NCBI RefSeq assembly: GCF_001573155.1 | Contig: NZ_JRWG01000012.1 | Span: forward strand, 1-64,000 | DNA: 64,000 bases | Direction of reading: 5' to 3' | Origin: Aequorivita aquimaris | GTDB lineage: Bacteria > Bacteroidota > Bacteroidia > Flavobacteriales > Flavobacteriaceae | In this document: piece after piece, positions 1-64,000 of the stretch | How positions within the stretch are numbered: position 1 is the stretch's first letter | How the letters are laid out: every line of letters begins with the position of its first letter | The notes under the pieces: model-generated | Seen by the model: the letters and a program-made list of their open reading frames with translations, nothing else | What the model was told of the DNA's origin: nothing | The model's database searches: none | Position numbers and translations under genes: made by a program

Positions 1-429
1 ATCGAGGTGGTGGCCACGGGCGAGGGCACCTACGAGTACCAGCTGGACAACGGCCCCTTCCAGGACAGCAACATCTTTGAGGGCGTGGCCCCGGGCGACC
101 ACACGGTGACCATCCGGGACGTCTATGGCTGCGGCAGCGTGACTTTCGACGTGGGGGTCATCGACTACCCGCCGTACTTTACGCCCAACGGCGACGGCTA
201 CCACGACACCTGGAACATCATCGGCATCGCCAGCGGCGACCCTACGGCGAAAATCTATATCTTTGACCGCTTCGGGAAGCTGCTCAAGCAGCTCAGCCCG
301 CTGGGCCAGGGATGGGACGGCACCTACGGGGGAAGCCCCATGCCGTCGAGCGACTACTGGTTCCGCGTGGAGTACACCGAGGACGGAAACCAAAAAGAAT
401 TCAAAGGACACTTTACCCTAAAACGATAA
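1..429 (+). CDS. C-terminal end of a large T9SS type B (gliding motility-associated C-terminal domain) surface protein, 5'-truncated
   Basis: The reading frame is open from base 1, so this is the last ~142 codons of a longer gene. The final ~85 residues match the type B (CHU_C / gliding motility-associated C-terminal) sorting domain of type IX secretion substrates: a YFTPNGDGYHDTWNI start, then IYIFDRFGKLL, then WDGTYGG, ending in FKGHFTLKR. In this family the domain directs export by the type IX system and attachment or release at the cell surface. The preceding residues look like the end of a repeat-type adhesin domain. Base composition is odd: 40 of the first 60 bases are G or C, against 17 of 60 at the start of the next gene, and the shift back occurs in the last ~15 codons. 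The PorP/SprF gene 9 bases downstream fits a substrate-partner pair. The N-terminal function is outside the window. Confidence 0.9.
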   Translation: MEVVATGEGTYEYQLDNGPFQDSNIFEGVAPGDHTVTIRDVYGCGSVTFDVGVIDYPPYFTPNGDGYHDTWNIIGIASGDPTAKIYIFDRFGKLLKQLSPLGQGWDGTYGGSPMPSSDYWFRVEYTEDGNQKEFKGHFTLKR

Positions 430-438
430 ATAGAAATT

Positions 439-1440
439 ATGAATATTAAACAAATCTCCCTCATCCTACTTTTGTTTTCATCTCTTTATGGATTTTCACA
501 AGACGGTATACCCGTATATTCAGAATATTTAGCTGATAATCTATATATACTGCATCCATCGATGGCGGGAGCGGCAACGCACAATCAAATTCGTTTGACG
601 GCACGTCAGCAATGGTTTGATCAAGATGAAGCTCCGAACCTTCAGACACTTAATTTTAATGCACGTCTTGGAGAACGCTCAGGGGTTGGTGTTATTTTTT
701 ATAATGATAAAAATGGTTATCATTCCCAAACAGGAGGATATATAACATATGCCCACCATATTATGTTTTCTAGAAGTGAAGCAGATTTAAATCAGCTATC
801 TTTTGGATTGAGCGCCGGATTAACACAATCACGTTTGGATGAGACTCAATTTGACCTCACAGATTTTGATCCTGTGATTGGAGGAATTATTCAGAGTACT
901 TCATACTTTAATGTAGATGCCGGGCTTTCGTATAACTTTTTGGATTTTTCGGCACATTTCACAGTAAAGAATATCATCTTTCAGAATAGATCAATCTATA
1001 CTGAAAAGTATGAATCAAACAACCAAAGAAAGTATTTGATTTCAGCTGCATACGCTATCGGTCAATATGGAGCGGATTGGAGCTACGAGCCTTCTTTTCT
1101 TTTTCAATGGAGCGAGCGTACTGGTGAGCAGGCTGTGGACGTAAACTTTAAAGCGTATAGAAAAATGGATTTTGGGCAATTGTGGGGCGGATTATCATAC
1201 CGAAGAAGTCTTGATGGTGCAGAATACCTTAATGGTGAAGAGATAAAGGCACAAAAACTTCAATGGTTCACGCCAATTTTAGGAGTAAATTATAAAAACT
1301 TTATGTTTGGGTACAACTACTCTTACCAGTCGGGAAATGTAAAGTTTGAGAGTGGTGGTTTTCATCAAATCACACTAGGTTATGACTTTTTGGGTGGAAG
1401 ACCCGAACCGTACGATTGTAATTGTCCTGCCATTAACTAA
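439..1440 (+). CDS. PorP/SprF family type IX secretion system outer membrane protein
   Basis: 333 residues with an N-terminal signal peptide (MNIKQISLILLLFSSLYGFSQ, cleavage near residue 21). The mature start PVYSEYLADNLYILHPSMAG matches the PorP/SprF opening, where a YxxN.....NPA/HPS-type segment precedes a beta-barrel. The rest alternates short amphipathic strands and ends in an aromatic-rich strand before a Cys pair (DCNCPAIN). Members of this family sit beside large type B substrates and are needed for their secretion or surface attachment. The gene begins 9 bases after the upstream substrate gene, so the two are almost certainly co-transcribed, and a strong terminator follows. Base composition is ordinary for the window, unlike its partner. 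The family call is firm; pairing with the upstream substrate is inferred from adjacency. Confidence 0.9.
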   Translation: MNIKQISLILLLFSSLYGFSQDGIPVYSEYLADNLYILHPSMAGAATHNQIRLTARQQWFDQDEAPNLQTLNFNARLGERSGVGVIFYNDKNGYHSQTGGYITYAHHIMFSRSEADLNQLSFGLSAGLTQSRLDETQFDLTDFDPVIGGIIQSTSYFNVDAGLSYNFLDFSAHFTVKNIIFQNRSIYTEKYESNNQRKYLISAAYAIGQYGADWSYEPSFLFQWSERTGEQAVDVNFKAYRKMDFGQLWGGLSYRRSLDGAEYLNGEEIKAQKLQWFTPILGVNYKNFMFGYNYSYQSGNVKFESGGFHQITLGYDFLGGRPEPYDCNCPAIN

Positions 1441-1450
1441 TAAAGTGTAA

Positions 1451-1485
1451 AAAAAAGGGCCTGATATTTACTCAGGCCCTTTTTT
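1451..1485. terminator. Bidirectional intrinsic terminator between convergent genes
   Basis: Stem GGGCCTGA (1457-1464) pairs with TCAGGCCC (1472-1479) around a 7-base loop, flanked by an A-run on the left and a T-run on the right. It can therefore terminate the porP/sprF transcript on the plus strand and the vWA lipoprotein transcript on the minus strand. Confidence 0.9.
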
Positions 1486-1497
1486 GTATGGAGAATA

Positions 1498-2652
1498 TTA
1501 TTGCCACGTATAATTTTTCTTTTTGGCTTGTTTTTTTATGGCTTCAACCATAGCATTTTCCAAACCATTGTTTGTTTCTTTGGAGTGCTCGGCGATGTAC
1601 TTTCGGCGTTGCTCGTTTAGCTCCATGATTTCTTTCTGAATCGCTTCTCTTTCGGAACGTTTGGTTTCGAGATATTTTTTTATTTCCGAAGTGCTTTTTC
1701 CTTTCAATTCCTGCGGTAATTCTTCCTTTTTCAATTTATCATAACTAAAGTCTTCTTCTTTTTCGGCATCTACTAAATCCCAAGTACTGTTAGTGTATAA
1801 ATGGCTTCCTTTTGATACTGTTCGGCTTACTGCGTTTGCTTTGCTATATTCTTCAGCATTTGAATCTTGCTCATTTTGCATCGCCTTTTTCATTTCTCCA
1901 CGGGTTCCGTAAGGTACATAGGTGTTGTTCAGTTTTATATTTAGTTGAATTATTACATCATCATATGGAGATGGAACATAAACGGTTTGTTGGTTTTGGT
2001 TAATGGCCATATAGTCGCCATAGGTAAGTTGGGCGCCATCTTTCCAATAGCTGTCAATTCCGTGGCGGTAATCTCCACAAAAAATCGTGTTTACAACCAC
2101 CCCATTTTCCTTGGCATTTGCTGCAGCATCTTTGTAATTGATGCTTCCTTGCGTAAAAGGTTCGTTTCCGGCAATAAAAACCATTTTTAAATCGTCATCC
2201 TCATTGCCCCAATCCAATTTATTCAATGATTCTTGAATAACAGCACCGCAATACTCACTGCCGCCATTGGTTGTTAAGGAGAAAAGTTCTTTGGAAACAT
2301 CGTCCAAATCTTCCGTAAAGTTTAAAATTTTTCTGATGTAATTGTCGCGCGAACTCAAGTTGTCATTTCCATATTCGTATAAAGCAATTTGAAGTTTTGG
2401 TCTTTCATTTCGGCATTTGGCGTAGCTCAATTCATTCACTATCTCCCAAAGCTGTGCCTTAGCTTGGTCTATGAGTCCGTCCATGCTGTTACTCGTGTCC
2501 AACAGGAGGGCAACTTTTATATAGTGTTCTTTTTTCAAATTTTGATTTTCGACTGTAGCAAGTAATTGGTCGTAAGGTTTTTTAGTTTCGGCTTTGCACG
2601 AAAGGGTCATGGTGAAAGCCGCGAAGAGTAAAATAATCTGTAACTTTTTCAT
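1498..2652 (-). CDS. von Willebrand factor type A domain lipoprotein
   Basis: 384 residues. The N-terminus MKKLQIILLFAAFTMTLSC is a lipoprotein signal with the lipobox ending at Cys19. A vWA domain follows (about residues 45-240): the MIDAS motif DTSNSM in KVALLLDTSNSMDG, a conserved Thr in SLTTNGGSEYCG, and a third metal-site region at KMVFIAGNEPF. The C-terminal third (about 270-384) is charged and helical, rich in K/E, and probably coiled coil, ending in KKKNYTWQ. Such proteins bind a protein or metal ligand at the cell envelope, but the partner here is unknown. It is a single gene, convergent with porP/sprF and divergent from the histidine kinase. The domain is clear; the biological role is not. 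Confidence 0.85.
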   Translation of the reverse strand: MKKLQIILLFAAFTMTLSCKAETKKPYDQLLATVENQNLKKEHYIKVALLLDTSNSMDGLIDQAKAQLWEIVNELSYAKCRNERPKLQIALYEYGNDNLSSRDNYIRKILNFTEDLDDVSKELFSLTTNGGSEYCGAVIQESLNKLDWGNEDDDLKMVFIAGNEPFTQGSINYKDAAANAKENGVVVNTIFCGDYRHGIDSYWKDGAQLTYGDYMAINQNQQTVYVPSPYDDVIIQLNIKLNNTYVPYGTRGEMKKAMQNEQDSNAEEYSKANAVSRTVSKGSHLYTNSTWDLVDAEKEEDFSYDKLKKEELPQELKGKSTSEIKKYLETKRSEREAIQKEIMELNEQRRKYIAEHSKETNNGLENAMVEAIKKQAKKKNYTWQ

Positions 2653-2865
2653 AATTGATATTTTTTAAGTGATTTTAAACAGTATAAACCTAGTGTAGAC
2701 TTTGTTTAAAAAAAAACTGCTTTGAGGAAGCACTTTATCTGCCTTAGGGAAGCGTATATTTGGATGAGTGAAGTATTCTTTTTTCACATAAGTTGAAGCT
2801 ATTTCAGAAAAACGTAATTTTAAGCATTGCGGTAAAGTGCGTATGTTTACCGTTTTAATATTAAA

Positions 2866-5061
2866 ATGAAAAACTTTCTTTTTCTATTTACGGCGCTTAC
2901 CATATTTTCTTCCGTTGCATGCTTTTCACAAGTAAACCGGCAATCGGAAAACAGACCTTTTATGCTGAAGGGTCAAGTGGTGGACGGCGAAACCAATATG
3001 CCAATCCCAAAAGTGAATGTTGAAATATTGGGCGGCCAGTACACTACCACAAATCTTTCGGGACGTTTCTCCATTTCAGCAAAAATAGGGGATGAGCTAA
3101 TTATAAAAAGCGATGATTTTGTAACGGTTTATTATACGATAACCAAAAATGACTTTATTACCGTTCGCGTGGAAAAAGCCAAGGGGGAAACCGAACCTGT
3201 GGTTGCTAAAAGTCCAAAAAACACTATGCAGGCTGGCTTTAAGGTTTATTTGGATTCTGCTAGGTTTTTTCTGAAAAAAGATGCGCAGAAAAGTATTGAA
3301 TATGTAACCCGTGCCCTGGAACCGGGACAAAATAAAACAATTTCAAAAAAGGAAAATGGTCAAGCTTTTGAGACTTTGGGCGATATCAACTTGTTTTGGA
3401 ACCAGCCCGATCTGGCGATCGATAATTATAAACGAAGTCTCCAAAACACACTGAATACAGAAGTTTCCATAAAATTGGCAAAGGCATTTGCGCAGAATAA
3501 AAATTATCAAGAAAGTATTACAACACTTCAGAATTTATCAAAAGGAAACCTCTCAGCTTACCAAAGAGTAGAAGTTTACGAGAGCTTGGGCGATACCTAT
3601 AAGGCTATTGGCGATGGCGTGAAAAGTGTTTTCAATTATCAAAAGGCACTGGATGTAGCCAAGGAAAACCAAATCACCCCAAAAATCACCAACCTAAATT
3701 CCAAAATTGGTGAAGCATACGCCCAGAGTGGGGCGCTTAATGAAGCCGAGGAATATTTTGACAACTCCCTAAAATTGGCCAAGAGGGAAAATAAACAGCG
3801 TGCAGTTTCTGAAAAAAATAAGGTGGCAGATTTCTACAACCAAAATCGAGAGTATGACAAAGAAATACAGCTTCGTGAGGAAACCTTGGAAGAACTGAAC
3901 ACGATGGGCAAGGGTACTACTGTAGAAGACGAAGCGCTTACCCCACAACGTCAAAACTATAAAATAGCCAATGCCTTTGTGGCACAGGAAAAGTACAAAC
4001 AGGCCATTCCATATCTTGAAAAAAGTATAGCTGAAGCCGATAAAAAGGAAGATTTGATAGTACAAAAAGATGCTACTCGAAAACTTTCAGAAATTTATCG
4101 CGACATCGGTGAATATGATAAAGCCACCGAAAGCTACCAACGGTATGTGGAAGTTGTGGATGAACTTTATGTGAAGAAAGAACAGGAAATTAGTCAAGCG
4201 GCACGCTTCACAAAAGAAATCACACTAAAACAAAACCGTATTGCCAGTTTGGAAAACGACCGAAAGCTAAATGAAAGCCGTTATAAACTAGCCTTTGAAA
4301 ACCAAGAATTGATAGAGCGAAATAGCCAAATACAAAAGTGGGTTATCATTTCGTTGGCCATTATTGTTTTGTTACTTGTTTTTGCAGCTTATACACAGTA
4401 CAAAAACGTAAAACAGCAAAAATTCGCTAATAATCTTTTGGCTCTCAAATCGCTTAGGTCGCAGATGAATCCGCATTTTATCTTTAATGCCCTCAACTCA
4501 GTAAACAGCTTTATTGCGGTGAATGACGAACGTGCCGCAAATAAATATTTGACCGATTTTTCACTCTTGATGCGCTCTGTTTTGGAGAACAGTGAAGAGG
4601 ATTTTATTCCTTTGGAAAAAGAAATTGAACTCTTGGAACTCTATGTGAAACTTGAACATTTTCGGTTTAAGGATAAGTTCGACTATAAATTTTCAGTAGA
4701 TGAAGCCATCAATTTAAATGAGTTTGTAATTCCACCAATGTTACTTCAGCCCTATGTGGAAAACGCAGTATGGCACGGACTTCGGTATAAGGAGGAAAAA
4801 GGCTTATTGGAGATTGGTTTTAAAAAGATAGATGCCAAAACCGTAAAGATTACTATTCAAGATGATGGTATTGGCCGTACTAAGTCGAAAGAATTCAAAA
4901 CCGAAAACCAAAAAAAGCAGAAGTCCAAGGGAATGGGCAATACCCAAAAACGTATAGCTATTTTGAACCAAATGTATAAAGACAAAGTAGATGTAACAGT
5001 GGAAAATGTTTTTGAAAACAGTGAAGGTACCAGAGTAGAACTTATTTTAAAGAAAGATTGA
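2866..5061 (+). CDS. TPR-containing sensor histidine kinase (LytS/YehU His_kinase family) with carboxypeptidase-regulatory-like N-terminal domain
   Basis: 731 residues. Order: signal peptide (1-22), a CarboxypepD_reg-like beta-sandwich (about 33-90, beginning MLKGQVVDGETNMPIPKVNV), tetratricopeptide repeats (about 105-440), a short coiled segment, one transmembrane helix (about 490-512, WVIISLAIIVLLLVFAAY), then a His_kinase (PF06580) domain. The phosphoacceptor region is SQMNPHFIFNALN with His537, and the ATPase lobe carries PPMLLQPYVENAVWHG and DDGIG. It is predicted to sense through the extracytoplasmic TPR part and phosphorylate the LytTR regulator encoded next: the stop TGA and the next ATG share one base (5061). 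The input signal is unknown. The beta-sandwich before the TPRs is an extra module. Confidence 0.92.
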   Translation: MKNFLFLFTALTIFSSVACFSQVNRQSENRPFMLKGQVVDGETNMPIPKVNVEILGGQYTTTNLSGRFSISAKIGDELIIKSDDFVTVYYTITKNDFITVRVEKAKGETEPVVAKSPKNTMQAGFKVYLDSARFFLKKDAQKSIEYVTRALEPGQNKTISKKENGQAFETLGDINLFWNQPDLAIDNYKRSLQNTLNTEVSIKLAKAFAQNKNYQESITTLQNLSKGNLSAYQRVEVYESLGDTYKAIGDGVKSVFNYQKALDVAKENQITPKITNLNSKIGEAYAQSGALNEAEEYFDNSLKLAKRENKQRAVSEKNKVADFYNQNREYDKEIQLREETLEELNTMGKGTTVEDEALTPQRQNYKIANAFVAQEKYKQAIPYLEKSIAEADKKEDLIVQKDATRKLSEIYRDIGEYDKATESYQRYVEVVDELYVKKEQEISQAARFTKEITLKQNRIASLENDRKLNESRYKLAFENQELIERNSQIQKWVIISLAIIVLLLVFAAYTQYKNVKQQKFANNLLALKSLRSQMNPHFIFNALNSVNSFIAVNDERAANKYLTDFSLLMRSVLENSEEDFIPLEKEIELLELYVKLEHFRFKDKFDYKFSVDEAINLNEFVIPPMLLQPYVENAVWHGLRYKEEKGLLEIGFKKIDAKTVKITIQDDGIGRTKSKEFKTENQKKQKSKGMGNTQKRIAILNQMYKDKVDVTVENVFENSEGTRVELILKKD

Positions 5062-5792
5062 TGAAACTAAACGCAATAATAGTAGAAGACGAGGAAACCA
5101 GCCGGGAAATCCTTAAAAATTATCTGGCAAAGTATTGTCCCTGCATTGCTCTAAAGGGCGAGGCCGGAAATGTGGATGAAGCTTTGGTTTTGATTCGAAA
5201 TAATGATTTAGATGTGGTTTTTCTCGATGTGGAGATGCCCTTTGGCAATGCGTTCGATTTGTTAGACAAGGTTGGCGACCGCCAGTTTGAGACCGTTTTT
5301 GTAACGGCGTACAACCACTATGCTATTGATGCGCTGAATGCACACGCTTCCTATTATTTGCTGAAGCCCATTTCCATAGATAAGTTGATCGAGGCCGTTG
5401 ATTATGTTTCAGAAATAAAAGCTAAGGAAAACAGTCTTCAAAATTCAATTTTAAAGCCACTGCAAACACAAGTGGCTGGCAAAATAACCATTCCGCTGCA
5501 AAACGGTTTTGAAGTGCTTCAAATGGAAGAAATCCTTTATTGTCAAGCAGATGATAACTATACGCAGATCTATTTAAAGAAAGGAAAACGATTGGTAAGC
5601 AAGACGCTAAAATATTTTGAAGATTCCCTTGCGGAAAACGGTTTTGCTCGCGTTCACAAATCTTATTTGGTAAACGTGAACGAAATAACCGAATACAAAA
5701 AAGGAAAGGGCGGGAGCGTAGTACTTTCCAGCGGGAAGGAAATAATGGTTAGCCCTTCGCGAAAGAAGGAATTGCTAGCTTATTTTGGCTAA
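5061..5792 (+). CDS. LytTR family response regulator
   Basis: 243 residues from ATG 5061; an in-frame TTG one codon earlier lies inside the kinase stop region and is less likely. Receiver domain at residues 3-120: the acidic pair E9-D10, phosphoacceptor Asp56 in VVFLDVEMP, Thr in FVTAYNHYA, and Lys in LLKPIS. A LytTR DNA-binding domain (about 145-243) includes ILYCQADDNYTQIYLKKGK and FARVHKSYLVNVNEI. LytTR proteins bind short direct repeats in promoters. It overlaps the stop codon of the kinase gene by one base, so the pair forms a dedicated two-component system. The target genes are not visible. Confidence 0.93.
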   Translation: MKLNAIIVEDEETSREILKNYLAKYCPCIALKGEAGNVDEALVLIRNNDLDVVFLDVEMPFGNAFDLLDKVGDRQFETVFVTAYNHYAIDALNAHASYYLLKPISIDKLIEAVDYVSEIKAKENSLQNSILKPLQTQVAGKITIPLQNGFEVLQMEEILYCQADDNYTQIYLKKGKRLVSKTLKYFEDSLAENGFARVHKSYLVNVNEITEYKKGKGGSVVLSSGKEIMVSPSRKKELLAYFG

Positions 5793-5907
5793 AAATTTAT
5801 TTGGAAACACAAGTGTGATGCTGTATATTTATAGCTCAATTGGAAGCCGAATATACTTCACGCTTTAGTGCCTTTCCAAGAGATTTGAAATTTAATTTTT
5901 TTCAGCC

Positions 5908-5984
5908 CTAAGCCATCTCTATGCCGACCCTATGCCGACCCTATGCCGTCTCTAAGCCGACGTTATGCCGACTCTACCTCATAG
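5908..5984. repeat. Tandem 11-bp repeats (CTATGCCGACC type)
   Basis: Seven consecutive 11-base units run from 5908: CTAAGCCATCT, CTATGCCGACC, CTATGCCGACC, CTATGCCGTCT, CTAAGCCGACG, TTATGCCGACT, then a decayed CTACCTCATAG. Units 2 and 3 are identical; most keep the core TAWGCCGWC. The period is one helical turn. The array lies in the 267-base gap between the LytTR regulator and the carbonic-anhydrase-like gene. It encodes no obvious protein and its function is unknown. Confidence 0.85.
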
Positions 5985-6059
5985 ATACTCCCTAAATACC
6001 CTATAAAAACGTCACAATTAAGTTATTCTAATTTTACAAAGAACTACAAATTACAACCG

Positions 6060-6572
6060 ATGATATTAAAACCCGTAAATGGAAAACATCCAGAAATTCC
6101 CAAAGATTGCTTTATTGCTGAAAACGCCACTATTGTTGGTGATGTGGTAATGGGCAATGAATGCAGCGTTTGGTTTAACGCTGTGATTCGCGGCGATGTG
6201 CATTTCGTTAAAATGGGCAATAAGGTAAACGTGCAGGACGGTGCGGTAATTCACGCCACCTACAAAACCTCTCCCACTACCATAGGCAACAACGTATCCA
6301 TTGGGCATAACGCTATTGTTCATGGTTGCACAATCCATGATAATGTTTTGATCGGAATGGGAAGCATCGTCATGGACGATTGTGTGGTGGAGAGCAATAC
6401 CATTATAGCCGCTGGTGCAGTAGTGTCAAAGAACACTAAAGTTGAAAGTGGAAGCATTTACGCCGGTATTCCCGCCAAGAAAATTAAAAACATAAGTCCC
6501 GAACTTACCAAAGGCGAAATAGAGCGCATAGCCAATAATTATGTAATGTATTCCTCTTGGTTTAAAGAGTGA
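6060..6572 (+). CDS. Gamma-carbonic anhydrase family protein (left-handed beta-helix)
   Basis: 170 residues of hexapeptide-repeat sequence that forms a left-handed beta-helix. Family markers are visible: NAVIRGDVHFVKMG (Arg and Asp of the active-site edge), NVQDGAVIHAT (metal-ligand His), and SIGHNAIVHGCTI with two more metal-type His residues, then IGMGSIVMDD and IYAGIPAKKIK. This is the YrdA/PaaY/CaiE-like branch; some members are zinc- or iron-dependent carbonic anhydrases, others thioesterase-related or of unknown activity. The three ligand-type His residues are retained, so it is probably a metalloenzyme. It stands alone downstream of the tandem repeat and is convergent with murI, with only one base between their stop codons. 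Confidence 0.85.
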   Translation: MILKPVNGKHPEIPKDCFIAENATIVGDVVMGNECSVWFNAVIRGDVHFVKMGNKVNVQDGAVIHATYKTSPTTIGNNVSIGHNAIVHGCTIHDNVLIGMGSIVMDDCVVESNTIIAAGAVVSKNTKVESGSIYAGIPAKKIKNISPELTKGEIERIANNYVMYSSWFKE

Positions 6573-6573
6573 A

Positions 6574-7365
6574 TTAAAACTCTTTTTTCTCCACGGAAAT
6601 TTTTTCAGAATAGTTTTTCAGAAGAAATTTTAAGGTGTCGGTTTCGGCATTTGTAAAAAATTGAAGATTGGGCGCGGTATTCTCGTCCCGAAGCATATCC
6701 ATACTTTGCAGTACGGTTTTGGTTTGTCTGGCCACTGCCTCTCCCGAATCGATTATTGTTACGTTATCGGGAAGGATCGCTTTCAACTGCGGGATTATAT
6801 AGGGATAATGGCTGCAACCCAAAACCAAATAATCTACATTTGCGGCAATCATCGGCTTGGTATGTTTCTTTAATAGCGAAACCATTTCGGGACCGTCAAG
6901 ATTCCCCGCTTCAATTAACGGCACCAGACCCTCGCCTATAATTTCGACCACGTTTATATCTTTGGTAAATTCCCGGGTAGTTTTGCTGAAAAGGGCGCTG
7001 CTCAGGGTTCCTTTGGTGGCCAGAATGCCGATGCTTTTCGCGGTGGTCTGTAACGCGGCGGGTTTTATGGCTGGTTCTATTCCGATAATTGGAATGTCAT
7101 AATTTTTCCGAAGAGTAGCAATGGCATTGGTAGTAGCGGTATTGCAGGCCACTACAATTATTTTTGCGCCCAACGCCAATAATTTCTCGGTGTTCTTAAT
7201 GCTCAAATTTGTAATTTCCTCTGCCGTCTTGTTGCCGTAGGGCGCATTTTTGCTGTCCGCGAGATAAATAGTATGTTCCAGCGGCAAAAGTTTGTGGATT
7301 TCCTTCCAAATGGAAGAACCGCCCACGCCCGAATCGAATATACCAATGGGATTGTTTTTTTTCAT
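6574..7365 (-). CDS. murI: Glutamate racemase
   Basis: 263 residues from the ATG at 7365 (MKKNNPIGIFDSGVGG). An upstream in-frame ATG at 7401 would extend the gene into the terminator hairpin of the preceding gene, so it is rejected. It interconverts L- and D-glutamate to supply D-Glu for peptidoglycan. The cofactor-independent two-base mechanism residues are present: Asp and Ser in FDSGVGG, Cys in VVACNTATTNA and Cys in VLGCSHYPYI. Its length is normal for the family. It is the last gene of the minus-strand envelope block and follows ompH/skp, an order common in Flavobacteriaceae. Confidence 0.95.
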   Translation of the reverse strand: MKKNNPIGIFDSGVGGSSIWKEIHKLLPLEHTIYLADSKNAPYGNKTAEEITNLSIKNTEKLLALGAKIIVVACNTATTNAIATLRKNYDIPIIGIEPAIKPAALQTTAKSIGILATKGTLSSALFSKTTREFTKDINVVEIIGEGLVPLIEAGNLDGPEMVSLLKKHTKPMIAANVDYLVLGCSHYPYIIPQLKAILPDNVTIIDSGEAVARQTKTVLQSMDMLRDENTAPNLQFFTNAETDTLKFLLKNYSEKISVEKKEF

Positions 7366-7401
7366 ATCGTAAATGTAGCCAATATGTTCAAAATGGCACA
7401 T

Positions 7402-7433
7402 AAAAAAACTGCCCGCAGAAGCGGGCAGTTTTT
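7402..7433 (-). terminator. Intrinsic terminator downstream of ompH/skp
   Basis: Perfect stem ACTGCCCGC (7408-7416) / GCGGGCAGT (7421-7429) with a 4-base AGAA loop. On the minus strand it is followed by a 7-base T-run (plus-strand A-run 7402-7408). It ends the bamA-ompH-ompH transcript before murI. Confidence 0.9.
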
Positions 7434-7453
7434 AAATTTCTTTGAAGAAAGAA

Positions 7454-7963
7454 TTACATTCCCAATTCTTTTTTTACATCGGCCATTAGGTCTTTTCCAT
7501 CGGCAAGGATTACGCCGCTACCTAAGGTTGAGTCTAGCACATATTGATATCCTTGTGCTTTTGCAACCTTTTGAATGGTACTTTGGGCCTTTTCAAGAAT
7601 TGGCTTAAATATATCTGTTCTTTTCTTATCTAAATCCTGAAGTGCTTGTTGTCTGTACGCTTGTATATTATCCTGCATTCCTTGAACTTCCTGGAATCTT
7701 TTTTGGTTTTCTTCATCGCTTTTGCCTGCAGCTTCAGTGTCGTACTGTTTCATTTTGGTTTCTAGCTCTTTGGCCATTGCCTTAATTTCAGTGTCATAGG
7801 TTTTCTGCACTTTTTCCAATTGGCTTTGCGCAGCCTTATATTCGGGCATTGCCTCGATTAGTTCTTGAGCATTGATGTGTGCAATTTTGGACTGTGCGTT
7901 TACAAAACTTGTAGCCCCCACGAATAGTGCCATTGCAACTAAAACTATTTTCATTTTTTTCAT
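7454..7963 (-). CDS. OmpH/Skp family periplasmic chaperone (first copy)
   Basis: 169 residues: signal peptide (MKKMKIVLVAMALFVGATSFVNAQ) and then the OmpH/Skp fold, beginning SKIAHINAQELIEAMPEYKAA and followed by a long charged alpha-hairpin (about 45-120). It ends with YQYVLDSTLGSGVILADGKDLM, the typical small beta core. Skp chaperones hold unfolded outer membrane proteins during transit to the BAM complex. It lies downstream of a second ompH-like gene and bamA on the same strand and is closed by a terminator, which fits an outer membrane assembly operon. The gene symbol is left blank because two homologues are present. Confidence 0.9.
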   Translation of the reverse strand: MKKMKIVLVAMALFVGATSFVNAQSKIAHINAQELIEAMPEYKAAQSQLEKVQKTYDTEIKAMAKELETKMKQYDTEAAGKSDEENQKRFQEVQGMQDNIQAYRQQALQDLDKKRTDIFKPILEKAQSTIQKVAKAQGYQYVLDSTLGSGVILADGKDLMADVKKELGM

Positions 7964-8018
7964 TGTAAGTGTATTTAATTTAAGTGTTATCTTTTTATTT
8001 GATTATTATAAAACTATT

Positions 8019-8900
8019 CTATTCTTGATCATCACCTTCATCGCCTTCTTTTCTTCCTTCAGAAGGATTATTTCTGTTTTGACGGGCCTTCATTATTGAA
8101 TCTCTTCTTTGTTCTCTTTCTTCAATCAAGCGTCGTCTGCGTTCTTCAAATTCGGCTTTTTTGGCAGCACGGATAGAGTCACGTTCCTTTTGGCGTTGGG
8201 CCATCATTTCTTCACGCTCTGTTTTTTTGGCTTCAACCAGTTTTTCGCGCTCTTCCTGTTTTTCTTGAATTGCTTTTTCTCTTTCAGTAATAGCACCTTC
8301 TTCTTCAGATGAGAGTGCTTCGCGACGCTCTATTTCGCGTTGCTCTTTTTTATTTGCAGCCTGTACTCTTCTGCCTGCACGTTCAATACTTCGCAGTACC
8401 AAATCACTGATGTCATTTCTTTTTGCTGCGAAAAGCATAACCACGTCTGCAGATTTGTCAAAAATAAAATCATACTTTTTATTCTCTGCAATTTCTTGGA
8501 CTATATTGAAAACTTGATCTTGAATGGGCTGAACCAGTTGTCTTCTTTGGATCATCAAATCGCCATTTGGCCCAAAACGATCCTGCTGGTATTGAAGCAT
8601 TTCGTCTTCCTTGATTTTTATTTCCTCTTCGCGCTCATCAATAAGTTCTTTAGTAAGCAGCACTCTTTCATTAGCAAGGTTCAGCTTCATTTGGTCTATC
8701 TCTTTCTGCTTCTTTTCAATGTCCTGTTTCCAGCGTTGTACCTTGCCTTCCAATTGAATGGAGGCTTCCTTGTACTCGGGAACACTTTCTAGGATATATT
8801 CCATATCAATATATCCTATGCGAACGCCTCTTTGAGCTTCTGCCATAAAGGTGAAGCAAAAAAGGAAAAGGGTAAAAAATAGTATTTTTTTTGTCTTCAT
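8019..8900 (-). CDS. OmpH/Skp family chaperone with extended charged C-terminus (second copy)
   Basis: 293 residues from ATG 8900 (MKTKKILFFTLFLFCFTF, signal peptide to ~22); an in-frame ATG 12 codons upstream lacks a signal-peptide context. The mature protein starts RGVRIGYIDMEYILESVPEYKEA, the OmpH/Skp opening, and continues with the coiled hairpin. From about residue 190 it has a tail of very high Glu/Arg/Lys content ending in GRKEGDEGDDQE, absent from the smaller paralogue at 7454-7963. The tail is probably a long helix. The gene lies 39 bases downstream of bamA on the same strand. Confidence 0.88.
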   Translation of the reverse strand: MKTKKILFFTLFLFCFTFMAEAQRGVRIGYIDMEYILESVPEYKEASIQLEGKVQRWKQDIEKKQKEIDQMKLNLANERVLLTKELIDEREEEIKIKEDEMLQYQQDRFGPNGDLMIQRRQLVQPIQDQVFNIVQEIAENKKYDFIFDKSADVVMLFAAKRNDISDLVLRSIERAGRRVQAANKKEQREIERREALSSEEEGAITEREKAIQEKQEEREKLVEAKKTEREEMMAQRQKERDSIRAAKKAEFEERRRRLIEEREQRRDSIMKARQNRNNPSEGRKEGDEGDDQE

Positions 8901-8939
8901 ATTATTTGGTTGTTGTTTAAGAAAATATCGTGCCAATTT

Positions 8940-11552
8940 TTAAAATTGTTGTCCAATGATAAAGTGGGTTTCCCATCCATTCTTCTCGGTTCCGCCCAAA
9001 ACAGGATCAAAGCCATATCCGAAATCGATACCCAAAAGTCCGAACGCAGGCATAAATATACGCAATCCTGCGCCAGCGGAACGTTTTAGTTCAAAAGGAT
9101 TATAATTTCTGAAGCCATCATAAGAAGCTCCTCCCTCTGCAAACCCAAGCACATAGATGGATGCCATCTGTGCCAAAGTTACGGGATATCTTACCTCTAA
9201 CGAAAATTTATTGTAAATCGTATTTCCGTCTGCATCAGATAAAGATTGGTTAGGATAACCTCTAAGCTGAATTACTTCGCGGCCATCCAAGCTATACGCA
9301 CCAAGTCCATCACCCCCTACAAAAAATCTTTCAAATGGCGGTACACCACGATCTTGATTATAAGCTCCCAAGAATCCAAACTCGGTATTAGTTTTAAGAA
9401 CCATTTTTCCAATAAGTCTGGTATACCAACTTCCTTTAAATTTAATTTTGTAATATTCCAGCCATTTAAAACGCTCTTGGTCTATTTCAGAAATTCTTTT
9501 CCTGTCATCAATATACTCAGGATCGTCTTGCGGTGTAAGCTCAAGAAGGTCTCTCTCATTAGAAAGCGCTTTGTAATCAACGTTGTTAAACGCTGAATAA
9601 GGTAGGGTCAACTTTGCAGTAATGCTGAAGTCGGAACCTTGCGTTGGGTAAATTGGGTTGGTGGCCGTGTTGTTTCGGCTAATACCGATAGTATATGCCA
9701 AGTTGTTTGAATATCCATCACCAAATGTAAACAAGCCAGTGTTGTAATTATTCAGATTGTAATGCTGGAAGCTAACAGCATTAGACCATACAAAGTAATC
9801 ATCGGGCCACTTCACTTTTTTAGCAAGGCCTACCGATCCTCCGGTAATAGTAAAACTTCTGGATTTATCTGCTCTTCTATTGTTGTAATCGTAGAAATTC
9901 TGAATAGTGTGAGAGAACGACGTAGACAATTGTACGGGCTTTCTACCACCTAACCATGGTTCTGTAAGAGATATGCTATAAGTTTGGTAATAACTACTGG
10001 CTTGTGCCCGGATGGATAGCTTCTGGCCATCACCCATTGGCAAAGGCTTGTAAGAATTTAGGTTGAAAATATTTCTAAGCGAAAAGTTATTGAAGGAAAG
10101 TCCAAGCGTTCCAACAAAACCACCTCCGCCATAACCTCCTTGAAGCTCAACCTGGCTTGATCCTTTTTCAACTACGGAATATTCCAAATCAACAAGTCCG
10201 TTGTTTTCATCTACTTTTTTGAAATTTGGTGAAAGTTGTTCGGGGTCAAAGAAACCCAATTGGCCCAATTCACGAATGGTTCGCACCACATCGCGCTTGC
10301 TGTATTTTTGCCCGGGACGTGTTCTTAATTCTCGATAGATCACATGGTCGTTTGTGCGATCGTTACCTACAACTGTTACGTGGTCAAAATAGAACAGGTT
10401 GCGTTCCATAATACGTATCTCAAAATCGATGGTGTCATTGCGCACAGCTACCTCAACTGGGTTTATTCTTGCTGCGAGATATCCGTTGTTTTGATAAAGG
10501 TTTGTAAGATCGTTTGCTTCTGGGTCGCTTTCGTCTGCAATGCGTTCCTGTAATAAAACTCCGTTATAGACTTCGCCACTTTTTATGCCCAGGATTTGGC
10601 GCAATTGGTTATCGGTAAATACACTGTTTCCGATAAATTTAATATCGCCAAAATAATACTTATCGCCTTCTTCAAGCTTAATGTCTAAGGCTACGTTCTT
10701 TTTGTCAAGAACCCGAAGTGTATCACTAATTATTCGGGCATCGCGATAACCATTTGACTTATATTTTTTTAGAATTGATTCTCTGTCCTCCTCAAAACCT
10801 TCTTCCGTATATTTTGATCGTTTCCAGAAACGTATAAAGTTTTTGCGCTTGGTTTTTTTCATGGACCGTCGCAATTTGCCATTGGTAAAATGCTCATTTC
10901 CTTCAAAATTGATTTTTTTAACTTTTACGCGTTTTCCTTTATCGATTGAAATAACCATATTTCGGGATACTTCTACACCTGTTGAATCGGTATAAGGGAT
11001 TGTGTTGATGGTAACCTCGGTATTAAAAAAACCGTCTTTTTTATATTTATTTGTAATGTAATTTTTGGTAGTAGTAAGAAGATTTTCCGTAATCTTGGCA
11101 CCAGCTTTAAGATCATTGTCTTTAATGATTTCTTTTTTCTTGGCCTTTCTTATTCCCTTGCCGTTAATGAGAATTTCATTAAGTTTTGGTAGCTCAACAA
11201 TATAGAGCTCTAAATCAACATTGTCACCTTCAATATTTGTAACGTAAAAAGCGATATCGCTGAAAAGATTTTGTTCCCAAAGTTTTTTGGTTACTTGGCT
11301 CAGTTTTTCGCCCGGAATGTAGATTCTGTCACCTTTTTTTAAACCTGTAAAGGCTATTACGGTCTGCTCGTTAAAGCTCTGTGCTCCAGTAACTTTTATT
11401 TCGTTTATGGTGTATTTTCTTCCGCTGTCAAGTTCTTTTTGCTGTGCCTGTAGTGTAAAAACGGAAAGTATTGTAAATAATAAAATACAATAAGATTTTC
11501 TGTATGTATGCAATAGGAAACTATTGATTAAGTTGTTCACTGGTTTTTCCAA
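8940..11552 (-). CDS. bamA: Outer membrane protein assembly factor BamA
   Basis: 870 residues. After an N-terminal extension and signal peptide (hydrophobic SYCILLFTILSVFTLQAQ, about residues 18-37) come POTRA domains (about 45-440), for example INEIKVTGAQSFNEQTVIAFTGL and VKKINFEGNEHFTNGKLRRS, followed by a 16-strand Omp85 barrel (about 480-870) ending in IGQQF with a terminal Phe. The Omp85 signature RFFVGGDGLGAYSLDGRE and the RGY motif (IQLRGYPNQS) are present. BamA folds and inserts outer membrane proteins. Its start overlaps the end of uppS by 32 bases and no later in-frame ATG precedes the signal peptide, so translation is probably coupled. Two Skp-like chaperones follow. Confidence 0.96.
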   Translation of the reverse strand: MEKPVNNLINSFLLHTYRKSYCILLFTILSVFTLQAQQKELDSGRKYTINEIKVTGAQSFNEQTVIAFTGLKKGDRIYIPGEKLSQVTKKLWEQNLFSDIAFYVTNIEGDNVDLELYIVELPKLNEILINGKGIRKAKKKEIIKDNDLKAGAKITENLLTTTKNYITNKYKKDGFFNTEVTINTIPYTDSTGVEVSRNMVISIDKGKRVKVKKINFEGNEHFTNGKLRRSMKKTKRKNFIRFWKRSKYTEEGFEEDRESILKKYKSNGYRDARIISDTLRVLDKKNVALDIKLEEGDKYYFGDIKFIGNSVFTDNQLRQILGIKSGEVYNGVLLQERIADESDPEANDLTNLYQNNGYLAARINPVEVAVRNDTIDFEIRIMERNLFYFDHVTVVGNDRTNDHVIYRELRTRPGQKYSKRDVVRTIRELGQLGFFDPEQLSPNFKKVDENNGLVDLEYSVVEKGSSQVELQGGYGGGGFVGTLGLSFNNFSLRNIFNLNSYKPLPMGDGQKLSIRAQASSYYQTYSISLTEPWLGGRKPVQLSTSFSHTIQNFYDYNNRRADKSRSFTITGGSVGLAKKVKWPDDYFVWSNAVSFQHYNLNNYNTGLFTFGDGYSNNLAYTIGISRNNTATNPIYPTQGSDFSITAKLTLPYSAFNNVDYKALSNERDLLELTPQDDPEYIDDRKRISEIDQERFKWLEYYKIKFKGSWYTRLIGKMVLKTNTEFGFLGAYNQDRGVPPFERFFVGGDGLGAYSLDGREVIQLRGYPNQSLSDADGNTIYNKFSLEVRYPVTLAQMASIYVLGFAEGGASYDGFRNYNPFELKRSAGAGLRIFMPAFGLLGIDFGYGFDPVLGGTEKNGWETHFIIGQQF

Positions 11553-12264
11553 ATCTTCTTTCTCTGTTTTGATAATTTAATATTGCTTCAAAAAGATGGT
11601 TTTTTGTATAATCGGGCCAAAGTGTTTCAGTAAAATACAATTCGGCGTACGCTATTTGCCAAAGTAGAAAATTACTAATGCGCTGCTCGCCACTAGTGCG
11701 GATCAATAAATCTACATCTGGTAAATTTTGCGTGTAAAGATGATTATTTATTACCGTTTCATCAATATCATGCGGCGAAATTAGGTTATTTTTAACTTTA
11801 AGACTAATCTCTTTTATTGTTTTTGTAATTTCTTCCCTAGAACCATAACTTAAGGCAAGGGTGAGGGTCATTCGCTCGTTGTGTTTTGTTTTGTCAATAA
11901 CGTCTAGCAGCTCTTTGTGCGCTTTTTTTGGTAACGCGTCCAGATTGCCTATGGCATTTAGTTTTATATTGTTATCGGTAAGGGTTTTTATTTCTTTTTT
12001 AAGTGAGGAAACCAAGAGTTTCATCAATAGTTCCACTTCCATTTTGGGGCGGTTCCAGTTTTCGGTTGAAAAAGCATATAGCGTTAAAAAAGGAACTCCT
12101 ATTTCTGCGCTTCCTTCTACTATTTCACGTACTGCTTTGGTGCCATTTTCATGACCAATAGACCGAAAAAGACCCTTTTGTTTTGCCCAGCGGCCATTAC
12201 CGTCCATAATAATGGCAAGGTGCTGGGGCAGTTTGTCTTTGTCTATTTGGTCTTTATAGTCCAT
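11521..12264 (-). CDS. uppS: Isoprenyl transferase (undecaprenyl diphosphate synthase)
   Basis: 247 residues. It condenses isopentenyl diphosphate units in cis to form the C55 carrier lipid for cell wall and LPS. The family signature is complete: HLAIIMDGNGRWA with catalytic Asp21, GHENG, LTLYAFSTENWNRP, and the C-terminal DLLIRTSGEQRISNFLLWQIAYAELYF. Its length is standard. It begins 6 bases after the stop of the DUF6089 gene and its 3' end overlaps bamA, so these genes form one transcription unit in flavobacterial order. Confidence 0.97.
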   Translation of the reverse strand: MDYKDQIDKDKLPQHLAIIMDGNGRWAKQKGLFRSIGHENGTKAVREIVEGSAEIGVPFLTLYAFSTENWNRPKMEVELLMKLLVSSLKKEIKTLTDNNIKLNAIGNLDALPKKAHKELLDVIDKTKHNERMTLTLALSYGSREEITKTIKEISLKVKNNLISPHDIDETVINNHLYTQNLPDVDLLIRTSGEQRISNFLLWQIAYAELYFTETLWPDYTKNHLFEAILNYQNRERRFGKTSEQLNQ

Positions 12265-12270
12265 TTATAA

Positions 12271-12963
12271 TTAAAAATTGCAATAACAAGGCTTTCTTCC
12301 GAAGGCAAAAGTAACGGTTATACCAGTAAAAACATACCAATCGTCACTGTTTGTGTTTCCAAATTTAAGGCCTTCTTCGTCTGCCAGCCCTTTTACGGGG
12401 TTGCTACCGTCCAAATCATCCGTAAAAGTATAACGTGCGCCAATTTCAAAACCTACCATTGCATTTTGGCCCATATTGGCTTTAAAGCCTACAACCATGG
12501 GTATTGCAACGCTCATTGCATTATCATATTCTACTATATCACCATTTGCTCGTTTGCGCAAAGCGGTATAACTAAAACCTGTGAGACCGGTATATAAATA
12601 AGGGGTTGAAATAGCTTTTTGGGAATGAACGTCAAAATCCCAAAAGGTGTATTCAATCCCTATGGAAAGTTCCTTTACTGTGTTTTCAAATGAATAACCG
12701 CGTTGTTTTCTACGGCTGTTAGGACTTTTGGAATCGTCTCCTTTTATATCTGCAATCAATACCGAGCCCCTAAAAGCGTGTCTTGCGCTGCGGTTCCATT
12801 TAAAAATACCGCCCACGGCAAAGCTGTTTGGGTTTATGAAATTGGTTTTCCCAACATCACCAATATAGTTTGCGCCTCCAATCATTCCACCTATTTCATA
12901 GGTCTGGGAATGTGCATAGAATGCCGTTGAGAGTATTAAAAATACAGTCGCGAAATACTTCAT
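12271..12963 (-). CDS. DUF6089 family outer membrane protein
   Basis: 230 residues from ATG 12963, where MKYFATVFLILSTAFYAHS forms a clean signal peptide; an upstream in-frame ATG at 13008 would place 15 polar residues before it. The mature chain starts TYEIGGMIGGANYIGDVGKTN and has alternating barrel-like strands (FEIGARYTFTDDLDG, WYVFTGITVTFAFG) ending RKPCYCNF. The DUF6089 family is typical of Bacteroidota and usually encoded between nadK and uppS, as here. No molecular function is established; it is probably an 8- to 10-strand outer membrane barrel. Confidence 0.85.
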   Translation of the reverse strand: MKYFATVFLILSTAFYAHSQTYEIGGMIGGANYIGDVGKTNFINPNSFAVGGIFKWNRSARHAFRGSVLIADIKGDDSKSPNSRRKQRGYSFENTVKELSIGIEYTFWDFDVHSQKAISTPYLYTGLTGFSYTALRKRANGDIVEYDNAMSVAIPMVVGFKANMGQNAMVGFEIGARYTFTDDLDGSNPVKGLADEEGLKFGNTNSDDWYVFTGITVTFAFGRKPCYCNF

Positions 12964-13062
12964 ATACTTTAAAAGTTTGCAAATATAACAATAAACTTGG
13001 CTTGACATTGTGGGAAGCCAATTTGTCTCAGTTGATTAACAAATTTAGATGGATTTTATTGT

Positions 13063-13947
13063 TTAGTTCCGCTTGTCTTCGCCCCACAAAAGTTTTTTAC
13101 GAAGTGTTTTTATAAAACTGTCATCGTGTAACTGAAGCAATTTAATGGTAAAAGGAGCTTTTTTAATGATGATCTCAGTTTCGTTTTCTAGCGTTGCAAT
13201 ACGAGAATCCATAGAGACCAAAAAAGTGTTTTCGCGTCCCGAAACTTTTAATGAAATGGTGCTGGAATCTGGAATAACCAAAGGTCGCGCGTTTAGATTA
13301 TGAGGGGCAATAGGAGTAAGTACAAAATTATTTGCATCGGGGTCTATTACTGGACCGCCGCAACTTAAGGAATATCCAGTTGAGCCAGTGGGTGTTGCTA
13401 CAATTAGACCATCAGACCAATAAGAGGTAAGGTATTTGTCGTTAACCAATGTCTCAACCTTTATCATGGAGGTTGTATTTCTTCGGTTTACGGCTACTTC
13501 ATTTAATGCGAAATTTAATGGTTGAATTTCTTCGCTCTTTGGAAAAGTTTCAACCGTAAGCAAGCTTCTTTCAGATATGGAATATTCGCCCTCCAAAATC
13601 TGGTTCAGGCTTTCGGTCATTTCTTCCTTTTGGATTGTTGCCAAAAACCCAAGTCTTCCTGTATTGATGCCCACTATGGGAATGCCCAAATCTGCAACGA
13701 ATGTTACGGCTTTGAGTATTGTTCCGTCTCCTCCAATGCTGAAAAAAAGATCAAAACTAGCGTCTAACTTGGTAAAGGTGGAAAAGGCAGAAAAATTTTT
13801 GGTGATATCTTGATTTTGATTGATGATGCCCAAAAAGTTTTCCTCAATAACAACTTCGGCCTCTCTCTTCTGAAGCGCATCGAGCAACATCTGAATATAA
13901 ATTTCAGAATTTTCGTGATAAAATTGTCCGTAGATGCCTATTTTCAT
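13063..13947 (-). CDS. nadK: NAD kinase
   Basis: 294 residues. It phosphorylates NAD to NADP. Diagnostic motifs are FSIGGDGTILKA (GGDG, with the Asp needed for catalysis), GINTGRLGFLA, FALNEVAVNRR (NE motif), and SDGLIVATPTGSTGYSLSCGGPV. Length is normal. It sits at the head of the minus-strand nadK/DUF6089/uppS/bamA block, with a ~100-base gap to DUF6089 and 47 bases after the CBS gene. Confidence 0.96.
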   Translation of the reverse strand: MKIGIYGQFYHENSEIYIQMLLDALQKREAEVVIEENFLGIINQNQDITKNFSAFSTFTKLDASFDLFFSIGGDGTILKAVTFVADLGIPIVGINTGRLGFLATIQKEEMTESLNQILEGEYSISERSLLTVETFPKSEEIQPLNFALNEVAVNRRNTTSMIKVETLVNDKYLTSYWSDGLIVATPTGSTGYSLSCGGPVIDPDANNFVLTPIAPHNLNARPLVIPDSSTISLKVSGRENTFLVSMDSRIATLENETEIIIKKAPFTIKLLQLHDDSFIKTLRKKLLWGEDKRN

Positions 13948-13994
13948 TTAAATAATCTTGACGCTATGGGTACTTTTGTTTCTACTGACTACTG

Positions 13995-14651
13995 TTATAT
14001 ATTAAGGTATTTGTCCAGATAATCGGAACGTTCCTTTAAATCCTCCAAAAATTTATCTTCTTCGTGATGACTTATTACGTTATAATTATACCTTCTAAAC
14101 GTTTGAACAATACTGTTCATAGCGGTGTGGCCCACTTTTAAGGTAATCTGTACAGTTTCATTTTGAATTTTTGAAATAAATACTCCAAAAATCCTCGTTC
14201 CGTTAGATTCTACAATTTGGCAGATTTCACTGAAAGAATAATCTTGGATTCCCTTCTCAACCACAATAATTCCACCGGTTTCGTTCAGAAAGGGAGTATT
14301 GTTAAAAAGGCTCATAATATCACCTAATTCATAATATCCCAAATACTTGTTTTCAGCACCCAAAACAGGCATAATATTGCTGTTGTGAAGTGCAAAAGCT
14401 TCCAGGATGTCTAACCAATTCGTATCTTCAAGCACGTGAAAGGGCTCTAAGGCATATTGAAAATCATTAAGTGTTTTGGTATTGTCAAAACAGTACGCAT
14501 CATTTTCAGAAACACAACCAATAAAATGACCGTCCTTTTTAACAGGGACATGTGAATAGGTGAGCTGGTTGAATACCACTTGCACATCTTTTACATTAGA
14601 AGAAATGTCAAACGGTTCAATATCGTTTATGATATAATTCCTGGTTTCCAT
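13995..14651 (-). CDS. CBS domain-containing protein
   Basis: 218 residues. Two tandem CBS motifs occupy about residues 1-130: FDISSNVKDVQVVFNQLTYSHVPV then ENDAYCF, and LDILEAFALHNSNIMPVLG then YLGYYELGDIMSLF. The C-terminal part (about 130-215) looks like an ACT-type alpha/beta domain (GIIVVEKGIQDYSFSEICQIVES ... RRYNYNVISHHEED). CBS pairs usually bind adenosine nucleotides. It is transcribed toward nadK and divergent from pdxJ, as in many Flavobacteriaceae; a link to NAD or nucleotide status is possible but only inferred. Confidence 0.85.
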   Translation of the reverse strand: METRNYIINDIEPFDISSNVKDVQVVFNQLTYSHVPVKKDGHFIGCVSENDAYCFDNTKTLNDFQYALEPFHVLEDTNWLDILEAFALHNSNIMPVLGAENKYLGYYELGDIMSLFNNTPFLNETGGIIVVEKGIQDYSFSEICQIVESNGTRIFGVFISKIQNETVQITLKVGHTAMNSIVQTFRRYNYNVISHHEEDKFLEDLKERSDYLDKYLNI

Positions 14652-14712
14652 TGCAAATTATTTTTAACGCAAATTACTTAAAATAAAGCGTCATTAGCGT
14701 TTGGAAGGTTTG

Positions 14713-14720
14713 TATTTTTG
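14713..14720 (+). promoter_or_regulatory. Candidate -7 promoter element of pdxJ
   Basis: TATTTTTG matches the Bacteroidota -7 consensus TAnnTTTG, 20 bases before the pdxJ ATG. A -33 TTG at the usual distance is replaced by TTA (14694-14696). Confidence 0.5.
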
Positions 14721-14739
14721 TTAATTATAACACAAAGAA

Positions 14740-15453
14740 ATGACAAAACTTAGCGTAAACATAAACAAAATAGCCACACTGCGCAATGCACGCGGCGGTA
14801 ACGTCCCTGATTTGTTACAGGTTGCAAAAGATGTGGAAAATTTCGGAGCACAGGGAATTACAATCCATCCCAGACCCGACGAACGTCACATTCGGTATCA
14901 AGATACGTATGATTTAAAATCAATCGTTTCCACGGAATATAATATTGAGGGGAATCCGATGGATAATTTCACAAAGATGGTTTTGGAAATAAAACCTACA
15001 CAAGTAACCTTGGTTCCCGACGCTGTGGATGCAATCACTTCCAACGCCGGCTGGGATACCGTGAAGCACAGAGATTACTTAAAGGAAATAATTTCTGAAT
15101 TTAAGCGAAACGGAATCCGTACTTCAATTTTCGTAGATCCAACCTTAAAAATGATCGAGGGTGCCGCCGAAACCGGAACCGACAGAATTGAACTTTACAC
15201 CGAAGAATTTGCAAAACAATATTCCTTGGCAAACAAAGAAGCCGTCAAACCATATACTGATTGTGCAATTCTTGCAAATAAATTAGGTTTGGGCATTAAC
15301 GCAGGGCACGATCTTTCATTGGAGAATATTGCTTTTTTTAAGCAAAACATTCCAAATCTTTTAGAAGTGAGCATTGGGCATGCACTTATTTGCGAGGCGC
15401 TTTATGATGGATTGGAAAAGGTAATTTCAGAATATTTAAAAAAACTTAATTAA
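14740..15453 (+). CDS. pdxJ: Pyridoxine 5'-phosphate synthase
   Basis: 237 residues. It condenses 1-deoxyxylulose 5-phosphate with 3-amino-2-oxopropyl phosphate in the DXP-dependent vitamin B6 pathway. TIM-barrel family motifs are present: [16 protein letters not shown] at the N-terminus (Bacteroidota-type start), [35 protein letters not shown], and the phosphate-binding end [11 protein letters not shown] ... [13 protein letters not shown]. The ATG of the downstream alpha/beta hydrolase overlaps the pdxJ stop by one base (TAATG), so the two are co-transcribed. Confidence 0.97.
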
Positions 15454-16214
15454 TGACTCTACACTCACAAATATTAGGTTCCGGTAAACCCTTCGTAATC
15501 CTTCACGGCTTCCTCGGCATGAGTGATAACTGGAAAACCCTCGGCACTCGCTGGGCAGAAGCCGGTTATGAAGTTCATCTTTTAGACCAGCGCAACCACG
15601 GACGAAGTTTTCACAGCGATGAATTTTCGTATAAAATAATGGCGGAAGATTTGAAAAATTATTGCGAAGAGCACAATTTAAAAGAAATAATACTGCTCGG
15701 TCATTCCATGGGCGGGAAAGTTGCAATGCAATTTGCCGTAATTTATCCCGAAATGGTTTCGAAGCTGGTTGTTGCAGATATTGGTCCAAAGGCTTATCCG
15801 TCACACCATCAAGATATTTTGAAAGCGCTTTCGTCATTGAATTTTTCACAAATAAAATCACGCGGCGAGGCTGAGGATGTCCTTTCAGAATATATAAAAG
15901 ACGAAGGCACACGACTTTTTCTTCTTAAAAATTTATACCGAAAAAATAAAAACGAACTGGCGCTTCGCATAAATTTACCCGTTCTTTCAGAAAAAATTGA
16001 AGAAGTGGGGGTTGCGCTTGCCAATGAAACTGTTTTTGAAGGCGATACGCTTTTTTTAGGAGGCGAGAAAAGTGGCTACATAGAACCGATGGACGAGATT
16101 TTGATTAAAAAGCATTTTCCGAAAGCAAAAATAGTTACAATATCAAACGCCGGCCATTGGCTGCACGCAGAAAATCCCGACGAATTTTATGATAATGTTA
16201 TGAATTTTTTATAA
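15453..16214 (+). CDS. Alpha/beta hydrolase (YbfF-like esterase family)
   Basis: 253 residues of the alpha/beta hydrolase fold. The oxyanion loop is HGFLGMSDNW, the nucleophile elbow is LLGHSMGGKVA (Ser ~99), and the catalytic His lies in NAGHWLHAENPDEF near the C-terminus. DIGPKAYP after the nucleophile is typical of the YbfF/acyl-thioesterase-like branch. The substrate is unknown; family members hydrolyse short acyl esters or acyl-CoA in vitro. Start and stop codons overlap with pdxJ (TAATG), a conserved flavobacterial arrangement, but a role in B6 metabolism is not established. Confidence 0.88.
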   Translation: MTLHSQILGSGKPFVILHGFLGMSDNWKTLGTRWAEAGYEVHLLDQRNHGRSFHSDEFSYKIMAEDLKNYCEEHNLKEIILLGHSMGGKVAMQFAVIYPEMVSKLVVADIGPKAYPSHHQDILKALSSLNFSQIKSRGEAEDVLSEYIKDEGTRLFLLKNLYRKNKNELALRINLPVLSEKIEEVGVALANETVFEGDTLFLGGEKSGYIEPMDEILIKKHFPKAKIVTISNAGHWLHAENPDEFYDNVMNFL

Positions 16215-16312
16215 TATTGTAAGAAGGTTTCTTATGCGTGCATAATAAATACCTTATAAATAATTCCTTACTAATTTAAAACTAAGAATTAACTCTAAAG
16301 AAATAAACAATT

Positions 16313-17563
16313 ATGAAGAAAGTATTACTACTTGCCGTTTTTGCGTTAGCAAGTGCGGTTACTTATGCGGGCGGTTACCGCGTAAGTTTGCAGGGCAATA
16401 AAGCCCTCGCGATGGGGCACACGGGCGTTGCGGTTATAAACAGTAGCGAGTCGGTGTTTTTTAATCCTGCCGCATTGGTATATCTGGAAGATAAATTCAG
16501 TATCTCAGCAGGTGTGCACGGGGTGTTTTCAAACATTGCCTATCAAGATTCCGAAACTGGTGCAAATGCGCGTACCGATAGTCCCGTAGGAACTCCACTT
16601 TATTTATATGCGTCATACCAGGCAACAGATTGGTTGGCTTTTGGTCTTGGCGTTTACACTCCCTACGGAAGTTCTGTAGAATATGAAGACGATTGGGCGG
16701 GATCGCACCTTGTAAATAATATTGATTTACAGGCAATCTATATACAGCCAACAGTTTCTTTTAAAATTAACGACAAATTGAGTTTTGGTGGTGGACCAAT
16801 TTATGTTACCGGTTCCGTTAACTTTAACAGAAACCTAAACCGTACGCTTACCGATCTTGATGGAAATCGTGCAAATGTAACAATTGATGCTTCTGGTGTA
16901 AGTAGCTGGGGATGGGTAGCCAGTACAATGGTTAATCTTACGGATGATCTTCACATAGGTGCTACGTACCGTTCAGAAATTATCCTTGATGCTGAAGATG
17001 GTACTGCCGAGTTTGAAAATATTCCAAACTCTCCTTTAACGCCTTTTGAAAATACTTCCATCAAGGCCTCTTTGCCAATGCCTGCTGAAATGACCGTTGG
17101 GATGTCCTACGATTTCTGCGAAAGTTGGACCTTCGCTTTTGATTACAATAGAACTTTTTGGGATGTTTACAATTCTTTGGATATCGATTTTGCAAACGAA
17201 GCTATTCCAGATTCAAAAAATGCTCGTAATTATAAGAACTCTTCCATATATCGTTTTGGGATGCAATATGACGCCACCAAAATGTTCACATTGAGAGCGG
17301 GTTATTATTTTGATGAATCTCCTGTTCGCGAAGGCTATTTCGCTCCTGAAACACCTCGCAACGATAGTAATAACTTTACCGCCGGTCTTACCGTAAATCT
17401 TGGAGAGCACCTTCAGATAGATGCCTCTTTCCTTTATTCACACTTTAAGGAAGTGGATGCCTCTTACAATTATTACTTCGAGAACGGTGTAGCGGTTCCA
17501 TTTAAGGGAACCTATAAAACCAATGCTTTTGTTCCAGGACTGGGGCTTACTTATAAATTATAA
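16313..17563 (+). CDS. OMPP1/FadL/TodX family outer membrane transporter
   Basis: 416 residues: signal peptide (MKKVLLLAVFALASAVTYAGG), then the FadL-family opening GYRVSLQGNKALAMGHTGVAV ... NPAALVYL, corresponding to the N-terminal hatch. A 14-strand barrel follows, with an aromatic last strand ending GLGLTYKL. FadL-type channels carry hydrophobic molecules such as fatty acids across the outer membrane. It is followed 20 bases later by the SGNH lipoprotein gene, a pairing that suggests uptake together with hydrolysis of a lipid-like substrate. Confidence 0.9.
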   Translation: MKKVLLLAVFALASAVTYAGGYRVSLQGNKALAMGHTGVAVINSSESVFFNPAALVYLEDKFSISAGVHGVFSNIAYQDSETGANARTDSPVGTPLYLYASYQATDWLAFGLGVYTPYGSSVEYEDDWAGSHLVNNIDLQAIYIQPTVSFKINDKLSFGGGPIYVTGSVNFNRNLNRTLTDLDGNRANVTIDASGVSSWGWVASTMVNLTDDLHIGATYRSEIILDAEDGTAEFENIPNSPLTPFENTSIKASLPMPAEMTVGMSYDFCESWTFAFDYNRTFWDVYNSLDIDFANEAIPDSKNARNYKNSSIYRFGMQYDATKMFTLRAGYYFDESPVREGYFAPETPRNDSNNFTAGLTVNLGEHLQIDASFLYSHFKEVDASYNYYFENGVAVPFKGTYKTNAFVPGLGLTYKL

Positions 17564-17583
17564 TTGAAAAAAAAATCTTAAAG

Positions 17584-19116
17584 ATGAAAAATATACTAAA
17601 ATATACATTCGCGGTCTTGGCTGTTGGCTTTGTAAGCTGCGAACCAGAATTTGATAGCCCTGTAACTGACGATGGTTTTTACAGCAGCGGAACGGCAAAT
17701 CTTTCGAAATATGTTTCCGTTGGAAATTCCTTGACAGCTGGTTATGCTGATGGGGCACTTTATATTACGGGCCAAAAAAACAGCTATCCAAACATTATGG
17801 CAGAACAATTTGCCTTTGTGGGCGGTGGCGAATTTAACCAACCGTTGATGAATGACAACATGGGTGGTTTATTGTTAGGTGGGACACAAATTACTGAAAA
17901 CAGATTCGTGCTTGCCGTTGATGCAAATGGTAATCCAGGACCAGTTCGATTGGAAGGAACTCCCACTACTGATATTTCAAATAAATTAAGTGGGTCTTTT
18001 AACAATATGGGTGTTCCCGGTGCAAAAAGTTTTCATTTAGTTGCTCCAGGTTATGGTAATGTAGCAGGAGTGCCTACAGGTTCAGCTAATCCTTATTTTG
18101 CACGCTTTGCCAGTAGTGAAAATGCAACCGTAGTTGGCGACGCCGCTGCGCAAAACCCAACCTTTTTCAGTCTGTGGATCGGAAATAACGATATTTTAAG
18201 TTATGCAACATCCGGAGGAGCTGGAGTTGATCAAACTGGAAATTTTGACCCATCAACTTATGGCGGTAACGACATTACAGATCCTAACGTTTTTGCCTCT
18301 GTTTATAGCCAGCAAGTAGATGCTTTAACTGCAAGTGGCGCCAAAGGTGTTTTGGTGAATATTCCGGAAGTAACTTCCATACCTTATTTTACTACCGTTC
18401 CAACAAATGCAATTCCATTAGATGCTGCAACTGCGGCACAATTGAATGCACAATTTGCAGCATATAATACCCAAATATTGCCAGGTTTGACGGCTATGGG
18501 AGTAATTACTCCTGAAGAAGCTGCACTGCGTATGATCAATTTCTCTGCGGGACAAAATTTCCCCATTATGACAGATGATGATCTTACCGATTTAACAACC
18601 ATTTTGCAGGGGGCGCCTTTTAGTCTTCCGCCCCAATTAGCAGCATTGTTGGGCCAATTGCGTCAAGTAAAGTCTGATGATCTTATTGTTTTGACTGCTT
18701 CATCGGTATTGGGTACAACTCCAGACCCAAACAATCCACAAGGTGTTATTGGAGTTTCAATTCCTTTAACAGACCAATATGTTTTAGCGGTTTCTGAACA
18801 GGCACGCATCACTGCAGCAAGCACTGCGTACAATGCCACTATCCAAGCCCTTGCCGGAGCCAAAGGATTGGCTTTTGTTGATGCAAAGGCTGCTTTGGCG
18901 AGAGTTGCAAATGGAGGTGTTGTTTATGATGGTGGCGTGCTTACTTCACAGTTTGTAACAGGCGGGGCGTTTTCTTTGGATGGCGTTCACCCAACGCCAA
19001 GAGGGTATGCCTATACCGCAAACTTGATTATTCAAGCAATTAATGATACCTACGATGCAACTATTCCTACGGTGCACATTGGTAACTATGCAACTATTAC
19101 AGTTACAAATAATTAA
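17584..19116 (+). CDS. SGNH/GDSL-type esterase lipoprotein
   Basis: 510 residues with a lipoprotein signal (MKNILKYTFAVLAVGFVSC, Cys19). SGNH hydrolase blocks are visible in order: block I YVSVGNSLTAGYADG (catalytic Ser within GNSLTAGY), block III WIGNNDIL (Asn), and block V SLDGVHPTPRGYAYT (Asp and His). The protein is long for this superfamily because of a Gly/Ala-rich middle. It is probably a surface or periplasmic lipase/esterase. It lies directly downstream of a FadL-type porin, which supports joint processing of lipidic substrates, and is closed by a terminator. Confidence 0.88.
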   Translation: MKNILKYTFAVLAVGFVSCEPEFDSPVTDDGFYSSGTANLSKYVSVGNSLTAGYADGALYITGQKNSYPNIMAEQFAFVGGGEFNQPLMNDNMGGLLLGGTQITENRFVLAVDANGNPGPVRLEGTPTTDISNKLSGSFNNMGVPGAKSFHLVAPGYGNVAGVPTGSANPYFARFASSENATVVGDAAAQNPTFFSLWIGNNDILSYATSGGAGVDQTGNFDPSTYGGNDITDPNVFASVYSQQVDALTASGAKGVLVNIPEVTSIPYFTTVPTNAIPLDAATAAQLNAQFAAYNTQILPGLTAMGVITPEEAALRMINFSAGQNFPIMTDDDLTDLTTILQGAPFSLPPQLAALLGQLRQVKSDDLIVLTASSVLGTTPDPNNPQGVIGVSIPLTDQYVLAVSEQARITAASTAYNATIQALAGAKGLAFVDAKAALARVANGGVVYDGGVLTSQFVTGGAFSLDGVHPTPRGYAYTANLIIQAINDTYDATIPTVHIGNYATITVTNN

Positions 19117-19136
19117 TATTAAATAATTGCTTTATA

Positions 19137-19168
19137 GAAAAACCGCCTAGTATGGGCGGTTTTTTTTA
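19137..19168 (+). terminator. Intrinsic terminator after SGNH lipoprotein gene
   Basis: Stem AACCGCC (19141-19147) / GGCGGTT (19155-19161) followed by an 8-base T-run, 22 bases after the stop codon. Confidence 0.9.
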
Positions 19169-19197
19169 TCTTTAAATTCAACTTAAACCTCACAAAA

Positions 19198-19539
19198 ATG
19201 AAACTAATAATCAAATTATTACTCACTGCCCTTGCAGTTGTGATATTGTCAAAAATTTTGCCTGGCGTAGCTGTTGAAGGCTATGGTTCGGCCATCATAG
19301 TTGCAATTGTGATTGCACTATTGCGGCTTATAGTGAAGCCAATTTTGGTACTATTGACGCTGCCCATAACCATTATTACCTTTGGGATTTTCCTACTGAT
19401 AATCAATGCTTTCATTATAATGATGGCCGACTATTTTGTTGGCGGGTTTGCGGTGGCTACCATTTGGTGGGCACTACTTTTCAGTTTGTTGCTTTCGCTT
19501 TTTCAATCCCTTCTTTTTTCGCTTATAAAGGAAGATTAG
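19198..19539 (+). CDS. Phage holin family (PF04020-type) four-helix membrane protein
   Basis: 113 residues, nearly all hydrophobic, with four predicted transmembrane helices (about 5-22, 29-50, 56-79, 83-108). The LRLIVKPILVLLTLPITIITFGIFLLIINAF centre matches the PF04020 signature. Despite its family name this is a common chromosomal membrane protein with no proven holin activity, and no phage genes surround it. It lies between the SGNH terminator and the tig promoter and appears monocistronic. Confidence 0.82.
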   Translation: MKLIIKLLLTALAVVILSKILPGVAVEGYGSAIIVAIVIALLRLIVKPILVLLTLPITIITFGIFLLIINAFIIMMADYFVGGFAVATIWWALLFSLLLSLFQSLLFSLIKED

Positions 19540-19571
19540 CAAATTGCTGAACAACAGTTTGTAATTGTTTG

Positions 19572-19599
19572 TTGTGTTGTCCAAAAAGCCGTACTTTTG
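19572..19599 (+). promoter_or_regulatory. Promoter of tig (Bacteroidota consensus)
   Basis: TTG at 19572-19574, 17-base spacer, TACTTTTG at 19592-19599. Both boxes match the TTG / TAnnTTTG consensus of flavobacterial housekeeping promoters. The tig ATG at 19625 lies 25 bases downstream. Confidence 0.8.
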
Positions 19600-19624
19600 C
19601 AACCCGAAATTTAGAAGAGAAAAA

Positions 19625-20944
19625 ATGAACATTACAAAAAAAGACATTGATAAACTGAACGCCGTGCTTACGGTAGAGGTTTCAAAAGAGGACTATTCAG
19701 GTAAAGTTGAAAAGGTTCTTAACGATTATCGTAAAAACGCCAATATTCCCGGGTTCCGAAAAGGGCATGTGCCTATGGGAATGGTAAAGAAGCAGTACGG
19801 AAAGGCTGTATTGGTGGAAGAAGTGAACAAGCTGCTCCAGGATGCACTCCACAAATTCCTCAACGAAGAAAAACTTGACGTGCTGGGCAACCCACTTCCG
19901 AAGAATGAAGCGGAAATCAATTGGGATGCAGACGATTATTCCTTTGAGTTTGAATTGGGCCTTGCACCGAAGTTCGATGTGGATGTAAAGGGCAAAGAGG
20001 TGGTTCAATATAAAATCATTGCCGGTGATGAAATGCTGAACAACCAAGTAAAGACCATCCGCAAGCAATACGGCAAGTTGATTTCCAAAAAAGAAGTGGA
20101 AAAAGGTGATGAAATTACCGGAACTTTTACTTCAAATGAAAAAGAAATAGAGAAGAAAACAACCCTTTCCACAGAGGAGATTGCCGGTAAAAAGCAATTG
20201 GATAGCCTAATTGGGGCAAAAGTTGGCGACACGGTTACATTGAAAACAAAGGGAATGTTTGCCGATGACCACGACAACCAAAAGTATTTTGGCGTTTCGC
20301 ATGACGATGCCCACGGTTTGGACATTGAGGTTTCCTTCAAAATTGAAGAAGTGAACAAACGCGAAATGGCCGAATTGAACCAAGAACTGTTCGATAAATT
20401 ATTCGGGGAGGGCGTGGTTACTTCCGAAGAGGAATTGAAGACCAAAATAAAGGAGGATGCCGAAGGACAATTTGCACAACAAAGCGACCAAAAATTATTG
20501 AATGATGTAGTTGAGACCTTGATTGAAAACACAAAATTCGATCTTCCGAAGGAATTTTTACAGCGCTGGATTGCAATGACGGGCGAAAAAAGACTATCAG
20601 AGGAAGATGCAAAAGCCGAATACGAAAGAAGCGAAAAGGGCCTGCGCTACCAATTGATAGAAGGAAAACTTCGTGCGGAAAACAATCTGCAGGTAACCTT
20701 TGAGGAATTGAAAGACTATTCAAAAAATATGATAAAAGCGCAGATGGCACAATTTGGCCAAACGGACCCTTCAGATGAGGAATTGGAGTCAATCGCGGCC
20801 CGCATTCTTTCAAATAAGGAAGAAGTAGAACGTCTGAGCGAGCAGTTGAACACCAACAAATTACTTAACTTCTTTAAGGAAAACGCAAAATTGAAGACCA
20901 AAGAGGTTACCTACGATCAATTCATTAAGGAAGCCTACGCCTAA
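19625..20944 (+). CDS. tig: Trigger factor
   Basis: 439 residues from ATG 19625 (MNITKKDIDKLNAV), chosen because it follows the consensus promoter; an upstream in-frame start would lie at or before the -7 box. The ribosome-binding signature GFRKGHVP is present (NIPGFRKGHVPMGMVKKQYG). A PPIase-like middle domain (about 150-250, GDEITGTFT) is divergent from the FKBP consensus, as usual in Bacteroidota. The helical C-terminal chaperone arms follow. It is an ATP-independent nascent-chain chaperone. A terminator separates it from clpP-clpX, so the classic tig-clpP-clpX order is kept but probably not as one full-strength transcript. Confidence 0.95.
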   Translation: MNITKKDIDKLNAVLTVEVSKEDYSGKVEKVLNDYRKNANIPGFRKGHVPMGMVKKQYGKAVLVEEVNKLLQDALHKFLNEEKLDVLGNPLPKNEAEINWDADDYSFEFELGLAPKFDVDVKGKEVVQYKIIAGDEMLNNQVKTIRKQYGKLISKKEVEKGDEITGTFTSNEKEIEKKTTLSTEEIAGKKQLDSLIGAKVGDTVTLKTKGMFADDHDNQKYFGVSHDDAHGLDIEVSFKIEEVNKREMAELNQELFDKLFGEGVVTSEEELKTKIKEDAEGQFAQQSDQKLLNDVVETLIENTKFDLPKEFLQRWIAMTGEKRLSEEDAKAEYERSEKGLRYQLIEGKLRAENNLQVTFEELKDYSKNMIKAQMAQFGQTDPSDEELESIAARILSNKEEVERLSEQLNTNKLLNFFKENAKLKTKEVTYDQFIKEAYA

Positions 20945-20968
20945 TTCAGCGAAGAAATAGTTATCTTT

Positions 20969-21000
20969 AGGCGTTGAATTATTTAATTTAACGCCTTTTT
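20969..21000 (+). terminator. Intrinsic terminator after tig
   Basis: A 12-bp stem, AGGCGTTGAATT (20969-20980) with AATTTAACGCCT (20985-20996), one G-T wobble, 4-base loop, followed by TTTT. Confidence 0.88.
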
Positions 21001-21073
21001 AATTCCCGCGCAGATGGGAATCCTTAGGCTTTCTAAATTAATTTTCGTAAATCTAAAAAACGAACAAACATTT

Positions 21074-21748
21074 ATGAACTACAGTAACGAATTCAGAAAC
21101 TTTGCTATAAAAGATCAAGGCATCAACAATATGTACTACGACAAAATTATAAGTAGTATGTACCCTACCAACTTGACGCCAAATATTATTGAAGAACGCC
21201 AGATGAACGCCGTGGCAATGGACGTTTTTTCGCGGTTGATGATGGACCGAATCATATTTCTCGGCACGGGAATCAACGACCAAGTGGCAAATATTGTGCA
21301 GGCACAACTATTGTTTTTGGCAAGCACCGATGCCGCTCGCGATATTCAAATTTACATCAACTCTCCCGGCGGTAGCGTGTACGCGGGCTTGGGGATTTAT
21401 GACACTATGCAATTCATAAAGCCGGACGTGGCAACCATTTGCACTGGAATGGCAGCTTCCATGGCCGCCGTCCTCTTGTGCGCCGGTGAAAAGGGAAAGC
21501 GTAGCGGATTAACGCATTCACGCGTGATGATCCACCAACCTTTGGGCGGTGCCCAGGGCCAAGCGAGCGATATTGAAATTACCGCCCGTGAAATAATTAC
21601 CTTAAAAGAAGAGCTTTATAAAATCATCGCCAAACACACGGGACAAACCTATGAAAAAGTGTATGACGACAGCGATCGAGATTATTGGATGAAGGCCGAT
21701 AAGGCTTTGGAGTACGGCATGATCGATGAAATATTGACACGAAGCTAA
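21074..21748 (+). CDS. clpP: ATP-dependent Clp protease proteolytic subunit
   Basis: 224 residues from ATG 21074 ([19 protein letters not shown]), the start usual for flavobacterial ClpP; an in-frame ATG 20 codons upstream would add a tail unlike the family. Catalytic residues: Ser129 in GMAASMAAV, His154 in [10 protein letters not shown], and an Asp in the YDDSDRDYW segment. The oxyanion loop is [11 protein letters not shown]. It forms the tetradecameric protease barrel that works with ClpX. The stop codon is 28 bases before the clpX ATG, so both are co-expressed. Confidence 0.97.
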
Positions 21749-21776
21749 AAAACAGATTTTTTTGAAAAAAGATAAT

Positions 21777-23009
21777 ATGTCGAAAGAAGATTTAGAATGT
21801 TCCTTTTGTGGCCGCAAAAAGTCGGAAACCAACTTGCTCATTGCGGGTCTGGATGCCCACATTTGCGACCGTTGTATTGAACAGGCCCACGGAATTGTGG
21901 TTGAGGAGGCGTTGCATTCAGGAAACACAGATCTTTCCAAAGATTTAATGCTGAAAAAGCCAAAACTCATCAATGCATTTTTGGACGAATACGTAATAGG
22001 GCAGGAGCATACCAAGAAAGTAATGTCGGTTGCCGTTTACAATCACTACAAACGATTGTTACAGCCAAAAAGCGATGACGATATTGAAATACAGAAAAGT
22101 AATATCATCATTGTGGGGCAGACCGGAACCGGAAAAACCTTGATTGCAAAAACCATAGCCCGAATGTTGAACGTTCCCTTGGCTATCGTCGACGCTACGG
22201 TTTTAACCGAGGCTGGTTATGTGGGTGAGGACGTGGAGAGTATTCTAACCCGTTTGCTCCAAGCCGCAGATTACAATCTCGAAAAAGCCGAGAACGGAAT
22301 TGTATTTATTGATGAAATTGATAAAATTGCCCGTAAGAGCGACAACCCGTCAATTACCCGCGATGTAAGTGGCGAAGGTGTACAGCAGGCGTTATTGAAA
22401 CTTTTGGAAGGAACTACGGTAAACGTGCCGCCAAAAGGAGGCCGAAAACATCCGGATCAAAAATTTATTGAGGTAAATACGGAGAATATCCTCTTCATTG
22501 CTGGTGGTGCCTTTGATGGCATTGAGCGTCATATTTCAAAAAGATTGAATATGCAGGCTGTCGGATTTTCAGCTTCCCTAAAGGAAAATCAAATGGAAAA
22601 GGATAACATGCTTCGCTATATTATTCCGAAGGATTTAAAGGATTTTGGCTTGATTCCCGAAATAATCGGCCGTCTTCCCGTGCTTACTTATATGAATCCT
22701 TTGGATAAGGAAACATTGCGCGCAATTCTTACCGAGCCTAAAAATGCCATTATAAAACAGTACAAAAAACTGTTTGAAATGGACAGAATCGATTTTGTGA
22801 TTACTGAAGAGGCATTGGACTTTATCGTTGATCAGGCCATTGAATACAAGCTGGGCGCACGTGGACTCAGGTCGCTTTGCGAAGCCGTGTTGACCGATGC
22901 CATGTACGATCTCCCGGGAACGGACGAAACAAAACTGCACGTAACAAAGGAATACGTTGAAGAAAAGATGAGCAAATCAACGATCAAAAAGTTGAAAGCG
23001 GTTTCTTAA
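21777..23009 (+). CDS. clpX: ATP-dependent Clp protease ATP-binding subunit ClpX
   Basis: 410 residues from ATG 21777 ([15 protein letters not shown]); an upstream TTG is in frame but less likely. The N-terminal zinc-binding domain has Cys pairs in CSFC and CDRC. The AAA+ module has Walker A GQTGTGKT, Walker [11 protein letters not shown], a pore loop in [11 protein letters not shown], and sensor-2 GARGLRS. ClpX unfolds tagged substrates and feeds them to ClpP, encoded just upstream. A strong terminator follows. Confidence 0.98.
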
Positions 23010-23031
23010 GGATCGAAGTTTTTATAAAAGC

Positions 23032-23058
23032 AAAACCCCGATGAAAATCGGGGTTTTT
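23032..23058. terminator. Intrinsic terminator after clpX
   Basis: CCCCGAT (23036-23042) pairs with ATCGGGG (23047-23053) around a GAAA tetraloop, flanked by AAAA and TTTTT runs. It can also serve the convergent small lipoprotein gene on the minus strand. Confidence 0.9.
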
Positions 23059-23077
23059 TATGCTTACTAATTAACAC

Positions 23078-23260
23078 TTAAGGGGTAGCGAGCAAAGATT
23101 TATTCTTGTTGTAAAGAATTTTATTGTGCATTTGCTCTTTCTTGCTTTTTAAATTATAACCGGCTACTCCACCGTCATTTTTAGCTGCATTTGTAGATGC
23201 ACATGACGAAAACAAAACGGTAAAAACTAAAAAGCAAACTATGTATAAAACTTGTTTCAT
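23078..23260 (-). CDS. Small lipoprotein of unknown function
   Basis: 60 residues. The first 20 (MKQVLYIVCFLVFTVLFSSC) form a convincing lipoprotein signal with Cys20 as the lipidation site, leaving a ~40-residue polar, Lys/Asn-rich mature peptide (ASTNAAKNDGGVAGYNLKSK...). I recognise no domain. It is convergent with clpX and separated from the GH3 gene by 170 bases that hold no further gene I can support. Reality as a gene is supported by the signal peptide and the free-standing frame. Confidence 0.7.
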   Translation of the reverse strand: MKQVLYIVCFLVFTVLFSSCASTNAAKNDGGVAGYNLKSKKEQMHNKILYNKNKSLLATP

Positions 23261-23430
23261 TTTGAAATATCAATGATTTTGATGCCTCAAAAGTACCATG
23301 GAACCACAGTGCCCACAAAAGTTTTAGTTGAACTTACATAGAAAGTCGTTGAAATACATTTTTTGAAAAAAGTAGTCGTTAAAGTGTTTGAAATATACGA
23401 TTTACAACCCTTTGTAAAACTAGAAAAGTA

Positions 23431-24951
23431 TTAAAAGGAACGATTGAGCGTTAATAATTCTTCCAAATAATCCCGCGTGTTGGAAAGTCTGGGCACTTTG
23501 TGCTGCCCGCCCAGTTTGTTTTTTTCCTTTAACCAGTCATAAAAAAGACGTTCCCGCGCGTGATGGATTTTTGGGGCGTTTAAAGTAGTATTGTTGAAAC
23601 GTTTCGCCTCATAATCGCTATTTACTTCCTGTAAAGCAGTATCCAAAAGTTTGGTAAACGATTGAAGATCATCGGGCGGCGATTTAAATTCAATTATCCA
23701 CTCGTGCGCGCCTTTTTCTTTTCCATTCATAAAAATGGGCGCGGCTGTATAATCCACGATTTCGGCGTTGGTAAGTTGCGAAGCCTTTCGCAGTGCAGTC
23801 TCGGCATTTTCAATAATTAACTCTTCGCCAAAAACATTGATGTGGTGTTTTGTTCTTCCCGTAACTTTTATGCGGTATGGGTCCGTTGAGGTGAAGCGGA
23901 CGGTATCGCCAATCTTATACCGCCAAAGGCCTGCGTTGGTAGTAATGACAATGGCATAATTTTTCCCTTCTTCCACCTCGCTCAGCGGAATTACCTTTTC
24001 GTCCGGAGTACCGTATTTATCCATAGGGATAAATTCATAAAAAATTCCGTAATCAAGCATCAACAGCAACTCCTTGTTTTCGTTTCGGTCCTGGATTGCG
24101 AAGAAACCTTCCGAAGCATTGTAAATTTCATAATACCTAAAATTACTTTTGGGAAGCAATTTATTGTATTGATCAATGTACGGGTCAAAATTTACACCGC
24201 CATGAAAATATACCTCCAAATTTGGCCAAACTTCAAAAAGATTATTTCTGCCGGTAGTTTCAATAACCTGGTTCAGCAATACGAGCATCCACGAGGGCAC
24301 GCCGGCCAGACTGGTAACATTTTCTTTGATGGTTTCGTTAACTATTGCCTGCATTTTGGTTTCCCAATCGCCCATTAATGAAACTTCGTTGCTGGGCGTA
24401 CTGCTAAATTCGGCCCAAAAAGGCATATTGTCTATCAAAATTGCGGAAAGGTCGCCAAACACGGTTCCGTTTTCTTCATACAATTGCTTGCTTCCCCCGA
24501 GCCGTAAACTCTTTCCCAAAAATAATTGGGCATTTGGATTGTTGTTCAGGTACATGCACAGCAAATCCTTACTTGCGGCATAGTGGCAGTTTTCGAGGGA
24601 ATCGTTTGTAACGGGAATAAATTTACTCTTGGCATTGGTAGTGCCGCTGGATTTGGCAAACCATTTTATGGGCGTGGGCCAAAAAATATTGCTTTCGCCG
24701 CGGCGGGCGCGTTCAATTCTGGCCTCATTTTCTTCGTAAGTGGTTACGGGTACCCTTTCGGAAAATTCACGGTAGGTCTTTATGGTTGAAAAATTGTATT
24801 CGCGGCCAATTTCAGTATATTTTGCTTTTTGGAGTAAATTGAAAAGCAATTCTTCCTGAACCTCAATAGGATATTTCAAAAAAAGGTCTATTTGATGAAA
24901 TCTTTTTTTAAGGAACCAAGAAGCAATAGAATTTACAATGGGGATTGGCAT
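23431..24951 (-). CDS. GH3 auxin-responsive promoter family protein (acyl-adenylate-forming ligase fold)
   Basis: 506 residues matching the bacterial GH3 family, related to plant jasmonate/auxin amino acid conjugases of the ANL superfamily. ATP-binding motifs include WFAKSSGTTNAKSKFIPVT (P-loop-like motif 1), YNASEGFFAIQD (motif 2) and LWRYKIGDTVRFTS (motif 3 with the YxxGD-type core). The C-terminal domain includes VTGRTKHHINVFGEELIIENAE. Such proteins are common in Bacteroidota; the acyl substrate and acceptor are unknown. It is monocistronic and divergent from the DUF2797 gene. Confidence 0.9.
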   Translation of the reverse strand: MPIPIVNSIASWFLKKRFHQIDLFLKYPIEVQEELLFNLLQKAKYTEIGREYNFSTIKTYREFSERVPVTTYEENEARIERARRGESNIFWPTPIKWFAKSSGTTNAKSKFIPVTNDSLENCHYAASKDLLCMYLNNNPNAQLFLGKSLRLGGSKQLYEENGTVFGDLSAILIDNMPFWAEFSSTPSNEVSLMGDWETKMQAIVNETIKENVTSLAGVPSWMLVLLNQVIETTGRNNLFEVWPNLEVYFHGGVNFDPYIDQYNKLLPKSNFRYYEIYNASEGFFAIQDRNENKELLLMLDYGIFYEFIPMDKYGTPDEKVIPLSEVEEGKNYAIVITTNAGLWRYKIGDTVRFTSTDPYRIKVTGRTKHHINVFGEELIIENAETALRKASQLTNAEIVDYTAAPIFMNGKEKGAHEWIIEFKSPPDDLQSFTKLLDTALQEVNSDYEAKRFNNTTLNAPKIHHARERLFYDWLKEKNKLGGQHKVPRLSNTRDYLEELLTLNRSF

Positions 24952-24999
24952 GTTTTTCTGCTATCTTTATGCTATAAAAATAACGATTTTATAATTACG

Positions 25000-25021
25000 A
25001 CCTGCCTGCTGGAAGGTAGGT
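25000..25021. repeat. Imperfect inverted repeat (CCTGCCT...AGGTAGG) between divergent genes
   Basis: ACCTGCCT (25000-25007) can pair with AGGTAGGT (25014-25021) through one G-T pair, followed on the plus strand by TTTT. It resembles dispersed CCTGCC-type hairpins seen in flavobacterial intergenic DNA. It lies between the GH3 gene and DUF2797, where a terminator for either is not expected. Confidence 0.5.
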
Positions 25022-25095
25022 TTTTAACTTTTTTTGAAGTGATGTTTTAACGGCTTTTCTTCAGAAAACAGTATCACCTAAATATTTTTGAGTAA

Positions 25096-25890
25096 ATGAA
25101 TTACGAAGGAGTGCTTACAAAAATGCAGACTGAAAATGGATCGCCCATTCAGTATTACCTGGTTTTTGAAAATGATTTTTTGCATATGAACCAGTTGCTG
25201 GATAAGAAAGTTTCAATCAATTTTCTGCGCTATCAATGCCTGAATTGTAGCCTTCAGAAGAAAATTTACCGTCAAGGTTATTGTTATGATTGCTTTTTTG
25301 AAATTCCCCAAGCGGCCGATTGGATAATAAATCCAGAAATGAGCAAAGCGCATTTAGGGATGGAGGATCGCGATCTTGCTTATGAAGAAAAAGTACAGAT
25401 ACAGCCACATGTGGTTTATCTAGCCAATAGTAGCAGTGTAAAAGTAGGAGTTACTCGCAAAACCCAGATTCCTACCCGATGGATTGATCAAGGCGCACAC
25501 GAGGCCATTGAAATTGTAGAAGTGCCAAATAGATATTTAGCTGGAATAACGGAGGTGGCGCTAAAAGACCACGTAAGCGATAAAACCAATTGGCGCACAA
25601 TGCTTAAAAACGAAATAAAAGATGAGGATTTGGTGGAATGGCGCAACAAACTGAAGCAGTTCATTCCCACCGAAGCTGCCGAATATTATTTGGAAAATAA
25701 TGCCGAAACAAACCTGCAATTTCCAGTTTTGAAATATCCCGAAAAGCCAAAATCGCTCAATCTCGAAAAAAATCCATTTTATGAAGGAATTCTGAAAGGA
25801 ATTAAGGGACAATACCTGATGTTTGAAGATCAAACCGTTTTCAATATTCGGGGAAATGAAGGTTATGTGGTTTCAATTACCGTAAATTAA
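25096..25890 (+). CDS. DUF2797 domain-containing protein
   Basis: 264 residues. A treble-clef-like zinc site is formed by YQCLNCSLQKK and YCYDCFFEIP (two Cys-X2-Cys pairs, about residues 52-75), followed by the DUF2797 core with VYLANSSSVKVGVTRKTQIPTRWIDQGA, which resembles a GIY-YIG-type nuclease segment (VYLA ... VKVGVT ... RW). I infer a nucleic-acid-related role from that resemblance; no biochemical function is established for the family. Its stop overlaps the stop of the convergent AsmA-like gene by 4 bases. Confidence 0.82.
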   Translation: MNYEGVLTKMQTENGSPIQYYLVFENDFLHMNQLLDKKVSINFLRYQCLNCSLQKKIYRQGYCYDCFFEIPQAADWIINPEMSKAHLGMEDRDLAYEEKVQIQPHVVYLANSSSVKVGVTRKTQIPTRWIDQGAHEAIEIVEVPNRYLAGITEVALKDHVSDKTNWRTMLKNEIKDEDLVEWRNKLKQFIPTEAAEYYLENNAETNLQFPVLKYPEKPKSLNLEKNPFYEGILKGIKGQYLMFEDQTVFNIRGNEGYVVSITVN

Positions 25891-28538
25891 TTTCCCGTTT
25901 TCGTAGTATCGGTCTTCTTTTTCTTTCCGCTCAAAATGCCACCCAGCACGTCTTTTATAATTTGGGTATTCTGTTGTTGGGTAGTTTGCTGTTGGTTTGT
26001 ATTGGTATTCGTTTTAGTGGAATCTTGCTTGGTTCCCCCGCTTAAAATTCCTCCTAAAATATCCGTGCCCTGATTTATCAATTTGTCTTTTTGTTTTGCC
26101 AGCAACTGTTTGGTCAACGCATTGATGGCTGTTTCTGCGTTTAAAGAAACCTGCGGATTTGTAAATGTTCCTTTCAAGCCAATGGGCAATGCCACGCTCA
26201 TTGCATCAGCTTCCTGCGGGCTTAAATTTTGAAGCAATTTGGTAACATCACTGCCCAAATATTTTGCTGGCACGTCCATCGTTACATTGTAATCAATAGA
26301 TTTATCCAGCCCGTGCGTTCCGGCAACGGCAACATTGATTCCTTTTATATCAAAATCAAAAGGTTTCACTTCTATCTTTCCATTATTAAACGTAAAGTTC
26401 GTGCTTACATCGCGAAGGCTCAAACGATCCAAATTCAAAAATGAAACTTTATTACCCAAAGCCGCAAGTAAGGGAGCTTGTTGCGAATCCACTTCGGCAG
26501 TGATAATTTGGGCTAAGGCAGTGCCGGCAAGCGTGGAAAGTTTTGGCGAAAGATCGTTTGTAAGCTGTCCGGTCAACTCAAATTTTGTGTTTAGATTTCC
26601 GTGCAACGCCTTTGCTATCGGCACCAAAAATTGAAACATTTCAAGCTTTTCAAAGGATTGGTCAATATCAATTTTGCTCAAATCCAAAGCCATTGCGAAA
26701 GTAGGAGTTTCAGTTTTGGTTGAAACATTTCCCGAAAGCGCAATATTTCCGCCGAAAATATCGGAGGTGAAATTGCTGATCGTTATAGTTTCTTTTGCAA
26801 TCGCCGCAGTTCCTTTGGCATTTTTCAGTTCCAAATTGTCATAGATTACTTTATTCGCATTAAAATCTAAGGTGGCATCCAGAAAATCTGGAATTTTCAC
26901 AGTCTCCGAAGAAGTCGTTTTTTGGGAAGCAGTTCCTTTTTCTTTAGAATTATTTTCCGAAGCGGAATCTTCCGAAGCCATAAAATCATTCACGTTAAAA
27001 GTATTTGATTGTACTGCGAAGCGTCCTTTCAAATCCTGTTTGCTCATCAAAAATGGGATGAGATTCTGTATGTTGCCCGAAGCCTTAATATCGGTTTGAC
27101 CCGTTTTCGCGTTTAGTTCTTTTAGCGTAATGGTGCCGGGCTGCATGGTGAGGTTGGCATTGACCACCTTCAATTCGTTTTTAAAACCTGCGTCGTAATT
27201 AAAATTGGTAAGGCTTGCCGTTCCGCGGGCGTCAATTTGGTCGTATCGCTCCTTCTCAACCGATTCCATATCGAAATTTGCGATAACATCTGCTTTAAAA
27301 ATCCCGCTGAGTTTTTGTTCCATTTCAACGGGCAGCACTTTTTCAATATTTGCCAAATTCAACGTTCCCTGCATTTCCATATTCACCAATGGATTTTCGG
27401 TCATATTCTTGATGCTTCCGTTCATTCGGAAAGGTTCGTTGTCAATTCTAAATGTCAATTTTGGAATGTTGAGGTAGGTGTCTTTTAGCAAACCTGTTTC
27501 ATTTATCAACTGTGCGTCGATAGTAATATTGTCAACGGTTTTCGGCAAATCAGGATATTTAAAGGAAGCATTTTCACTCGCTATTTTTATATCCATCGTT
27601 GGTATGTGCGTGCTGTCCACAATTCCTTTCAGCATACCATTTACGGTGAAATTTCCCGTGGTTTTTACATCGTTAATTTGCTTTACGTAGGTTTCGGGGA
27701 TTACGGCCAAAAAGTTTTTAAAATCTGAGGACGGCGTTTTAAAAGTAAGGTTCACTTCGTTATTGGTTTCGTTTACTTTTACGTAACCGTCAAAGGTGAG
27801 TGGCAGTTCGTTGATTTTGGCCTCGTTTTCAAGGAAGGTATATTTTTGGTTTTTTAAATCGAGTTTAAAGATTGCGTCGAGGGAAATTCTGTTTTTGGTC
27901 AAATATTCGGTGCTGTCAATTTTAAAAGAAGCGAATGCTTCAGTCTTTGTGTCCAGATTGCTTATTTCCTGTGAAAGGTCGCCACTGCCCTCGTGCTGCA
28001 CTTCGGTGAGCATCAAATAGGTATTTGTGGCCTCGTCCAAATAATTGATGCGCGAATTGGTTATTTCATAATTTTTCAAATCAAAAGTGAAGCCGCCAGC
28101 GCTCTCTTCCCCTTCGGTGACTGCGGGCGCGTCATCTTTTACGGCAATGTCGTAATTTGCATTTCCCAGGGAGTCAATCTTAATATTCACGAAAGCTTCG
28201 TCAATTTTCACTTCGTCAACTTTTATGGCTTCATTGCTTTTTTTGAAAAGCTGCATAATTCCCATATCCAGTGAAAGCGTCTTGCCGCTCGCCAGCGTAT
28301 CGCCCTCAAAAGGTGCTTTGTTGATTACGCTGAAATTTTTTAGTTGCAGCGATGCATCGGGAAAACTGCTGAAAAGGCTCAAGTCAAGATCTTCCCAAGC
28401 CACGGTGGCGTTGAGGTTTTCGTTGATGGTTCGCTTCAGCATTTTTTCAAGGCTTCCCTTAAAAATGAAAGGAGCCGCGATCAGCAATAGAATTAAAATT
28501 CCGAGAATAATCCCTATTATTTTGAGTGCTTTCTTCAT
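25887..28538 (-). CDS. AsmA family inner membrane-anchored protein
   Basis: 883 residues. One N-terminal transmembrane helix (about 6-27, IIGIILGILILLLIAAPFIF), then a long repetitive beta-strand periplasmic region typical of the AsmA/TamB/YhdP superfamily: the N-terminal VAWEDLDLSLFSSFPDASLQLKN signature and an AsmA C-terminal module (about 560-800). The last ~60 residues are low complexity (T/N/Q-rich with a KKKKTDTTKTGN end). Recent work on this superfamily supports a role in phospholipid transport between membranes, which is the best guess here. It is convergent with DUF2797 (4-base overlap) and divergent from folK. Confidence 0.9.
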   Translation of the reverse strand: MKKALKIIGIILGILILLLIAAPFIFKGSLEKMLKRTINENLNATVAWEDLDLSLFSSFPDASLQLKNFSVINKAPFEGDTLASGKTLSLDMGIMQLFKKSNEAIKVDEVKIDEAFVNIKIDSLGNANYDIAVKDDAPAVTEGEESAGGFTFDLKNYEITNSRINYLDEATNTYLMLTEVQHEGSGDLSQEISNLDTKTEAFASFKIDSTEYLTKNRISLDAIFKLDLKNQKYTFLENEAKINELPLTFDGYVKVNETNNEVNLTFKTPSSDFKNFLAVIPETYVKQINDVKTTGNFTVNGMLKGIVDSTHIPTMDIKIASENASFKYPDLPKTVDNITIDAQLINETGLLKDTYLNIPKLTFRIDNEPFRMNGSIKNMTENPLVNMEMQGTLNLANIEKVLPVEMEQKLSGIFKADVIANFDMESVEKERYDQIDARGTASLTNFNYDAGFKNELKVVNANLTMQPGTITLKELNAKTGQTDIKASGNIQNLIPFLMSKQDLKGRFAVQSNTFNVNDFMASEDSASENNSKEKGTASQKTTSSETVKIPDFLDATLDFNANKVIYDNLELKNAKGTAAIAKETITISNFTSDIFGGNIALSGNVSTKTETPTFAMALDLSKIDIDQSFEKLEMFQFLVPIAKALHGNLNTKFELTGQLTNDLSPKLSTLAGTALAQIITAEVDSQQAPLLAALGNKVSFLNLDRLSLRDVSTNFTFNNGKIEVKPFDFDIKGINVAVAGTHGLDKSIDYNVTMDVPAKYLGSDVTKLLQNLSPQEADAMSVALPIGLKGTFTNPQVSLNAETAINALTKQLLAKQKDKLINQGTDILGGILSGGTKQDSTKTNTNTNQQQTTQQQNTQIIKDVLGGILSGKKKKTDTTKTGN

Positions 28539-28679
28539 AAAAAATTTGAAAATTTCTTTTGTGATAATTCCTTTGGAAACAGCTTATTAAAAAGCGGCAT
28601 TTCCGTAAAATTTATATCTACGCACAAATTTACTTGGTAGTCTTTTTCTTTTCCTTAATTTCGTCTTAAATGTTAAAAT

Positions 28680-29816
28680 TTGAATCCATTGCAACCCCTG
28701 CATAACGTATATCTCTCGCTTGGCAGCAATATGGGCAACCGTTTTGAGCATCTTCAGAATGCGGTGAATGCGCTTTTTGAAGAGGTGGGAAGCATTGTGA
28801 AAATTTCCTCGGTTTATGAAACCCCGGCAATGGGTTTTGAGGGCGACCCTTTTTTGAACTGCGCTGTTTGGCTGCAAACGGACATGAAACCGTCCAAGGT
28901 TTTAAAGTCTATTTTGGATATTGAAAAAAAAATGGGGCGCAAGCGAAATGTTTCAAAAACCTATACCTCACGTCCTATTGACATCGATATTATTTTTATT
29001 GATGGGGAAATTTTACAGACCGAAAAATTGATAGTTCCCCATCCCGAAATGCAAAACCGAAAGTTCGTGCTCCAGCCCTTGGCAGAAATAAATCCAGAAT
29101 TGATCCATCCCATTTCGAATAAAAAAATTATAAAGCTTTTGGCTGAAACAGCCGATAAAAGCCTGCTTCAAAAGCAATCCAAATGGCTCAGCAGCCCGAT
29201 GAAGTTTTATAACATTTCACAATATAATTACATCGCCATTGAAGGAAATATCGGGGCTGGCAAAACGAGCTTGGCTACAAAAATTGCAAACGACTTTAAC
29301 GCCAAATTGATACTGGAGCGTTTTAAGGACAATCCATTTCTGCCAAAATTCTACGAAGACGCCGCACGTTACGCCTTCCCTTTGGAAATGTCCTTTCTGG
29401 CCGATCGCTATCAGCAATTGGTTGACGATATTACACAGTTCGATCTTTTTAAAGAATCGGTAATTGCAGATTATGACGTAAACAAATCGTTGATTTTTGC
29501 AAGCATCACCCTGCCCGAGGAGGAATATGCGCTTTACAAAAAGCTTTTTCAGGTAATGCACAAAGATGTGCCCAAACCGGATAGGTATATCTATTTGTAC
29601 CAAAATACGGAGCGTTTGCTGGAAAATATAAAGAAGCGCGGCCGCAAATATGAGCAGAGCATTGAGGCTGCCTATCTGCAAAAACTGAACACGGGGTATT
29701 TGGAATTCATAAAAAACCAACATTCCGAAAATATTAAGATCATCGATATTTCAGAAATGGATTTTTTGAAGAACCGGGGAGATTATTTGAGGATTTTGGA
29801 GGAAATTGTTTCCTAA
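28680..29816 (+). CDS. FolK (HPPK) - deoxynucleoside kinase fusion protein
   Basis: 378 residues with two enzyme domains. Residues ~8-160 are 6-hydroxymethyl-7,8-dihydropterin pyrophosphokinase of folate synthesis: VYLSLGSNMGNR, ETPAMGFEGDPFLN and the SRPIDIDIIFIDGE motif. Residues ~180-378 are a deoxynucleoside kinase: P-loop EGNIGAGKTSL, FLADRYQQL (the DR pair) and LID arginines in KKRGRKYEQS. The fusion joins folate supply with nucleotide salvage and, as I recall, is frequent in Bacteroidota. The start is odd: an in-frame stop lies at 28674-28676 and no ATG comes before the conserved VYLSLGSN, so TTG at 28680 is the best start; a one-base indel in the AAAA run at 28675-28678 would instead join ATG 28670. 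Confidence 0.88.
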   Translation: MNPLQPLHNVYLSLGSNMGNRFEHLQNAVNALFEEVGSIVKISSVYETPAMGFEGDPFLNCAVWLQTDMKPSKVLKSILDIEKKMGRKRNVSKTYTSRPIDIDIIFIDGEILQTEKLIVPHPEMQNRKFVLQPLAEINPELIHPISNKKIIKLLAETADKSLLQKQSKWLSSPMKFYNISQYNYIAIEGNIGAGKTSLATKIANDFNAKLILERFKDNPFLPKFYEDAARYAFPLEMSFLADRYQQLVDDITQFDLFKESVIADYDVNKSLIFASITLPEEEYALYKKLFQVMHKDVPKPDRYIYLYQNTERLLENIKKRGRKYEQSIEAAYLQKLNTGYLEFIKNQHSENIKIIDISEMDFLKNRGDYLRILEEIVS

Positions 29817-29893
29817 GAAAACAGGAGTTGCCAATTGCAACTTATCCTTATTTTACAGCAAATTGAAAACTGCGACTGCCTACTAAATTTGCT

Positions 29894-29901
29894 TACCTTT
29901 G
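29894..29901 (+). promoter_or_regulatory. Candidate -7 promoter element upstream of the pseudouridine synthase-like gene
   Basis: TACCTTTG matches TAnnTTTG, 13 bases before the ATG at 29915. No TTG is found at 17-23 bases upstream. Confidence 0.5.
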
Positions 29902-29914
29902 CAAAAAATTAAAG

Positions 29915-30844
29915 ATGAGCGCACAAGACAATTACGATAAAGGAAGAAGTTCCAACAAGCAGGGGAAAAATGCACGAAAGAAAAGTATGGCTCGTGGAAA
30001 TGCTCCATTGAAATCTGAGAGCCCAAAGAAAAATACCGGAAGGCAGCAAGACCCCGCGAAACCTAAGTTGAAATTTGATAAAACTGGAAAGGAAATTGGC
30101 CGCAGGGAGAAGCCTGTTAGGGAGGTAAAAAAGAGCAATCCCGAAGATGGAATCCGCCTAAATAAATATATTGCGAACAGTGGCGTATGTTCCCGCCGCG
30201 AGGCCGACACTTACATTGCCACAGGTTTGGTTACCGTCAACGGAAAAATTGTCAACGAGATGGGCTACAAGGTCCAATTAACCGATGACGTACGCTTTGA
30301 TGGTCGTCGATTAAATCCAGAGCCCAATACTTACATATTGCTGAACAAACCAAAAGGTTTCGCCACAACCGATAGCAATGCAAAGGGAATGACCGTAATG
30401 GATTTGGTAGCAAACGCTACCACTGCCAAAATAAAACCTTTCGGCCGTTTGGGCAGGAATGCAACTGGACTTTTATTGTTCACGAATGACGATGAGTTTG
30501 TTCAGAAGTTTACCAAAAAAGGTATTCCGAGGTTATTTCATATAGAACTTGACAAAAATCTTAAAGCAGAGCATCTTAAAAAAATAAAGGAAGGTTTTAC
30601 CATTGAAGGAAAGGAAATTACTGTTGAGGAAATAAGTTATGTTGATAATTCACCCAAAAGCGAGATAGGCTTAAAGATAAAACATACCGGAAACAGCATC
30701 ATTCGCACCATTTTTGAACATTTGGGATATGACGTAGTCCGCGTGGATTGTGTTACCCTGGGCCCATTGACCAAAAAGGATTTGCCACGGGGCCGCTGGA
30801 GAACACTTACCGAAAAGGAACTCAACATGTTCAGCATGATTTAA
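29915..30844 (+). CDS. RsuA/RluB-family pseudouridine synthase homologue lacking the catalytic Asp
   Basis: 309 residues. A basic, low-complexity N-terminal extension (~75 residues, Lys/Arg/Gly-rich) precedes an S4 RNA-binding domain (RLNKYIANSGVCSRREADTYI) and the RsuA/RluB/E/F catalytic fold (LLNKPKGFATT ... GLLLFTNDDEF ... RTIFEHLGYDVVRVDCVTLGPL ... LPRGRWRTLTEKE). In this family the active-site motif is GRLDxxTxG, whose Asp attacks the uridine. Here it reads GRLGRNATG: residue 180 is Gly (GGC at 30452-30454). Either this is a non-catalytic RNA-binding relative or another residue acts. The frame is intact and family features around the site are well kept, so simple decay is unlikely. Confidence 0.85.
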   Translation: MSAQDNYDKGRSSNKQGKNARKKSMARGNAPLKSESPKKNTGRQQDPAKPKLKFDKTGKEIGRREKPVREVKKSNPEDGIRLNKYIANSGVCSRREADTYIATGLVTVNGKIVNEMGYKVQLTDDVRFDGRRLNPEPNTYILLNKPKGFATTDSNAKGMTVMDLVANATTAKIKPFGRLGRNATGLLLFTNDDEFVQKFTKKGIPRLFHIELDKNLKAEHLKKIKEGFTIEGKEITVEEISYVDNSPKSEIGLKIKHTGNSIIRTIFEHLGYDVVRVDCVTLGPLTKKDLPRGRWRTLTEKELNMFSMI

Positions 30845-31153
30845 TGCGAACGAAAAATTACTGTCTAATATAAATTATTGGAATTTTTTTGGCACTTTTG
30901 TATTGTAAATATTTTAACAGCTAGTATTTTTTGAAATGGTTGGTTTTTGAAAATTTCAGAAACACAAATTCTAAATGGACAACACATTTTTACTTCCAGC
31001 AGCTGCCTTGCAGCATATTATAGGCATTAGTCCCACTTTAAAAGCTATGCCTATTCGCAGTTAAACTTCAAGTTAATTTTTTGTTATACCCTCCTTTTTC
31101 CAGGGAATACGCGACAAGAATTTTTAATTTACCCCTTCAACCAAAAAGATAAA
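30845..31153 (+). other. Long leader/intergenic region before the arginine decarboxylase gene
   Basis: This 309-base gap holds a 29-codon ORF (30975-31064) and about 90 bases of untranslated DNA before the speA ATG. A CACTTTTG (30893-30900) resembles a -7 box but lacks the leading TA. I see no tRNA, obvious riboswitch fold or terminator with a T-run in it. Confidence 0.5.
30975..31064 (+). CDS. Candidate short ORF (29 aa) in the leader of the polyamine operon
   Basis: ATG at 30975, stop TAA at 31062. The peptide begins MDNTFLLPAAALQHIIGI and ends LKAMPIRS. It stands 89 bases upstream of the arginine decarboxylase start with no other gene in the gap. It could be a regulatory leader peptide, an independent small protein, or a chance ORF. 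I see no signal peptide or membrane helix, and no strong alternating terminator/antiterminator structure by eye. Confidence 0.4.
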   Translation: MDNTFLLPAAALQHIIGISPTLKAMPIRS

Positions 31154-32551
31154 ATGAATACCAAATACATAGATTTAATTAACCAAACGTATTATTTTCC
31201 GCAGGAAGAATTTCGTTTGGGCGATAACGGGCTTGAATTTCACGGTGTAGATTTAATGGGGCTCGTAGAGCAATATGGCGCACCACTTAAATTTACCTAT
31301 CTCCCGAAAATTTCAGAAAATATAAACTTGGCAAAAAAGTGGTTTGCCGAGGCTATTGAAAAGAACAACTACAAAGGCACTTACAACTACTGCTATTGCA
31401 CAAAAAGTTCGCATTTTAAGCACGTTTTGAACGAAGCCTTAAAAAACGATATTCATATTGAAACCTCTTCGGCCTTTGATATTGACATCGTGGAGCGTTT
31501 AAAGAAAACAGGAAAAGTAACCGACAAAACCTATGTAATTTGCAACGGTTTCAAACGCGAGCGTTATATAGAAAACATAGCCAGGTTAATCAATAATGGT
31601 CACGAAAACTGTATCCCGATTATTGATAATTACGAGGAAATAGAATTACTGTCAGATAGCATTGAAAATCATTTTAATGTAGGTATCCGTATCGCTTCCG
31701 AAGAAGAACCAAAGTTTGAATTTTATACTTCCAGATTGGGGATTGGCTATAAAAACATCATCCCTTTTTATGAAGAACAGATAAAAAATAATGAACGCGT
31801 TGATCTAAAAATGCTGCATTTCTTCATTAACACGGGCATTCGCGACACGGCGTATTACTGGAACGAATTGGTAAAATGTTTAAAAGTATATGTTCGTCTA
31901 AAAAAGATCTGTCCATCGTTGGATAGTTTGAATATTGGCGGGGGTTTTCCGATAAAAAACTCCTTGGCCTTTGAGTACGATTATCAATATATGGTCAATG
32001 AAATATTGAACCAAATAAATATAACCTGTGCGGAAGCTGAGGTACCAGTGCCGCATATTTTTACCGAATTTGGAAGTTTCACTGTGGGCGAAAGCGGGGG
32101 TGCCATTTACGAAATTTTGTACCAGAAACAACAGAACGACCGCGAGAAGTGGAATATGATAAATTCTTCGTTCATCACAACTTTGCCAGACACTTGGGCT
32201 ATCAGCAAACGTTTCATCATGCTCGCCATTAATCGTTGGCACGATGAATATGAAAGAGTGCTATTGGGTGGGCTGACTTGTGACAGTGATGATTATTACA
32301 ACAGCGAGCAAAACATGGCGGCTATTTATTTGCCAAAATTCAGAAAGGAAAAACCTTTGTATATTGGCTTCTTTAATACAGGGGCTTATCAAGAGACCAT
32401 TGGGGGCTTTGGAGGTTTGCAGCACTGCTTGATTCCTTCGCCGAAACATATTTTGATTGACAGAGATAAAAACAATAAAATAACAACCGAACTTTTTTCA
32501 GAACAACAAACAAGCGAGCAATTGCTAAACATTTTAGGTTATGAGCACTAA
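31154..32551 (+). CDS. speA: Arginine decarboxylase (fold type III PLP enzyme)
   Basis: 465 residues of the alanine racemase-fold decarboxylase group in the short Bacteroidota form, lacking the large insertions of E. coli SpeA. The PLP lysine is Lys84 in YCTKSSH; other family marks are SLNIGGGFP (phosphate loop), FTEFGSFTVGESG, and the active-site Cys in LGGLTCDSDD. It converts arginine to agmatine and CO2. The next gene, agmatinase, starts within its last 11 bases, and a deoxyhypusine synthase-like gene follows with a second 11-base overlap, which strongly supports an arginine-to-polyamine operon. The exact amino acid specificity (arginine rather than another diamine precursor) is inferred from family and context. 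Confidence 0.88.
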   Translation: MNTKYIDLINQTYYFPQEEFRLGDNGLEFHGVDLMGLVEQYGAPLKFTYLPKISENINLAKKWFAEAIEKNNYKGTYNYCYCTKSSHFKHVLNEALKNDIHIETSSAFDIDIVERLKKTGKVTDKTYVICNGFKRERYIENIARLINNGHENCIPIIDNYEEIELLSDSIENHFNVGIRIASEEEPKFEFYTSRLGIGYKNIIPFYEEQIKNNERVDLKMLHFFINTGIRDTAYYWNELVKCLKVYVRLKKICPSLDSLNIGGGFPIKNSLAFEYDYQYMVNEILNQINITCAEAEVPVPHIFTEFGSFTVGESGGAIYEILYQKQQNDREKWNMINSSFITTLPDTWAISKRFIMLAINRWHDEYERVLLGGLTCDSDDYYNSEQNMAAIYLPKFRKEKPLYIGFFNTGAYQETIGGFGGLQHCLIPSPKHILIDRDKNNKITTELFSEQQTSEQLLNILGYEH

Positions 32552-33476
32552 GACGTACGCAGGCATCCCGCAAAAATATGCGGCCCTAGAAACATCAAAA
32601 ATTGTATTAATCCCGGTTCCTTATGATGGAACCAGCACTTGGCAAAAAGGTGCAGACAAAGGTCCCGAAGCATTTTTGGACGCTTCCGAAAATATGGAAC
32701 TGTATGATATTGAAACCCAAACAGAGGTTTATAAACAAGGGGTCTATCTTGCCGATGCAATTACTGAAAACTCCTCTCCGGAAGCCGTAGTTTCCGAAGT
32801 ACACAAAGTAACCAAGGATTACATTAAAAGAAATAAGTTTGTAACCATTTTTGGTGGTGAGCACAGTATTTCCATAGGTACAATTAGAGCTTTCAATGAG
32901 TGTTTTGACAATTTAACTGTGCTTCATATTGATGCCCACGCCGATTTGCGCAAGGAATTCCACGGAAGTAAATGCAACCACGCGTGCGCAGTCTATGAAG
33001 CAAGCCAGACCACAAATTTAGTGCAGGTAGGTATTAGAAGTATGGATGTTGCAGAGACTACCGTAATGGATGAAGAAAAAGTATTTTTTGCCCACGATAT
33101 GGCAAAGGATGAATACTGGATGGATAAAGTTATTGAAGCTTTGGGCGACAATGTTTTCATCACTTTTGATTTGGATGCCTTGGATCCTTCAATTTTGCCA
33201 TCAACGGGAACTCCGGAGCCAGGCGGACTATTTTGGTACGAAACCCTGGATTTTCTAAAGCAGGTTTTTGATGAAAGAAATGTGGTAGGTTTTGACATTG
33301 TAGAGCTTTGTCCAAATCCTGAAGAAAGAGCCTCTGATTTTGTAGCTGCAAAGCTTTACTACAAAATGTTGACCTACAAATTTGCAGGCACGGACGAAGA
33401 AGACGAATACGAAAGCAATTTTAACGAAACCAAAAAAGGCATTTCAAAATTTAATACAGAAGAAGATGAGTACTAG
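32541..33476 (+). CDS. speB: Agmatinase family protein
   Basis: 311 residues of the ureohydrolase family with all binuclear manganese ligands: His in TIFGGEHSIS, Asp/His/Asp in HIDAHADLR, and Asp/Asp in TFDLDALDPSILPSTGTPEPGG. It hydrolyses agmatine to putrescine and urea, directly following arginine decarboxylase. The C-terminus has an acidic tail (GTDEEDEYESNFNE...). It overlaps speA by 11 bases and the deoxyhypusine synthase-like gene by 11 bases. The intact ligands contrast with the degenerate ureohydrolase homologue at 54507-55670. Confidence 0.9.
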   Translation: MSTKTYAGIPQKYAALETSKIVLIPVPYDGTSTWQKGADKGPEAFLDASENMELYDIETQTEVYKQGVYLADAITENSSPEAVVSEVHKVTKDYIKRNKFVTIFGGEHSISIGTIRAFNECFDNLTVLHIDAHADLRKEFHGSKCNHACAVYEASQTTNLVQVGIRSMDVAETTVMDEEKVFFAHDMAKDEYWMDKVIEALGDNVFITFDLDALDPSILPSTGTPEPGGLFWYETLDFLKQVFDERNVVGFDIVELCPNPEERASDFVAAKLYYKMLTYKFAGTDEEDEYESNFNETKKGISKFNTEEDEY

Positions 33477-34443
33477 CAAAGGATCTATTTCCCAATTTAT
33501 TGAAAAATATTATCTACACTTTAATGCCGCCGCCCTTGTGGATGCCGCAAAAGGTTATGAAGCACAGTTGAACCAAGGTTCAAAAATGCTCGTTTCCCTT
33601 GCCGGTGCTATGAGTACTGCTGAATTGGGAAAGATTTTTGCCGAAATGATCCGTCAGGATAAAGTGCATATCATCTCTTGTACTGGCGCAAACCTTGAGG
33701 AAGATATTATGAATCTCGTGGCGCATAGCCATTACGAGCGTGTACCGCATTACCGCGATTTAACACCACAGGACGAGTGGGATTTGCTTGAAAGAGGAAT
33801 GAACCGCGTAACGGATACTTGTATCCCCGAAGAAGAAGCTTTCCGAAGAATCCAAAAGCACATTGTAAAACTGTGGAAAGAGGCTGAAGCAAAGGGGGAA
33901 CGCTACCTTCCGCACGAATATATGTATAAACTTCTTTTGAGTGGCGTGATGGAAGAACATTACGAAATAGATTTAAAGGATTCGTGGATGTACGCCGCTG
34001 CCGAAAAGAATCTGCCAATAATCTGCCCAGGGTGGGAAGATAGCACCATGGGGAATATCTTTGCCAGCTACGTTTTAAAAGGCGAATTGAAAGCTTCAAC
34101 CATGAAAAGCGGCATTGAGTATATGACCTTCCTTGCCGATTGGTACACTGAGAATTCGAAAAAAGGAATCGGTTTCTTCCAGATTGGCGGTGGAATTGCG
34201 GGAGATTTCCCAATCTGTGTGGTTCCGATGCTTTATCAGGATATGGAAAGAACCGACACTCCGTTTTGGAGTTACTTCTGCCAAATCAGTGATTCTACAA
34301 CCAGTTTTGGAAGTTATTCGGGCGCAGTTCCCAATGAAAAGATTACATGGGGCAAATTGGATATGGATACTCCTAAATTTATTATAGAAAGTGACGCCAC
34401 CATTGTGGCACCGTTAATTTTTGCTTATCTGCTTGATATGTAA
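33466..34443 (+). CDS. Deoxyhypusine synthase family protein (possible homospermidine/polyamine synthase)
   Basis: 325 residues from ATG 33466 (MSTSKGSISQFIEKYY). The upstream in-frame start at 33382 would overlap speB by 95 bases and is unlikely. DHS-family features: MLVSLAGAMSTAELGKI (NAD-binding), SCTGANLEEDIMNL, PIICPGWEDSTMGN, and the active-site lysine Lys297 in KITWGKLD that forms the imine with the aminobutyl group. In eukaryotes and archaea DHS modifies eIF5A, which bacteria lack; bacterial homologues have been linked to homospermidine synthesis. Third gene of the speA-speB operon, so a NAD-dependent aminobutyl transfer from a polyamine is likely. The product is uncertain. Confidence 0.87.
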   Translation: MSTSKGSISQFIEKYYLHFNAAALVDAAKGYEAQLNQGSKMLVSLAGAMSTAELGKIFAEMIRQDKVHIISCTGANLEEDIMNLVAHSHYERVPHYRDLTPQDEWDLLERGMNRVTDTCIPEEEAFRRIQKHIVKLWKEAEAKGERYLPHEYMYKLLLSGVMEEHYEIDLKDSWMYAAAEKNLPIICPGWEDSTMGNIFASYVLKGELKASTMKSGIEYMTFLADWYTENSKKGIGFFQIGGGIAGDFPICVVPMLYQDMERTDTPFWSYFCQISDSTTSFGSYSGAVPNEKITWGKLDMDTPKFIIESDATIVAPLIFAYLLDM

Positions 34444-34471
34444 AAAATTGCGTTAAATGTTTTTTAACCCC

Positions 34472-34502
34472 AGACAAATGTCTTAAATTTGTAGACAAAT
34501 GT
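34472..34502 (+). promoter_or_regulatory. Candidate promoter and autoregulatory operator of the Xre-RES module
   Basis: Two copies of AGACAAATGT (34472-34481 and 34493-34502) are spaced 21 bases, about two helical turns, and flank TAAATTTG (34484-34491), a match to the -7 consensus TAnnTTTG. The first copy contains the inverted repeat GACA-AA-TGTC; ATTTGT/ACAAAT around 34487-34500 is another. The placement fits repression by the antitoxin encoded 8 bases downstream. Confidence 0.6.
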
Positions 34503-34509
34503 ATTTATT

Positions 34510-34998
34510 ATGGGTTATGATGAACAGAATATCGCAATTAACGAAGTAAATGAATCGCTAACCGCCTATGTGAAGCATATCGGCAGTATATCGCGAAGTA
34601 TCTCTTTTGCAGATTTTTTTCTCGATAAAATGCTTATCATTCAAGCAATAAGGACAGGACTGCCATATAAAATTTTTCAACAAATAAAAAGGTTTACGCC
34701 CTTTACAGACGAAGATTGGGCAGAATATCTAGATTTGTCCACTAAGACCTTGCAGCGGTATCGCGATGATAAAGATTTTCATTTTAAATCTATTCATACT
34801 GAAAAGATTTTTGAACTGGCTGAGGTTACCAATTTTGGAATCGAGGTTTTTGGCTCTTCCGAAAAATTCTATAGCTGGTTAAATGCGCCTTCGTTTGCAT
34901 TAAACGGTTATAAGCCCGGTGAGCTTTTAAAAGATTCCTATGGTAAGGAAATGGTCATGGCAGAGCTTAACCGTATAGAGCACGGTATTTTTGCCTAA
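34510..34998 (+). CDS. Xre/MbcA/ParS-type antitoxin (DUF2384)
   Basis: 162 residues. The N-terminal two thirds contain an Xre-like helix-turn-helix (about 60-100, including LDLSTKTLQRYRDDKD); the C-terminal 55 residues are the DUF2384 toxin-binding domain, with WLNAPSFALNGYKPGELLKDSYGKE and the terminal MAELNRIEHGIFA. This family neutralises RES-domain toxins by blocking their active site and represses the operon. Its stop overlaps the toxin start by one base (TAATG). It lies between the polyamine operon and the GNAT-nitrilase gene, so it may be a later insertion. Confidence 0.9.
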   Translation: MGYDEQNIAINEVNESLTAYVKHIGSISRSISFADFFLDKMLIIQAIRTGLPYKIFQQIKRFTPFTDEDWAEYLDLSTKTLQRYRDDKDFHFKSIHTEKIFELAEVTNFGIEVFGSSEKFYSWLNAPSFALNGYKPGELLKDSYGKEMVMAELNRIEHGIFA

Positions 34999-35456
34999 TG
35001 AGGGTTTTTAGGCTATCCAGAAAAAAATATGCCAATGATCTAAGTGGAAAGGGTGCTGCCAAATTTGGGAACCGCTGGAATAGTAAAGGCGTTGAGATGC
35101 TGTATACTGCCGAGAGTAGGGCGCTTGCAATGGCAGAAGTAATTGTACATTTAAGCATAGCTTCCCTCCCCGACGACTATATGATGATTGAAATAGAAAT
35201 TCCTAGAAACGTCGAAATAGAAACTTTGCCTACCCGACGTTTGGCCACCGGTTGGAATACAAACCCGCCCAAGCTAAACACACAAAATATTGGCGATGAA
35301 TTCATACGGGCCAATAATAATTGCGTGCTCAAAGTGCCTTCGGCCGTGGTGAAAGGGGATTTCAATTATTTGCTCAACCCGAATCATAAAGACATTAAAA
35401 AGATTAAAATTATAGAAATCACCGACTTTCCTTTTGACGAAAGGATTTTTAATTAG
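34998..35456 (+). CDS. RES domain toxin
   Basis: 152 residues of the RES family (ADP-ribosyltransferase-like fold). Markers: N-terminal VFRLSRKKYAN, KFGNRWNSKGVEMLYTAESRALAMAE (the RWN, LYT and E positions), and the C-terminal VPSAVVKGDFNYLLNPNH with the conserved Ser and Asn. Characterised relatives degrade NAD+ (MbcT) or ADP-ribosylate a target (ParT); which activity applies here is not visible. It is translationally coupled to the antitoxin (one-base overlap). The length is normal and the frame intact, so the module appears functional. Confidence 0.9.
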   Translation: MRVFRLSRKKYANDLSGKGAAKFGNRWNSKGVEMLYTAESRALAMAEVIVHLSIASLPDDYMMIEIEIPRNVEIETLPTRRLATGWNTNPPKLNTQNIGDEFIRANNNCVLKVPSAVVKGDFNYLLNPNHKDIKKIKIIEITDFPFDERIFN

Positions 35457-35478
35457 AAACACACATCCCAAAAATTAT

Positions 35479-37017
35479 ATGGAACCTAAAAAGATTGAAA
35501 ATATTGAACTTAAGTTTTTAACCATAAAAGACTATGAAGCCCTGAAAAAGGCAACTATTCAATCTTATGGGGGTATGCCAAATAGCTATTGGAAGATCAA
35601 CGAAATAGGAAACTTAATAGACATTTTCCCAGAAGGACAAGTGGTTATTATGGCCGATGGCGAGATTGCCGGTTGTGCCCTCTCTATTATTGTTGACTTT
35701 GATGAATTGGGAGAAAAACATACCTACAAAGACATTACAGACGATCCCAATTTTAAAATACACGACCCCGAAGGCGATGTGCTCTATGGAATAGATGTTT
35801 TTATCCGTCCAGATTTTCGGGGATTGCGTCTAGGACGAAGATTATACGATTATAGAAAGGAACTTTGCGAAAACCTAAATCTGAAAAGCATCGTTTTCGG
35901 GGGAAGAATGCCAAATTATCATTTACACGCAGATAAACTTTCGCCAAAACAATACATTGAAAAAGTAAAGCGCAAACAGATTGACGATCCCGTTTTAAAC
36001 TTTCAAATTTCCAACGACTTTCACCCAGTGCGCGTATTAAAAGGCTATTTGGAAGGCGACAAGGCTTCGGGGGAGTTTGCGGTTTTAATGGAATGGGACA
36101 ATATTTACTATACCAAACCCGAGAAAAAACCAAAGCCTTCTGCGATAAAAAGTATTGTTAGGTTGGGGTTAATCCAGTGGCAAATGCGTAGCTATTCCGG
36201 CATGGAGGAGTTGATGCACCAAGCAGAGTATTTTATAGATTCTGTGGCTGGGTACCGCTGCGATTTTGCTATGTTTCCAGAGTTCTTCAACGCTCCGCTT
36301 ATGGCAAAATACAATCATATGAGCGAGCCAGATGCCATTCGCGAATTGGCTAAATATACTAAGGAAATTACTGAAAGACTTTCACAGCTTTCAATTTCGT
36401 ACAATATCAATATTATAACTGGGAGTATGCCCGAAATGGTCCGCGGGAAGCTTTACAACGTAGGTTATCTATGCCGTCGCGACGGAAGTGTGGAACGTTA
36501 CGAAAAGATTCACGTTACGCCAGACGAAGAACGCGTTTGGGGAATGGTAAACGGAAATTCCCTAAAAACTTTCGATACTGATTGTGGAAAAATTGGGGTG
36601 CTGATTTGTTATGATTCAGAATTTCCCGAACTCTCAAGATTGCTTTCTGATGAGGGAATGGATATCTTATTTGTTCCATTTCTTACAGATACCCAGAACG
36701 GCTATTCTCGCGTAAGACTTTGCGCCCAGGCACGAGCTGTAGAAAACGAATGTTACGTAGCTATTGCAGGAAGCGTGGGCAACCTGCCCAAGGTGCATAA
36801 TATGGATATACAATACGCCCAAAGCGCAGTATTCACGCCTTGTGATTTCTCTTTTCCCAACAATGGAATTAAAGCCGAAGCAACCCCAAACACCGAAATG
36901 ATATTGGTGGCCGATGTGGACATAGATTTGCTTCGGGAACTGCACACTTTCGGAGCTGTTCGTAATTTGAAGGATAGAAGAAAGGATTTTTACCGATTGG
37001 AAAGGGTGAAGAAGTAG
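35479..37017 (+). CDS. GNAT acetyltransferase - carbon-nitrogen hydrolase (nitrilase) fusion
   Basis: 512 residues from ATG 35479; a start at 35434 would overlap the RES gene. Residues ~5-200 are a GNAT domain (DVFIRPDFRGLRLGRRLYDYR is the acetyl-CoA-binding motif). Residues ~225-505 are a nitrilase-family amidase with a complete Glu-Lys-Cys triad: Glu268 in FPEFFNAP, Lys343 in EKIHVTP, Cys377 in LICYDSEFPE. The fused form is known from bacteria and annotated as a bifunctional protein without defined substrates. Proximity to arginine decarboxylase and agmatinase makes an N-acyl or N-carbamoyl polyamine substrate possible, but the toxin-antitoxin pair intervenes. Confidence 0.9.
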   Translation: MEPKKIENIELKFLTIKDYEALKKATIQSYGGMPNSYWKINEIGNLIDIFPEGQVVIMADGEIAGCALSIIVDFDELGEKHTYKDITDDPNFKIHDPEGDVLYGIDVFIRPDFRGLRLGRRLYDYRKELCENLNLKSIVFGGRMPNYHLHADKLSPKQYIEKVKRKQIDDPVLNFQISNDFHPVRVLKGYLEGDKASGEFAVLMEWDNIYYTKPEKKPKPSAIKSIVRLGLIQWQMRSYSGMEELMHQAEYFIDSVAGYRCDFAMFPEFFNAPLMAKYNHMSEPDAIRELAKYTKEITERLSQLSISYNINIITGSMPEMVRGKLYNVGYLCRRDGSVERYEKIHVTPDEERVWGMVNGNSLKTFDTDCGKIGVLICYDSEFPELSRLLSDEGMDILFVPFLTDTQNGYSRVRLCAQARAVENECYVAIAGSVGNLPKVHNMDIQYAQSAVFTPCDFSFPNNGIKAEATPNTEMILVADVDIDLLRELHTFGAVRNLKDRRKDFYRLERVKK

Positions 37018-37025
37018 ACATCAAA

Positions 37026-37050
37026 CCTGCAAGATTTAAAACCTTGCAGG
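37026..37050. repeat. Inverted repeat CCTGCAAG ... CTTGCAGG between convergent genes
   Basis: Perfect 8-bp arms CCTGCAAG (37026-37033) and CTTGCAGG (37043-37050) with a 9-base A/T loop, preceded by AAA and followed within a few bases by AAATTTT. It overlaps the stop of the mannosyltransferase-like gene and can act as a weak bidirectional terminator. The sequence resembles a dispersed AACCTGCAAGG-type flavobacterial repeat. Confidence 0.65.
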
Positions 37051-38421
37051 GTTAAATTTTTTGGAAATCGAAATTTCCCAAAGAGCAACTACAATTGCGA
37101 CTAAATATTCCAAAGCCACCAACCAAAGTTTTTCATCAAAACCATTTTCGCCATAAGCGGAATAGCTTAGTATTACCATAAAACTCCAAACTATCGGAAA
37201 TTTATATTTTGTAAAAACTGAAAGTAAAAGTGGAGTGGCAACGTACCACGGATGCACAGTGGTGGAAAGTAAAAAGTAAAACGAAATTGCAAAAAGCATC
37301 CCGGTCATCAATTCCTGTGGCGTTTTATTTTTTCTGAAAAAAGCGATCGCTAAAACCAAAAGGAATACTAAAACAGGCAAGATCTTTCCAGTAGTTCCTA
37401 TAATATTCCATCCTACAACTTGAAACCCAATCCAACGGATTATATAATACACACTCGCATTGAATTCAAAATTCTGGAACCAAAGTCCGATGGTCGAGGA
37501 GAAATTCTGAATAAATTCTGAAGAAAGAAAGGGTAGAAATGTAAGTACTACGGTAAATCCGATAACTGAATAAAATCCCACGAGTTTTTTAATCGAAACC
37601 CCAAAGATTTCTAAAACCTTTTGGGTTTTTTCATTAGTGAAATATTTCAAAAACAAAGGCAAAAACAATAACGGAAGCAATTTCACGGAAACAGAAATTC
37701 CAATCAAAACGGCTGCCCAAAACCATTTTCCTTTGAATAATAAATATAGTGCCCAAACAAAAAAGAAAAGCATTACCCCTTCAAAATGAAGATTTCCAGT
37801 AAGCTCAATGATGATAAAAGGATTTAGAAAATACCAAAAGATGTTTTTAATTGGAAGGTTCAACTTTTCTAAAAGTTTCTTTCCGAAGTAAAGAATTCCA
37901 ACATCTGCCAAAATAATCAGCACGCGCAGCACAATCACGGAGCCCATAATACTTTTCCCCGCAAACAGTGCGGCAACTGCAAAAAACAATTGGTTAATTG
38001 GTGGGTAATTGCTGAAGTGACTTGCATTTAGAGCACCCATTCCGTCAATTAATTGTTGGGATTGTTCAATTGTCACTCCGAGCGCAGGCGAGGAGCTGGG
38101 TGTGAACAAGTACGGACTAACCCCCTGAATCAATAACCGCCCATCCCACAGAAACCGATAGAAATCCTGTGAAAGATTCGGAATTGCAGGAATAAGAATT
38201 AATCTAAAAACAATTCCTAAACTGGCTAAAAACCAAAAATAGTCCCGAGACTTCGGGATAAATTTTTCAATAAAAAGATAGGTGATGATGAAAAGTGCAC
38301 CGTAGAGTGAAATGAGTTTTGTAAAATCACTTCGCTCCAAATCATACCCAAAACTGATGTAAAACGCGACTGATAGTATCGCAAATAGAAGCGGGATCTT
38401 ATATAATTTAATGAAATTCAA
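37036..38421 (-). CDS. GT-C fold mannosyltransferase-like polytopic membrane protein
   Basis: 461 residues with about 11-12 transmembrane helices spread over the whole length. The first extracytoplasmic loop holds LSQDFYRFLWDGRLLIQGVSPY, the Asp/Arg/Trp-Asp-Gly pattern of GT-C glycosyltransferases that use polyprenyl-phosphate sugars. Similar proteins in Bacteroidota are annotated as mannosyltransferase. Substrate and acceptor are unknown. It is convergent with the GNAT-nitrilase gene, separated by an inverted repeat, and preceded on the same strand by the TolB-like lipoprotein gene. Confidence 0.8.
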   Translation of the reverse strand: MNFIKLYKIPLLFAILSVAFYISFGYDLERSDFTKLISLYGALFIITYLFIEKFIPKSRDYFWFLASLGIVFRLILIPAIPNLSQDFYRFLWDGRLLIQGVSPYLFTPSSSPALGVTIEQSQQLIDGMGALNASHFSNYPPINQLFFAVAALFAGKSIMGSVIVLRVLIILADVGILYFGKKLLEKLNLPIKNIFWYFLNPFIIIELTGNLHFEGVMLFFFVWALYLLFKGKWFWAAVLIGISVSVKLLPLLFLPLFLKYFTNEKTQKVLEIFGVSIKKLVGFYSVIGFTVVLTFLPFLSSEFIQNFSSTIGLWFQNFEFNASVYYIIRWIGFQVVGWNIIGTTGKILPVLVFLLVLAIAFFRKNKTPQELMTGMLFAISFYFLLSTTVHPWYVATPLLLSVFTKYKFPIVWSFMVILSYSAYGENGFDEKLWLVALEYLVAIVVALWEISISKKFNPARF

Positions 38422-38437
38422 GTTTCTAATTTATAAG

Positions 38438-38457
38438 ATTCCTGCCTTCGCAGGAAT
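38438..38457. repeat. Perfect hairpin ATTCCTGC-CTTC-GCAGGAAT
   Basis: Eight-base arms (38438-38445 and 38450-38457) with a 4-base loop, 2 bases beyond the stop of the TolB-like gene and 16 bases upstream of the mannosyltransferase-like start. There is no T-run, so it may be a dispersed intergenic repeat or an RNA-stability element rather than a true terminator. Confidence 0.6.
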
Positions 38458-38459
38458 AA

Positions 38460-39587
38460 TTAATCCTGCCATTCGGCAATAAAAAGATTGGTGTCGCGCC
38501 CGCCGCCATTATTTCTATTTGAAGAAAAAGCTAACTTTTTCCCGTCATTCGAAAAAACTGGAAAAGCATCAAAAGTCCTTCCGTGCGTAACGCGTTCCAG
38601 GTTTTTTCCATCAATATCAATTAAATACAGATTAAACGGGAATCCTCGTTCCGCTTCAAAATTACTGGAGAACAAAATCTTTTCGCCCGAAGGATGAAAG
38701 AACGGTGCCCAATTGGCGTTGCCCAAATGAGTCAATTGGCGAAGCTCGCTGCCATCGGCATTGCAGATAAACAGCTCCATTTCAGTGGGCTGCACCAAAC
38801 CTTGGGCGAGCAAATCTTTATATTCCTTAATTTCTTTCTCAGTTTCGGGGCGCGATGCACGAAAAATCAATTTTGAACCATCCGGTGAAAAGAAGGCGCC
38901 GCCGTCGTAGCCCAATTCGTTAGTAATCTGTTTTACGTTTTTTCCATCGATATCCATAGTGTACAATTCCAAATCGCCACTGCGCATGGAAGTGAAAACA
39001 ATTTTATCGCCTTTGGGCGAAACGGTTGCTTCGGCATCGTAACCCGGTTCGTTAGTGAGTTGGGCAGTTATATTTCCTTCCAAATCGGCAACAAAAATAT
39101 CGAAGCTGTCATACACTGGCCACACGTATTTGCCATCCCTTTTAAGTGGAACTTCCGGGCAATTTTCATCTTTTAAATGTGTGCTTCCGTAAACAATATG
39201 TTTTCCATCGGGTAGAAAATAGCTGCACGTTGTTCGGCCTTTGCCGGTGCTTATCATTGGGGGTTGTTTGTCTTTAAAAGTTTCGTCAGCTCTCATCAAA
39301 AACATTTGGTCGCAGTTTACGCCCCAGTTTTTATAGTTGCTTTGGAAGATGACCTTGCTGTCGTCAAAACTCCAGTAGGCTTCGGCATTATCTCCACCAA
39401 AAGTAACTTGACGGATACTTTTGAAATGCTTTTCTTCGGGATAAATTAGCGTGTCATTTGAAGTGGGATCCAATACTACGGTCGAGGTTTTTTCAGCTGA
39501 ACCGGCCGATTCATTTTCTGCTCTTTTCACTTCCTTTTTACAACTCGCAAATACTGAAACGATAAGCAGGGTATAGAATATTTTCAT
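38460..39587 (-). CDS. TolB-like beta-propeller lipoprotein (PD40 repeats)
   Basis: 375 residues from ATG 39587 (MKIFYTLLIVSVFASC, lipobox Cys16); the in-frame ATG at 39608 lies inside the promoter palindrome and is rejected. The mature protein has PD40/WD40-like repeats typical of a TolB propeller: AYWSFDDSKVIFQS, ATVSPKGDKIVFTSMRSGDLELYTMD, AFFSPDGSKLIFRASRP, PFFHPSGEKILFSSNF, PVFSNDGKKLAFSSNRNNGG. It probably acts as a cell-envelope binding or scaffold protein. It is divergent from the M28-PDZ peptidase and shares its promoter region, which suggests co-regulation. Confidence 0.87.
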   Translation of the reverse strand: MKIFYTLLIVSVFASCKKEVKRAENESAGSAEKTSTVVLDPTSNDTLIYPEEKHFKSIRQVTFGGDNAEAYWSFDDSKVIFQSNYKNWGVNCDQMFLMRADETFKDKQPPMISTGKGRTTCSYFLPDGKHIVYGSTHLKDENCPEVPLKRDGKYVWPVYDSFDIFVADLEGNITAQLTNEPGYDAEATVSPKGDKIVFTSMRSGDLELYTMDIDGKNVKQITNELGYDGGAFFSPDGSKLIFRASRPETEKEIKEYKDLLAQGLVQPTEMELFICNADGSELRQLTHLGNANWAPFFHPSGEKILFSSNFEAERGFPFNLYLIDIDGKNLERVTHGRTFDAFPVFSNDGKKLAFSSNRNNGGGRDTNLFIAEWQD

Positions 39588-39595
39588 TTTTAATG

Positions 39596-39613
39596 TACTT
39601 TTGAGCAAAAGTA
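39596..39613. promoter_or_regulatory. 18-bp palindrome of two face-to-face -7 promoter boxes
   Basis: TACTTTTG (39596-39603) on the plus strand and TACTTTTG on the minus strand (CAAAAGTA, 39606-39613) are joined by AG into a perfect palindrome. Both match TAnnTTTG. The M28 ATG (39619) and the TolB-like ATG (39587) lie at suitable distances, so both genes can start from overlapping, mutually exclusive promoters. A TTG at the usual -33 spacing is not evident for either. Confidence 0.6.
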
Positions 39614-39618
39614 ATGAT

Positions 39619-40848
39619 ATGCGTGCAATTTTAGTAATATTAATAGCAATAGTAGTTTTTTCCTGTAAAGAAACTCAGGTGAATTCCGTATCTATGAAAG
39701 AAGACGTTGCCATCTTGGCCAACGATAGTTTAAACGGAAGAAAGACCGGTTCTGATGGCGAAAGGAAGGCTGCAGACTACATAGCCAAGCGGTTTGAAGA
39801 TTTAGGGTTGCAACCCAAACGTTTGGAAGGGTTTTTTCAAAAATTCACTTATAAGGCCAGTAAAAATCCACATCAGGAGGCCGAATTTACTGCAGAAAAT
39901 AACGAGAGTACCAAGACGGGTCAAAACGTGATTGCATTTTTAGATAACAAAGCGGAAAATACCGTAGTAATCGGCGCCCATTACGACCATTTGGGAATGG
40001 GCGGCGAAGGTTCGCTGTATCGCGAAGGCAAAGCAATACACAACGGTGCGGACGATAACGCGAGTGGTGTTGCGATGATGCTGCATTTGGCAGATTCGCT
40101 TCAAAAGAAAGGTTCCCCGAAAAATAACAACTACCTTTTCATTGCTTTTTCTGGGGAAGAAGAGGGGTTATTGGGTTCAAATTATTTCGTTAAAAATCCA
40201 ACTATTGATACTAAAAAAGTAACTTATATGCTGAATATGGATATGGTGGGAAGGCTTAATTCTGAAAATACTTTAGCAGTTTACGGCGTGGGAACTTCGC
40301 CTATTTTTAAACAAGCCGTAAATGCGAATGCCAGGGAATTAAAAATTGCCGAAAACGAAAGCGGTGTAGGTCCGAGCGACCACACTTCGTTTTATTTGGC
40401 AAATATTCCCGTGTTGCATTTTTTCACTGGGCAGCACGAAGACTACCATAAACCCAGCGATGACGCTGAAAAGGTGAATTTTGAGGGAATGAAAATAGTT
40501 TCAAATTACATTTTCAGCATAATAAAAGATTTGGATAACCAGCCCAAACTTCCTTTCAAAAAAACCAAAAATGAAAGCGAAGTGGTGCCAGAATTTAAAG
40601 TGACGTTGGGCGTGGTTCCCGATTATCTTTTCAGCGGAAAAGGGATGCGAATTGATGGTGTAAGTGAAGACAAACCAGCCCAAAAAGCAGGACTTCAAAA
40701 AGGCGACATTGTTGTAAAAATGGGCGATTTTGAAGTAACCGATATGATGAGTTATATGAAGAGCCTTTCAAAATTTGAAAAGGGGCAGACAGCAAAAGTA
40801 ACTATCGAAAGGGGTGGGGAATTGAAGGAGGTTGAGGTAACATTTTAA
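39619..40848 (+). CDS. M28 family aminopeptidase with C-terminal PDZ domain, lipoprotein
   Basis: 409 residues from ATG 39619 (MRAILVILIAIVVFSC, lipobox Cys16). M28 zinc ligands: His/Asp in VVIGAHYDHLG, Asp in NGADDNASG, catalytic Glu and ligand in FSGEEEGLLGS, Asp in MLNMDMVGRL, and His in LHFFTGQHEDYHKPSDD. Residues ~320-409 form a PDZ domain (VPDYLFSGKGMRIDGV ... AQKAGLQKGDIVVKMG). It is predicted to be an envelope-anchored di-zinc aminopeptidase whose PDZ domain binds substrate C-termini. It is divergent from the TolB-like lipoprotein gene. Confidence 0.92.
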   Translation: MRAILVILIAIVVFSCKETQVNSVSMKEDVAILANDSLNGRKTGSDGERKAADYIAKRFEDLGLQPKRLEGFFQKFTYKASKNPHQEAEFTAENNESTKTGQNVIAFLDNKAENTVVIGAHYDHLGMGGEGSLYREGKAIHNGADDNASGVAMMLHLADSLQKKGSPKNNNYLFIAFSGEEEGLLGSNYFVKNPTIDTKKVTYMLNMDMVGRLNSENTLAVYGVGTSPIFKQAVNANARELKIAENESGVGPSDHTSFYLANIPVLHFFTGQHEDYHKPSDDAEKVNFEGMKIVSNYIFSIIKDLDNQPKLPFKKTKNESEVVPEFKVTLGVVPDYLFSGKGMRIDGVSEDKPAQKAGLQKGDIVVKMGDFEVTDMMSYMKSLSKFEKGQTAKVTIERGGELKEVEVTF

Positions 40849-40851
40849 TTT

Positions 40852-41022
40852 TTACAGCATCATCCCACAAAAACCAAGGCCTATTATTACGGAAACGATT
40901 GAAATAATAATTAAGATTTTGCCTGTTTTCTTTTCTTTATCGGTTGCTTCTGCTCTTATAAGAACTTGACCCCAAATAAAAGTAACGAACGGAGCGAAAA
41001 CAAATAAAAGAAATAAGATCAT
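40852..41022 (-). CDS. Small membrane protein (56 aa), paralogue of the neighbour at 41039-41239
   Basis: Start CAT at 41020-41022, stop at 40852-40854. Two hydrophobic helices: residues 1-22 (MILFLLFVFAPFVTFIWGQV) and 35-55, joined by a charged loop with DKEKKTGKIL. The C-terminal half closely parallels the preceding 66-aa protein: KKTGKILIII...GLGFCGMML against KKAGKILMIL...SLGICGSMMM, including the Gly-x-Cys-Gly near the end. The gene starts 16 bases after its paralogue on the same strand, so it completes the cluster with the radical SAM and Lgt-like genes. No function is known. Confidence 0.75.
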   Translation of the reverse strand: MILFLLFVFAPFVTFIWGQVLIRAEATDKEKKTGKILIIISIVSVIIGLGFCGMML

Positions 41023-41038
41023 TTTTTTGATTTAAATA

Positions 41039-41239
41039 TTACATCATCATACTTCCACAAATCCCAAGACTTATTAAAAGATAAACTACCCCAAGAATCA
41101 TAAGTATTTTTCCTGCTTTTTTCTTTTGATTTGCAAGTAAAACCACACCAATAATAAATAATATGATTGCAGGTAAAAACATAATTGCTAAAATAATAAC
41201 GACTAATCCTGTTAAATCACCAACTTCTAAAAATATCAT
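41039..41239 (-). CDS. Small membrane protein (66 aa)
   Basis: 66 residues with two hydrophobic helices (about 10-36 and 44-64) around the charged turn NQKKKAGKIL, ending LGICGSMMM. Its start codon overlaps the stop of the radical SAM gene (ATGA, 41236-41239), indicating translational coupling. A diverged tandem copy follows at 40852-41022. I recognise no named family. Coupling to the radical SAM and Lgt-like genes suggests a membrane partner in the same process. Confidence 0.78.
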   Translation of the reverse strand: MIFLEVGDLTGLVVIILAIMFLPAIILFIIGVVLLANQKKKAGKILMILGVVYLLISLGICGSMMM

Positions 41240-42630
41240 AACGCTTCGGTTTTAAGTTTTTCCAAATACTCTTTTTTGTCGTCCCTATAAAAAAGATTCA
41301 TCGTTTCAAAGGGGATGATTTTATTATCCTTATTCACAATGTGGACGCAGGATTTTTTTATGCTGCGAACATCAAAATTGTATGCATCAATAAATTGCAT
41401 AATTATTACTCTGAAAAGATTGTCATACCCTAATTCTGGAGCATCAATATTTGGGAGGCAACATAGAATCGATTTTAAGTTTTCTTCAGCGCATTCTACC
41501 GAATTTCCCGTACTGAAAAGCTCGATCATTTTTCCTTTTAGCATTTCGTCCTGTTCGTAAACTATCGTGTTTTTACTGTTGTCCAACAAATCCTGTGGCT
41601 TGATATAACGCGTCAACGGAAAAACTTCGTCGTCCAATTTTAATGCATAACCCATCACCAAAGCATCAGGATTACAAGGAACGGGCAGTAAATCCTCTGC
41701 ATTAAAAACATCGGTCTGTTCCAGGATTTTTCTTCGGACTTCCGTCAAAGTGATTCTATCGGTTTCAGTATTAAAATCTTCCAATCTACCTGCAATTTGG
41801 GTAGGCTGAAAAGTTACCCCACGAACGCATTTTTGTTTTAAGGCGAAGTCGATAATTTTACCCATTTCGCCATCATTCAAACCTTTTTGAAGCGTAACTA
41901 CCAAAGTTGTTGAAAGATTCACTTCATTCAAATTTGCGAGCGCTTGCTGGCGGATTTTGCTTAAATCTGCACCGCGAAGGGTTTGCAAAACAGAATCTTC
42001 AAAAGAATCAAACTGCAAATATATTTCGAAATCGGGCGCGTATGTTTTCAATTTTTCTGCAAAATCCTTCTCTTTCGCAATCCGGATTCCGTTCGTATTG
42101 AGCATTAAATGTTTTATGGGAAGCGTTTTTGCATAATCCAAAATCTCAAAAAAGTGCGGATGGATTGTGGGTTCGCCACCACTAATTTGCACCACATCGG
42201 GCTCTTTTTCATTCCGAACCACCGCGTCCATCATTTTTTTAATTTCGTCCAAAGTTCGGTGCCGTCCATACGTTGGCGACGAACCCGCGTAACAAGTGGG
42301 GCAGGTTAGGTTGCAACGGTCCGTAACTTCAATAATCGTCAGGCACGAATGCTGCTCGTGGTCCGGACACAGGCCGCAATCATACGGGCAGCCGTAATGC
42401 GTTTTGGTGTTGAATGTATAGGGCATTTCCGAGGGCTTGTTATAGTTTCGGATGTTTTTGTAATATTCGGCATCGTCGGCAATTAAGACCTTGCTGTTGC
42501 CGTGTTCAGGGCAACGTTTCAACATAAAAACATTGTTTTCCTCAAAAACTATTTTGGCGTCGATTCGTTTTAAGCATTCTGGGCAAAGGCTTAAGGTGAA
42601 ATCGTAATAGGTATATTTTCTTACGGGCAT
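41236..42630 (-). CDS. Cysteine-rich radical SAM enzyme (tetraether-synthase/MJ0619-like family)
   Basis: 464 residues. The SAM cluster motif is C106-x3-C110-x2-C113 (VTDRCNLTCPTCYAGSS), followed by ISGGEPTIHP. Before it is an unusual Cys-rich region: C16/C19 and C40 with H43 (a rubredoxin- or ribbon-like site) and C81, C85, C88, C96 in YGCPYDCGLCPDHEQHSC (a probable auxiliary cluster). The C-terminal part has more conserved Cys (VPCNPDAL, CAEENLKSILCCLP, KSCVHIV). This layout resembles the archaeal tetraether lipid synthase family (Tes, MJ0619), whose members act on lipid tails; bacterial relatives are largely uncharacterised. It is encoded 15 bases after an Lgt-like gene and overlaps a small membrane protein gene by 4 bases. 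A lipid-directed reaction is inferred, not shown. Confidence 0.8.
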   Translation of the reverse strand: MPVRKYTYYDFTLSLCPECLKRIDAKIVFEENNVFMLKRCPEHGNSKVLIADDAEYYKNIRNYNKPSEMPYTFNTKTHYGCPYDCGLCPDHEQHSCLTIIEVTDRCNLTCPTCYAGSSPTYGRHRTLDEIKKMMDAVVRNEKEPDVVQISGGEPTIHPHFFEILDYAKTLPIKHLMLNTNGIRIAKEKDFAEKLKTYAPDFEIYLQFDSFEDSVLQTLRGADLSKIRQQALANLNEVNLSTTLVVTLQKGLNDGEMGKIIDFALKQKCVRGVTFQPTQIAGRLEDFNTETDRITLTEVRRKILEQTDVFNAEDLLPVPCNPDALVMGYALKLDDEVFPLTRYIKPQDLLDNSKNTIVYEQDEMLKGKMIELFSTGNSVECAEENLKSILCCLPNIDAPELGYDNLFRVIIMQFIDAYNFDVRSIKKSCVHIVNKDNKIIPFETMNLFYRDDKKEYLEKLKTEAL

Positions 42631-42636
42631 CTTTTT

Positions 42637-42664
42637 AGTTAAGAGTTAAGGGTTAAGCGTTATG
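42637..42664. repeat. Heptameric tandem repeat (AGTTAAG)
   Basis: Four 7-base units: AGTTAAG, AGTTAAG, GGTTAAG, CGTTATG. It spans the 3' end of the Lgt-like gene and the junction with the radical SAM gene, and encodes the last residues (RITLNP) of the Lgt-like protein. Confidence 0.7.
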
Positions 42665-43437
42665 CGAGCTTGCTGCTGTTTTTTTTCTTTGTTCTTTCTT
42701 CTTTTATCTCTTGTGAAAAATATCGTTTTATAATAATACAGTAGACAAATAATACAAAGTATTTGAACGCTGCTTAATCCCAAAACGAAAAATTCATTCG
42801 GTTTTAAAAATTCTATTAAAAAACGAAAACCAAAATAGGATATCATAAACCATTTGAATAATTCGCCGCTTTTCAATATTTTTTTCTTCTGAATTTGTTT
42901 CAGCGCTATTACTAAAAGTACCAAAAAAACCAGTTCGTAAAACGCAAGCGGATGTCGAAGCATTCCATCGCCCAAATCCATTCCGAAGATAGATTTAGTT
43001 TCTATTCCGTAAGTGAATTCATTTGTGCCCGAAAGAAAGCAACCAATACGGCCAATAAAAATTCCCAGAATTATTGGAAATGTAAACAAATCGCCCGACG
43101 AACGTTTTTCACCGATTATCTTTTTTGCAATCTCAACGCCCAAAAGTCCGCCGAAGAGACCGCCCATAATTGATTTTGCGTTCAGTAATTCAATCCAAGT
43201 ATTTTCAGAAAAGTTTATAAAAGGATATTCCAAAAATCCAATAATACGCGAGCCAATCAACGCGCCTAAGGTAGCGCCGATGATAATTGAAAGTCTATTG
43301 TTTAAGGAAATTTCATCCGTACTTCTTTTCCGAAGAAAAACATAGTAACGGAAACCCACGATAAAAGCGAGATATTCCATAATGAGATGAATATTCACTT
43401 TTATTCCGAAGAGAATGGGTTCGAAAGGGATTTCCAA
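42646..43437 (-). CDS. Prolipoprotein diacylglyceryl transferase (Lgt)-like membrane protein
   Basis: 263 residues with about seven transmembrane helices. Lgt features: IHLIMEYLAFIVGFRYY near the N-terminus, SIMGGLFGGLLGVEIAKK, the signature GRIGCFLSGTNEFTYG (canonical GRxGNFxNxE), HPLAFYELVFL, and RFLIEFLKPNEFF. The canonical His-Gly-Gly and final Glu of the signature are altered, so it may be a divergent paralogue rather than the housekeeping Lgt. The start is TTG at 43437: the frame is closed by a stop shortly upstream and the first ATG would remove the first helix. It heads the cluster with the radical SAM enzyme and two small membrane proteins. Confidence 0.78.
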   Translation of the reverse strand: MEIPFEPILFGIKVNIHLIMEYLAFIVGFRYYVFLRKRSTDEISLNNRLSIIIGATLGALIGSRIIGFLEYPFINFSENTWIELLNAKSIMGGLFGGLLGVEIAKKIIGEKRSSGDLFTFPIILGIFIGRIGCFLSGTNEFTYGIETKSIFGMDLGDGMLRHPLAFYELVFLVLLVIALKQIQKKKILKSGELFKWFMISYFGFRFLIEFLKPNEFFVLGLSSVQILCIICLLYYYKTIFFTRDKRRKNKEKKQQQARITLNP

Positions 43438-43477
43438 TTTTTGACTGTTTGGTTATAAATGTAGTCAATTTCAGAAA

Positions 43478-43516
43478 TAAAAAAGCCTCACAAATCTTGA
43501 AGACTTGTGAGGCTTT
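43478..43516 (-). terminator. Terminator downstream of groL
   Basis: Perfect 12-bp stem AAAGCCTCACAA (43482-43493) / TTGTGAGGCTTT (43505-43516) with an 11-base loop. On the minus strand it lies 23 bases after the groL stop and is followed by TTTATT. Confidence 0.85.
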
Positions 43517-43539
43517 AACTATTAATCACTTTTGGGATT

Positions 43540-45222
<1,683 letters not shown>

Positions 45223-45262
45223 TTAAACTATATTTTTAGATAAATTTATTTTTTTGGAAAAC

Positions 45263-45538
45263 TTAAATGATAGCTAAAATATCATCTTCGCGCATGATGA
45301 GGTAGTCTTTGCCATCAAATTTCAATTCGCTGCCGGAATATTTTCCGTAAAGAACGGTATCGCCAACCTTTACGGTCATTTTGTGGTCTTCTTTACCTTT
45401 ACCCACAGCTACTACTTTGCCTTGTTGCGGTTTTTCTTTTGCGGAATCTGGAATGTAAATACCAGAAGCGGTCTTAGTCTCAGCTTCCTGTGGCTGAACC
45501 AAAACACGGTCTGCAAGTGGTTGAATTTTTAATGCCAT
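45263..45538 (-). CDS. groS: Co-chaperonin GroES (10 kDa)
   Basis: 91 residues: [42 protein letters not shown] with the mobile loop at about residues 18-32, and [30 protein letters not shown]. It caps GroEL, encoded downstream. Upstream (45594-45608) is a sigma-54-like -24/-12 element; no CIRCE element was found. Confidence 0.98.
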
Positions 45539-45593
45539 TTCAATTTTATTTTTTAGTTGTTAAACTTGGGTTTAAATGTTTGATTGCTAATTG

Positions 45594-45608
45594 GCAGAAA
45601 CTGTGCCA
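45594..45608 (-). promoter_or_regulatory. Sigma-54-like -24/-12 promoter upstream of groS
   Basis: On the minus strand TGGCAC (plus 45603-45608), five bases, then CTGC (plus 45594-45597). GG and GC are separated by exactly 10 bases as in the TGGCAC-N5-TTGC consensus, with one mismatch. The groS ATG is 55 bases downstream. A small palindrome ACTG-A-CAGT lies at 45619-45627, just upstream. Confidence 0.5.
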
Positions 45609-45636
45609 CTGCCCATAAACTGACAGTTTACAAAAC

Positions 45637-45669
45637 AAAAATGCCAGCTTGTCAGAAGCTGGCATTTTT
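45637..45669 (-). terminator. Terminator downstream of secG
   Basis: Stem AATGCCAGCTT (45640-45650) / AAGCTGGCATT (45656-45666) with loop GTCAG, flanked by A- and T-runs, 19 bases past the secG stop on the minus strand. Confidence 0.88.
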
Positions 45670-45687
45670 AAATATTTTATAAAGTAA

Positions 45688-46020
45688 TTATTCTGCTGGG
45701 TCTGTTGTAGTTGGAGCAGGAGTTTCTGTGGTTGGAACCGCAGGAATTGCACTTTCGTCAAAAGTTTTCGATTGCACTACGTTGCCGCCCATAATAAATA
45801 TGTTTGAAAACAAAATTAACGCCAACATAATAGTTGCAAGTGTCCAAGTACTTTTATCAAGAAAATCGCTCGTTTTCTGCACGCCGCCAATCTGTGCGCC
45901 TCCGCCACCGCCGAAAGACGATGAAAGTCCGCCCCCTTTTGGGTTTTGCACCATTATTACTACGACCAACAAAAAGGCCACTATCATTATTAAAATTAAA
46001 AATATTGTAAACGTACTCAT
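45688..46020 (-). CDS. secG: Preprotein translocase subunit SecG
   Basis: 110 residues. Two transmembrane helices (about 3-23 and 55-76) flank the conserved VVIMVQNPKGGGLSSSFGG loop, which identifies SecG; SDFLDKSTWTLATIML follows as expected. The C-terminus is a Pro/Thr-rich tail (VPTTETPAPTTTDPAE). It aids SecYEG and SecA-driven export. Its ATG overlaps the stop of the upstream TPR-like gene (ATGA, 46017-46020), so it is the last gene of the sigma-54 activator / lptE / TPR-like / secG operon. Confidence 0.95.
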   Translation of the reverse strand: MSTFTIFLILIMIVAFLLVVVIMVQNPKGGGLSSSFGGGGGAQIGGVQKTSDFLDKSTWTLATIMLALILFSNIFIMGGNVVQSKTFDESAIPAVPTTETPAPTTTDPAE

Positions 46021-46919
46021 GATTGTTCTGAATTAATCAATTTTTCTATTGCCCGAATTTGGTCTGCAAAGAAACCACTTTTTTCGGGATTTTTCAAAAT
46101 TAAAATTTTATATGCCTGAATTGCCTTTTTATAATTCTTTTGTTGCAAATAAACTTTTGCCAAAGTCTCCGTCATTAGTGAATCAGTGGCTTGGGTATAA
46201 GGTTTTGCAAGATTGTTTTTTTCTTCTTTTTGGGATTTATTCTCTATCTCCGAAGGAATTATTTTTGGGTTCTCTTGGATAAACTTGTCTATCAATTCAA
46301 ATTTTCGCTCCTTCTCATCCTCTTTTATTGACTTTTCAGACTCTTCTTTTGAAGTTTCTTCCGAACGTTCAATGGGTTTTGCTTTTGTCAGCTTTAGCCA
46401 TTCTGAGAAAGAGTGGGTATCGTTTTTGGTGAATTCCAAAGGTTTGTCCGGTTGCAATATGTCTTCGGGTTTTTCTTCTTTATTTTCAACCAAATTGGAA
46501 ACAGATGCAACTTTTCTTTGAAAAAGCTCCGGATTCAAAATATCCTCCGCCTTTTGCATTTCGGCCTTTAATTGCCTGTCTATTTCAAGACTTATTTGTT
46601 CCGAAACATCTTCGGCCACAACTTTTATTTCCCCTACGGAAGCATCGTGCTGCAAAATAGTTTGCGAAATTTCATTCTGGATAAATTTTTCCGAAGTAAT
46701 ATATTCAAACAAAATATCGCGATCGGTAGTGTGGGCGGCAGTAAGCTTCAATGCGTCGTTGTACAGAAAACTTTCTTGGTTTTTCAAACCCTTTAACTGC
46801 AAGGCCCGCGCACTTTGGAAATAGGGGTATTTTTTTATTATCAAATCCAACGCAGCCATATCCTCCGAAGTTATTTTCTGCGGATTGGCGAGTAGATATG
46901 TAAAGTTTGAAGTGTTCAA
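46017..46919 (-). CDS. TPR-like hypothetical protein conserved between lptE and secG
   Basis: 300 residues. The N-terminal ~100 are helical (ITSEDMAALDLIIKKYPYFQSARALQLKGLKN), the middle (about 110-235) is charged and low complexity (many K/E/S), and the C-terminal ~60 carry TPR-like helices (DSLMTETLAKVYLQQKNYKKAIQAYKILILKNPEKSGFFADQI). There is no signal peptide, so it is cytoplasmic. It sits 4 bases after lptE and overlaps secG by 4 bases. Such position-conserved proteins are found in Flavobacteriaceae without a known role; an adaptor in envelope biogenesis is only a guess. Confidence 0.75.
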   Translation of the reverse strand: MNTSNFTYLLANPQKITSEDMAALDLIIKKYPYFQSARALQLKGLKNQESFLYNDALKLTAAHTTDRDILFEYITSEKFIQNEISQTILQHDASVGEIKVVAEDVSEQISLEIDRQLKAEMQKAEDILNPELFQRKVASVSNLVENKEEKPEDILQPDKPLEFTKNDTHSFSEWLKLTKAKPIERSEETSKEESEKSIKEDEKERKFELIDKFIQENPKIIPSEIENKSQKEEKNNLAKPYTQATDSLMTETLAKVYLQQKNYKKAIQAYKILILKNPEKSGFFADQIRAIEKLINSEQS

Positions 46920-46923
46920 AATA

Positions 46924-47472
46924 TTACCAGTTTGCGAGCGATTTGTTAAAAATATCCTGTGTCAATCGTTCAAAAATAATATCAACCGCAGCATCAAGTG
47001 CCGAGCCTGTTAATTGTGTTGTTCCCGGATAATCGTAATAAAAACTAAAGGGCTGTTCAAAATCCTTCAGCGGATCTTTGGTGTTGTAAAACCGAACATT
47101 TACGGCAATGGTTAATCTGTTTTGAGCCGCAGTGCTGTTTGCGGTAGCAGTAATTGGCGCAATATAATATTGTGTTATTTCACCTTCGTAAACCAAATCG
47201 CCATTACTGTTCACAAGGTCCAAACTAGTTTGGTTCAGCAGTAAATCCTGAAGTTTTTGTGTAAAATCTCTAGCGATGCCAGGCTCTACGATCGGAGCAT
47301 TGTTTTGAAAATAATTTACCTGTACCGTTTTTGTTGTGCTGTAGTTTATATCGGCTCCCGTAAAGGAATATGGGCCGCAACCTTGCAAAATAAACACGGA
47401 CAGTATCAAAAGTGAAAACTTTAACAGGAAAGCAAATCTAAATTCTAAAATCGTATATCGAAAATCTTTCAT
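46924..47472 (-). CDS. lptE: LPS assembly lipoprotein LptE family protein
   Basis: 182 residues. Lipoprotein signal in LLKFSLLILSVFILQGC with Cys32; the mature start GPYSFTGADINYSTTKTVQVNYFQNNAPIVEP is the LptE/DUF-type opening common in Bacteroidota, and LVYEGEITQYYIAPITATANSTAAQNRLTIAVNVRF follows. LptE plugs LptD and guides LPS to the outer leaflet. Its start overlaps the sigma-54 activator stop (ATGA), so expression is coupled to that regulator. Confidence 0.88.
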   Translation of the reverse strand: MKDFRYTILEFRFAFLLKFSLLILSVFILQGCGPYSFTGADINYSTTKTVQVNYFQNNAPIVEPGIARDFTQKLQDLLLNQTSLDLVNSNGDLVYEGEITQYYIAPITATANSTAAQNRLTIAVNVRFYNTKDPLKDFEQPFSFYYDYPGTTQLTGSALDAAVDIIFERLTQDIFNKSLANW

Positions 47473-48746
47473 AAATCGTACTGCTTAATCTTTCTATATA
47501 AAGTTCTTTCTGAAATGCCTAGCTCATCTGCAGCATCCTTACGTTTTCCGTTGTATTTTTCGAGTGATTTTTTGATGAGTTCCAATTCCTTTTGCTGAAG
47601 GGAAAGGTTTTCTTCTTCTTCAATTTCCTCAGCGTATTCGTATTTGTCTTTTCGCTGTTCGGAAGCGTGTTCCGGAATACTGAAAACCTCGACGTCGGTT
47701 TGTGCTCCGTTTGTTTCTTCTTCAATTATTGAGGCTAGTTCTTCTTCTGCTTCGTTTTCTTCGGAATAAATTTTATTTATAAGTGAGGATTGTTCTTCCT
47801 TTACTTTAGCAGCATTTCCACTTTTCATCAATTCCAGCGTAAGCTTTTTAAGATCGTTTACGTCGCGTTTCATATCAAAAAGCACTTTGTAAAGTATTTC
47901 GCGCTCGCTGCTGAAATCGCTTTCAGATTTTTTTGCATTTACAATTGCGGGCAGGTTGCTGCCCATATCGGGTAAATAATGTTTTAGGGTTTCATAAGAA
48001 ATTTCCCTGTTCTGCTCCAAAACAGAAATCTGTTCGGCAACGTTCCGCAATTGGCGGATGTTTCCGCTCCAGCGATATTTCAGCAACAAATCCGTTGCTT
48101 GATCTGTCAACCTAATAGTTGGCATTTTATATTTCTGTGCAAAATCTGCCGCAAATTTTCTGAAAAGTAAATGTATGTCCTCTTCCCGTTCACGCAATGG
48201 CGGCAAGTTGATTTCCACAGTGCTCAGCCTGTAATAAAGATCTTCGCGGAATTTTCCTTTTTGGATGGCTTCTGCCATTTTCACGTTTGTGGCGGCCACG
48301 ATGCGAACGTCGGTTTTCTGTGCTTGGGAAGAACCTACTTTTAAAAATTCGCCATTTTCCAAAACACGGAGTAAGCGTACCTGTGTGGGCAACGGCAATT
48401 CGCCCACTTCATCGAGGAAAATTGTTCCACCATCGGCTACTTCAAAATAACCGCTCCTGGTTGCGGTTGCGCCCGTAAATGAACCTTTTTCGTGACCGAA
48501 AAGTTCGCTGTCAATGGTTCCCTCGGGAATTGCGCCGCAGTTAACGGCTATATATTTTCCGTGTTTTCGGTGCGAAAGGGAGTGGATAATTTTTGGAATG
48601 CTTTCTTTTCCCACGCCGCTCTCGCCAGTAACCAATACCGAAATATCTGTAGGCGCAACTTGAATTGCTTTTTCCACGGCACGGTTCAGTTTTGGGTCGT
48701 TGCCTATTATTCCGAATCGTTGTTTTGTTGCTTGTATGCTTTCCAT
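47469..48746 (-). CDS. Sigma-54-dependent transcriptional activator without receiver domain
   Basis: 425 residues. The AAA+ domain begins at the N-terminus: Walker A GESGVGKE (Lys47), the sigma-54 contact loop GSFTGA (residues 88-93), Walker B GGTIFLDEVGEL, and LYYRLSTVEINLPPLREREEDI. After WSGNIRQLRNVAEQ comes an acidic linker (about 290-385) and a Fis-type HTH (about 385-425, AADELGISERTLYRKIKQYDL). No receiver, GAF or PAS domain is present, so activity must be set by partners or the acidic linker. It is first in an operon with lptE, the TPR-like gene and secG, and a sigma-54-like promoter lies before groS 3 kb away. Confidence 0.92.
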   Translation of the reverse strand: MESIQATKQRFGIIGNDPKLNRAVEKAIQVAPTDISVLVTGESGVGKESIPKIIHSLSHRKHGKYIAVNCGAIPEGTIDSELFGHEKGSFTGATATRSGYFEVADGGTIFLDEVGELPLPTQVRLLRVLENGEFLKVGSSQAQKTDVRIVAATNVKMAEAIQKGKFREDLYYRLSTVEINLPPLREREEDIHLLFRKFAADFAQKYKMPTIRLTDQATDLLLKYRWSGNIRQLRNVAEQISVLEQNREISYETLKHYLPDMGSNLPAIVNAKKSESDFSSEREILYKVLFDMKRDVNDLKKLTLELMKSGNAAKVKEEQSSLINKIYSEENEAEEELASIIEEETNGAQTDVEVFSIPEHASEQRKDKYEYAEEIEEEENLSLQQKELELIKKSLEKYNGKRKDAADELGISERTLYRKIKQYDL

Positions 48747-48782
48747 ATTTTATCCCAGCAAAGTGCGGGAACTAAATTTTAA

Positions 48783-49652
48783 TTAATAATATTCGTAGGT
48801 TGCTCTCGAAAATAAAACACCATCCTTTTTTGTTTCGGAGCTTATGGGATAATCGGAATCGTTATACTGAAATGTAATTTCCAAAACATAATTTTCCGAA
48901 GTATCAGTCCCTGTTCGGGTTATTTTCGTGGCATTGCTCGGCGATATAAATAATGAATGGTCGAAAAGATACCCATAATAATAAGTGTTGAAGGGGTAGT
49001 TATGAAACTCTTCGTAGAATGGATTTATTTTTACGTCATATTCATACGTATGGTTTATTTCCAAATTAAAATAATCTGTGGTAAGGTTAAGGTTGGTGAT
49101 GTTCAGAGTACTATCATAAGTGATGATTTCATCGCTAACGATTCCCAGGTCACCTATATGTTTTACTGCGGTTAGTACATCTGTAGTATTATAATAAAAT
49201 TCTGTTCGTTCTTGTGTCGGGGTAAACCATTGCACGTTGATCTGTTGCGGTTGATAGCTAAAGCTTATGGAATCCATATCAATTCCATCTGCGTCCCAAT
49301 CCCTAAAAACTACCCAGGGCCTGCTGTTTTGGTCATAATAGTAGTTTTCAACAAAATCAACAGGGTAATTCAAGTGATTGTGGGCTTTTCTTGTAATTTG
49401 CCCAAAATCGTTGTAGGCATACTCCCAGAAATAGTCGTAAAAAGCGTCAATAATATGGTCTTTTGTTTTTTTGCCGTTTTCATCAAAAAAATACTCAACC
49501 ATTTCTCCATTTGGAGTTCCGTTAGCATCAAAAGAGATGCTTGTATATTTTTTGATTTTCAGTTCTTGTGGGTTTTCTGAACCGTTATTATCGTCATTGG
49601 AACACGCCAAAAACAATAGACTTGCTGTAAAAAGAAATAGAATACGTTTCAT
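48783..49652 (-). CDS. Lipoprotein of unknown function with YD/RHS-like repeats
   Basis: 289 residues with a lipoprotein signal (MKRILFLFTASLLFLAC, Cys17) followed by the Asp/Asn-rich spacer SNDDNNGSEN typical of surface-exposed Bacteroidota lipoproteins. The rest has irregular repeats such as EYFFDENGKKTKDHI, EYAYNDFGQITRKA and NYYYDQNSRPWVV, which resemble the YD/RHS-like MORN-type strands. No catalytic motif is visible. It lies between the sigma-54 activator and miaB on the same strand, with 36 and 11 bases between them. Confidence 0.75.
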   Translation of the reverse strand: MKRILFLFTASLLFLACSNDDNNGSENPQELKIKKYTSISFDANGTPNGEMVEYFFDENGKKTKDHIIDAFYDYFWEYAYNDFGQITRKAHNHLNYPVDFVENYYYDQNSRPWVVFRDWDADGIDMDSISFSYQPQQINVQWFTPTQERTEFYYNTTDVLTAVKHIGDLGIVSDEIITYDSTLNITNLNLTTDYFNLEINHTYEYDVKINPFYEEFHNYPFNTYYYGYLFDHSLFISPSNATKITRTGTDTSENYVLEITFQYNDSDYPISSETKKDGVLFSRATYEYY

Positions 49653-49663
49653 AATTTATTGGT

Positions 49664-51100
49664 TCATGAATGCTCCACTACTTCGCCAATGAGCGTTGCA
49701 GTGGTACAATCGGTTACTTTTACTTTTACAAAATCGCCAGGTTTATAAGTTGACTTCGGAAATACCGCAACATTATTGTGTTCCGTTCTTCCGCTCCATT
49801 CGTCTTTGTTTTTCTTCGACTCTTTTTCAATTAAAACAGTCACGGTTTTTCCTAAAAATTCCGCGGTGCGAATGGCGCTGTGTTTTTGCTGAAGGTCAAC
49901 AATCTCAGTCAATCGGCGGCTTTTTGTTTCTTCGGGCACGTCGTCTTCCAGCTTCCGGGCGGCCATGGTGCCGGGCCTTTCGGAATATTTGTACATATAG
50001 CCAAAATCATATTTCACATATTCCATCAAGCTCAAGGTTTCTTTGTGGTCTTCCTCGGTTTCCGTTGGGAAACCCACAATCATATCCTGTGAAATGGCGC
50101 AACCGGGAATGATTTCCCAAATCCTGTCTATCAACTTCATATATTCCTCCCGCGTGTGCTGACGGTTCATTTCCTTTAAAATACGTGTGCTTCCGCTTTG
50201 AACGGGAAGGTGAATGTGGTTGCAGATATTTTCGTGTTTCGCCATAACATACAACACTTCCTCGTGCATATCCTGCGGGTTGCTGGTTGAAAAGCGAATG
50301 CGCATTTTTGGATGTGCCGTTGCTACCAAATCTAATAATTGTGCAAAATCTGTTGCAGTTGCCTGTTGCATTTCCGAAGCTTTTTTGAAGTCCTTTTTCA
50401 AGCCTCCGCCATACCATAAATAGCTGTCCACGTTTTGACCGAGCAAGGTAATTTCCTTATATCCTTTTTCAGCCAGATCATTCACTTCCTCCATAATACT
50501 TTGCGGGTCACGGCTTCGTTCGCGGCCACGGGTAAAAGGCACTACGCAAAAAGTACACATATTGTCGCAACCTCGGGTGATGCTTACAAAAGCAGTAATT
50601 CCGTTGCCGCCCAAACGCACCGGGGAAATATCGCCATAGGTTTCTTCTTTGGAAAGAATAACGTTCACGGCATCACGGCCTTCTTCAACTTCTTTTAGCA
50701 AATTCGGGATGTCTTTATAGGCATCTGGCCCAACAACCAAATCGACGATTTTTTCTTCCTCGAGAAATTTTTCTTTCAAACGTTCCGCCATACAGCCCAG
50801 AACGCCAACCTTCATTTTTGGATTTATTCTTTTTACAGCGTTGTATTTCTCCAAACGCTTGCGAACGGTCTGCTCGGCTTTATCGCGAATGGAGCAGGTG
50901 TTTACCAAAACCAGATCGGCTTCTTCCAGTAAATTTGTTGTATTATATCCTTGGTCGGCAAGTATGGAAGCCACTATTTCGCTATCGCTAAAATTCATAG
51001 CGCAGCCGTAGCTTTCAATATATAGTTTGCGGGAATTGCCTTCGCGTGCTTCCAGCGTTAGCGTGTTTCCCTGTGTTTTTTCGTCAATAATCTTATCCAT
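49664..51100 (-). CDS. miaB: tRNA-2-methylthio-N6-dimethylallyladenosine synthase
   Basis: 478 residues. N-terminal UPF0004 domain with three auxiliary-cluster Cys (SYGCAMNFSDSE, VLVNTCSIRDKAE, GVLGCMAERL), radical SAM motif TRGCDNMCTFCVVPFTRGRERSR, and a C-terminal TRAM domain (LGKTVTVLIEKESKKNKDEWSGRTEHNNVAVF...). It adds the 2-methylthio group at A37 of tRNAs that read UNN codons. NMCTFCVVP and the SAM-binding segments mark MiaB rather than RimO. A consensus promoter precedes it at 51147-51177. Confidence 0.97.
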   Translation of the reverse strand: MDKIIDEKTQGNTLTLEAREGNSRKLYIESYGCAMNFSDSEIVASILADQGYNTTNLLEEADLVLVNTCSIRDKAEQTVRKRLEKYNAVKRINPKMKVGVLGCMAERLKEKFLEEEKIVDLVVGPDAYKDIPNLLKEVEEGRDAVNVILSKEETYGDISPVRLGGNGITAFVSITRGCDNMCTFCVVPFTRGRERSRDPQSIMEEVNDLAEKGYKEITLLGQNVDSYLWYGGGLKKDFKKASEMQQATATDFAQLLDLVATAHPKMRIRFSTSNPQDMHEEVLYVMAKHENICNHIHLPVQSGSTRILKEMNRQHTREEYMKLIDRIWEIIPGCAISQDMIVGFPTETEEDHKETLSLMEYVKYDFGYMYKYSERPGTMAARKLEDDVPEETKSRRLTEIVDLQQKHSAIRTAEFLGKTVTVLIEKESKKNKDEWSGRTEHNNVAVFPKSTYKPGDFVKVKVTDCTTATLIGEVVEHS

Positions 51101-51146
51101 AAAAATCTTTGTTCAATGCAAATTCAAAAGGGTTTCACTGAACTTG

Positions 51147-51177
51147 CAAAGATACTATTAATTTGTCACGCTGTCAA
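51147..51177 (-). promoter_or_regulatory. Promoter of miaB
   Basis: On the minus strand TTG (plus 51175-51177), a 20-base spacer, then TATCTTTG (plus 51147-51154), matching TTG / TAnnTTTG. The miaB ATG at 51100 is 46 bases downstream of the -7 box. The -33 box lies within CTGTCA-AAG-TGGCAG (51171-51185), an imperfect inverted repeat. Confidence 0.7.
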
Positions 51178-51213
51178 AGTGGCAGATTTATTTTCGAAAT
51201 ATCACAAAACCAC

Positions 51214-51849
51214 TTAATTTTTTAAAGGAATTGAAAGTTTTTGAATCTCTAATAGGGCTTCTTTCTCGTCGCTCCATCCTATGATTTTTACACGATCTGA
51301 AGGATTATAATTTATAAACCACATTTCAATAATTTCAATTGCGCTGGGATATTTTTCTGAAAATTCAGTAAATGTTTCCGCAGAAACTGTTTGCAGTTTT
51401 CTATCTGAGGGGATACAGATTACCTTAAAATCTTCTTCTCCATTGTCCAAAAGGCGGAGCATTGCAATGGGTTTTGTTTCTAATATAGTCCCAGTTTTTA
51501 AAGATTCGCAAAGCACCAAAACATCCAACGGGTCGCCATCGCCACCCTCATCGCGATTAGAATAAGTGGAAGCAATAAAGCCATAATTTCCGGGATAGGG
51601 CAGGTATTCTATTATGCGCTCTTTTCCATTGCGAACATCCACTGCAAATTTCTTTGAGGTTTTGTCCAACTCAATCTTTTTGCTCGTTCCCGCTGGAATT
51701 TCTATAATGCAATTCACATTTTTTTCTTCTGAAAAAGTTTCTATTTTAAAAACTTTATAGGTGGGGTTACAATTTTGAAATAATATTAGGAAGAGAAACA
51801 AAACTATGTTTCGCACAAAAACCATTGTTTGTGGTGAATATAAATTCAT
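51214..51849 (-). CDS. Inorganic diphosphatase (family I) with an N-terminal lipoprotein-type signal
   Basis: 211 residues. Family I pyrophosphatase residues are conserved: IIEIPAGTSKKIELDK (Glu, Lys, Glu), YPGNYGFI (Tyr), DGDPLDVLV (three Asp), and LLDNGEEDFKV (Asp, Asp, Lys). It hydrolyses PPi to two phosphates. Unusually, the first ~27 residues are a hydrophobic export signal ending LILFQNC, a plausible Bacteroidota lipobox. Classical family I enzymes are cytoplasmic. So this may be an envelope lipoprotein acting on exported or external PPi, or the N-terminus may only anchor it. ATG at residue 9 is an alternative start that keeps the signal. It stands alone between miaB and topA. Confidence 0.85.
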   Translation of the reverse strand: MNLYSPQTMVFVRNIVLFLFLILFQNCNPTYKVFKIETFSEEKNVNCIIEIPAGTSKKIELDKTSKKFAVDVRNGKERIIEYLPYPGNYGFIASTYSNRDEGGDGDPLDVLVLCESLKTGTILETKPIAMLRLLDNGEEDFKVICIPSDRKLQTVSAETFTEFSEKYPSAIEIIEMWFINYNPSDRVKIIGWSDEKEALLEIQKLSIPLKN

Positions 51850-51941
51850 AAAAATAATTTTTCTTTTTTCAGGCCTTCTAAAAATAGTATAATTTAAAGG
51901 TAGTACGATGTTAAGAGTTGACTAAATTTAGGTGTCAAAAA

Positions 51942-51970
51942 TTGCGTATTAAAAAATTCATATACTTTTG
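51942..51970 (+). promoter_or_regulatory. Promoter of topA
   Basis: TTG (51942-51944), 18-base spacer, TACTTTTG (51963-51970), a full match to the Bacteroidota consensus. The topA ATG follows 20 bases later. Confidence 0.8.
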
Positions 51971-51990
51971 TACGCATAACAAATAAGTAT

Positions 51991-54507
51991 ATGGCAAAGA
52001 ATTTAGTGATAGTTGAGTCCCCGGCAAAAGCAAAAACCATTGAAAAATTTCTTGGAAAGGATTTCAAGGTTTCTTCCAGTTTTGGGCACATTGCAGATCT
52101 TCCATCCAAAGAATTGGGCGTGGACGTGGAAGGGGATTTTACACCTAAATATATAGTGAGCAGCGACAAAAAGAAGCTGGTGGCAGAATTGAAGTCGCTG
52201 TCCAAAAAAGCCGATATGGTTTGGCTGGCAAGTGATGAGGACCGCGAGGGAGAAGCCATTGCGTGGCATCTTGCCGAAGAATTGAAGCTGGACAAAAACA
52301 AGACCAAGCGCATTGTTTTTCACGAAATAACCAAGTCTGCCATTTTAAAAGCGATTGAAAACCCACGGCAGATTGATTATAATTTGGTAAACGCCCAACA
52401 AGCCCGTCGAGTTCTCGACCGTTTGGTGGGTTATGAGCTTTCACCGGTTCTTTGGAAAAAAGTGAAAGGTGGACTTTCCGCAGGGCGCGTTCAGTCGGTT
52501 GCCGTTCGGTTGATCGTGGAGCGCGAGCGCGAGATTGAAGCCTTTACGCCCGTAGGTTCCTATAGAATCGATGCCGAATTTACAACGCTTGAAGGCAGCA
52601 AGTTCAAGGCGAAACTTCCAAAGAATTTTGATACGGAAGAAGAAGCGCGCGAGTTTCTTCGGAAGAATTTGGGAGCTTCCTATAAAATTTCAGATTTAAC
52701 GAAAAAGCCCGCCAGCAAAAGCCCAGCGGCACCTTTTACCACTTCGACCTTACAACAGGAAGCAGCCCGGAAATTGTATTTTTCGGTTGGAAAAACGATG
52801 ACCATCGCGCAACGCTTGTACGAGGCCGGATTGATTACCTATATGCGTACCGACAGCGTAAACCTTAGCAACGACGCAAAAAACGCGGCGCAAAAGGAAA
52901 TTATTTCCTCTTACGGAAAGGAATACAGCAAACCCCGCGATTACAAGGGAAAAAGCAAGGGAGCGCAGGAAGCACACGAGGCCATCCGCCCGACGGATAT
53001 GACGCAACACAGTATTTCTGGCGACCACGACCAAGCGCGTTTGTACGATTTAATTTGGAAGCGAACCTTGGCTTCGCAAATGAGCGATGCGCAATTGGAG
53101 CGTACCAATGTGAAGATTGACGTGCTTTCCAAAGAAAAAGTTTCAGAAAATTTCACTGCAAATGGTGAAATGATAAAGTTTGACGGTTTCCTAAAAGTAT
53201 ATTTGGAAGGCACCGATTTTGAGGAAGAAGAGCAGGAAGGAATGTTGCCAAATATGAAAAACGGCGATTCACTTGAAAACAATTACATCACCGCTACCGA
53301 ACGCTTTACGCGTCCGCCGTACCGATACACGGAGGCGTCGTTGGTAAAGCAATTGGAGGAACTCGGCATCGGCCGTCCGTCAACTTACGCACCGACTATT
53401 TCAACCATCATCAGCAGAAATTATGTTGAAAAGGGAACCGTGGAAGGCGTAGAGCGAAAATATCTTCAGTTAACGCTTCAAAAGGAAAACATAAAAGATA
53501 AAACCTTGACCGAAACCGTTGGATCCGACAAAGGGAAATTGGTTCCCACAGATATCGGGATGATCGTGAACGACTTTTTGGTAGAACATTTCGAAAATAT
53601 TCTTGACTACAATTTCACCGCAAAAGTAGAACAGGATTTTGACGACATAGCCGAAGGCAAAGAGGAGTGGACCAAGATGATGAAGGATTTCTACGGAAAA
53701 TTCCATCCACGGGTAGAGCACGTTGAAGAAAATGCAGACCGCGAAAGTGGCGAGCGCATTTTGGGCGAAGACCCCGAAACGGGCAAAACCGTTTTGGTAC
53801 GCCTCGGAAAATACGGCCCCATGGCACAGATTGGTGCGCCGGAGGATGAGGAGAAGAAATTCGCGAGTCTCCGTCCAGACCAGCAATTACATTTGGTTAC
53901 TTTTGAGGAAGTGATGGACCTTTTCAAGCTTCCGAAGACTTTGGGCATTTATGAAAAAGAAGAAGTTGAGGTGAACAACGGTCGGTTTGGCCCGTATGTA
54001 CGCTTTGGAAAAACCTTTATTTCGCTTCCCAAGGGAATGGATCCTTTAGACGTGGATATGGCTTTTGCAAAGGAGCTGATTGAAGAAAAGAAAAAAGCAG
54101 ATGCACCTATATATATGTATGAGGATCTGCCAGTCCAAAAAGGGGTTGGACGTTTTGGCCCTTTTATAAAATGGAACAATATGTTCATCAACGTGAACAA
54201 AAAGTATGATTTTGACAATCTCTCGGATGAAGATATTGAAGAATTGATAGAGGACAAAAAGCAGAAAGAAATTGACAAGCTCATCAACGAATGGCCAGAT
54301 GAAAAAATACGGATTGAAAAAGCGCGATGGGGCCGTTTCAATATTATAAAAGGTAAGACAAAGGTTGAGCTGCCCAAAGGCACTGAGGCCGACAAGATAA
54401 CTTTGGAAGAGGCCAAGGATTTGCTTGATAAAAAAAGCCCAAAGAAAAAAACCGCGGCCAAAAAGAAAACCGCAACTAAGAAAAAAGCTACGGCCAAGAA
54501 AAAATAA
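51991..54507 (+). CDS. topA: DNA topoisomerase I (type IA)
   Basis: 838 residues. TOPRIM domain at the N-terminus (LVIVESPAKAKTIEKFLG, WLASDEDREGEAIAWH), type IA core with the catalytic Tyr284 in LITYMRTDS, and ELGIGRPSTYAPTISTI. The C-terminal part has Toprim_C repeat motifs (VNNGRFGPYVRFGKTFISLPKG, GVGRFGPFIKWN) instead of zinc fingers, then a Lys-rich tail with AKKKTATKKK-like repeats. It relaxes negative supercoils. Its stop overlaps the ATG of the next gene (TAATG), coupling it to the ureohydrolase-like gene just ahead of gldKLMN. Confidence 0.97.
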   Translation: MAKNLVIVESPAKAKTIEKFLGKDFKVSSSFGHIADLPSKELGVDVEGDFTPKYIVSSDKKKLVAELKSLSKKADMVWLASDEDREGEAIAWHLAEELKLDKNKTKRIVFHEITKSAILKAIENPRQIDYNLVNAQQARRVLDRLVGYELSPVLWKKVKGGLSAGRVQSVAVRLIVEREREIEAFTPVGSYRIDAEFTTLEGSKFKAKLPKNFDTEEEAREFLRKNLGASYKISDLTKKPASKSPAAPFTTSTLQQEAARKLYFSVGKTMTIAQRLYEAGLITYMRTDSVNLSNDAKNAAQKEIISSYGKEYSKPRDYKGKSKGAQEAHEAIRPTDMTQHSISGDHDQARLYDLIWKRTLASQMSDAQLERTNVKIDVLSKEKVSENFTANGEMIKFDGFLKVYLEGTDFEEEEQEGMLPNMKNGDSLENNYITATERFTRPPYRYTEASLVKQLEELGIGRPSTYAPTISTIISRNYVEKGTVEGVERKYLQLTLQKENIKDKTLTETVGSDKGKLVPTDIGMIVNDFLVEHFENILDYNFTAKVEQDFDDIAEGKEEWTKMMKDFYGKFHPRVEHVEENADRESGERILGEDPETGKTVLVRLGKYGPMAQIGAPEDEEKKFASLRPDQQLHLVTFEEVMDLFKLPKTLGIYEKEEVEVNNGRFGPYVRFGKTFISLPKGMDPLDVDMAFAKELIEEKKKADAPIYMYEDLPVQKGVGRFGPFIKWNNMFINVNKKYDFDNLSDEDIEELIEDKKQKEIDKLINEWPDEKIRIEKARWGRFNIIKGKTKVELPKGTEADKITLEEAKDLLDKKSPKKKTAAKKKTATKKKATAKKK

Positions 54508-55670
54508 TGATAGAATTTTTAACCCCAGTTTCAAAAAAAGTTTTGGCACACCGGGAAATTCTGCCGCCCGGAACATTGGGAAAACAAATTACGGCCCACT
54601 CCAAAACAGGGGAGCTACCTAACTTGAAAGCCGTAAAATTTGCAATTCTCGGCATAAAGGAAAACCGTGCCGATGAGAATTTCATTGGAGGAAAGATATC
54701 TTTTGACCCATATAGAAAAGCTCTTTATTCATTATATCCCGGAAATTGGAATTATAACATAATTGACCTTGGCGATATAGAAAGAGGTGAGACAGCCGAA
54801 GATACTCGCTTTGCTGCCAAAGAAGTAATAGCTGCCCTTTTACAAAAAAATATTGTACCATTGGTCCTTGGTGGAAGCCAGGATTTGGCTTTTGCACAAT
54901 ATCGGGCGTATGACGGTTTGGAAGGAATGGTCAATGTGGTAAATGTTGATAACCGTTTTGACCTTGGAAATGCTGAGCTGCCAATTTCAAATAAATCCTA
55001 TGTAGGAAAAATGGTAGTTGAACAGCCCTATAATCTTTTTAATTACAGTGTTTTGGGCTATCAATCATTTTTTAACGCCCCACAGGAGATTGCTTTGATG
55101 GACAAATTGTTCTTCGATGCCTACAGATTAGGTGAAGTTTGTACAGACATTACAGTGGTAGAACCAATAATGCGCGATGCAGATATGGTAACCTTAGATG
55201 TTTCCGCAATAAAAAGTGCAGAATTAAGTTATAAAAATAACGATAGCCCCAATGGTTTTGATGGACGAGAAATTTGCGCCATTTCCCGATATGCCGGAAT
55301 CAGCAATAAAGTGAAATCTTTTGGCGTTTATGAATTGAGCGATTCCATTGAAAGTAAGAGCGGCGCAATGCTTGTAGCGCAAATATTTTGGTATTTTATT
55401 GAAGGCTATAATTTTAGGGTTGAAGATGATGATTTTGATAACGAAAATCTCTTCACCACTTATAAAGTACCGATAGAAGATGAAGTTTTGGAATTTAAGA
55501 AAAGTAATAAAACTGAAAGATGGTGGATTGTTTTGCCTTTTCTTTCAAATGTTAATAATAAATTAAAAAGACGAACGTTATTACCTTGCACTTATGGCGA
55601 ATATTTGGGTGCATGCAATCAGGAAATTCCTGAACGGTGGTTAAAGGCCCGCCACAAAAATGAAGTATAA
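54507..55670 (+). CDS. Ureohydrolase (arginase/formimidoylglutamase)-fold protein with lost metal ligands
   Basis: 387 residues aligned to the arginase/HutG fold, but the binuclear manganese ligands are altered. The GGxH motif reads LGGSQD (Gln125 for His), DAHxD reads VDNRFD (residues 148-152, His replaced by Arg), and DxD reads LDVS (Asp231, Ser233). The frame is intact and long, with a normal fold outline, so it looks like a maintained non-catalytic protein. The stop of topA overlaps its start. About 110 bases later begins gldKLMN. A structural or binding role, perhaps linked to gliding or secretion, is suggested only by position. Confidence 0.8.
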   Translation: MIEFLTPVSKKVLAHREILPPGTLGKQITAHSKTGELPNLKAVKFAILGIKENRADENFIGGKISFDPYRKALYSLYPGNWNYNIIDLGDIERGETAEDTRFAAKEVIAALLQKNIVPLVLGGSQDLAFAQYRAYDGLEGMVNVVNVDNRFDLGNAELPISNKSYVGKMVVEQPYNLFNYSVLGYQSFFNAPQEIALMDKLFFDAYRLGEVCTDITVVEPIMRDADMVTLDVSAIKSAELSYKNNDSPNGFDGREICAISRYAGISNKVKSFGVYELSDSIESKSGAMLVAQIFWYFIEGYNFRVEDDDFDNENLFTTYKVPIEDEVLEFKKSNKTERWWIVLPFLSNVNNKLKRRTLLPCTYGEYLGACNQEIPERWLKARHKNEV

Positions 55671-55718
55671 TCAAACAACACAAGTAAAAACGGGGATCAA
55701 GGGTTTTTCAAAAAAAAA

Positions 55719-55749
55719 TTGTTTTTTTGAAATTTTATAGATAGGTTTA
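55719..55749 (+). promoter_or_regulatory. Candidate promoter of gldK
   Basis: TTG (55719-55721), 20-base spacer, TAGGTTTA (55742-55749), one mismatch to TAnnTTTG, 34 bases before the gldK ATG at 55784. Confidence 0.4.
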
Positions 55750-55783
55750 CGCCCTTGAATCTCGAAATTTAACCTAAATACCT

Positions 55784-57157
55784 ATGAAGAAGTTTATTGC
55801 ATTAACTGCGATCGTTGCCTTTTTGTTCAGTTGTAACTCCGGAGACCGAGGAGAACTGGTGGGGGCAAAAGGTAAAAAATGGTATCCTCAAAAGCCTTAC
55901 GGAATGACGCTTATCCCAGGTGGATCCTTCATCATGGGTAAAAGTGATGATGATTTTGTTGCCGTGAACGATGCGCCAACAAAGACGGTTACCGTACGTT
56001 CATTTTATATGGACGAAACTGAAATAACCAATTCTGAATATCGCCAATTTGTTAACTGGGTTAGAGATTCTACAGTAAGATTGCGTCTTGCTATTATGGC
56101 CGATGAGGTGGGTGCAACCCCTGGAGATGGAGGAATCGGTGAATTTGCTTTTGTTGATCAAGAGAATGAAGAGATGACGCCATACCAACAGTATATGTAT
56201 GACAATTACTTTGGGATGGGTGAAGATTATTACGCCGGTAGAAAACTGAACGATAAAGTAGATTTGATTTGGGACACTTCAGAATACCCAGACGAATACT
56301 ATTCTGAAGTAATGGATACAATGTATATTCCTACGGAAGAAGCCTATAATGGTCAACGTACCATTGATGTTAGTAAGTTGAATTTCCAATATACCTATAT
56401 GGATATTGAATCTGCAGCAAGAGACAAAACCAAGAGACGAAAAGACTTCATCAAAAAAGAAGAATTGAATATTTATCCAGATACTACAGTGTGGATTAAG
56501 GATTTCAACTATTCATATAACGAGCCAATGCACAACGATTATTTCTGGCACGAGGCTTATGGCGATTACCCTGTTGTTGGCGTTAGCTGGAAGCAAGCAA
56601 AAGCATTCTGTGCTTGGAGAACTTTGTATAAGAATTCATACCAAAAATCTAAAAAGAAGAATTTCGTAAACTCTTTCCGTCTTCCCGGTGAAGCAGAGTG
56701 GGAGTACGCTGCTCGCGGTGGTCTGGAGTCGGCAACCTATCCTTGGGGTGGGCCGTATGCTAAAAATGACCGAGGTTGTTTTATGGCAAACTTTAAGCCT
56801 TTACGTGGCGATTACGCTGCAGACCAGGCGCTATATACAGTTGAGGCTAAATCTTATGAGCCTAATGATTACAACTTATACAATATGGCAGGAAACGTTT
56901 CGGAATGGGTGGCTTCTTCGTATGATCCCGCTTCATATGACTACACCTCCACTATGAATCCAAACGTTAATGATCCCGATAATATGCGAAAAGTAGTACG
57001 CGGTGGTTCGTGGAAAGATGTTGCATATTTCTTACAAGTAAGTACCCGTGATTATGAATATGCAGACTCTGCCAGAAGCTATATCGGTTTCAGGACTGTA
57101 CAGGATTACATGGGAACTGATGTTGTTCTTAACCAAAACTTTGGCGATGCTCGCTAA
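55784..57157 (+). CDS. gldK: Gliding motility lipoprotein GldK
   Basis: 457 residues with lipobox MKKFIALTAIVAFLFSC (Cys17). A formylglycine-generating-enzyme-like (FGE-sulfatase) domain covers most of the chain: MTLIPGGSFIMG, DETEITNSEYRQFV, RLPGEAEWEYAARGG, GNVSEWVAS, and VRGGSWKDVAY. GldK is an outer membrane lipoprotein that forms a periplasmic ring with GldN in the type IX secretion/gliding machine. It is the first gene of gldK-gldL-gldM-gldN, in the canonical order. Confidence 0.96.
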   Translation: MKKFIALTAIVAFLFSCNSGDRGELVGAKGKKWYPQKPYGMTLIPGGSFIMGKSDDDFVAVNDAPTKTVTVRSFYMDETEITNSEYRQFVNWVRDSTVRLRLAIMADEVGATPGDGGIGEFAFVDQENEEMTPYQQYMYDNYFGMGEDYYAGRKLNDKVDLIWDTSEYPDEYYSEVMDTMYIPTEEAYNGQRTIDVSKLNFQYTYMDIESAARDKTKRRKDFIKKEELNIYPDTTVWIKDFNYSYNEPMHNDYFWHEAYGDYPVVGVSWKQAKAFCAWRTLYKNSYQKSKKKNFVNSFRLPGEAEWEYAARGGLESATYPWGGPYAKNDRGCFMANFKPLRGDYAADQALYTVEAKSYEPNDYNLYNMAGNVSEWVASSYDPASYDYTSTMNPNVNDPDNMRKVVRGGSWKDVAYFLQVSTRDYEYADSARSYIGFRTVQDYMGTDVVLNQNFGDAR

Positions 57158-57222
57158 TATTCCCTTATTTACTAAACTAAAATAACCTTAATCAAAAACT
57201 CTCAACTAAAAATTTAAGTATT

Positions 57223-57870
57223 ATGGCACAATCAAGATCATCAAAAAAATTATTTAATATGGCCTATGGCCTTGGGGCATCTATTGTAATTTTAGGAGCG
57301 CTTTTCAAAATTCTTCACTGGGAATTAGGTCCCTTAAATGGAGGTCTTCTTTTGGCAATTGGGCTTATTACCGAGGCAATTATTTTCGCAATCTCTGCTT
57401 TTGAGCCAGTAGATGACGATTTAGATTGGTCATTGGTTTATCCTGAATTGGCTGGTGGAACCGCACAAGAAAGAAAAAAGAAAGAGCCTGAAGATGCACA
57501 AGGACTTCTTTCTAAAAAGTTGGATGAAATGCTTAAGGAGGCTCGTATCGATTCAGAGTTAATGAACAGTCTTTCAACCAGCATCCGTTCTTTTGAAGGT
57601 GCCACAAAAAGTATGGCGCCTACTGCTGAAGCAATGAACTCTACTAAAAAATATAGCGAGGAAATGGCATTGGCAGCAGCTCAAATGGATTCTTTGAACA
57701 GCTTGTACAAAGTACAGATTGAGTCTACCAGCCGTCAAGCAGAAGCTAACCAAGCAGTTGCTGAAAATGCGGAACAATTAAAACAACAAATGCAGCACTT
57801 GGCTACCAACCTTTCTTCATTGAACGGTGTTTACGGAGGTATGCTATCTGCAATGACTAATAGAAACTAA
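57223..57870 (+). CDS. gldL: Gliding motility protein GldL
   Basis: 215 residues. Two transmembrane helices near the N-terminus (about 12-31 and 38-56), with the motif FKILHWELGPLNGG between them, including the acidic residue (Glu) that in GldL is linked to proton-driven rotation. A long cytoplasmic helical region follows (about 80-215) with many Ala/Gln/Glu. GldL and GldM form the inner-membrane motor of the type IX system. Spacing to gldK is 65 bases and to gldM 44 bases. Confidence 0.95.
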   Translation: MAQSRSSKKLFNMAYGLGASIVILGALFKILHWELGPLNGGLLLAIGLITEAIIFAISAFEPVDDDLDWSLVYPELAGGTAQERKKKEPEDAQGLLSKKLDEMLKEARIDSELMNSLSTSIRSFEGATKSMAPTAEAMNSTKKYSEEMALAAAQMDSLNSLYKVQIESTSRQAEANQAVAENAEQLKQQMQHLATNLSSLNGVYGGMLSAMTNRN

Positions 57871-57914
57871 GATAGGTTTTCACCTTAATTATTAATCTTT
57901 AAAAAAGAATAAAA

Positions 57915-59489
57915 ATGGCAGGAGGAAAACTATCCCCAAGGCAGAAGATGATTAACCTGATGTATCTGGTTTTCATCGCAATGCTTGCACTGAATATGTC
58001 CAAAGAAGTATTATCGGCTTTTGGACTACTTAATGAAAAAATATCTGACGCAAATGTGGCTACTTCACAGCGTAACACTGCTTTTATGGAAGGTTTGGCT
58101 ATAAAGGCCAGTGATGAACCTGCACAATATGCAGCTGTTGAAGCAAAAGCAAAGGAAATTTCCCAAATTTCTGATGAGTATGATGCATACCTTACTACTC
58201 TTAAGTCCGCTTCACTTGAAAATATTGAAGACCCGACAGACTATGAAGTAATGGACAAGCCGGATTACTTTAACAATTTGTTCTTTACCGGAGATAAATA
58301 CAAAGAAGGGGGACAGGAATTTTTGAATAAAATGGATGAATATCGCACAAAAATGATAGCGGTTCTATCTGATACCGCTCTTGCAAAAGTGGCCGGTATA
58401 GAAGATATCAAAAAATCTATTGAAGCAAACTTTTCTACAGCCCCGGTAACCAATCGTGACGGAAAGGAAGTAGCTTGGTTAAATTATAACTATGAAGGCT
58501 TTCCTCTAGTTGCATCTTTGACTAAATTGACACAAATTCAAGCAGATATTAAAACAACTAAAAGCGAAGTTTTACAAAGAATGCTAGCAGGGCAACAGGC
58601 AGCTGCACTATCGTTCAGTAATTATTCAACCTTATTGGAAACTTCAAAGTCTGCGTACTACTCTGGTGAAAAATTTGATGGAGCAATTGTATTGGGTCGT
58701 ACAGATGAGAGTACTAAACCAAAAAGAGCCGAATTGACTTTGGACGGAAGAAAACTTGTTGAAGGTACAGATTATACTTTTGAAGGTGGTAAAGTGAAAT
58801 TGAATGTAAGCGCTGGCTCACCGGGTGACCATAAAATTGAAGGAATCCTTTACTATGGTGAAGGAGGAGAGGAAACTGAAGTAGAAGTTAATAGGTCTTT
58901 CGCAACAATTTCATTGCCTAATTCTGCGGTAATAGCAGCTGATAAGATGAATGTTGTTTACCGTGGTGTAGATAACCCAATGACGGTTTCTATTCCAGGT
59001 ATTCCCGATAATAAGGTAAATGCATCAGCACCAGGACTTTCAAGAGTATCAGGCAGCAAATATGTAATGCGACCAGGATCTGGTAGAACAGTTACAATTT
59101 CTGCAACAGGTACATTACCTGATGGAAAACCTGTAGGTTCAAAATCTGAGTTCCGTATTAAGGATATTCCACCACCAGTTGGCGCCATTCGTGGTGAAAC
59201 TGGAATTGTGCGTATGGAGCGCGGCGGTCTTGAAATTTCTTCGGTATCTGCAGTATTGCCAGATTTCGATTTTGATGTAAATCTTAATGTTACAGGCTTT
59301 AGTTTTAAAGTTTCTGGACAACCAACCGTTCGTGTAAACGGAACTAAGTTGGATGGAGCTGCCAAAGGTGCTCTAAGAAGGGCTGGAAGAGGTGAAACTG
59401 TTCAAATTTTTGATATCAATGCAAATGTTGCCGGTAGTGGCGTAATGCTTAAGAAAACATCTCCAGTTATTATTGAATTGACAAACTAA
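57915..59489 (+). CDS. gldM: Gliding motility protein GldM
   Basis: 524 residues. A single N-terminal transmembrane helix (about 14-34, INLMYLVFIAMLALNMSKEVL) anchors a large periplasmic part: a helical bundle (about 35-215) and beta-rich domains (about 220-524) with segments such as PGIPDNKVNASAPGLSRVSG and VRMERGGLEISSVSAVLPDFDFDVNLNVTGFSF. GldM couples the inner-membrane GldL motor to the GldK/GldN ring. Length is normal. Confidence 0.95.
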   Translation: MAGGKLSPRQKMINLMYLVFIAMLALNMSKEVLSAFGLLNEKISDANVATSQRNTAFMEGLAIKASDEPAQYAAVEAKAKEISQISDEYDAYLTTLKSASLENIEDPTDYEVMDKPDYFNNLFFTGDKYKEGGQEFLNKMDEYRTKMIAVLSDTALAKVAGIEDIKKSIEANFSTAPVTNRDGKEVAWLNYNYEGFPLVASLTKLTQIQADIKTTKSEVLQRMLAGQQAAALSFSNYSTLLETSKSAYYSGEKFDGAIVLGRTDESTKPKRAELTLDGRKLVEGTDYTFEGGKVKLNVSAGSPGDHKIEGILYYGEGGEETEVEVNRSFATISLPNSAVIAADKMNVVYRGVDNPMTVSIPGIPDNKVNASAPGLSRVSGSKYVMRPGSGRTVTISATGTLPDGKPVGSKSEFRIKDIPPPVGAIRGETGIVRMERGGLEISSVSAVLPDFDFDVNLNVTGFSFKVSGQPTVRVNGTKLDGAAKGALRRAGRGETVQIFDINANVAGSGVMLKKTSPVIIELTN

Positions 59490-59511
59490 TTTTAGTATAA
59501 AACCCTATAGT

Positions 59512-60411
59512 ATGAATTTGAAAAATGTTGTTTTATGTGTTTTTGGTCTTGGAATGGCCGCTAGTGCTAGTGCACAAGTGAACATTTTGAACGCTAAAAC
59601 CCCTGAAGATATAGGCAAAAAGACTGAAGCGCAGATTGCTTATGATAATGATGAGCCATTACCTTATGGTTACACGGATGAGCGCGATGTGTTGTGGTCC
59701 AAAACTACTTGGGAAATTATTGATCTTGATGAAAGAGTCAACTTTCCTTTGTATTACCCTATTGATACAAACAACATTGGTGCGGACAGACGCTCTCTTT
59801 ATGATGTTTTGGTAAAAAACATTAAAAATGGAAAAATAGAAAGCGTTTACGCAGATTCCTATTTTACTGAAAAGCGTACCCTACAGGATATCGAAGCTTC
59901 CTTGGTTTATAGCGATACTACCGATTTGGGTATCGAGCAGTATAACGCTGAAGGAACCGTAGATCCACAATACGTACGTCGTTTTTCTTTAGATGCTGGC
60001 GATATAGAAGAGTGGCACATTAGAGGCTATTGGTATCTAGACAAGCGCCAAGGTGAGCTTAAATATCGTATGTTGGGAATTTGTCCAGTAGCGAATGAAG
60101 CACGTTCCAAAGCATTCCCGGAAGATGGAATTGATTCGAAGGTTGAGCTTTTTTGGGTATGGTTCCCAGGCGCACGTGAAGTTTTACACGAGGCAAAAGC
60201 TTTCAATAGAAAAAATACATCGCAACCCATTTCATACGACCACTTGTTAAATTCACGACGTTTTAACGCCGTAATCTATAAAGAAGATAACGTACAGGGC
60301 GATAGGGATGTAAAAGATTACATCAATGATAATGCGCTTATGCAATTGTTGGAGTCTGAAAGAATCAAAGAACAAATACGTAACATAGAAATAGATTTGT
60401 GGAATTATTAA
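59512..60411 (+). CDS. gldN: Gliding motility protein GldN
   Basis: 299 residues with a signal peptide (MNLKNVVLCVFGLGMAASASAQ) and no lipobox. Family features include LWSKTTWEIIDLDERVNFPLYYP, WHIRGYWYLDKRQGELKYRMLGICPVA and SYDHLLNSRRFNAVIYKEDNVQGDRDVKDYI. GldN associates with GldK in the periplasmic ring of the type IX apparatus. It is the last gene of the cluster and is closed by a strong hairpin terminator. Confidence 0.95.
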   Translation: MNLKNVVLCVFGLGMAASASAQVNILNAKTPEDIGKKTEAQIAYDNDEPLPYGYTDERDVLWSKTTWEIIDLDERVNFPLYYPIDTNNIGADRRSLYDVLVKNIKNGKIESVYADSYFTEKRTLQDIEASLVYSDTTDLGIEQYNAEGTVDPQYVRRFSLDAGDIEEWHIRGYWYLDKRQGELKYRMLGICPVANEARSKAFPEDGIDSKVELFWVWFPGAREVLHEAKAFNRKNTSQPISYDHLLNSRRFNAVIYKEDNVQGDRDVKDYINDNALMQLLESERIKEQIRNIEIDLWNY

Positions 60412-60437
60412 TCAATTAGTAAAACCATACTTTTAAG

Positions 60438-60479
60438 AAAACCCTTCAAGTTTCATTTTCGGAAATTGAAGGGTTTTTT
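60438..60479 (+). terminator. Terminator after gldN
   Basis: Stem AACCCTTCAA (60440-60449) / TTGAAGGGTT (60467-60476), extended by inner TTTC/GGAAA pairing, followed by a T-run. Confidence 0.88.
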
Positions 60480-60490
60480 ATATCACAATA

Positions 60491-61534
60491 ATGATTGAAA
60501 AAGATTACATAATCGTAGGGCTCGGGATTGCGGGAATAACTTTGTGCGAACAGCTCCAAAGCAACAGGAAAAGCTTTGTGGTGATTGATAGCGGCGCAGA
60601 AGGATCTACGGCAAAGTCTGGCGGGGTTTTTAACCCAACAGTGCTTAAACGCTTCACGGCGGCTTGGAACGCCTCAGCTTTTTTTCCGGTGGCGGTTAAT
60701 TTCTATAAAACCCTGTCGGGAAAGCTTGGAAAAGATTTTTTTGTTGAAACTCCAATTTTTAGAATTTTCAAAAGTGTGGAAGAGCAGAACAATTGGTCTG
60801 TTGCAAGCGATAAAAATGAGCTCCGGCAATTTCTTTCCTCAGAATTTTTAAAGAATGATAATCCCGCTATCGAAGCTCCTTTCGGATATGGAAAAATTTT
60901 GGGTACGGCCCAAATACAAACCGATATTTTACTTTCAGAGTATCGAAATCTTCTTTTAAAAGCAAATGGTTTGCTTGCGGAAGTATTTCAATACAATGAC
61001 GTTTTTCAAAAAGAAAACGGAGTGGTTTATAAAAACATTTCAGCAAAGAAAATCATTTTCGCCGAAGGCGCCCAAGCAGTTGAAAACCCCTTTTTCCCAA
61101 AGCATACGTTAATTGGAAACAAAGGCGAATACCTAATTATTAAAGTTCCGGAACTTAAGCTGAAAACGCTTTTAAAAGGCTCCGTATATGTAATTCCAAT
61201 GGGGAATGACCAATACAAAGTTGGGGCAACATACAGCCGTGATGATTACAGCCTTCATACTACAAACGAAGCAAAAGAAGAAATACTATTAAAATTGAAA
61301 ACCGTTATTAATTGCCCTTTCCAATTAATAGGACATACTGCGGGTGTAAGGCCCACTACCAAGGATCATAGGCCCTTACTGGGAAGCTTTAAAGAAAATC
61401 CGAATTTTATATTTTTTAATGGTTTGGGCTCTCGCGGTTTTTTGATGGCGCCCTTACTTTCGGAAATCCTTTTTAATTATTTGGAAAATGATACACCCAT
61501 ACCAACGGAAATGGATATTCTAAGAATGGTTTAA
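60491..61534 (+). CDS. FAD-dependent oxidoreductase (DAO family)
   Basis: 347 residues. N-terminal Rossmann dinucleotide motif DYIIVGLGIAGITLCEQL (GxGxxG), then VVIDSGAEGSTAKSGGVFNP with the acidic ribose-binding Asp, and the C-terminal FAD-binding region HTAGVRPTTKDHRPLLG ... FNGLGSRGFLMAPLLSEILF. This matches the D-amino acid oxidase/glycine oxidase-like family (DAO). The substrate is unknown. It follows the gldN terminator, so it is probably a separate transcript. Confidence 0.88.
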   Translation: MIEKDYIIVGLGIAGITLCEQLQSNRKSFVVIDSGAEGSTAKSGGVFNPTVLKRFTAAWNASAFFPVAVNFYKTLSGKLGKDFFVETPIFRIFKSVEEQNNWSVASDKNELRQFLSSEFLKNDNPAIEAPFGYGKILGTAQIQTDILLSEYRNLLLKANGLLAEVFQYNDVFQKENGVVYKNISAKKIIFAEGAQAVENPFFPKHTLIGNKGEYLIIKVPELKLKTLLKGSVYVIPMGNDQYKVGATYSRDDYSLHTTNEAKEEILLKLKTVINCPFQLIGHTAGVRPTTKDHRPLLGSFKENPNFIFFNGLGSRGFLMAPLLSEILFNYLENDTPIPTEMDILRMV

Positions 61535-61544
61535 AATATTCTAT

Positions 61545-61931
61545 TTAGGCTTCAGCCTTATTTTTGTCATACTTCATAAAAAAGTTGATCCAAATATTTC
61601 GGGAAACTCTTAAAATAAGCGGAAGCATTAAAACCAAAGTCACTATTATCGCCAAAAATGTATAATTTCTATCCAGCCCGATAAAAAAATAGGCAATTAT
61701 AAAAGCTGCAACCGCAATGGCCACACCCACCGCATAACTTACATACATGGCACCGTAAAAAAAAGAAGGCTCAATTTTAAATTTCGTGTTGCAATGGCTG
61801 CAACGTTCGTGCATTTTCAAGGCTTTTGAGAGTTTGTAAGGATTGCGTTCTACGTACATTTCACCTTTATGGCACACTGGGCAAGTTCCCGTAAAAATAC
61901 TGTAGAGTTTGGAGCCTTTAAGGAATTGCAT
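61545..61931 (-). CDS. DUF983 family membrane protein
   Basis: 128 residues from ATG 61931 (MQFLKGSKLYSIFTGTCPVC); an in-frame ATG at 61964 is possible but adds 11 residues not typical of the family. An N-terminal zinc-ribbon-like site (CPVCHKGEM and CSHCNTKF) is followed by two transmembrane helices (about 59-81 and 87-107). DUF983 proteins often lie near cytochrome oxidase or unrelated genes; function is unknown. It is convergent with the oxidoreductase gene and divergent from the ABC-F gene. Confidence 0.85.
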   Translation of the reverse strand: MQFLKGSKLYSIFTGTCPVCHKGEMYVERNPYKLSKALKMHERCSHCNTKFKIEPSFFYGAMYVSYAVGVAIAVAAFIIAYFFIGLDRNYTFLAIIVTLVLMLPLILRVSRNIWINFFMKYDKNKAEA

Positions 61932-61990
61932 AATCGGTTTTTTTAGCAATGCAAAATTAAGCATCTTTGCAGAAATTTTAGCGCTTTATA

Positions 61991-63901
61991 ATGGTCAATA
62001 TCCACAATTTATCGGTTTCCTTTCAAGGCGACTATTTGTTTGAGAAAATTACCTTTCAATTAAAACCCGGAGACAGGGTGGGTTTGGTAGGCAAAAATGG
62101 CGCAGGCAAATCAACGCTTCTAAAAATAATTGCTGGCGAACAGGAATATGACAGTGGACAAATAGCGACTGATAAGGAAATATCCATTGGTTTTTTAAAA
62201 CAGGATATTGATTTTGAAAAGGGAAGAACTGTTTTGGAGGAGTCTTACGAAGCCTTCACGGAAATTAAAAAACTTGAAAAGCAGCTTGCTGAAATCAATA
62301 AACAATTATCCGAGCGCACCGATTACGAAAGCGATGGTTACCACCAATTGATGGTTGATTTGAATGAAGTGCAACATCAATATGAGATTCACGGCGGTTA
62401 TAATTATCAAGGCGAAACCGAACGGATTTTGCAGGGTTTGGGTTTTCAACGGGAAGATTTTACAAAACTGACCGAAACCTTTTCCGGCGGGTGGCGTATG
62501 CGTATCGAACTTGCCAAACTTCTGCTTCAAAACAACGATATTTTACTGCTGGATGAGCCTACAAACCACTTGGATATTGAATCTATTCTTTGGTTGGAGG
62601 AATTTTTAAAAGGATATGCGGGCGCCGTTGTAATCGTTTCCCACGATAAAATGTTTTTGGACAACGTGACCAATCGTACCATTGAAATTTCCCTTGGAAA
62701 AATTTACGATTTCAACAAACCATACACCCAATATTTAATTCTTCGGAATGAACTGCGCGAGCAACAGTTGGCTTCGCAAAAAAACCAGCAAAAGCAGATT
62801 GAACAGACTGAAAAATTGATTGATAAATTCCGTGCAAAGGCCAGCAAGGCAACCATGGCGCAGTCGCTAATCAAAAAATTGGACAAGATTGATCGTATTG
62901 AAGTAGATGAAGACGACAATAGCGTGATGACGCTGCGTTTTCCCGTTTCAATTACGCCGGGAAAAGTTGTGATAGAAGCCGAAAATATTTCCAAAAACTA
63001 TGGAGATAAAAAAGTTTTAAAAAATGTTGATCTTTTGGTAGATCGCGACAGCAAAATTGCTTTTGTGGGCCAAAATGGTCAAGGAAAATCTACTTTGGCA
63101 AAAATAATTGTAGGTGAGATAGAATACGGTGGGAAATTAACTTTGGGCCATAATGTACAGATTGGGTATTTTGCACAGAATCAAGCTGATTATCTGGACG
63201 GAAGCAAGACGGTGCTAGACACGATGATTGATGCGGCCAATGAAAAAAACCGAAGCCGTGTGCGCGATATTTTGGGCTCCTTCCTTTTTCGCGGCGATGA
63301 AGTTGAAAAATTTGTTCGCGTACTGAGTGGTGGTGAGCGAAACCGTTTAGCATTGGCAAAACTATTGTTACAGCCCTTCAATGTTCTGGTTATGGATGAG
63401 CCCACAAACCACCTCGACATAAAATCCAAAAACGTATTGAAGGATGCGCTGAAAAGTTTTGAGGGAACTTTGATTTTGGTTTCCCACGACCGTGATTTTC
63501 TGCAAGGTTTAACCAATAAGGTTTACGAATTTAAAGACCATAAAATAAAAGAATATTTGGGCGATATTGATTACTTCCTTGAACAGCGAAACCTCCAAAA
63601 TCTTCGGGAGGCTGAAAAAAAGACGGTGGTTTCCGAAGTAAAAGAAAAGAGAACCGCAGGCGAGGAATATGAAATTCAGAAAAAACTGAAATCGGTAAAA
63701 AACAAGCTCAGCAACGTGGAATCGGCAATTTCTTCTTTGGAAAAAGAGATTGCAACTATTGATACCGAACTTCTTATAAATTACGAGGAAACCATTGCAA
63801 AGCCACACTTTTTTGACAAGTACCAAGAAAAGAAAAAGAAGCTAAAAAAGCTGATGGAAGAGTGGGAAGTGCTTCAGGAAACAGTGGAATCCCTATCCTA
63901 A
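61991..63901 (+). CDS. ABC-F family ATP-binding cassette protein (Uup/Etta-like)
   Basis: 636 residues with two ABC domains and no membrane segments. Domain 1: Walker A GLVGKNGAGKSTLLK, signature FSGGWRMR, Walker B DILLLDEPTNHLD. Domain 2: Walker A FVGQNGQGKSTLAK, signature LSGGERNRLALA, Walker B VLVMDEPTNHLD. The linker between them (about 240-310) is the P-site tRNA interaction region, and a Uup-like C-terminal coiled coil (about 545-636, EYEIQKKLKSVKNKLSNVES) is present. ABC-F proteins act on translating ribosomes. The coiled-coil end favours the Uup-like subgroup. Confidence 0.93.
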   Translation: MVNIHNLSVSFQGDYLFEKITFQLKPGDRVGLVGKNGAGKSTLLKIIAGEQEYDSGQIATDKEISIGFLKQDIDFEKGRTVLEESYEAFTEIKKLEKQLAEINKQLSERTDYESDGYHQLMVDLNEVQHQYEIHGGYNYQGETERILQGLGFQREDFTKLTETFSGGWRMRIELAKLLLQNNDILLLDEPTNHLDIESILWLEEFLKGYAGAVVIVSHDKMFLDNVTNRTIEISLGKIYDFNKPYTQYLILRNELREQQLASQKNQQKQIEQTEKLIDKFRAKASKATMAQSLIKKLDKIDRIEVDEDDNSVMTLRFPVSITPGKVVIEAENISKNYGDKKVLKNVDLLVDRDSKIAFVGQNGQGKSTLAKIIVGEIEYGGKLTLGHNVQIGYFAQNQADYLDGSKTVLDTMIDAANEKNRSRVRDILGSFLFRGDEVEKFVRVLSGGERNRLALAKLLLQPFNVLVMDEPTNHLDIKSKNVLKDALKSFEGTLILVSHDRDFLQGLTNKVYEFKDHKIKEYLGDIDYFLEQRNLQNLREAEKKTVVSEVKEKRTAGEEYEIQKKLKSVKNKLSNVESAISSLEKEIATIDTELLINYEETIAKPHFFDKYQEKKKKLKKLMEEWEVLQETVESLS

Positions 63902-63953
63902 AAACAGGAAAACCCTGTAATTTCTTTCGATTATTTATCTTAACTTGTTTTTT

Positions 63954-63967
63954 TTTAACATGTTAAA
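63954..63967. promoter_or_regulatory. Perfect 14-bp palindrome TTTAACATGTTAAA
   Basis: The palindrome lies 15 bases before the ATG at 63983, a suitable place for an operator. A weak hairpin ACAGG/CCTGT (63904-63918) just after the ABC-F stop may be its terminator. Confidence 0.4.
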
Positions 63968-63982
63968 CAAATCGTGGGGATT

Positions 63983-64000
63983 ATGGAAAACGAAAACACA
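63983..64000 (+). CDS. Start of an unidentified gene, cut by the window end
   Basis: ATG followed by codons for MENENT up to the last base. Too short to identify. The upstream palindrome and lack of another gene in the gap after the ABC-F gene support a real start. Confidence 0.35.

Follow-up and report, generated by a model that had tools for sequence, protein, structure and literature searches.

A radical SAM protein of the Tes superfamily, a degenerate Lgt paralogue and Cys-bearing membrane hairpins as a candidate lipid-modifying system in Aequorivita aquimaris

Aequorivita aquimaris encodes a radical SAM protein of the Tes/MJ0619 superfamily side by side with a paralogue of Lgt and two small membrane proteins that carry a cysteine close to the C-terminus. 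Because the enzyme pair is co-inherited in Bacteroidota and the trio recurs in mycobacteria, we regard the trio as a candidate for an undescribed, testable lipid-modifying system. We found no description of the combination of radical SAM protein, Lgt-like protein and Cys hairpin in the literature. The genes are located in a stretch of 64,000 nucleotides (the window, Table 1).

Table 1. Features of the locus (positions in the window)
Feature	Position	Strand	Description
Lgt-like integral membrane protein (PF01790), Lgt paralogue	43437-42646	minus	263 aa, TTG start
Radical SAM protein, Tes/MJ0619 superfamily	42630-41236	minus	464 aa
Small protein 1	41239-41039	minus	66 aa, two membrane helices, Lys-rich loop
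Small protein 2	41022-40852	minus	56 aa, diverged from small protein 1, of which it is a tandem copy

Results

The radical SAM and Lgt-like genes are inherited together

The four genes form a tight row on one strand, and the coordinates bore out the arrangement given in the original prediction: a 15-nt gap separates the Lgt-like from the radical SAM gene, which overlaps the gene of small protein 1 by 4 nt (ATGA), and a further gap of 16 nt precedes small protein 2. Within Aequorivita the whole module is either there or missing as one unit, at a site flanked by groEL and an M28 peptidase gene.

We analyzed the distribution of both protein families. The radical SAM family was present in 31 of 396 Bacteroidota genomes and the Lgt-like family in the same 31 plus a single further one (G054). 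Almost every relative inspected, down to 58% identity of the radical SAM protein, had the two genes side by side; in two genomes (G071 and G310) they were unlinked, yet both present. This pairing is far beyond chance. Because the two families occupy the same genomes even where the genes are unlinked, their products appear to be functionally coupled. A neighbourhood lacking conservation had been named beforehand as grounds to abandon the original prediction; instead, the pairing proved strongly conserved. The same pair was found in Mycobacterium branderi, M. avium and Nonomuraea, the distribution outside Bacteroidota being known from plasmid records. Viral contigs held remote relatives only, at about 25% identity.

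The radical SAM protein belongs to a bacterial subfamily of the Tes superfamily

The radical SAM protein (Pfam domains PF23545 and PF04055) had one strong match in the PDB by sequence and profile search, namely MJ0619, the archaeal GDGT/macrocyclic archaeol synthase Tes (7tol/7tom), which is by far its closest solved relative (7tol: E 6.8e-75 with the single sequence, 2e-101 with the profile). The similarity extends over the full length at approximately 30% identity. However, the protein scored 302 bits against the NCBIfam Tes model NF045702 (equivalog cut-off 450) and 345 bits against the TrsS radical SAM (seleno)protein model NF045646 (cut-off 490), which covers residues 12-453 and is the highest-scoring named NCBIfam model. 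As it scores under both cut-offs, the protein is, judged by sequence, a member of a separate bacterial subfamily within the Tes superfamily. The assignment to the Tes/MJ0619 family in the original prediction thus holds at the level of sequence, profile and fold match, but not at that of the curated Tes cut-off, and the nearest named model is TrsS. The AlphaFold2 model, built on a shallow alignment, was weak (mean pLDDT 53) and had 7tol as its best fold match.

All cysteines named in the original prediction were confirmed, and their assignment to metal sites also rests on invariant columns of the family alignment. C16/C19/C40/H43 form a rubredoxin-like site with the same spacing as in MJ0619 (C16X2C19X20C40X2H43 vs C9X2C12X20C33X2H36). 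C81/C85/C88, joined by a histidine that is probably H91, form the N-terminal [4Fe-4S] site, a CX3CX2C motif that starts at position 81 here and at 73 in MJ0619; C96 is also present in this extra Cys array. The SAM cluster (C106/C110/C113) likewise shares its CX3CX2C spacing with Tes, and a C-terminal cluster region is present as well (C319, C390/C391, C428 and M411). The cysteines of the N-terminal cluster are missing in actinobacterial members of the family alignment.

Two residues that never vary in archaeal Tes, Met439 and Tyr459, are not both conserved in this family. The equivalent of Met439 (M411) is kept in close relatives only and replaced in distant members, and Tyr459 is replaced in all members by Ile, Val or Gly. 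MJ0619 mutants at either residue are still active (PMC9433317). MJ0619 itself binds phospholipids and stores a radical on its C-terminal cluster (PMC9433317).

The TrsS score invites a reading in which the protein acts on a small molecule other than a lipid, by TrsS-type chemistry or by the pterin methylation once proposed for MJ0619, with the Lgt-like protein as a repurposed transporter or receptor. The name of the Pfam N-terminal domain derives from that pterin proposal. Yet pterin activity is uncorroborated and unsuited to the tunnel (PMC9433317), and we ruled it out for the radical SAM protein on these published grounds. Moreover, TrsS-like members (L175 and L177) have no Lgt-like gene with them and adjoin a methyltransferase gene, as seen in M. 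vanbaalenii and Salinirubellus, whereas no SAM-dependent methyltransferase was found among the genes flanking the A. aquimaris cluster (ORFs inspected in the window). That a partner with an Lgt fold always accompanies the radical SAM protein argues for lipids, and we consider a non-lipid role highly improbable.

The Lgt-like protein retains some of the essential residues of Lgt

The Lgt-like protein matched Pfam LGT (PF01790) with 88 bits (gathering cut-off 24.9) and the profile of E. coli Lgt (5azb) with an E value of 2.6e-18, placing it in the same fold family, but reached only 58 bits against the NCBIfam lgt model TIGR00544 (equivalog cut-off 118.9). A canonical Lgt is encoded at another site in the genome, which makes the Lgt-like protein, on sequence grounds, a paralogue and not the sole Lgt of the organism. 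Its predicted model (pLDDT 72) matched no fold in the PDB, a result that leaves the sequence match to Lgt neither strengthened nor weakened.

In E. coli Lgt, Y26, H103, R143, N146 and R239 are essential, and substrate specificity depends on the head domain (PMC4728403, PMC13251419). Of these residues only the equivalents of R143 and R239 are kept in the Lgt-like family, together with the HP..YE and FRF..EF motifs of the phospholipid side. In contrast, alignments with the family and with the organism's own canonical Lgt placed M91, H17 and C133 at the positions of H103, Y26 and N146, and E151 and the periplasmic head domain are absent. The altered signature GRIGCFLSGTNE is therefore real, as the original prediction had it, and covers several of the residues essential in E. 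coli. The Y26H/N146C pair was also noted in MSMEG_5408, the second Lgt of M. smegmatis (PMC13251419).

The small proteins carry an invariant C-terminal cysteine

The original prediction treated the small proteins as bystanders, a view we had to give up. Small protein 1 ends in SLGICG plus four residues and contains Cys61, the sole invariant column of the small-protein alignment; small protein 2 ends in GLGFCGMML and matched the family model built on the small proteins (A3) with 60 bits (E 4.7e-16). Strong matches to A3 were confined to genomes bearing the radical SAM gene and lay next to it. All 80 close loci carry one to three copies in which [L/F]-G-[I/V/Y]-C stands close to the end, and divergent Bacteroidota and actinobacterial loci retain the G-x-C tail. 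Among 120 copies, position -2 relative to the cysteine is Gly in 117 and position -1 is I, V, Y, L, F or M in nearly all. When the Bacteroidota small proteins were compared with the actinobacterial ones by profile, the match was not significant (3% probability); the two groups have the motif alone in common, which may reflect convergence. Pfam and NCBIfam matches to DUF4064 and Gip immunity proteins were weak and under cut-off, and both assignments were rejected.

A basic loop precedes a hydrophobic helix that ends in G-x-C, a layout resembling a lipoprotein signal segment moved to the C-terminus. We rejected a canonical lipoprotein, as the lipobox [LVI][ASTVI][GAS]C belongs to an N-terminal signal peptide and the present motif is C-terminal with a bulky residue at -1. 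By their conservation the small proteins look like a dedicated third component of the module, and possibly its acceptor.

A small open reading frame translationally coupled to a radical SAM gene, with tandem copies and a conserved C-terminus, is also reminiscent of RiPP pathways, and the radical SAM core has weaker matches to RiPP maturases. The small protein would then be the substrate, cross-linked or modified at the cysteine or a neighbour, and the Lgt-like protein would lipidate or export the product. We find this distinctly unlikely: lipid-tail enzymes, not RiPP maturases, are the nearest relatives of the radical SAM protein, the small proteins lack a leader/core layout and are hairpins integral to the membrane, and their copy number and their sequence beyond G-x-C vary.

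Discussion

We tentatively favour, at a little short of an even chance, the view that the radical SAM protein, the Lgt-like protein and the small proteins constitute a dedicated three-component module for the modification of membrane lipids. The radical SAM enzyme would draw alkyl chains of lipids into a hydrophobic tunnel, and take a hydrogen from an unactivated tail carbon. Like MJ0619, it would park the radical on its C-terminal [4Fe-4S] cluster, and it would make a new C-C bond (less likely C-S) on acyl tails of a bacterial lipid. The Lgt-like protein keeps the phospholipid-handling core of Lgt and has lost the lipobox-acceptor side (H103, Y26, the head domain and, by exchange for Cys, N146); it may bind phospholipid and transfer or present the diacylglyceryl group to a non-standard acceptor. 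The cysteine of the small proteins, on the outer face, could be this acceptor, so that the hairpin would serve as an S-lipidated carrier or anchor, and the radical enzyme would either use or produce the lipid it bears. The lipids of Flavobacteriaceae contain ordinary fatty acids, and the A. aquimaris genome lacks the Ger-type reductase domain DUF2229 (Ger/PlsA type); the product would therefore consist of coupled iso-fatty acyl chains in ester linkage, and we downgraded a tetraether.

Several points speak against the module. TrsS, which is nearer to the radical SAM protein than Tes, has no known function. The Lgt active site is on the periplasmic side (PMC4728403) whereas the radical enzyme is expected in the cytosol, which leaves a flip step to be explained. 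The motif of the small proteins is no lipobox, and bacterial Tes homologues were not shown to couple lipids (PMC11868695). The lipid-modifying cluster of the original prediction is thus supported in part, by the Tes grouping, the conserved pair and the second Lgt, and its lipid chemistry stays putative.

Alternatively, the radical SAM enzyme could couple the acyl tails of free phospholipids to yield membrane-spanning, tetraester-like lipids of the iso-diabolic-acid type, the Lgt-like protein only binding and presenting phospholipid and the small proteins being structural subunits whose cysteine serves packing or assembly. Tes chemistry is in line with this idea (PMC9433317), as are the acceptance of ester lipids by Tes and the existence of iso-C15-derived membrane-spanning lipids in bacteria (both PMC13274423) and the abundance of iso-C15 in Flavobacterium (PMC10025309). 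Yet the sole published bacterial coupling enzyme is Mss, of another radical SAM family (PMC11868695), no membrane-spanning lipid of Flavobacteriaceae is reported in the papers that we found, ethers are unlikely in a genome lacking DUF2229, and the constant presence of an Lgt scaffold and a Cys hairpin would go unexplained. We judge free-lipid coupling rather unlikely. Mss, which acts with Ger, is likewise proposed to couple acyl tails and its 3-D models were likened to Tes (PMC13274423); it is a different radical SAM enzyme according to the literature, set apart here by description, and no Lgt-like partner or Cys hairpin is described for it. Nor is this obligate partner or the hairpin described for Tes, whose bacterial relative here resides in a host with fatty acids.

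Returning to the three-component module, an unlikely but specific version is that the degenerate Lgt loads diacylglyceryl as a thioether onto the hairpin cysteine and the Tes-type enzyme then joins the protein-bound tails to another lipid or to the hairpin protein itself. If true, this would give a membrane-spanning, protein-anchored lipid unlike known lipoproteins or tetraethers.

Palaeothermometers rest on bacterial tetraethers. The function of bacterial Tes homologues is unconfirmed (Zeng 2022, PMC8941075; Lloyd 2022, PMC9433317; the 2025 Black Sea study, PMC11868695). The present results link one large Tes-like subfamily of bacteria with a particular partner enzyme and a particular Cys-bearing mini-protein. 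As this was seen in Flavobacteriaceae, which can be cultivated, the question of what the subfamily does is answerable by a genetic test. The module would also offer a possible role for those degenerate Lgt paralogues, listed in the Lgt literature without a function, that have the Asn-to-Cys change.

A gene module between groEL and a peptidase gene

The window is part of contig 12 of a 3.15 Mb genome in 65 contigs. ORF coordinates bore out the four-gene arrangement, strand and spacings of the original prediction. There are 15 nt between the Lgt-like (prolipoprotein diacylglyceryl transferase-like) and radical SAM genes, the latter overlaps the gene of small protein 1 by 4 nt, and 16 nt separate the two small genes. 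The cluster is flanked by groEL upstream and by a convergent M28-type peptidase gene downstream. In most of the other Aequorivita genomes examined, these two flanking genes adjoin each other. The module lies exactly between them, so that its borders (43437-43540 and 40848-40852) are sharp. In seven Aequorivita genomes from which it is absent, groEL and the peptidase gene directly face each other (155 nt apart in locus L182, for example): the module is gained or lost as a unit. The radical SAM gene has its nearest named relatives (97-98% identity) in Aequorivita species (Flavobacteriaceae).

Genes of the module and their positions in the window
Feature	Position	Strand
Lgt-like gene	42646-43437	minus
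Radical SAM gene	41236-42630	minus
Small protein 1	41039-41239	minus
Small protein 2	40852-41022	minus

The radical SAM protein and the Tes superfamily

The sole strong solved-structure match of the radical SAM protein is the M. jannaschii GDGT-macrocyclic archaeol synthase Tes (MJ0619; 7tol/7tom), for which the single sequence gives E 6.8e-75 and a profile built from 18 relatives 2e-101 over nearly the full length; the next-best structure, MoaA, reaches E 4e-05. In MJ0619 a rubredoxin iron is bound by C9, C12, C33 and H36, an N-terminal cluster by C73, C77, C80 and a His; the SAM cluster has the CX3CX2C motif, and Met439 is a labile ligand of a C-terminal cluster (Lloyd et al. 2022, PMC9433317). 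Every cysteine listed in the original prediction was found at its position, and the spacing of C16, C19, C40 and H43, of C81, C85 and C88 and of C106, C110 and C113 is that of MJ0619. M411 aligns with Met439, and Tyr459 of MJ0619 is replaced by Ile; the MJ0619 mutants Y459F/L and M439A are active (PMC9433317). Residues invariant across Bacteroidota and Actinomycetota members include C16, C19, C40, H43, Q93, H94, C96, the SAM cluster, C319 and C428, and the N-terminal cluster cysteines are lost in actinobacterial members. Since the protein scores below the cut-offs of the NCBIfam models for the radical SAM family TrsS (345 bits, cut-off 490) and for Tes (302 bits, cut-off 450), and 18/18 sampled family members match both, the family is a subfamily of its own inside the Tes superfamily.

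A divergent Lgt-like protein

The Lgt-like protein scores 88 bits with Pfam LGT and 58 bits with the NCBIfam lgt equivalog (cut-off 118.9). A canonical Lgt of the same genome (contig 13, 199 bits) aligns with equivalents of E. coli Y26, H103, R143, N146 and R239 and has the head domain. All five residues are essential in E. coli Lgt, and protein-substrate specificity is set by H103 and the arm and head domains (PMC4728403, PMC13251419). The Lgt-like family keeps the R143 and R239 equivalents, HP..YE and FRF..EF and is missing the head domain; Met, Ile, Val or Leu stands at the H103 position, His in most members at that of Y26, and an invariant Cys (C133) at that of N146. The second M. smegmatis homologue, MSMEG_5408, has the same Y26H and N146C pair, and its Lgt activity is presumed low (PMC13251419). 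The Bacteroidota genome G054 encodes Gln at the Y26 position, unlike the His of other Bacteroidota members.

Co-inheritance and wider distribution

Among 396 Bacteroidota species genomes, which are not phylogenetically independent, 31 encode the radical SAM protein (E<=1e-60), and the Lgt-like protein (E<=1e-20) occurs in the same 31 and in G054. Simple shared ancestry does not account for this co-occurrence, because the distribution is patchy (16/172 genera; a strong radical SAM match in only two other Aequorivita species among those searched). In genomes G071 and G310 both genes are present on separate contigs; elsewhere the two adjoin in almost all relatives examined. At E<=0.001 nothing in G054 matched the radical SAM protein, and its Lgt-like gene is possibly a decaying remnant.

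The pair also occurs in plasmid records of Mycobacterium branderi, M. avium and Nonomuraea gerenzanensis. These actinobacterial clusters comprise the Lgt-like gene, 1-2 small membrane proteins and the radical SAM gene (~30% identity); in Nonomuraea a small protein precedes the Lgt-like gene. The mycobacterial versions (L172, L173) lie on large plasmids, and the M. branderi Lgt-like gene is preceded by two genes annotated as DUF3558, an assignment that Pfam confirms for the first. A more remote, separate group of the Tes superfamily, from Mycolicibacterium vanbaalenii and haloarchaea, is TrsS-like. Its radical SAM gene is accompanied by a methyltransferase gene, and no Lgt-like gene lies beside it in L175 and L177, the neighbourhoods read in that group. 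The L175 methyltransferase is DVU_1556-like, with CcdA and a disulfide oxidoreductase nearby. In a deep clade of Bacteroidota (L157, L158 and L159, from G158, G193 and G408) an ICMT/PEMT-type methyltransferase is a further member of the cluster; L157 and, judging by sequence, L158 additionally have a DUF4395 membrane protein, located between the radical SAM and Lgt-like genes. On viral-classed IMG/VR contigs (L189-L195, L197, L207) there are Tes/TrsS-like radical SAM genes that are only remotely related, at 21-29% identity.

Small proteins with a C-terminal cysteine

Small hydrophobic ORFs lie immediately downstream of the radical SAM gene in 80/80 loci from named genomes, each locus with 1-3 copies carrying [L/F]-G-[I/V/Y]-C-G 2-12 residues from the end. 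When 22 diverse copies are aligned, the Cys is the sole invariant column. Motif ORFs made up 116/184 small hydrophobic ORFs in the module versus 4/482 others at the same loci in close relatives, and 11/22 versus 2/118 at 12 divergent loci; Fisher p-values for this enrichment are indicative only, the loci being related. A small-protein model matched, at E<=1e-4, only those of the 396 genomes with a radical SAM gene, always adjoining it except for a G249 match on another short contig. The location of the small gene is variable (after the Lgt-like gene in L157-L159, between the two larger genes in L167, after the radical SAM gene elsewhere) and its presence constant, except at L160, where a G-x-C small gene was looked for and not found. 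The G-x-C small protein is also missing beside the G054 Lgt-like gene (L164, G054:C10).

Actinobacterial small proteins end in G-x-C-T-G-x-N-P; profile comparison with those of Bacteroidota did not prove shared descent. The basic loop, hydrophobic stretch and Cys resemble a lipoprotein signal segment placed at the C-terminus. The motif itself was rejected as a lipobox because residue -1 is bulky.

Proposed function

Bacterial Tes homologues of unknown function have been described (PMC8941075, PMC9433317, PMC11868695, PMC10087280). Full-text searches among open-access journal papers turned up no account of Cys hairpins or of an association with an Lgt-like gene.

Lgt links a diacylglyceryl group to a Cys through a thioether on the outer side of the membrane, and the carbons that Tes-type enzymes act on are unactivated ones in lipid tails. 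Ger-type ether formation is unlikely here, because DUF2229, which we take to mark Ger/PlsA, is missing from this genome. The original prediction was of a cluster modifying a membrane lipid or a lipoprotein acyl/glyceryl group. The weak point of a mechanism joining both activities is topology, as the Lgt site is periplasmic and a cytosolic location is expected for the radical enzyme. The leading rival is a system coupling the tails of free lipids, with structural partners. In the mechanism that we propose, the module would put a diacylglyceryl group on the hairpin Cys, or at least gather phospholipid there, and the radical enzyme would couple or otherwise modify the tails of that lipid.
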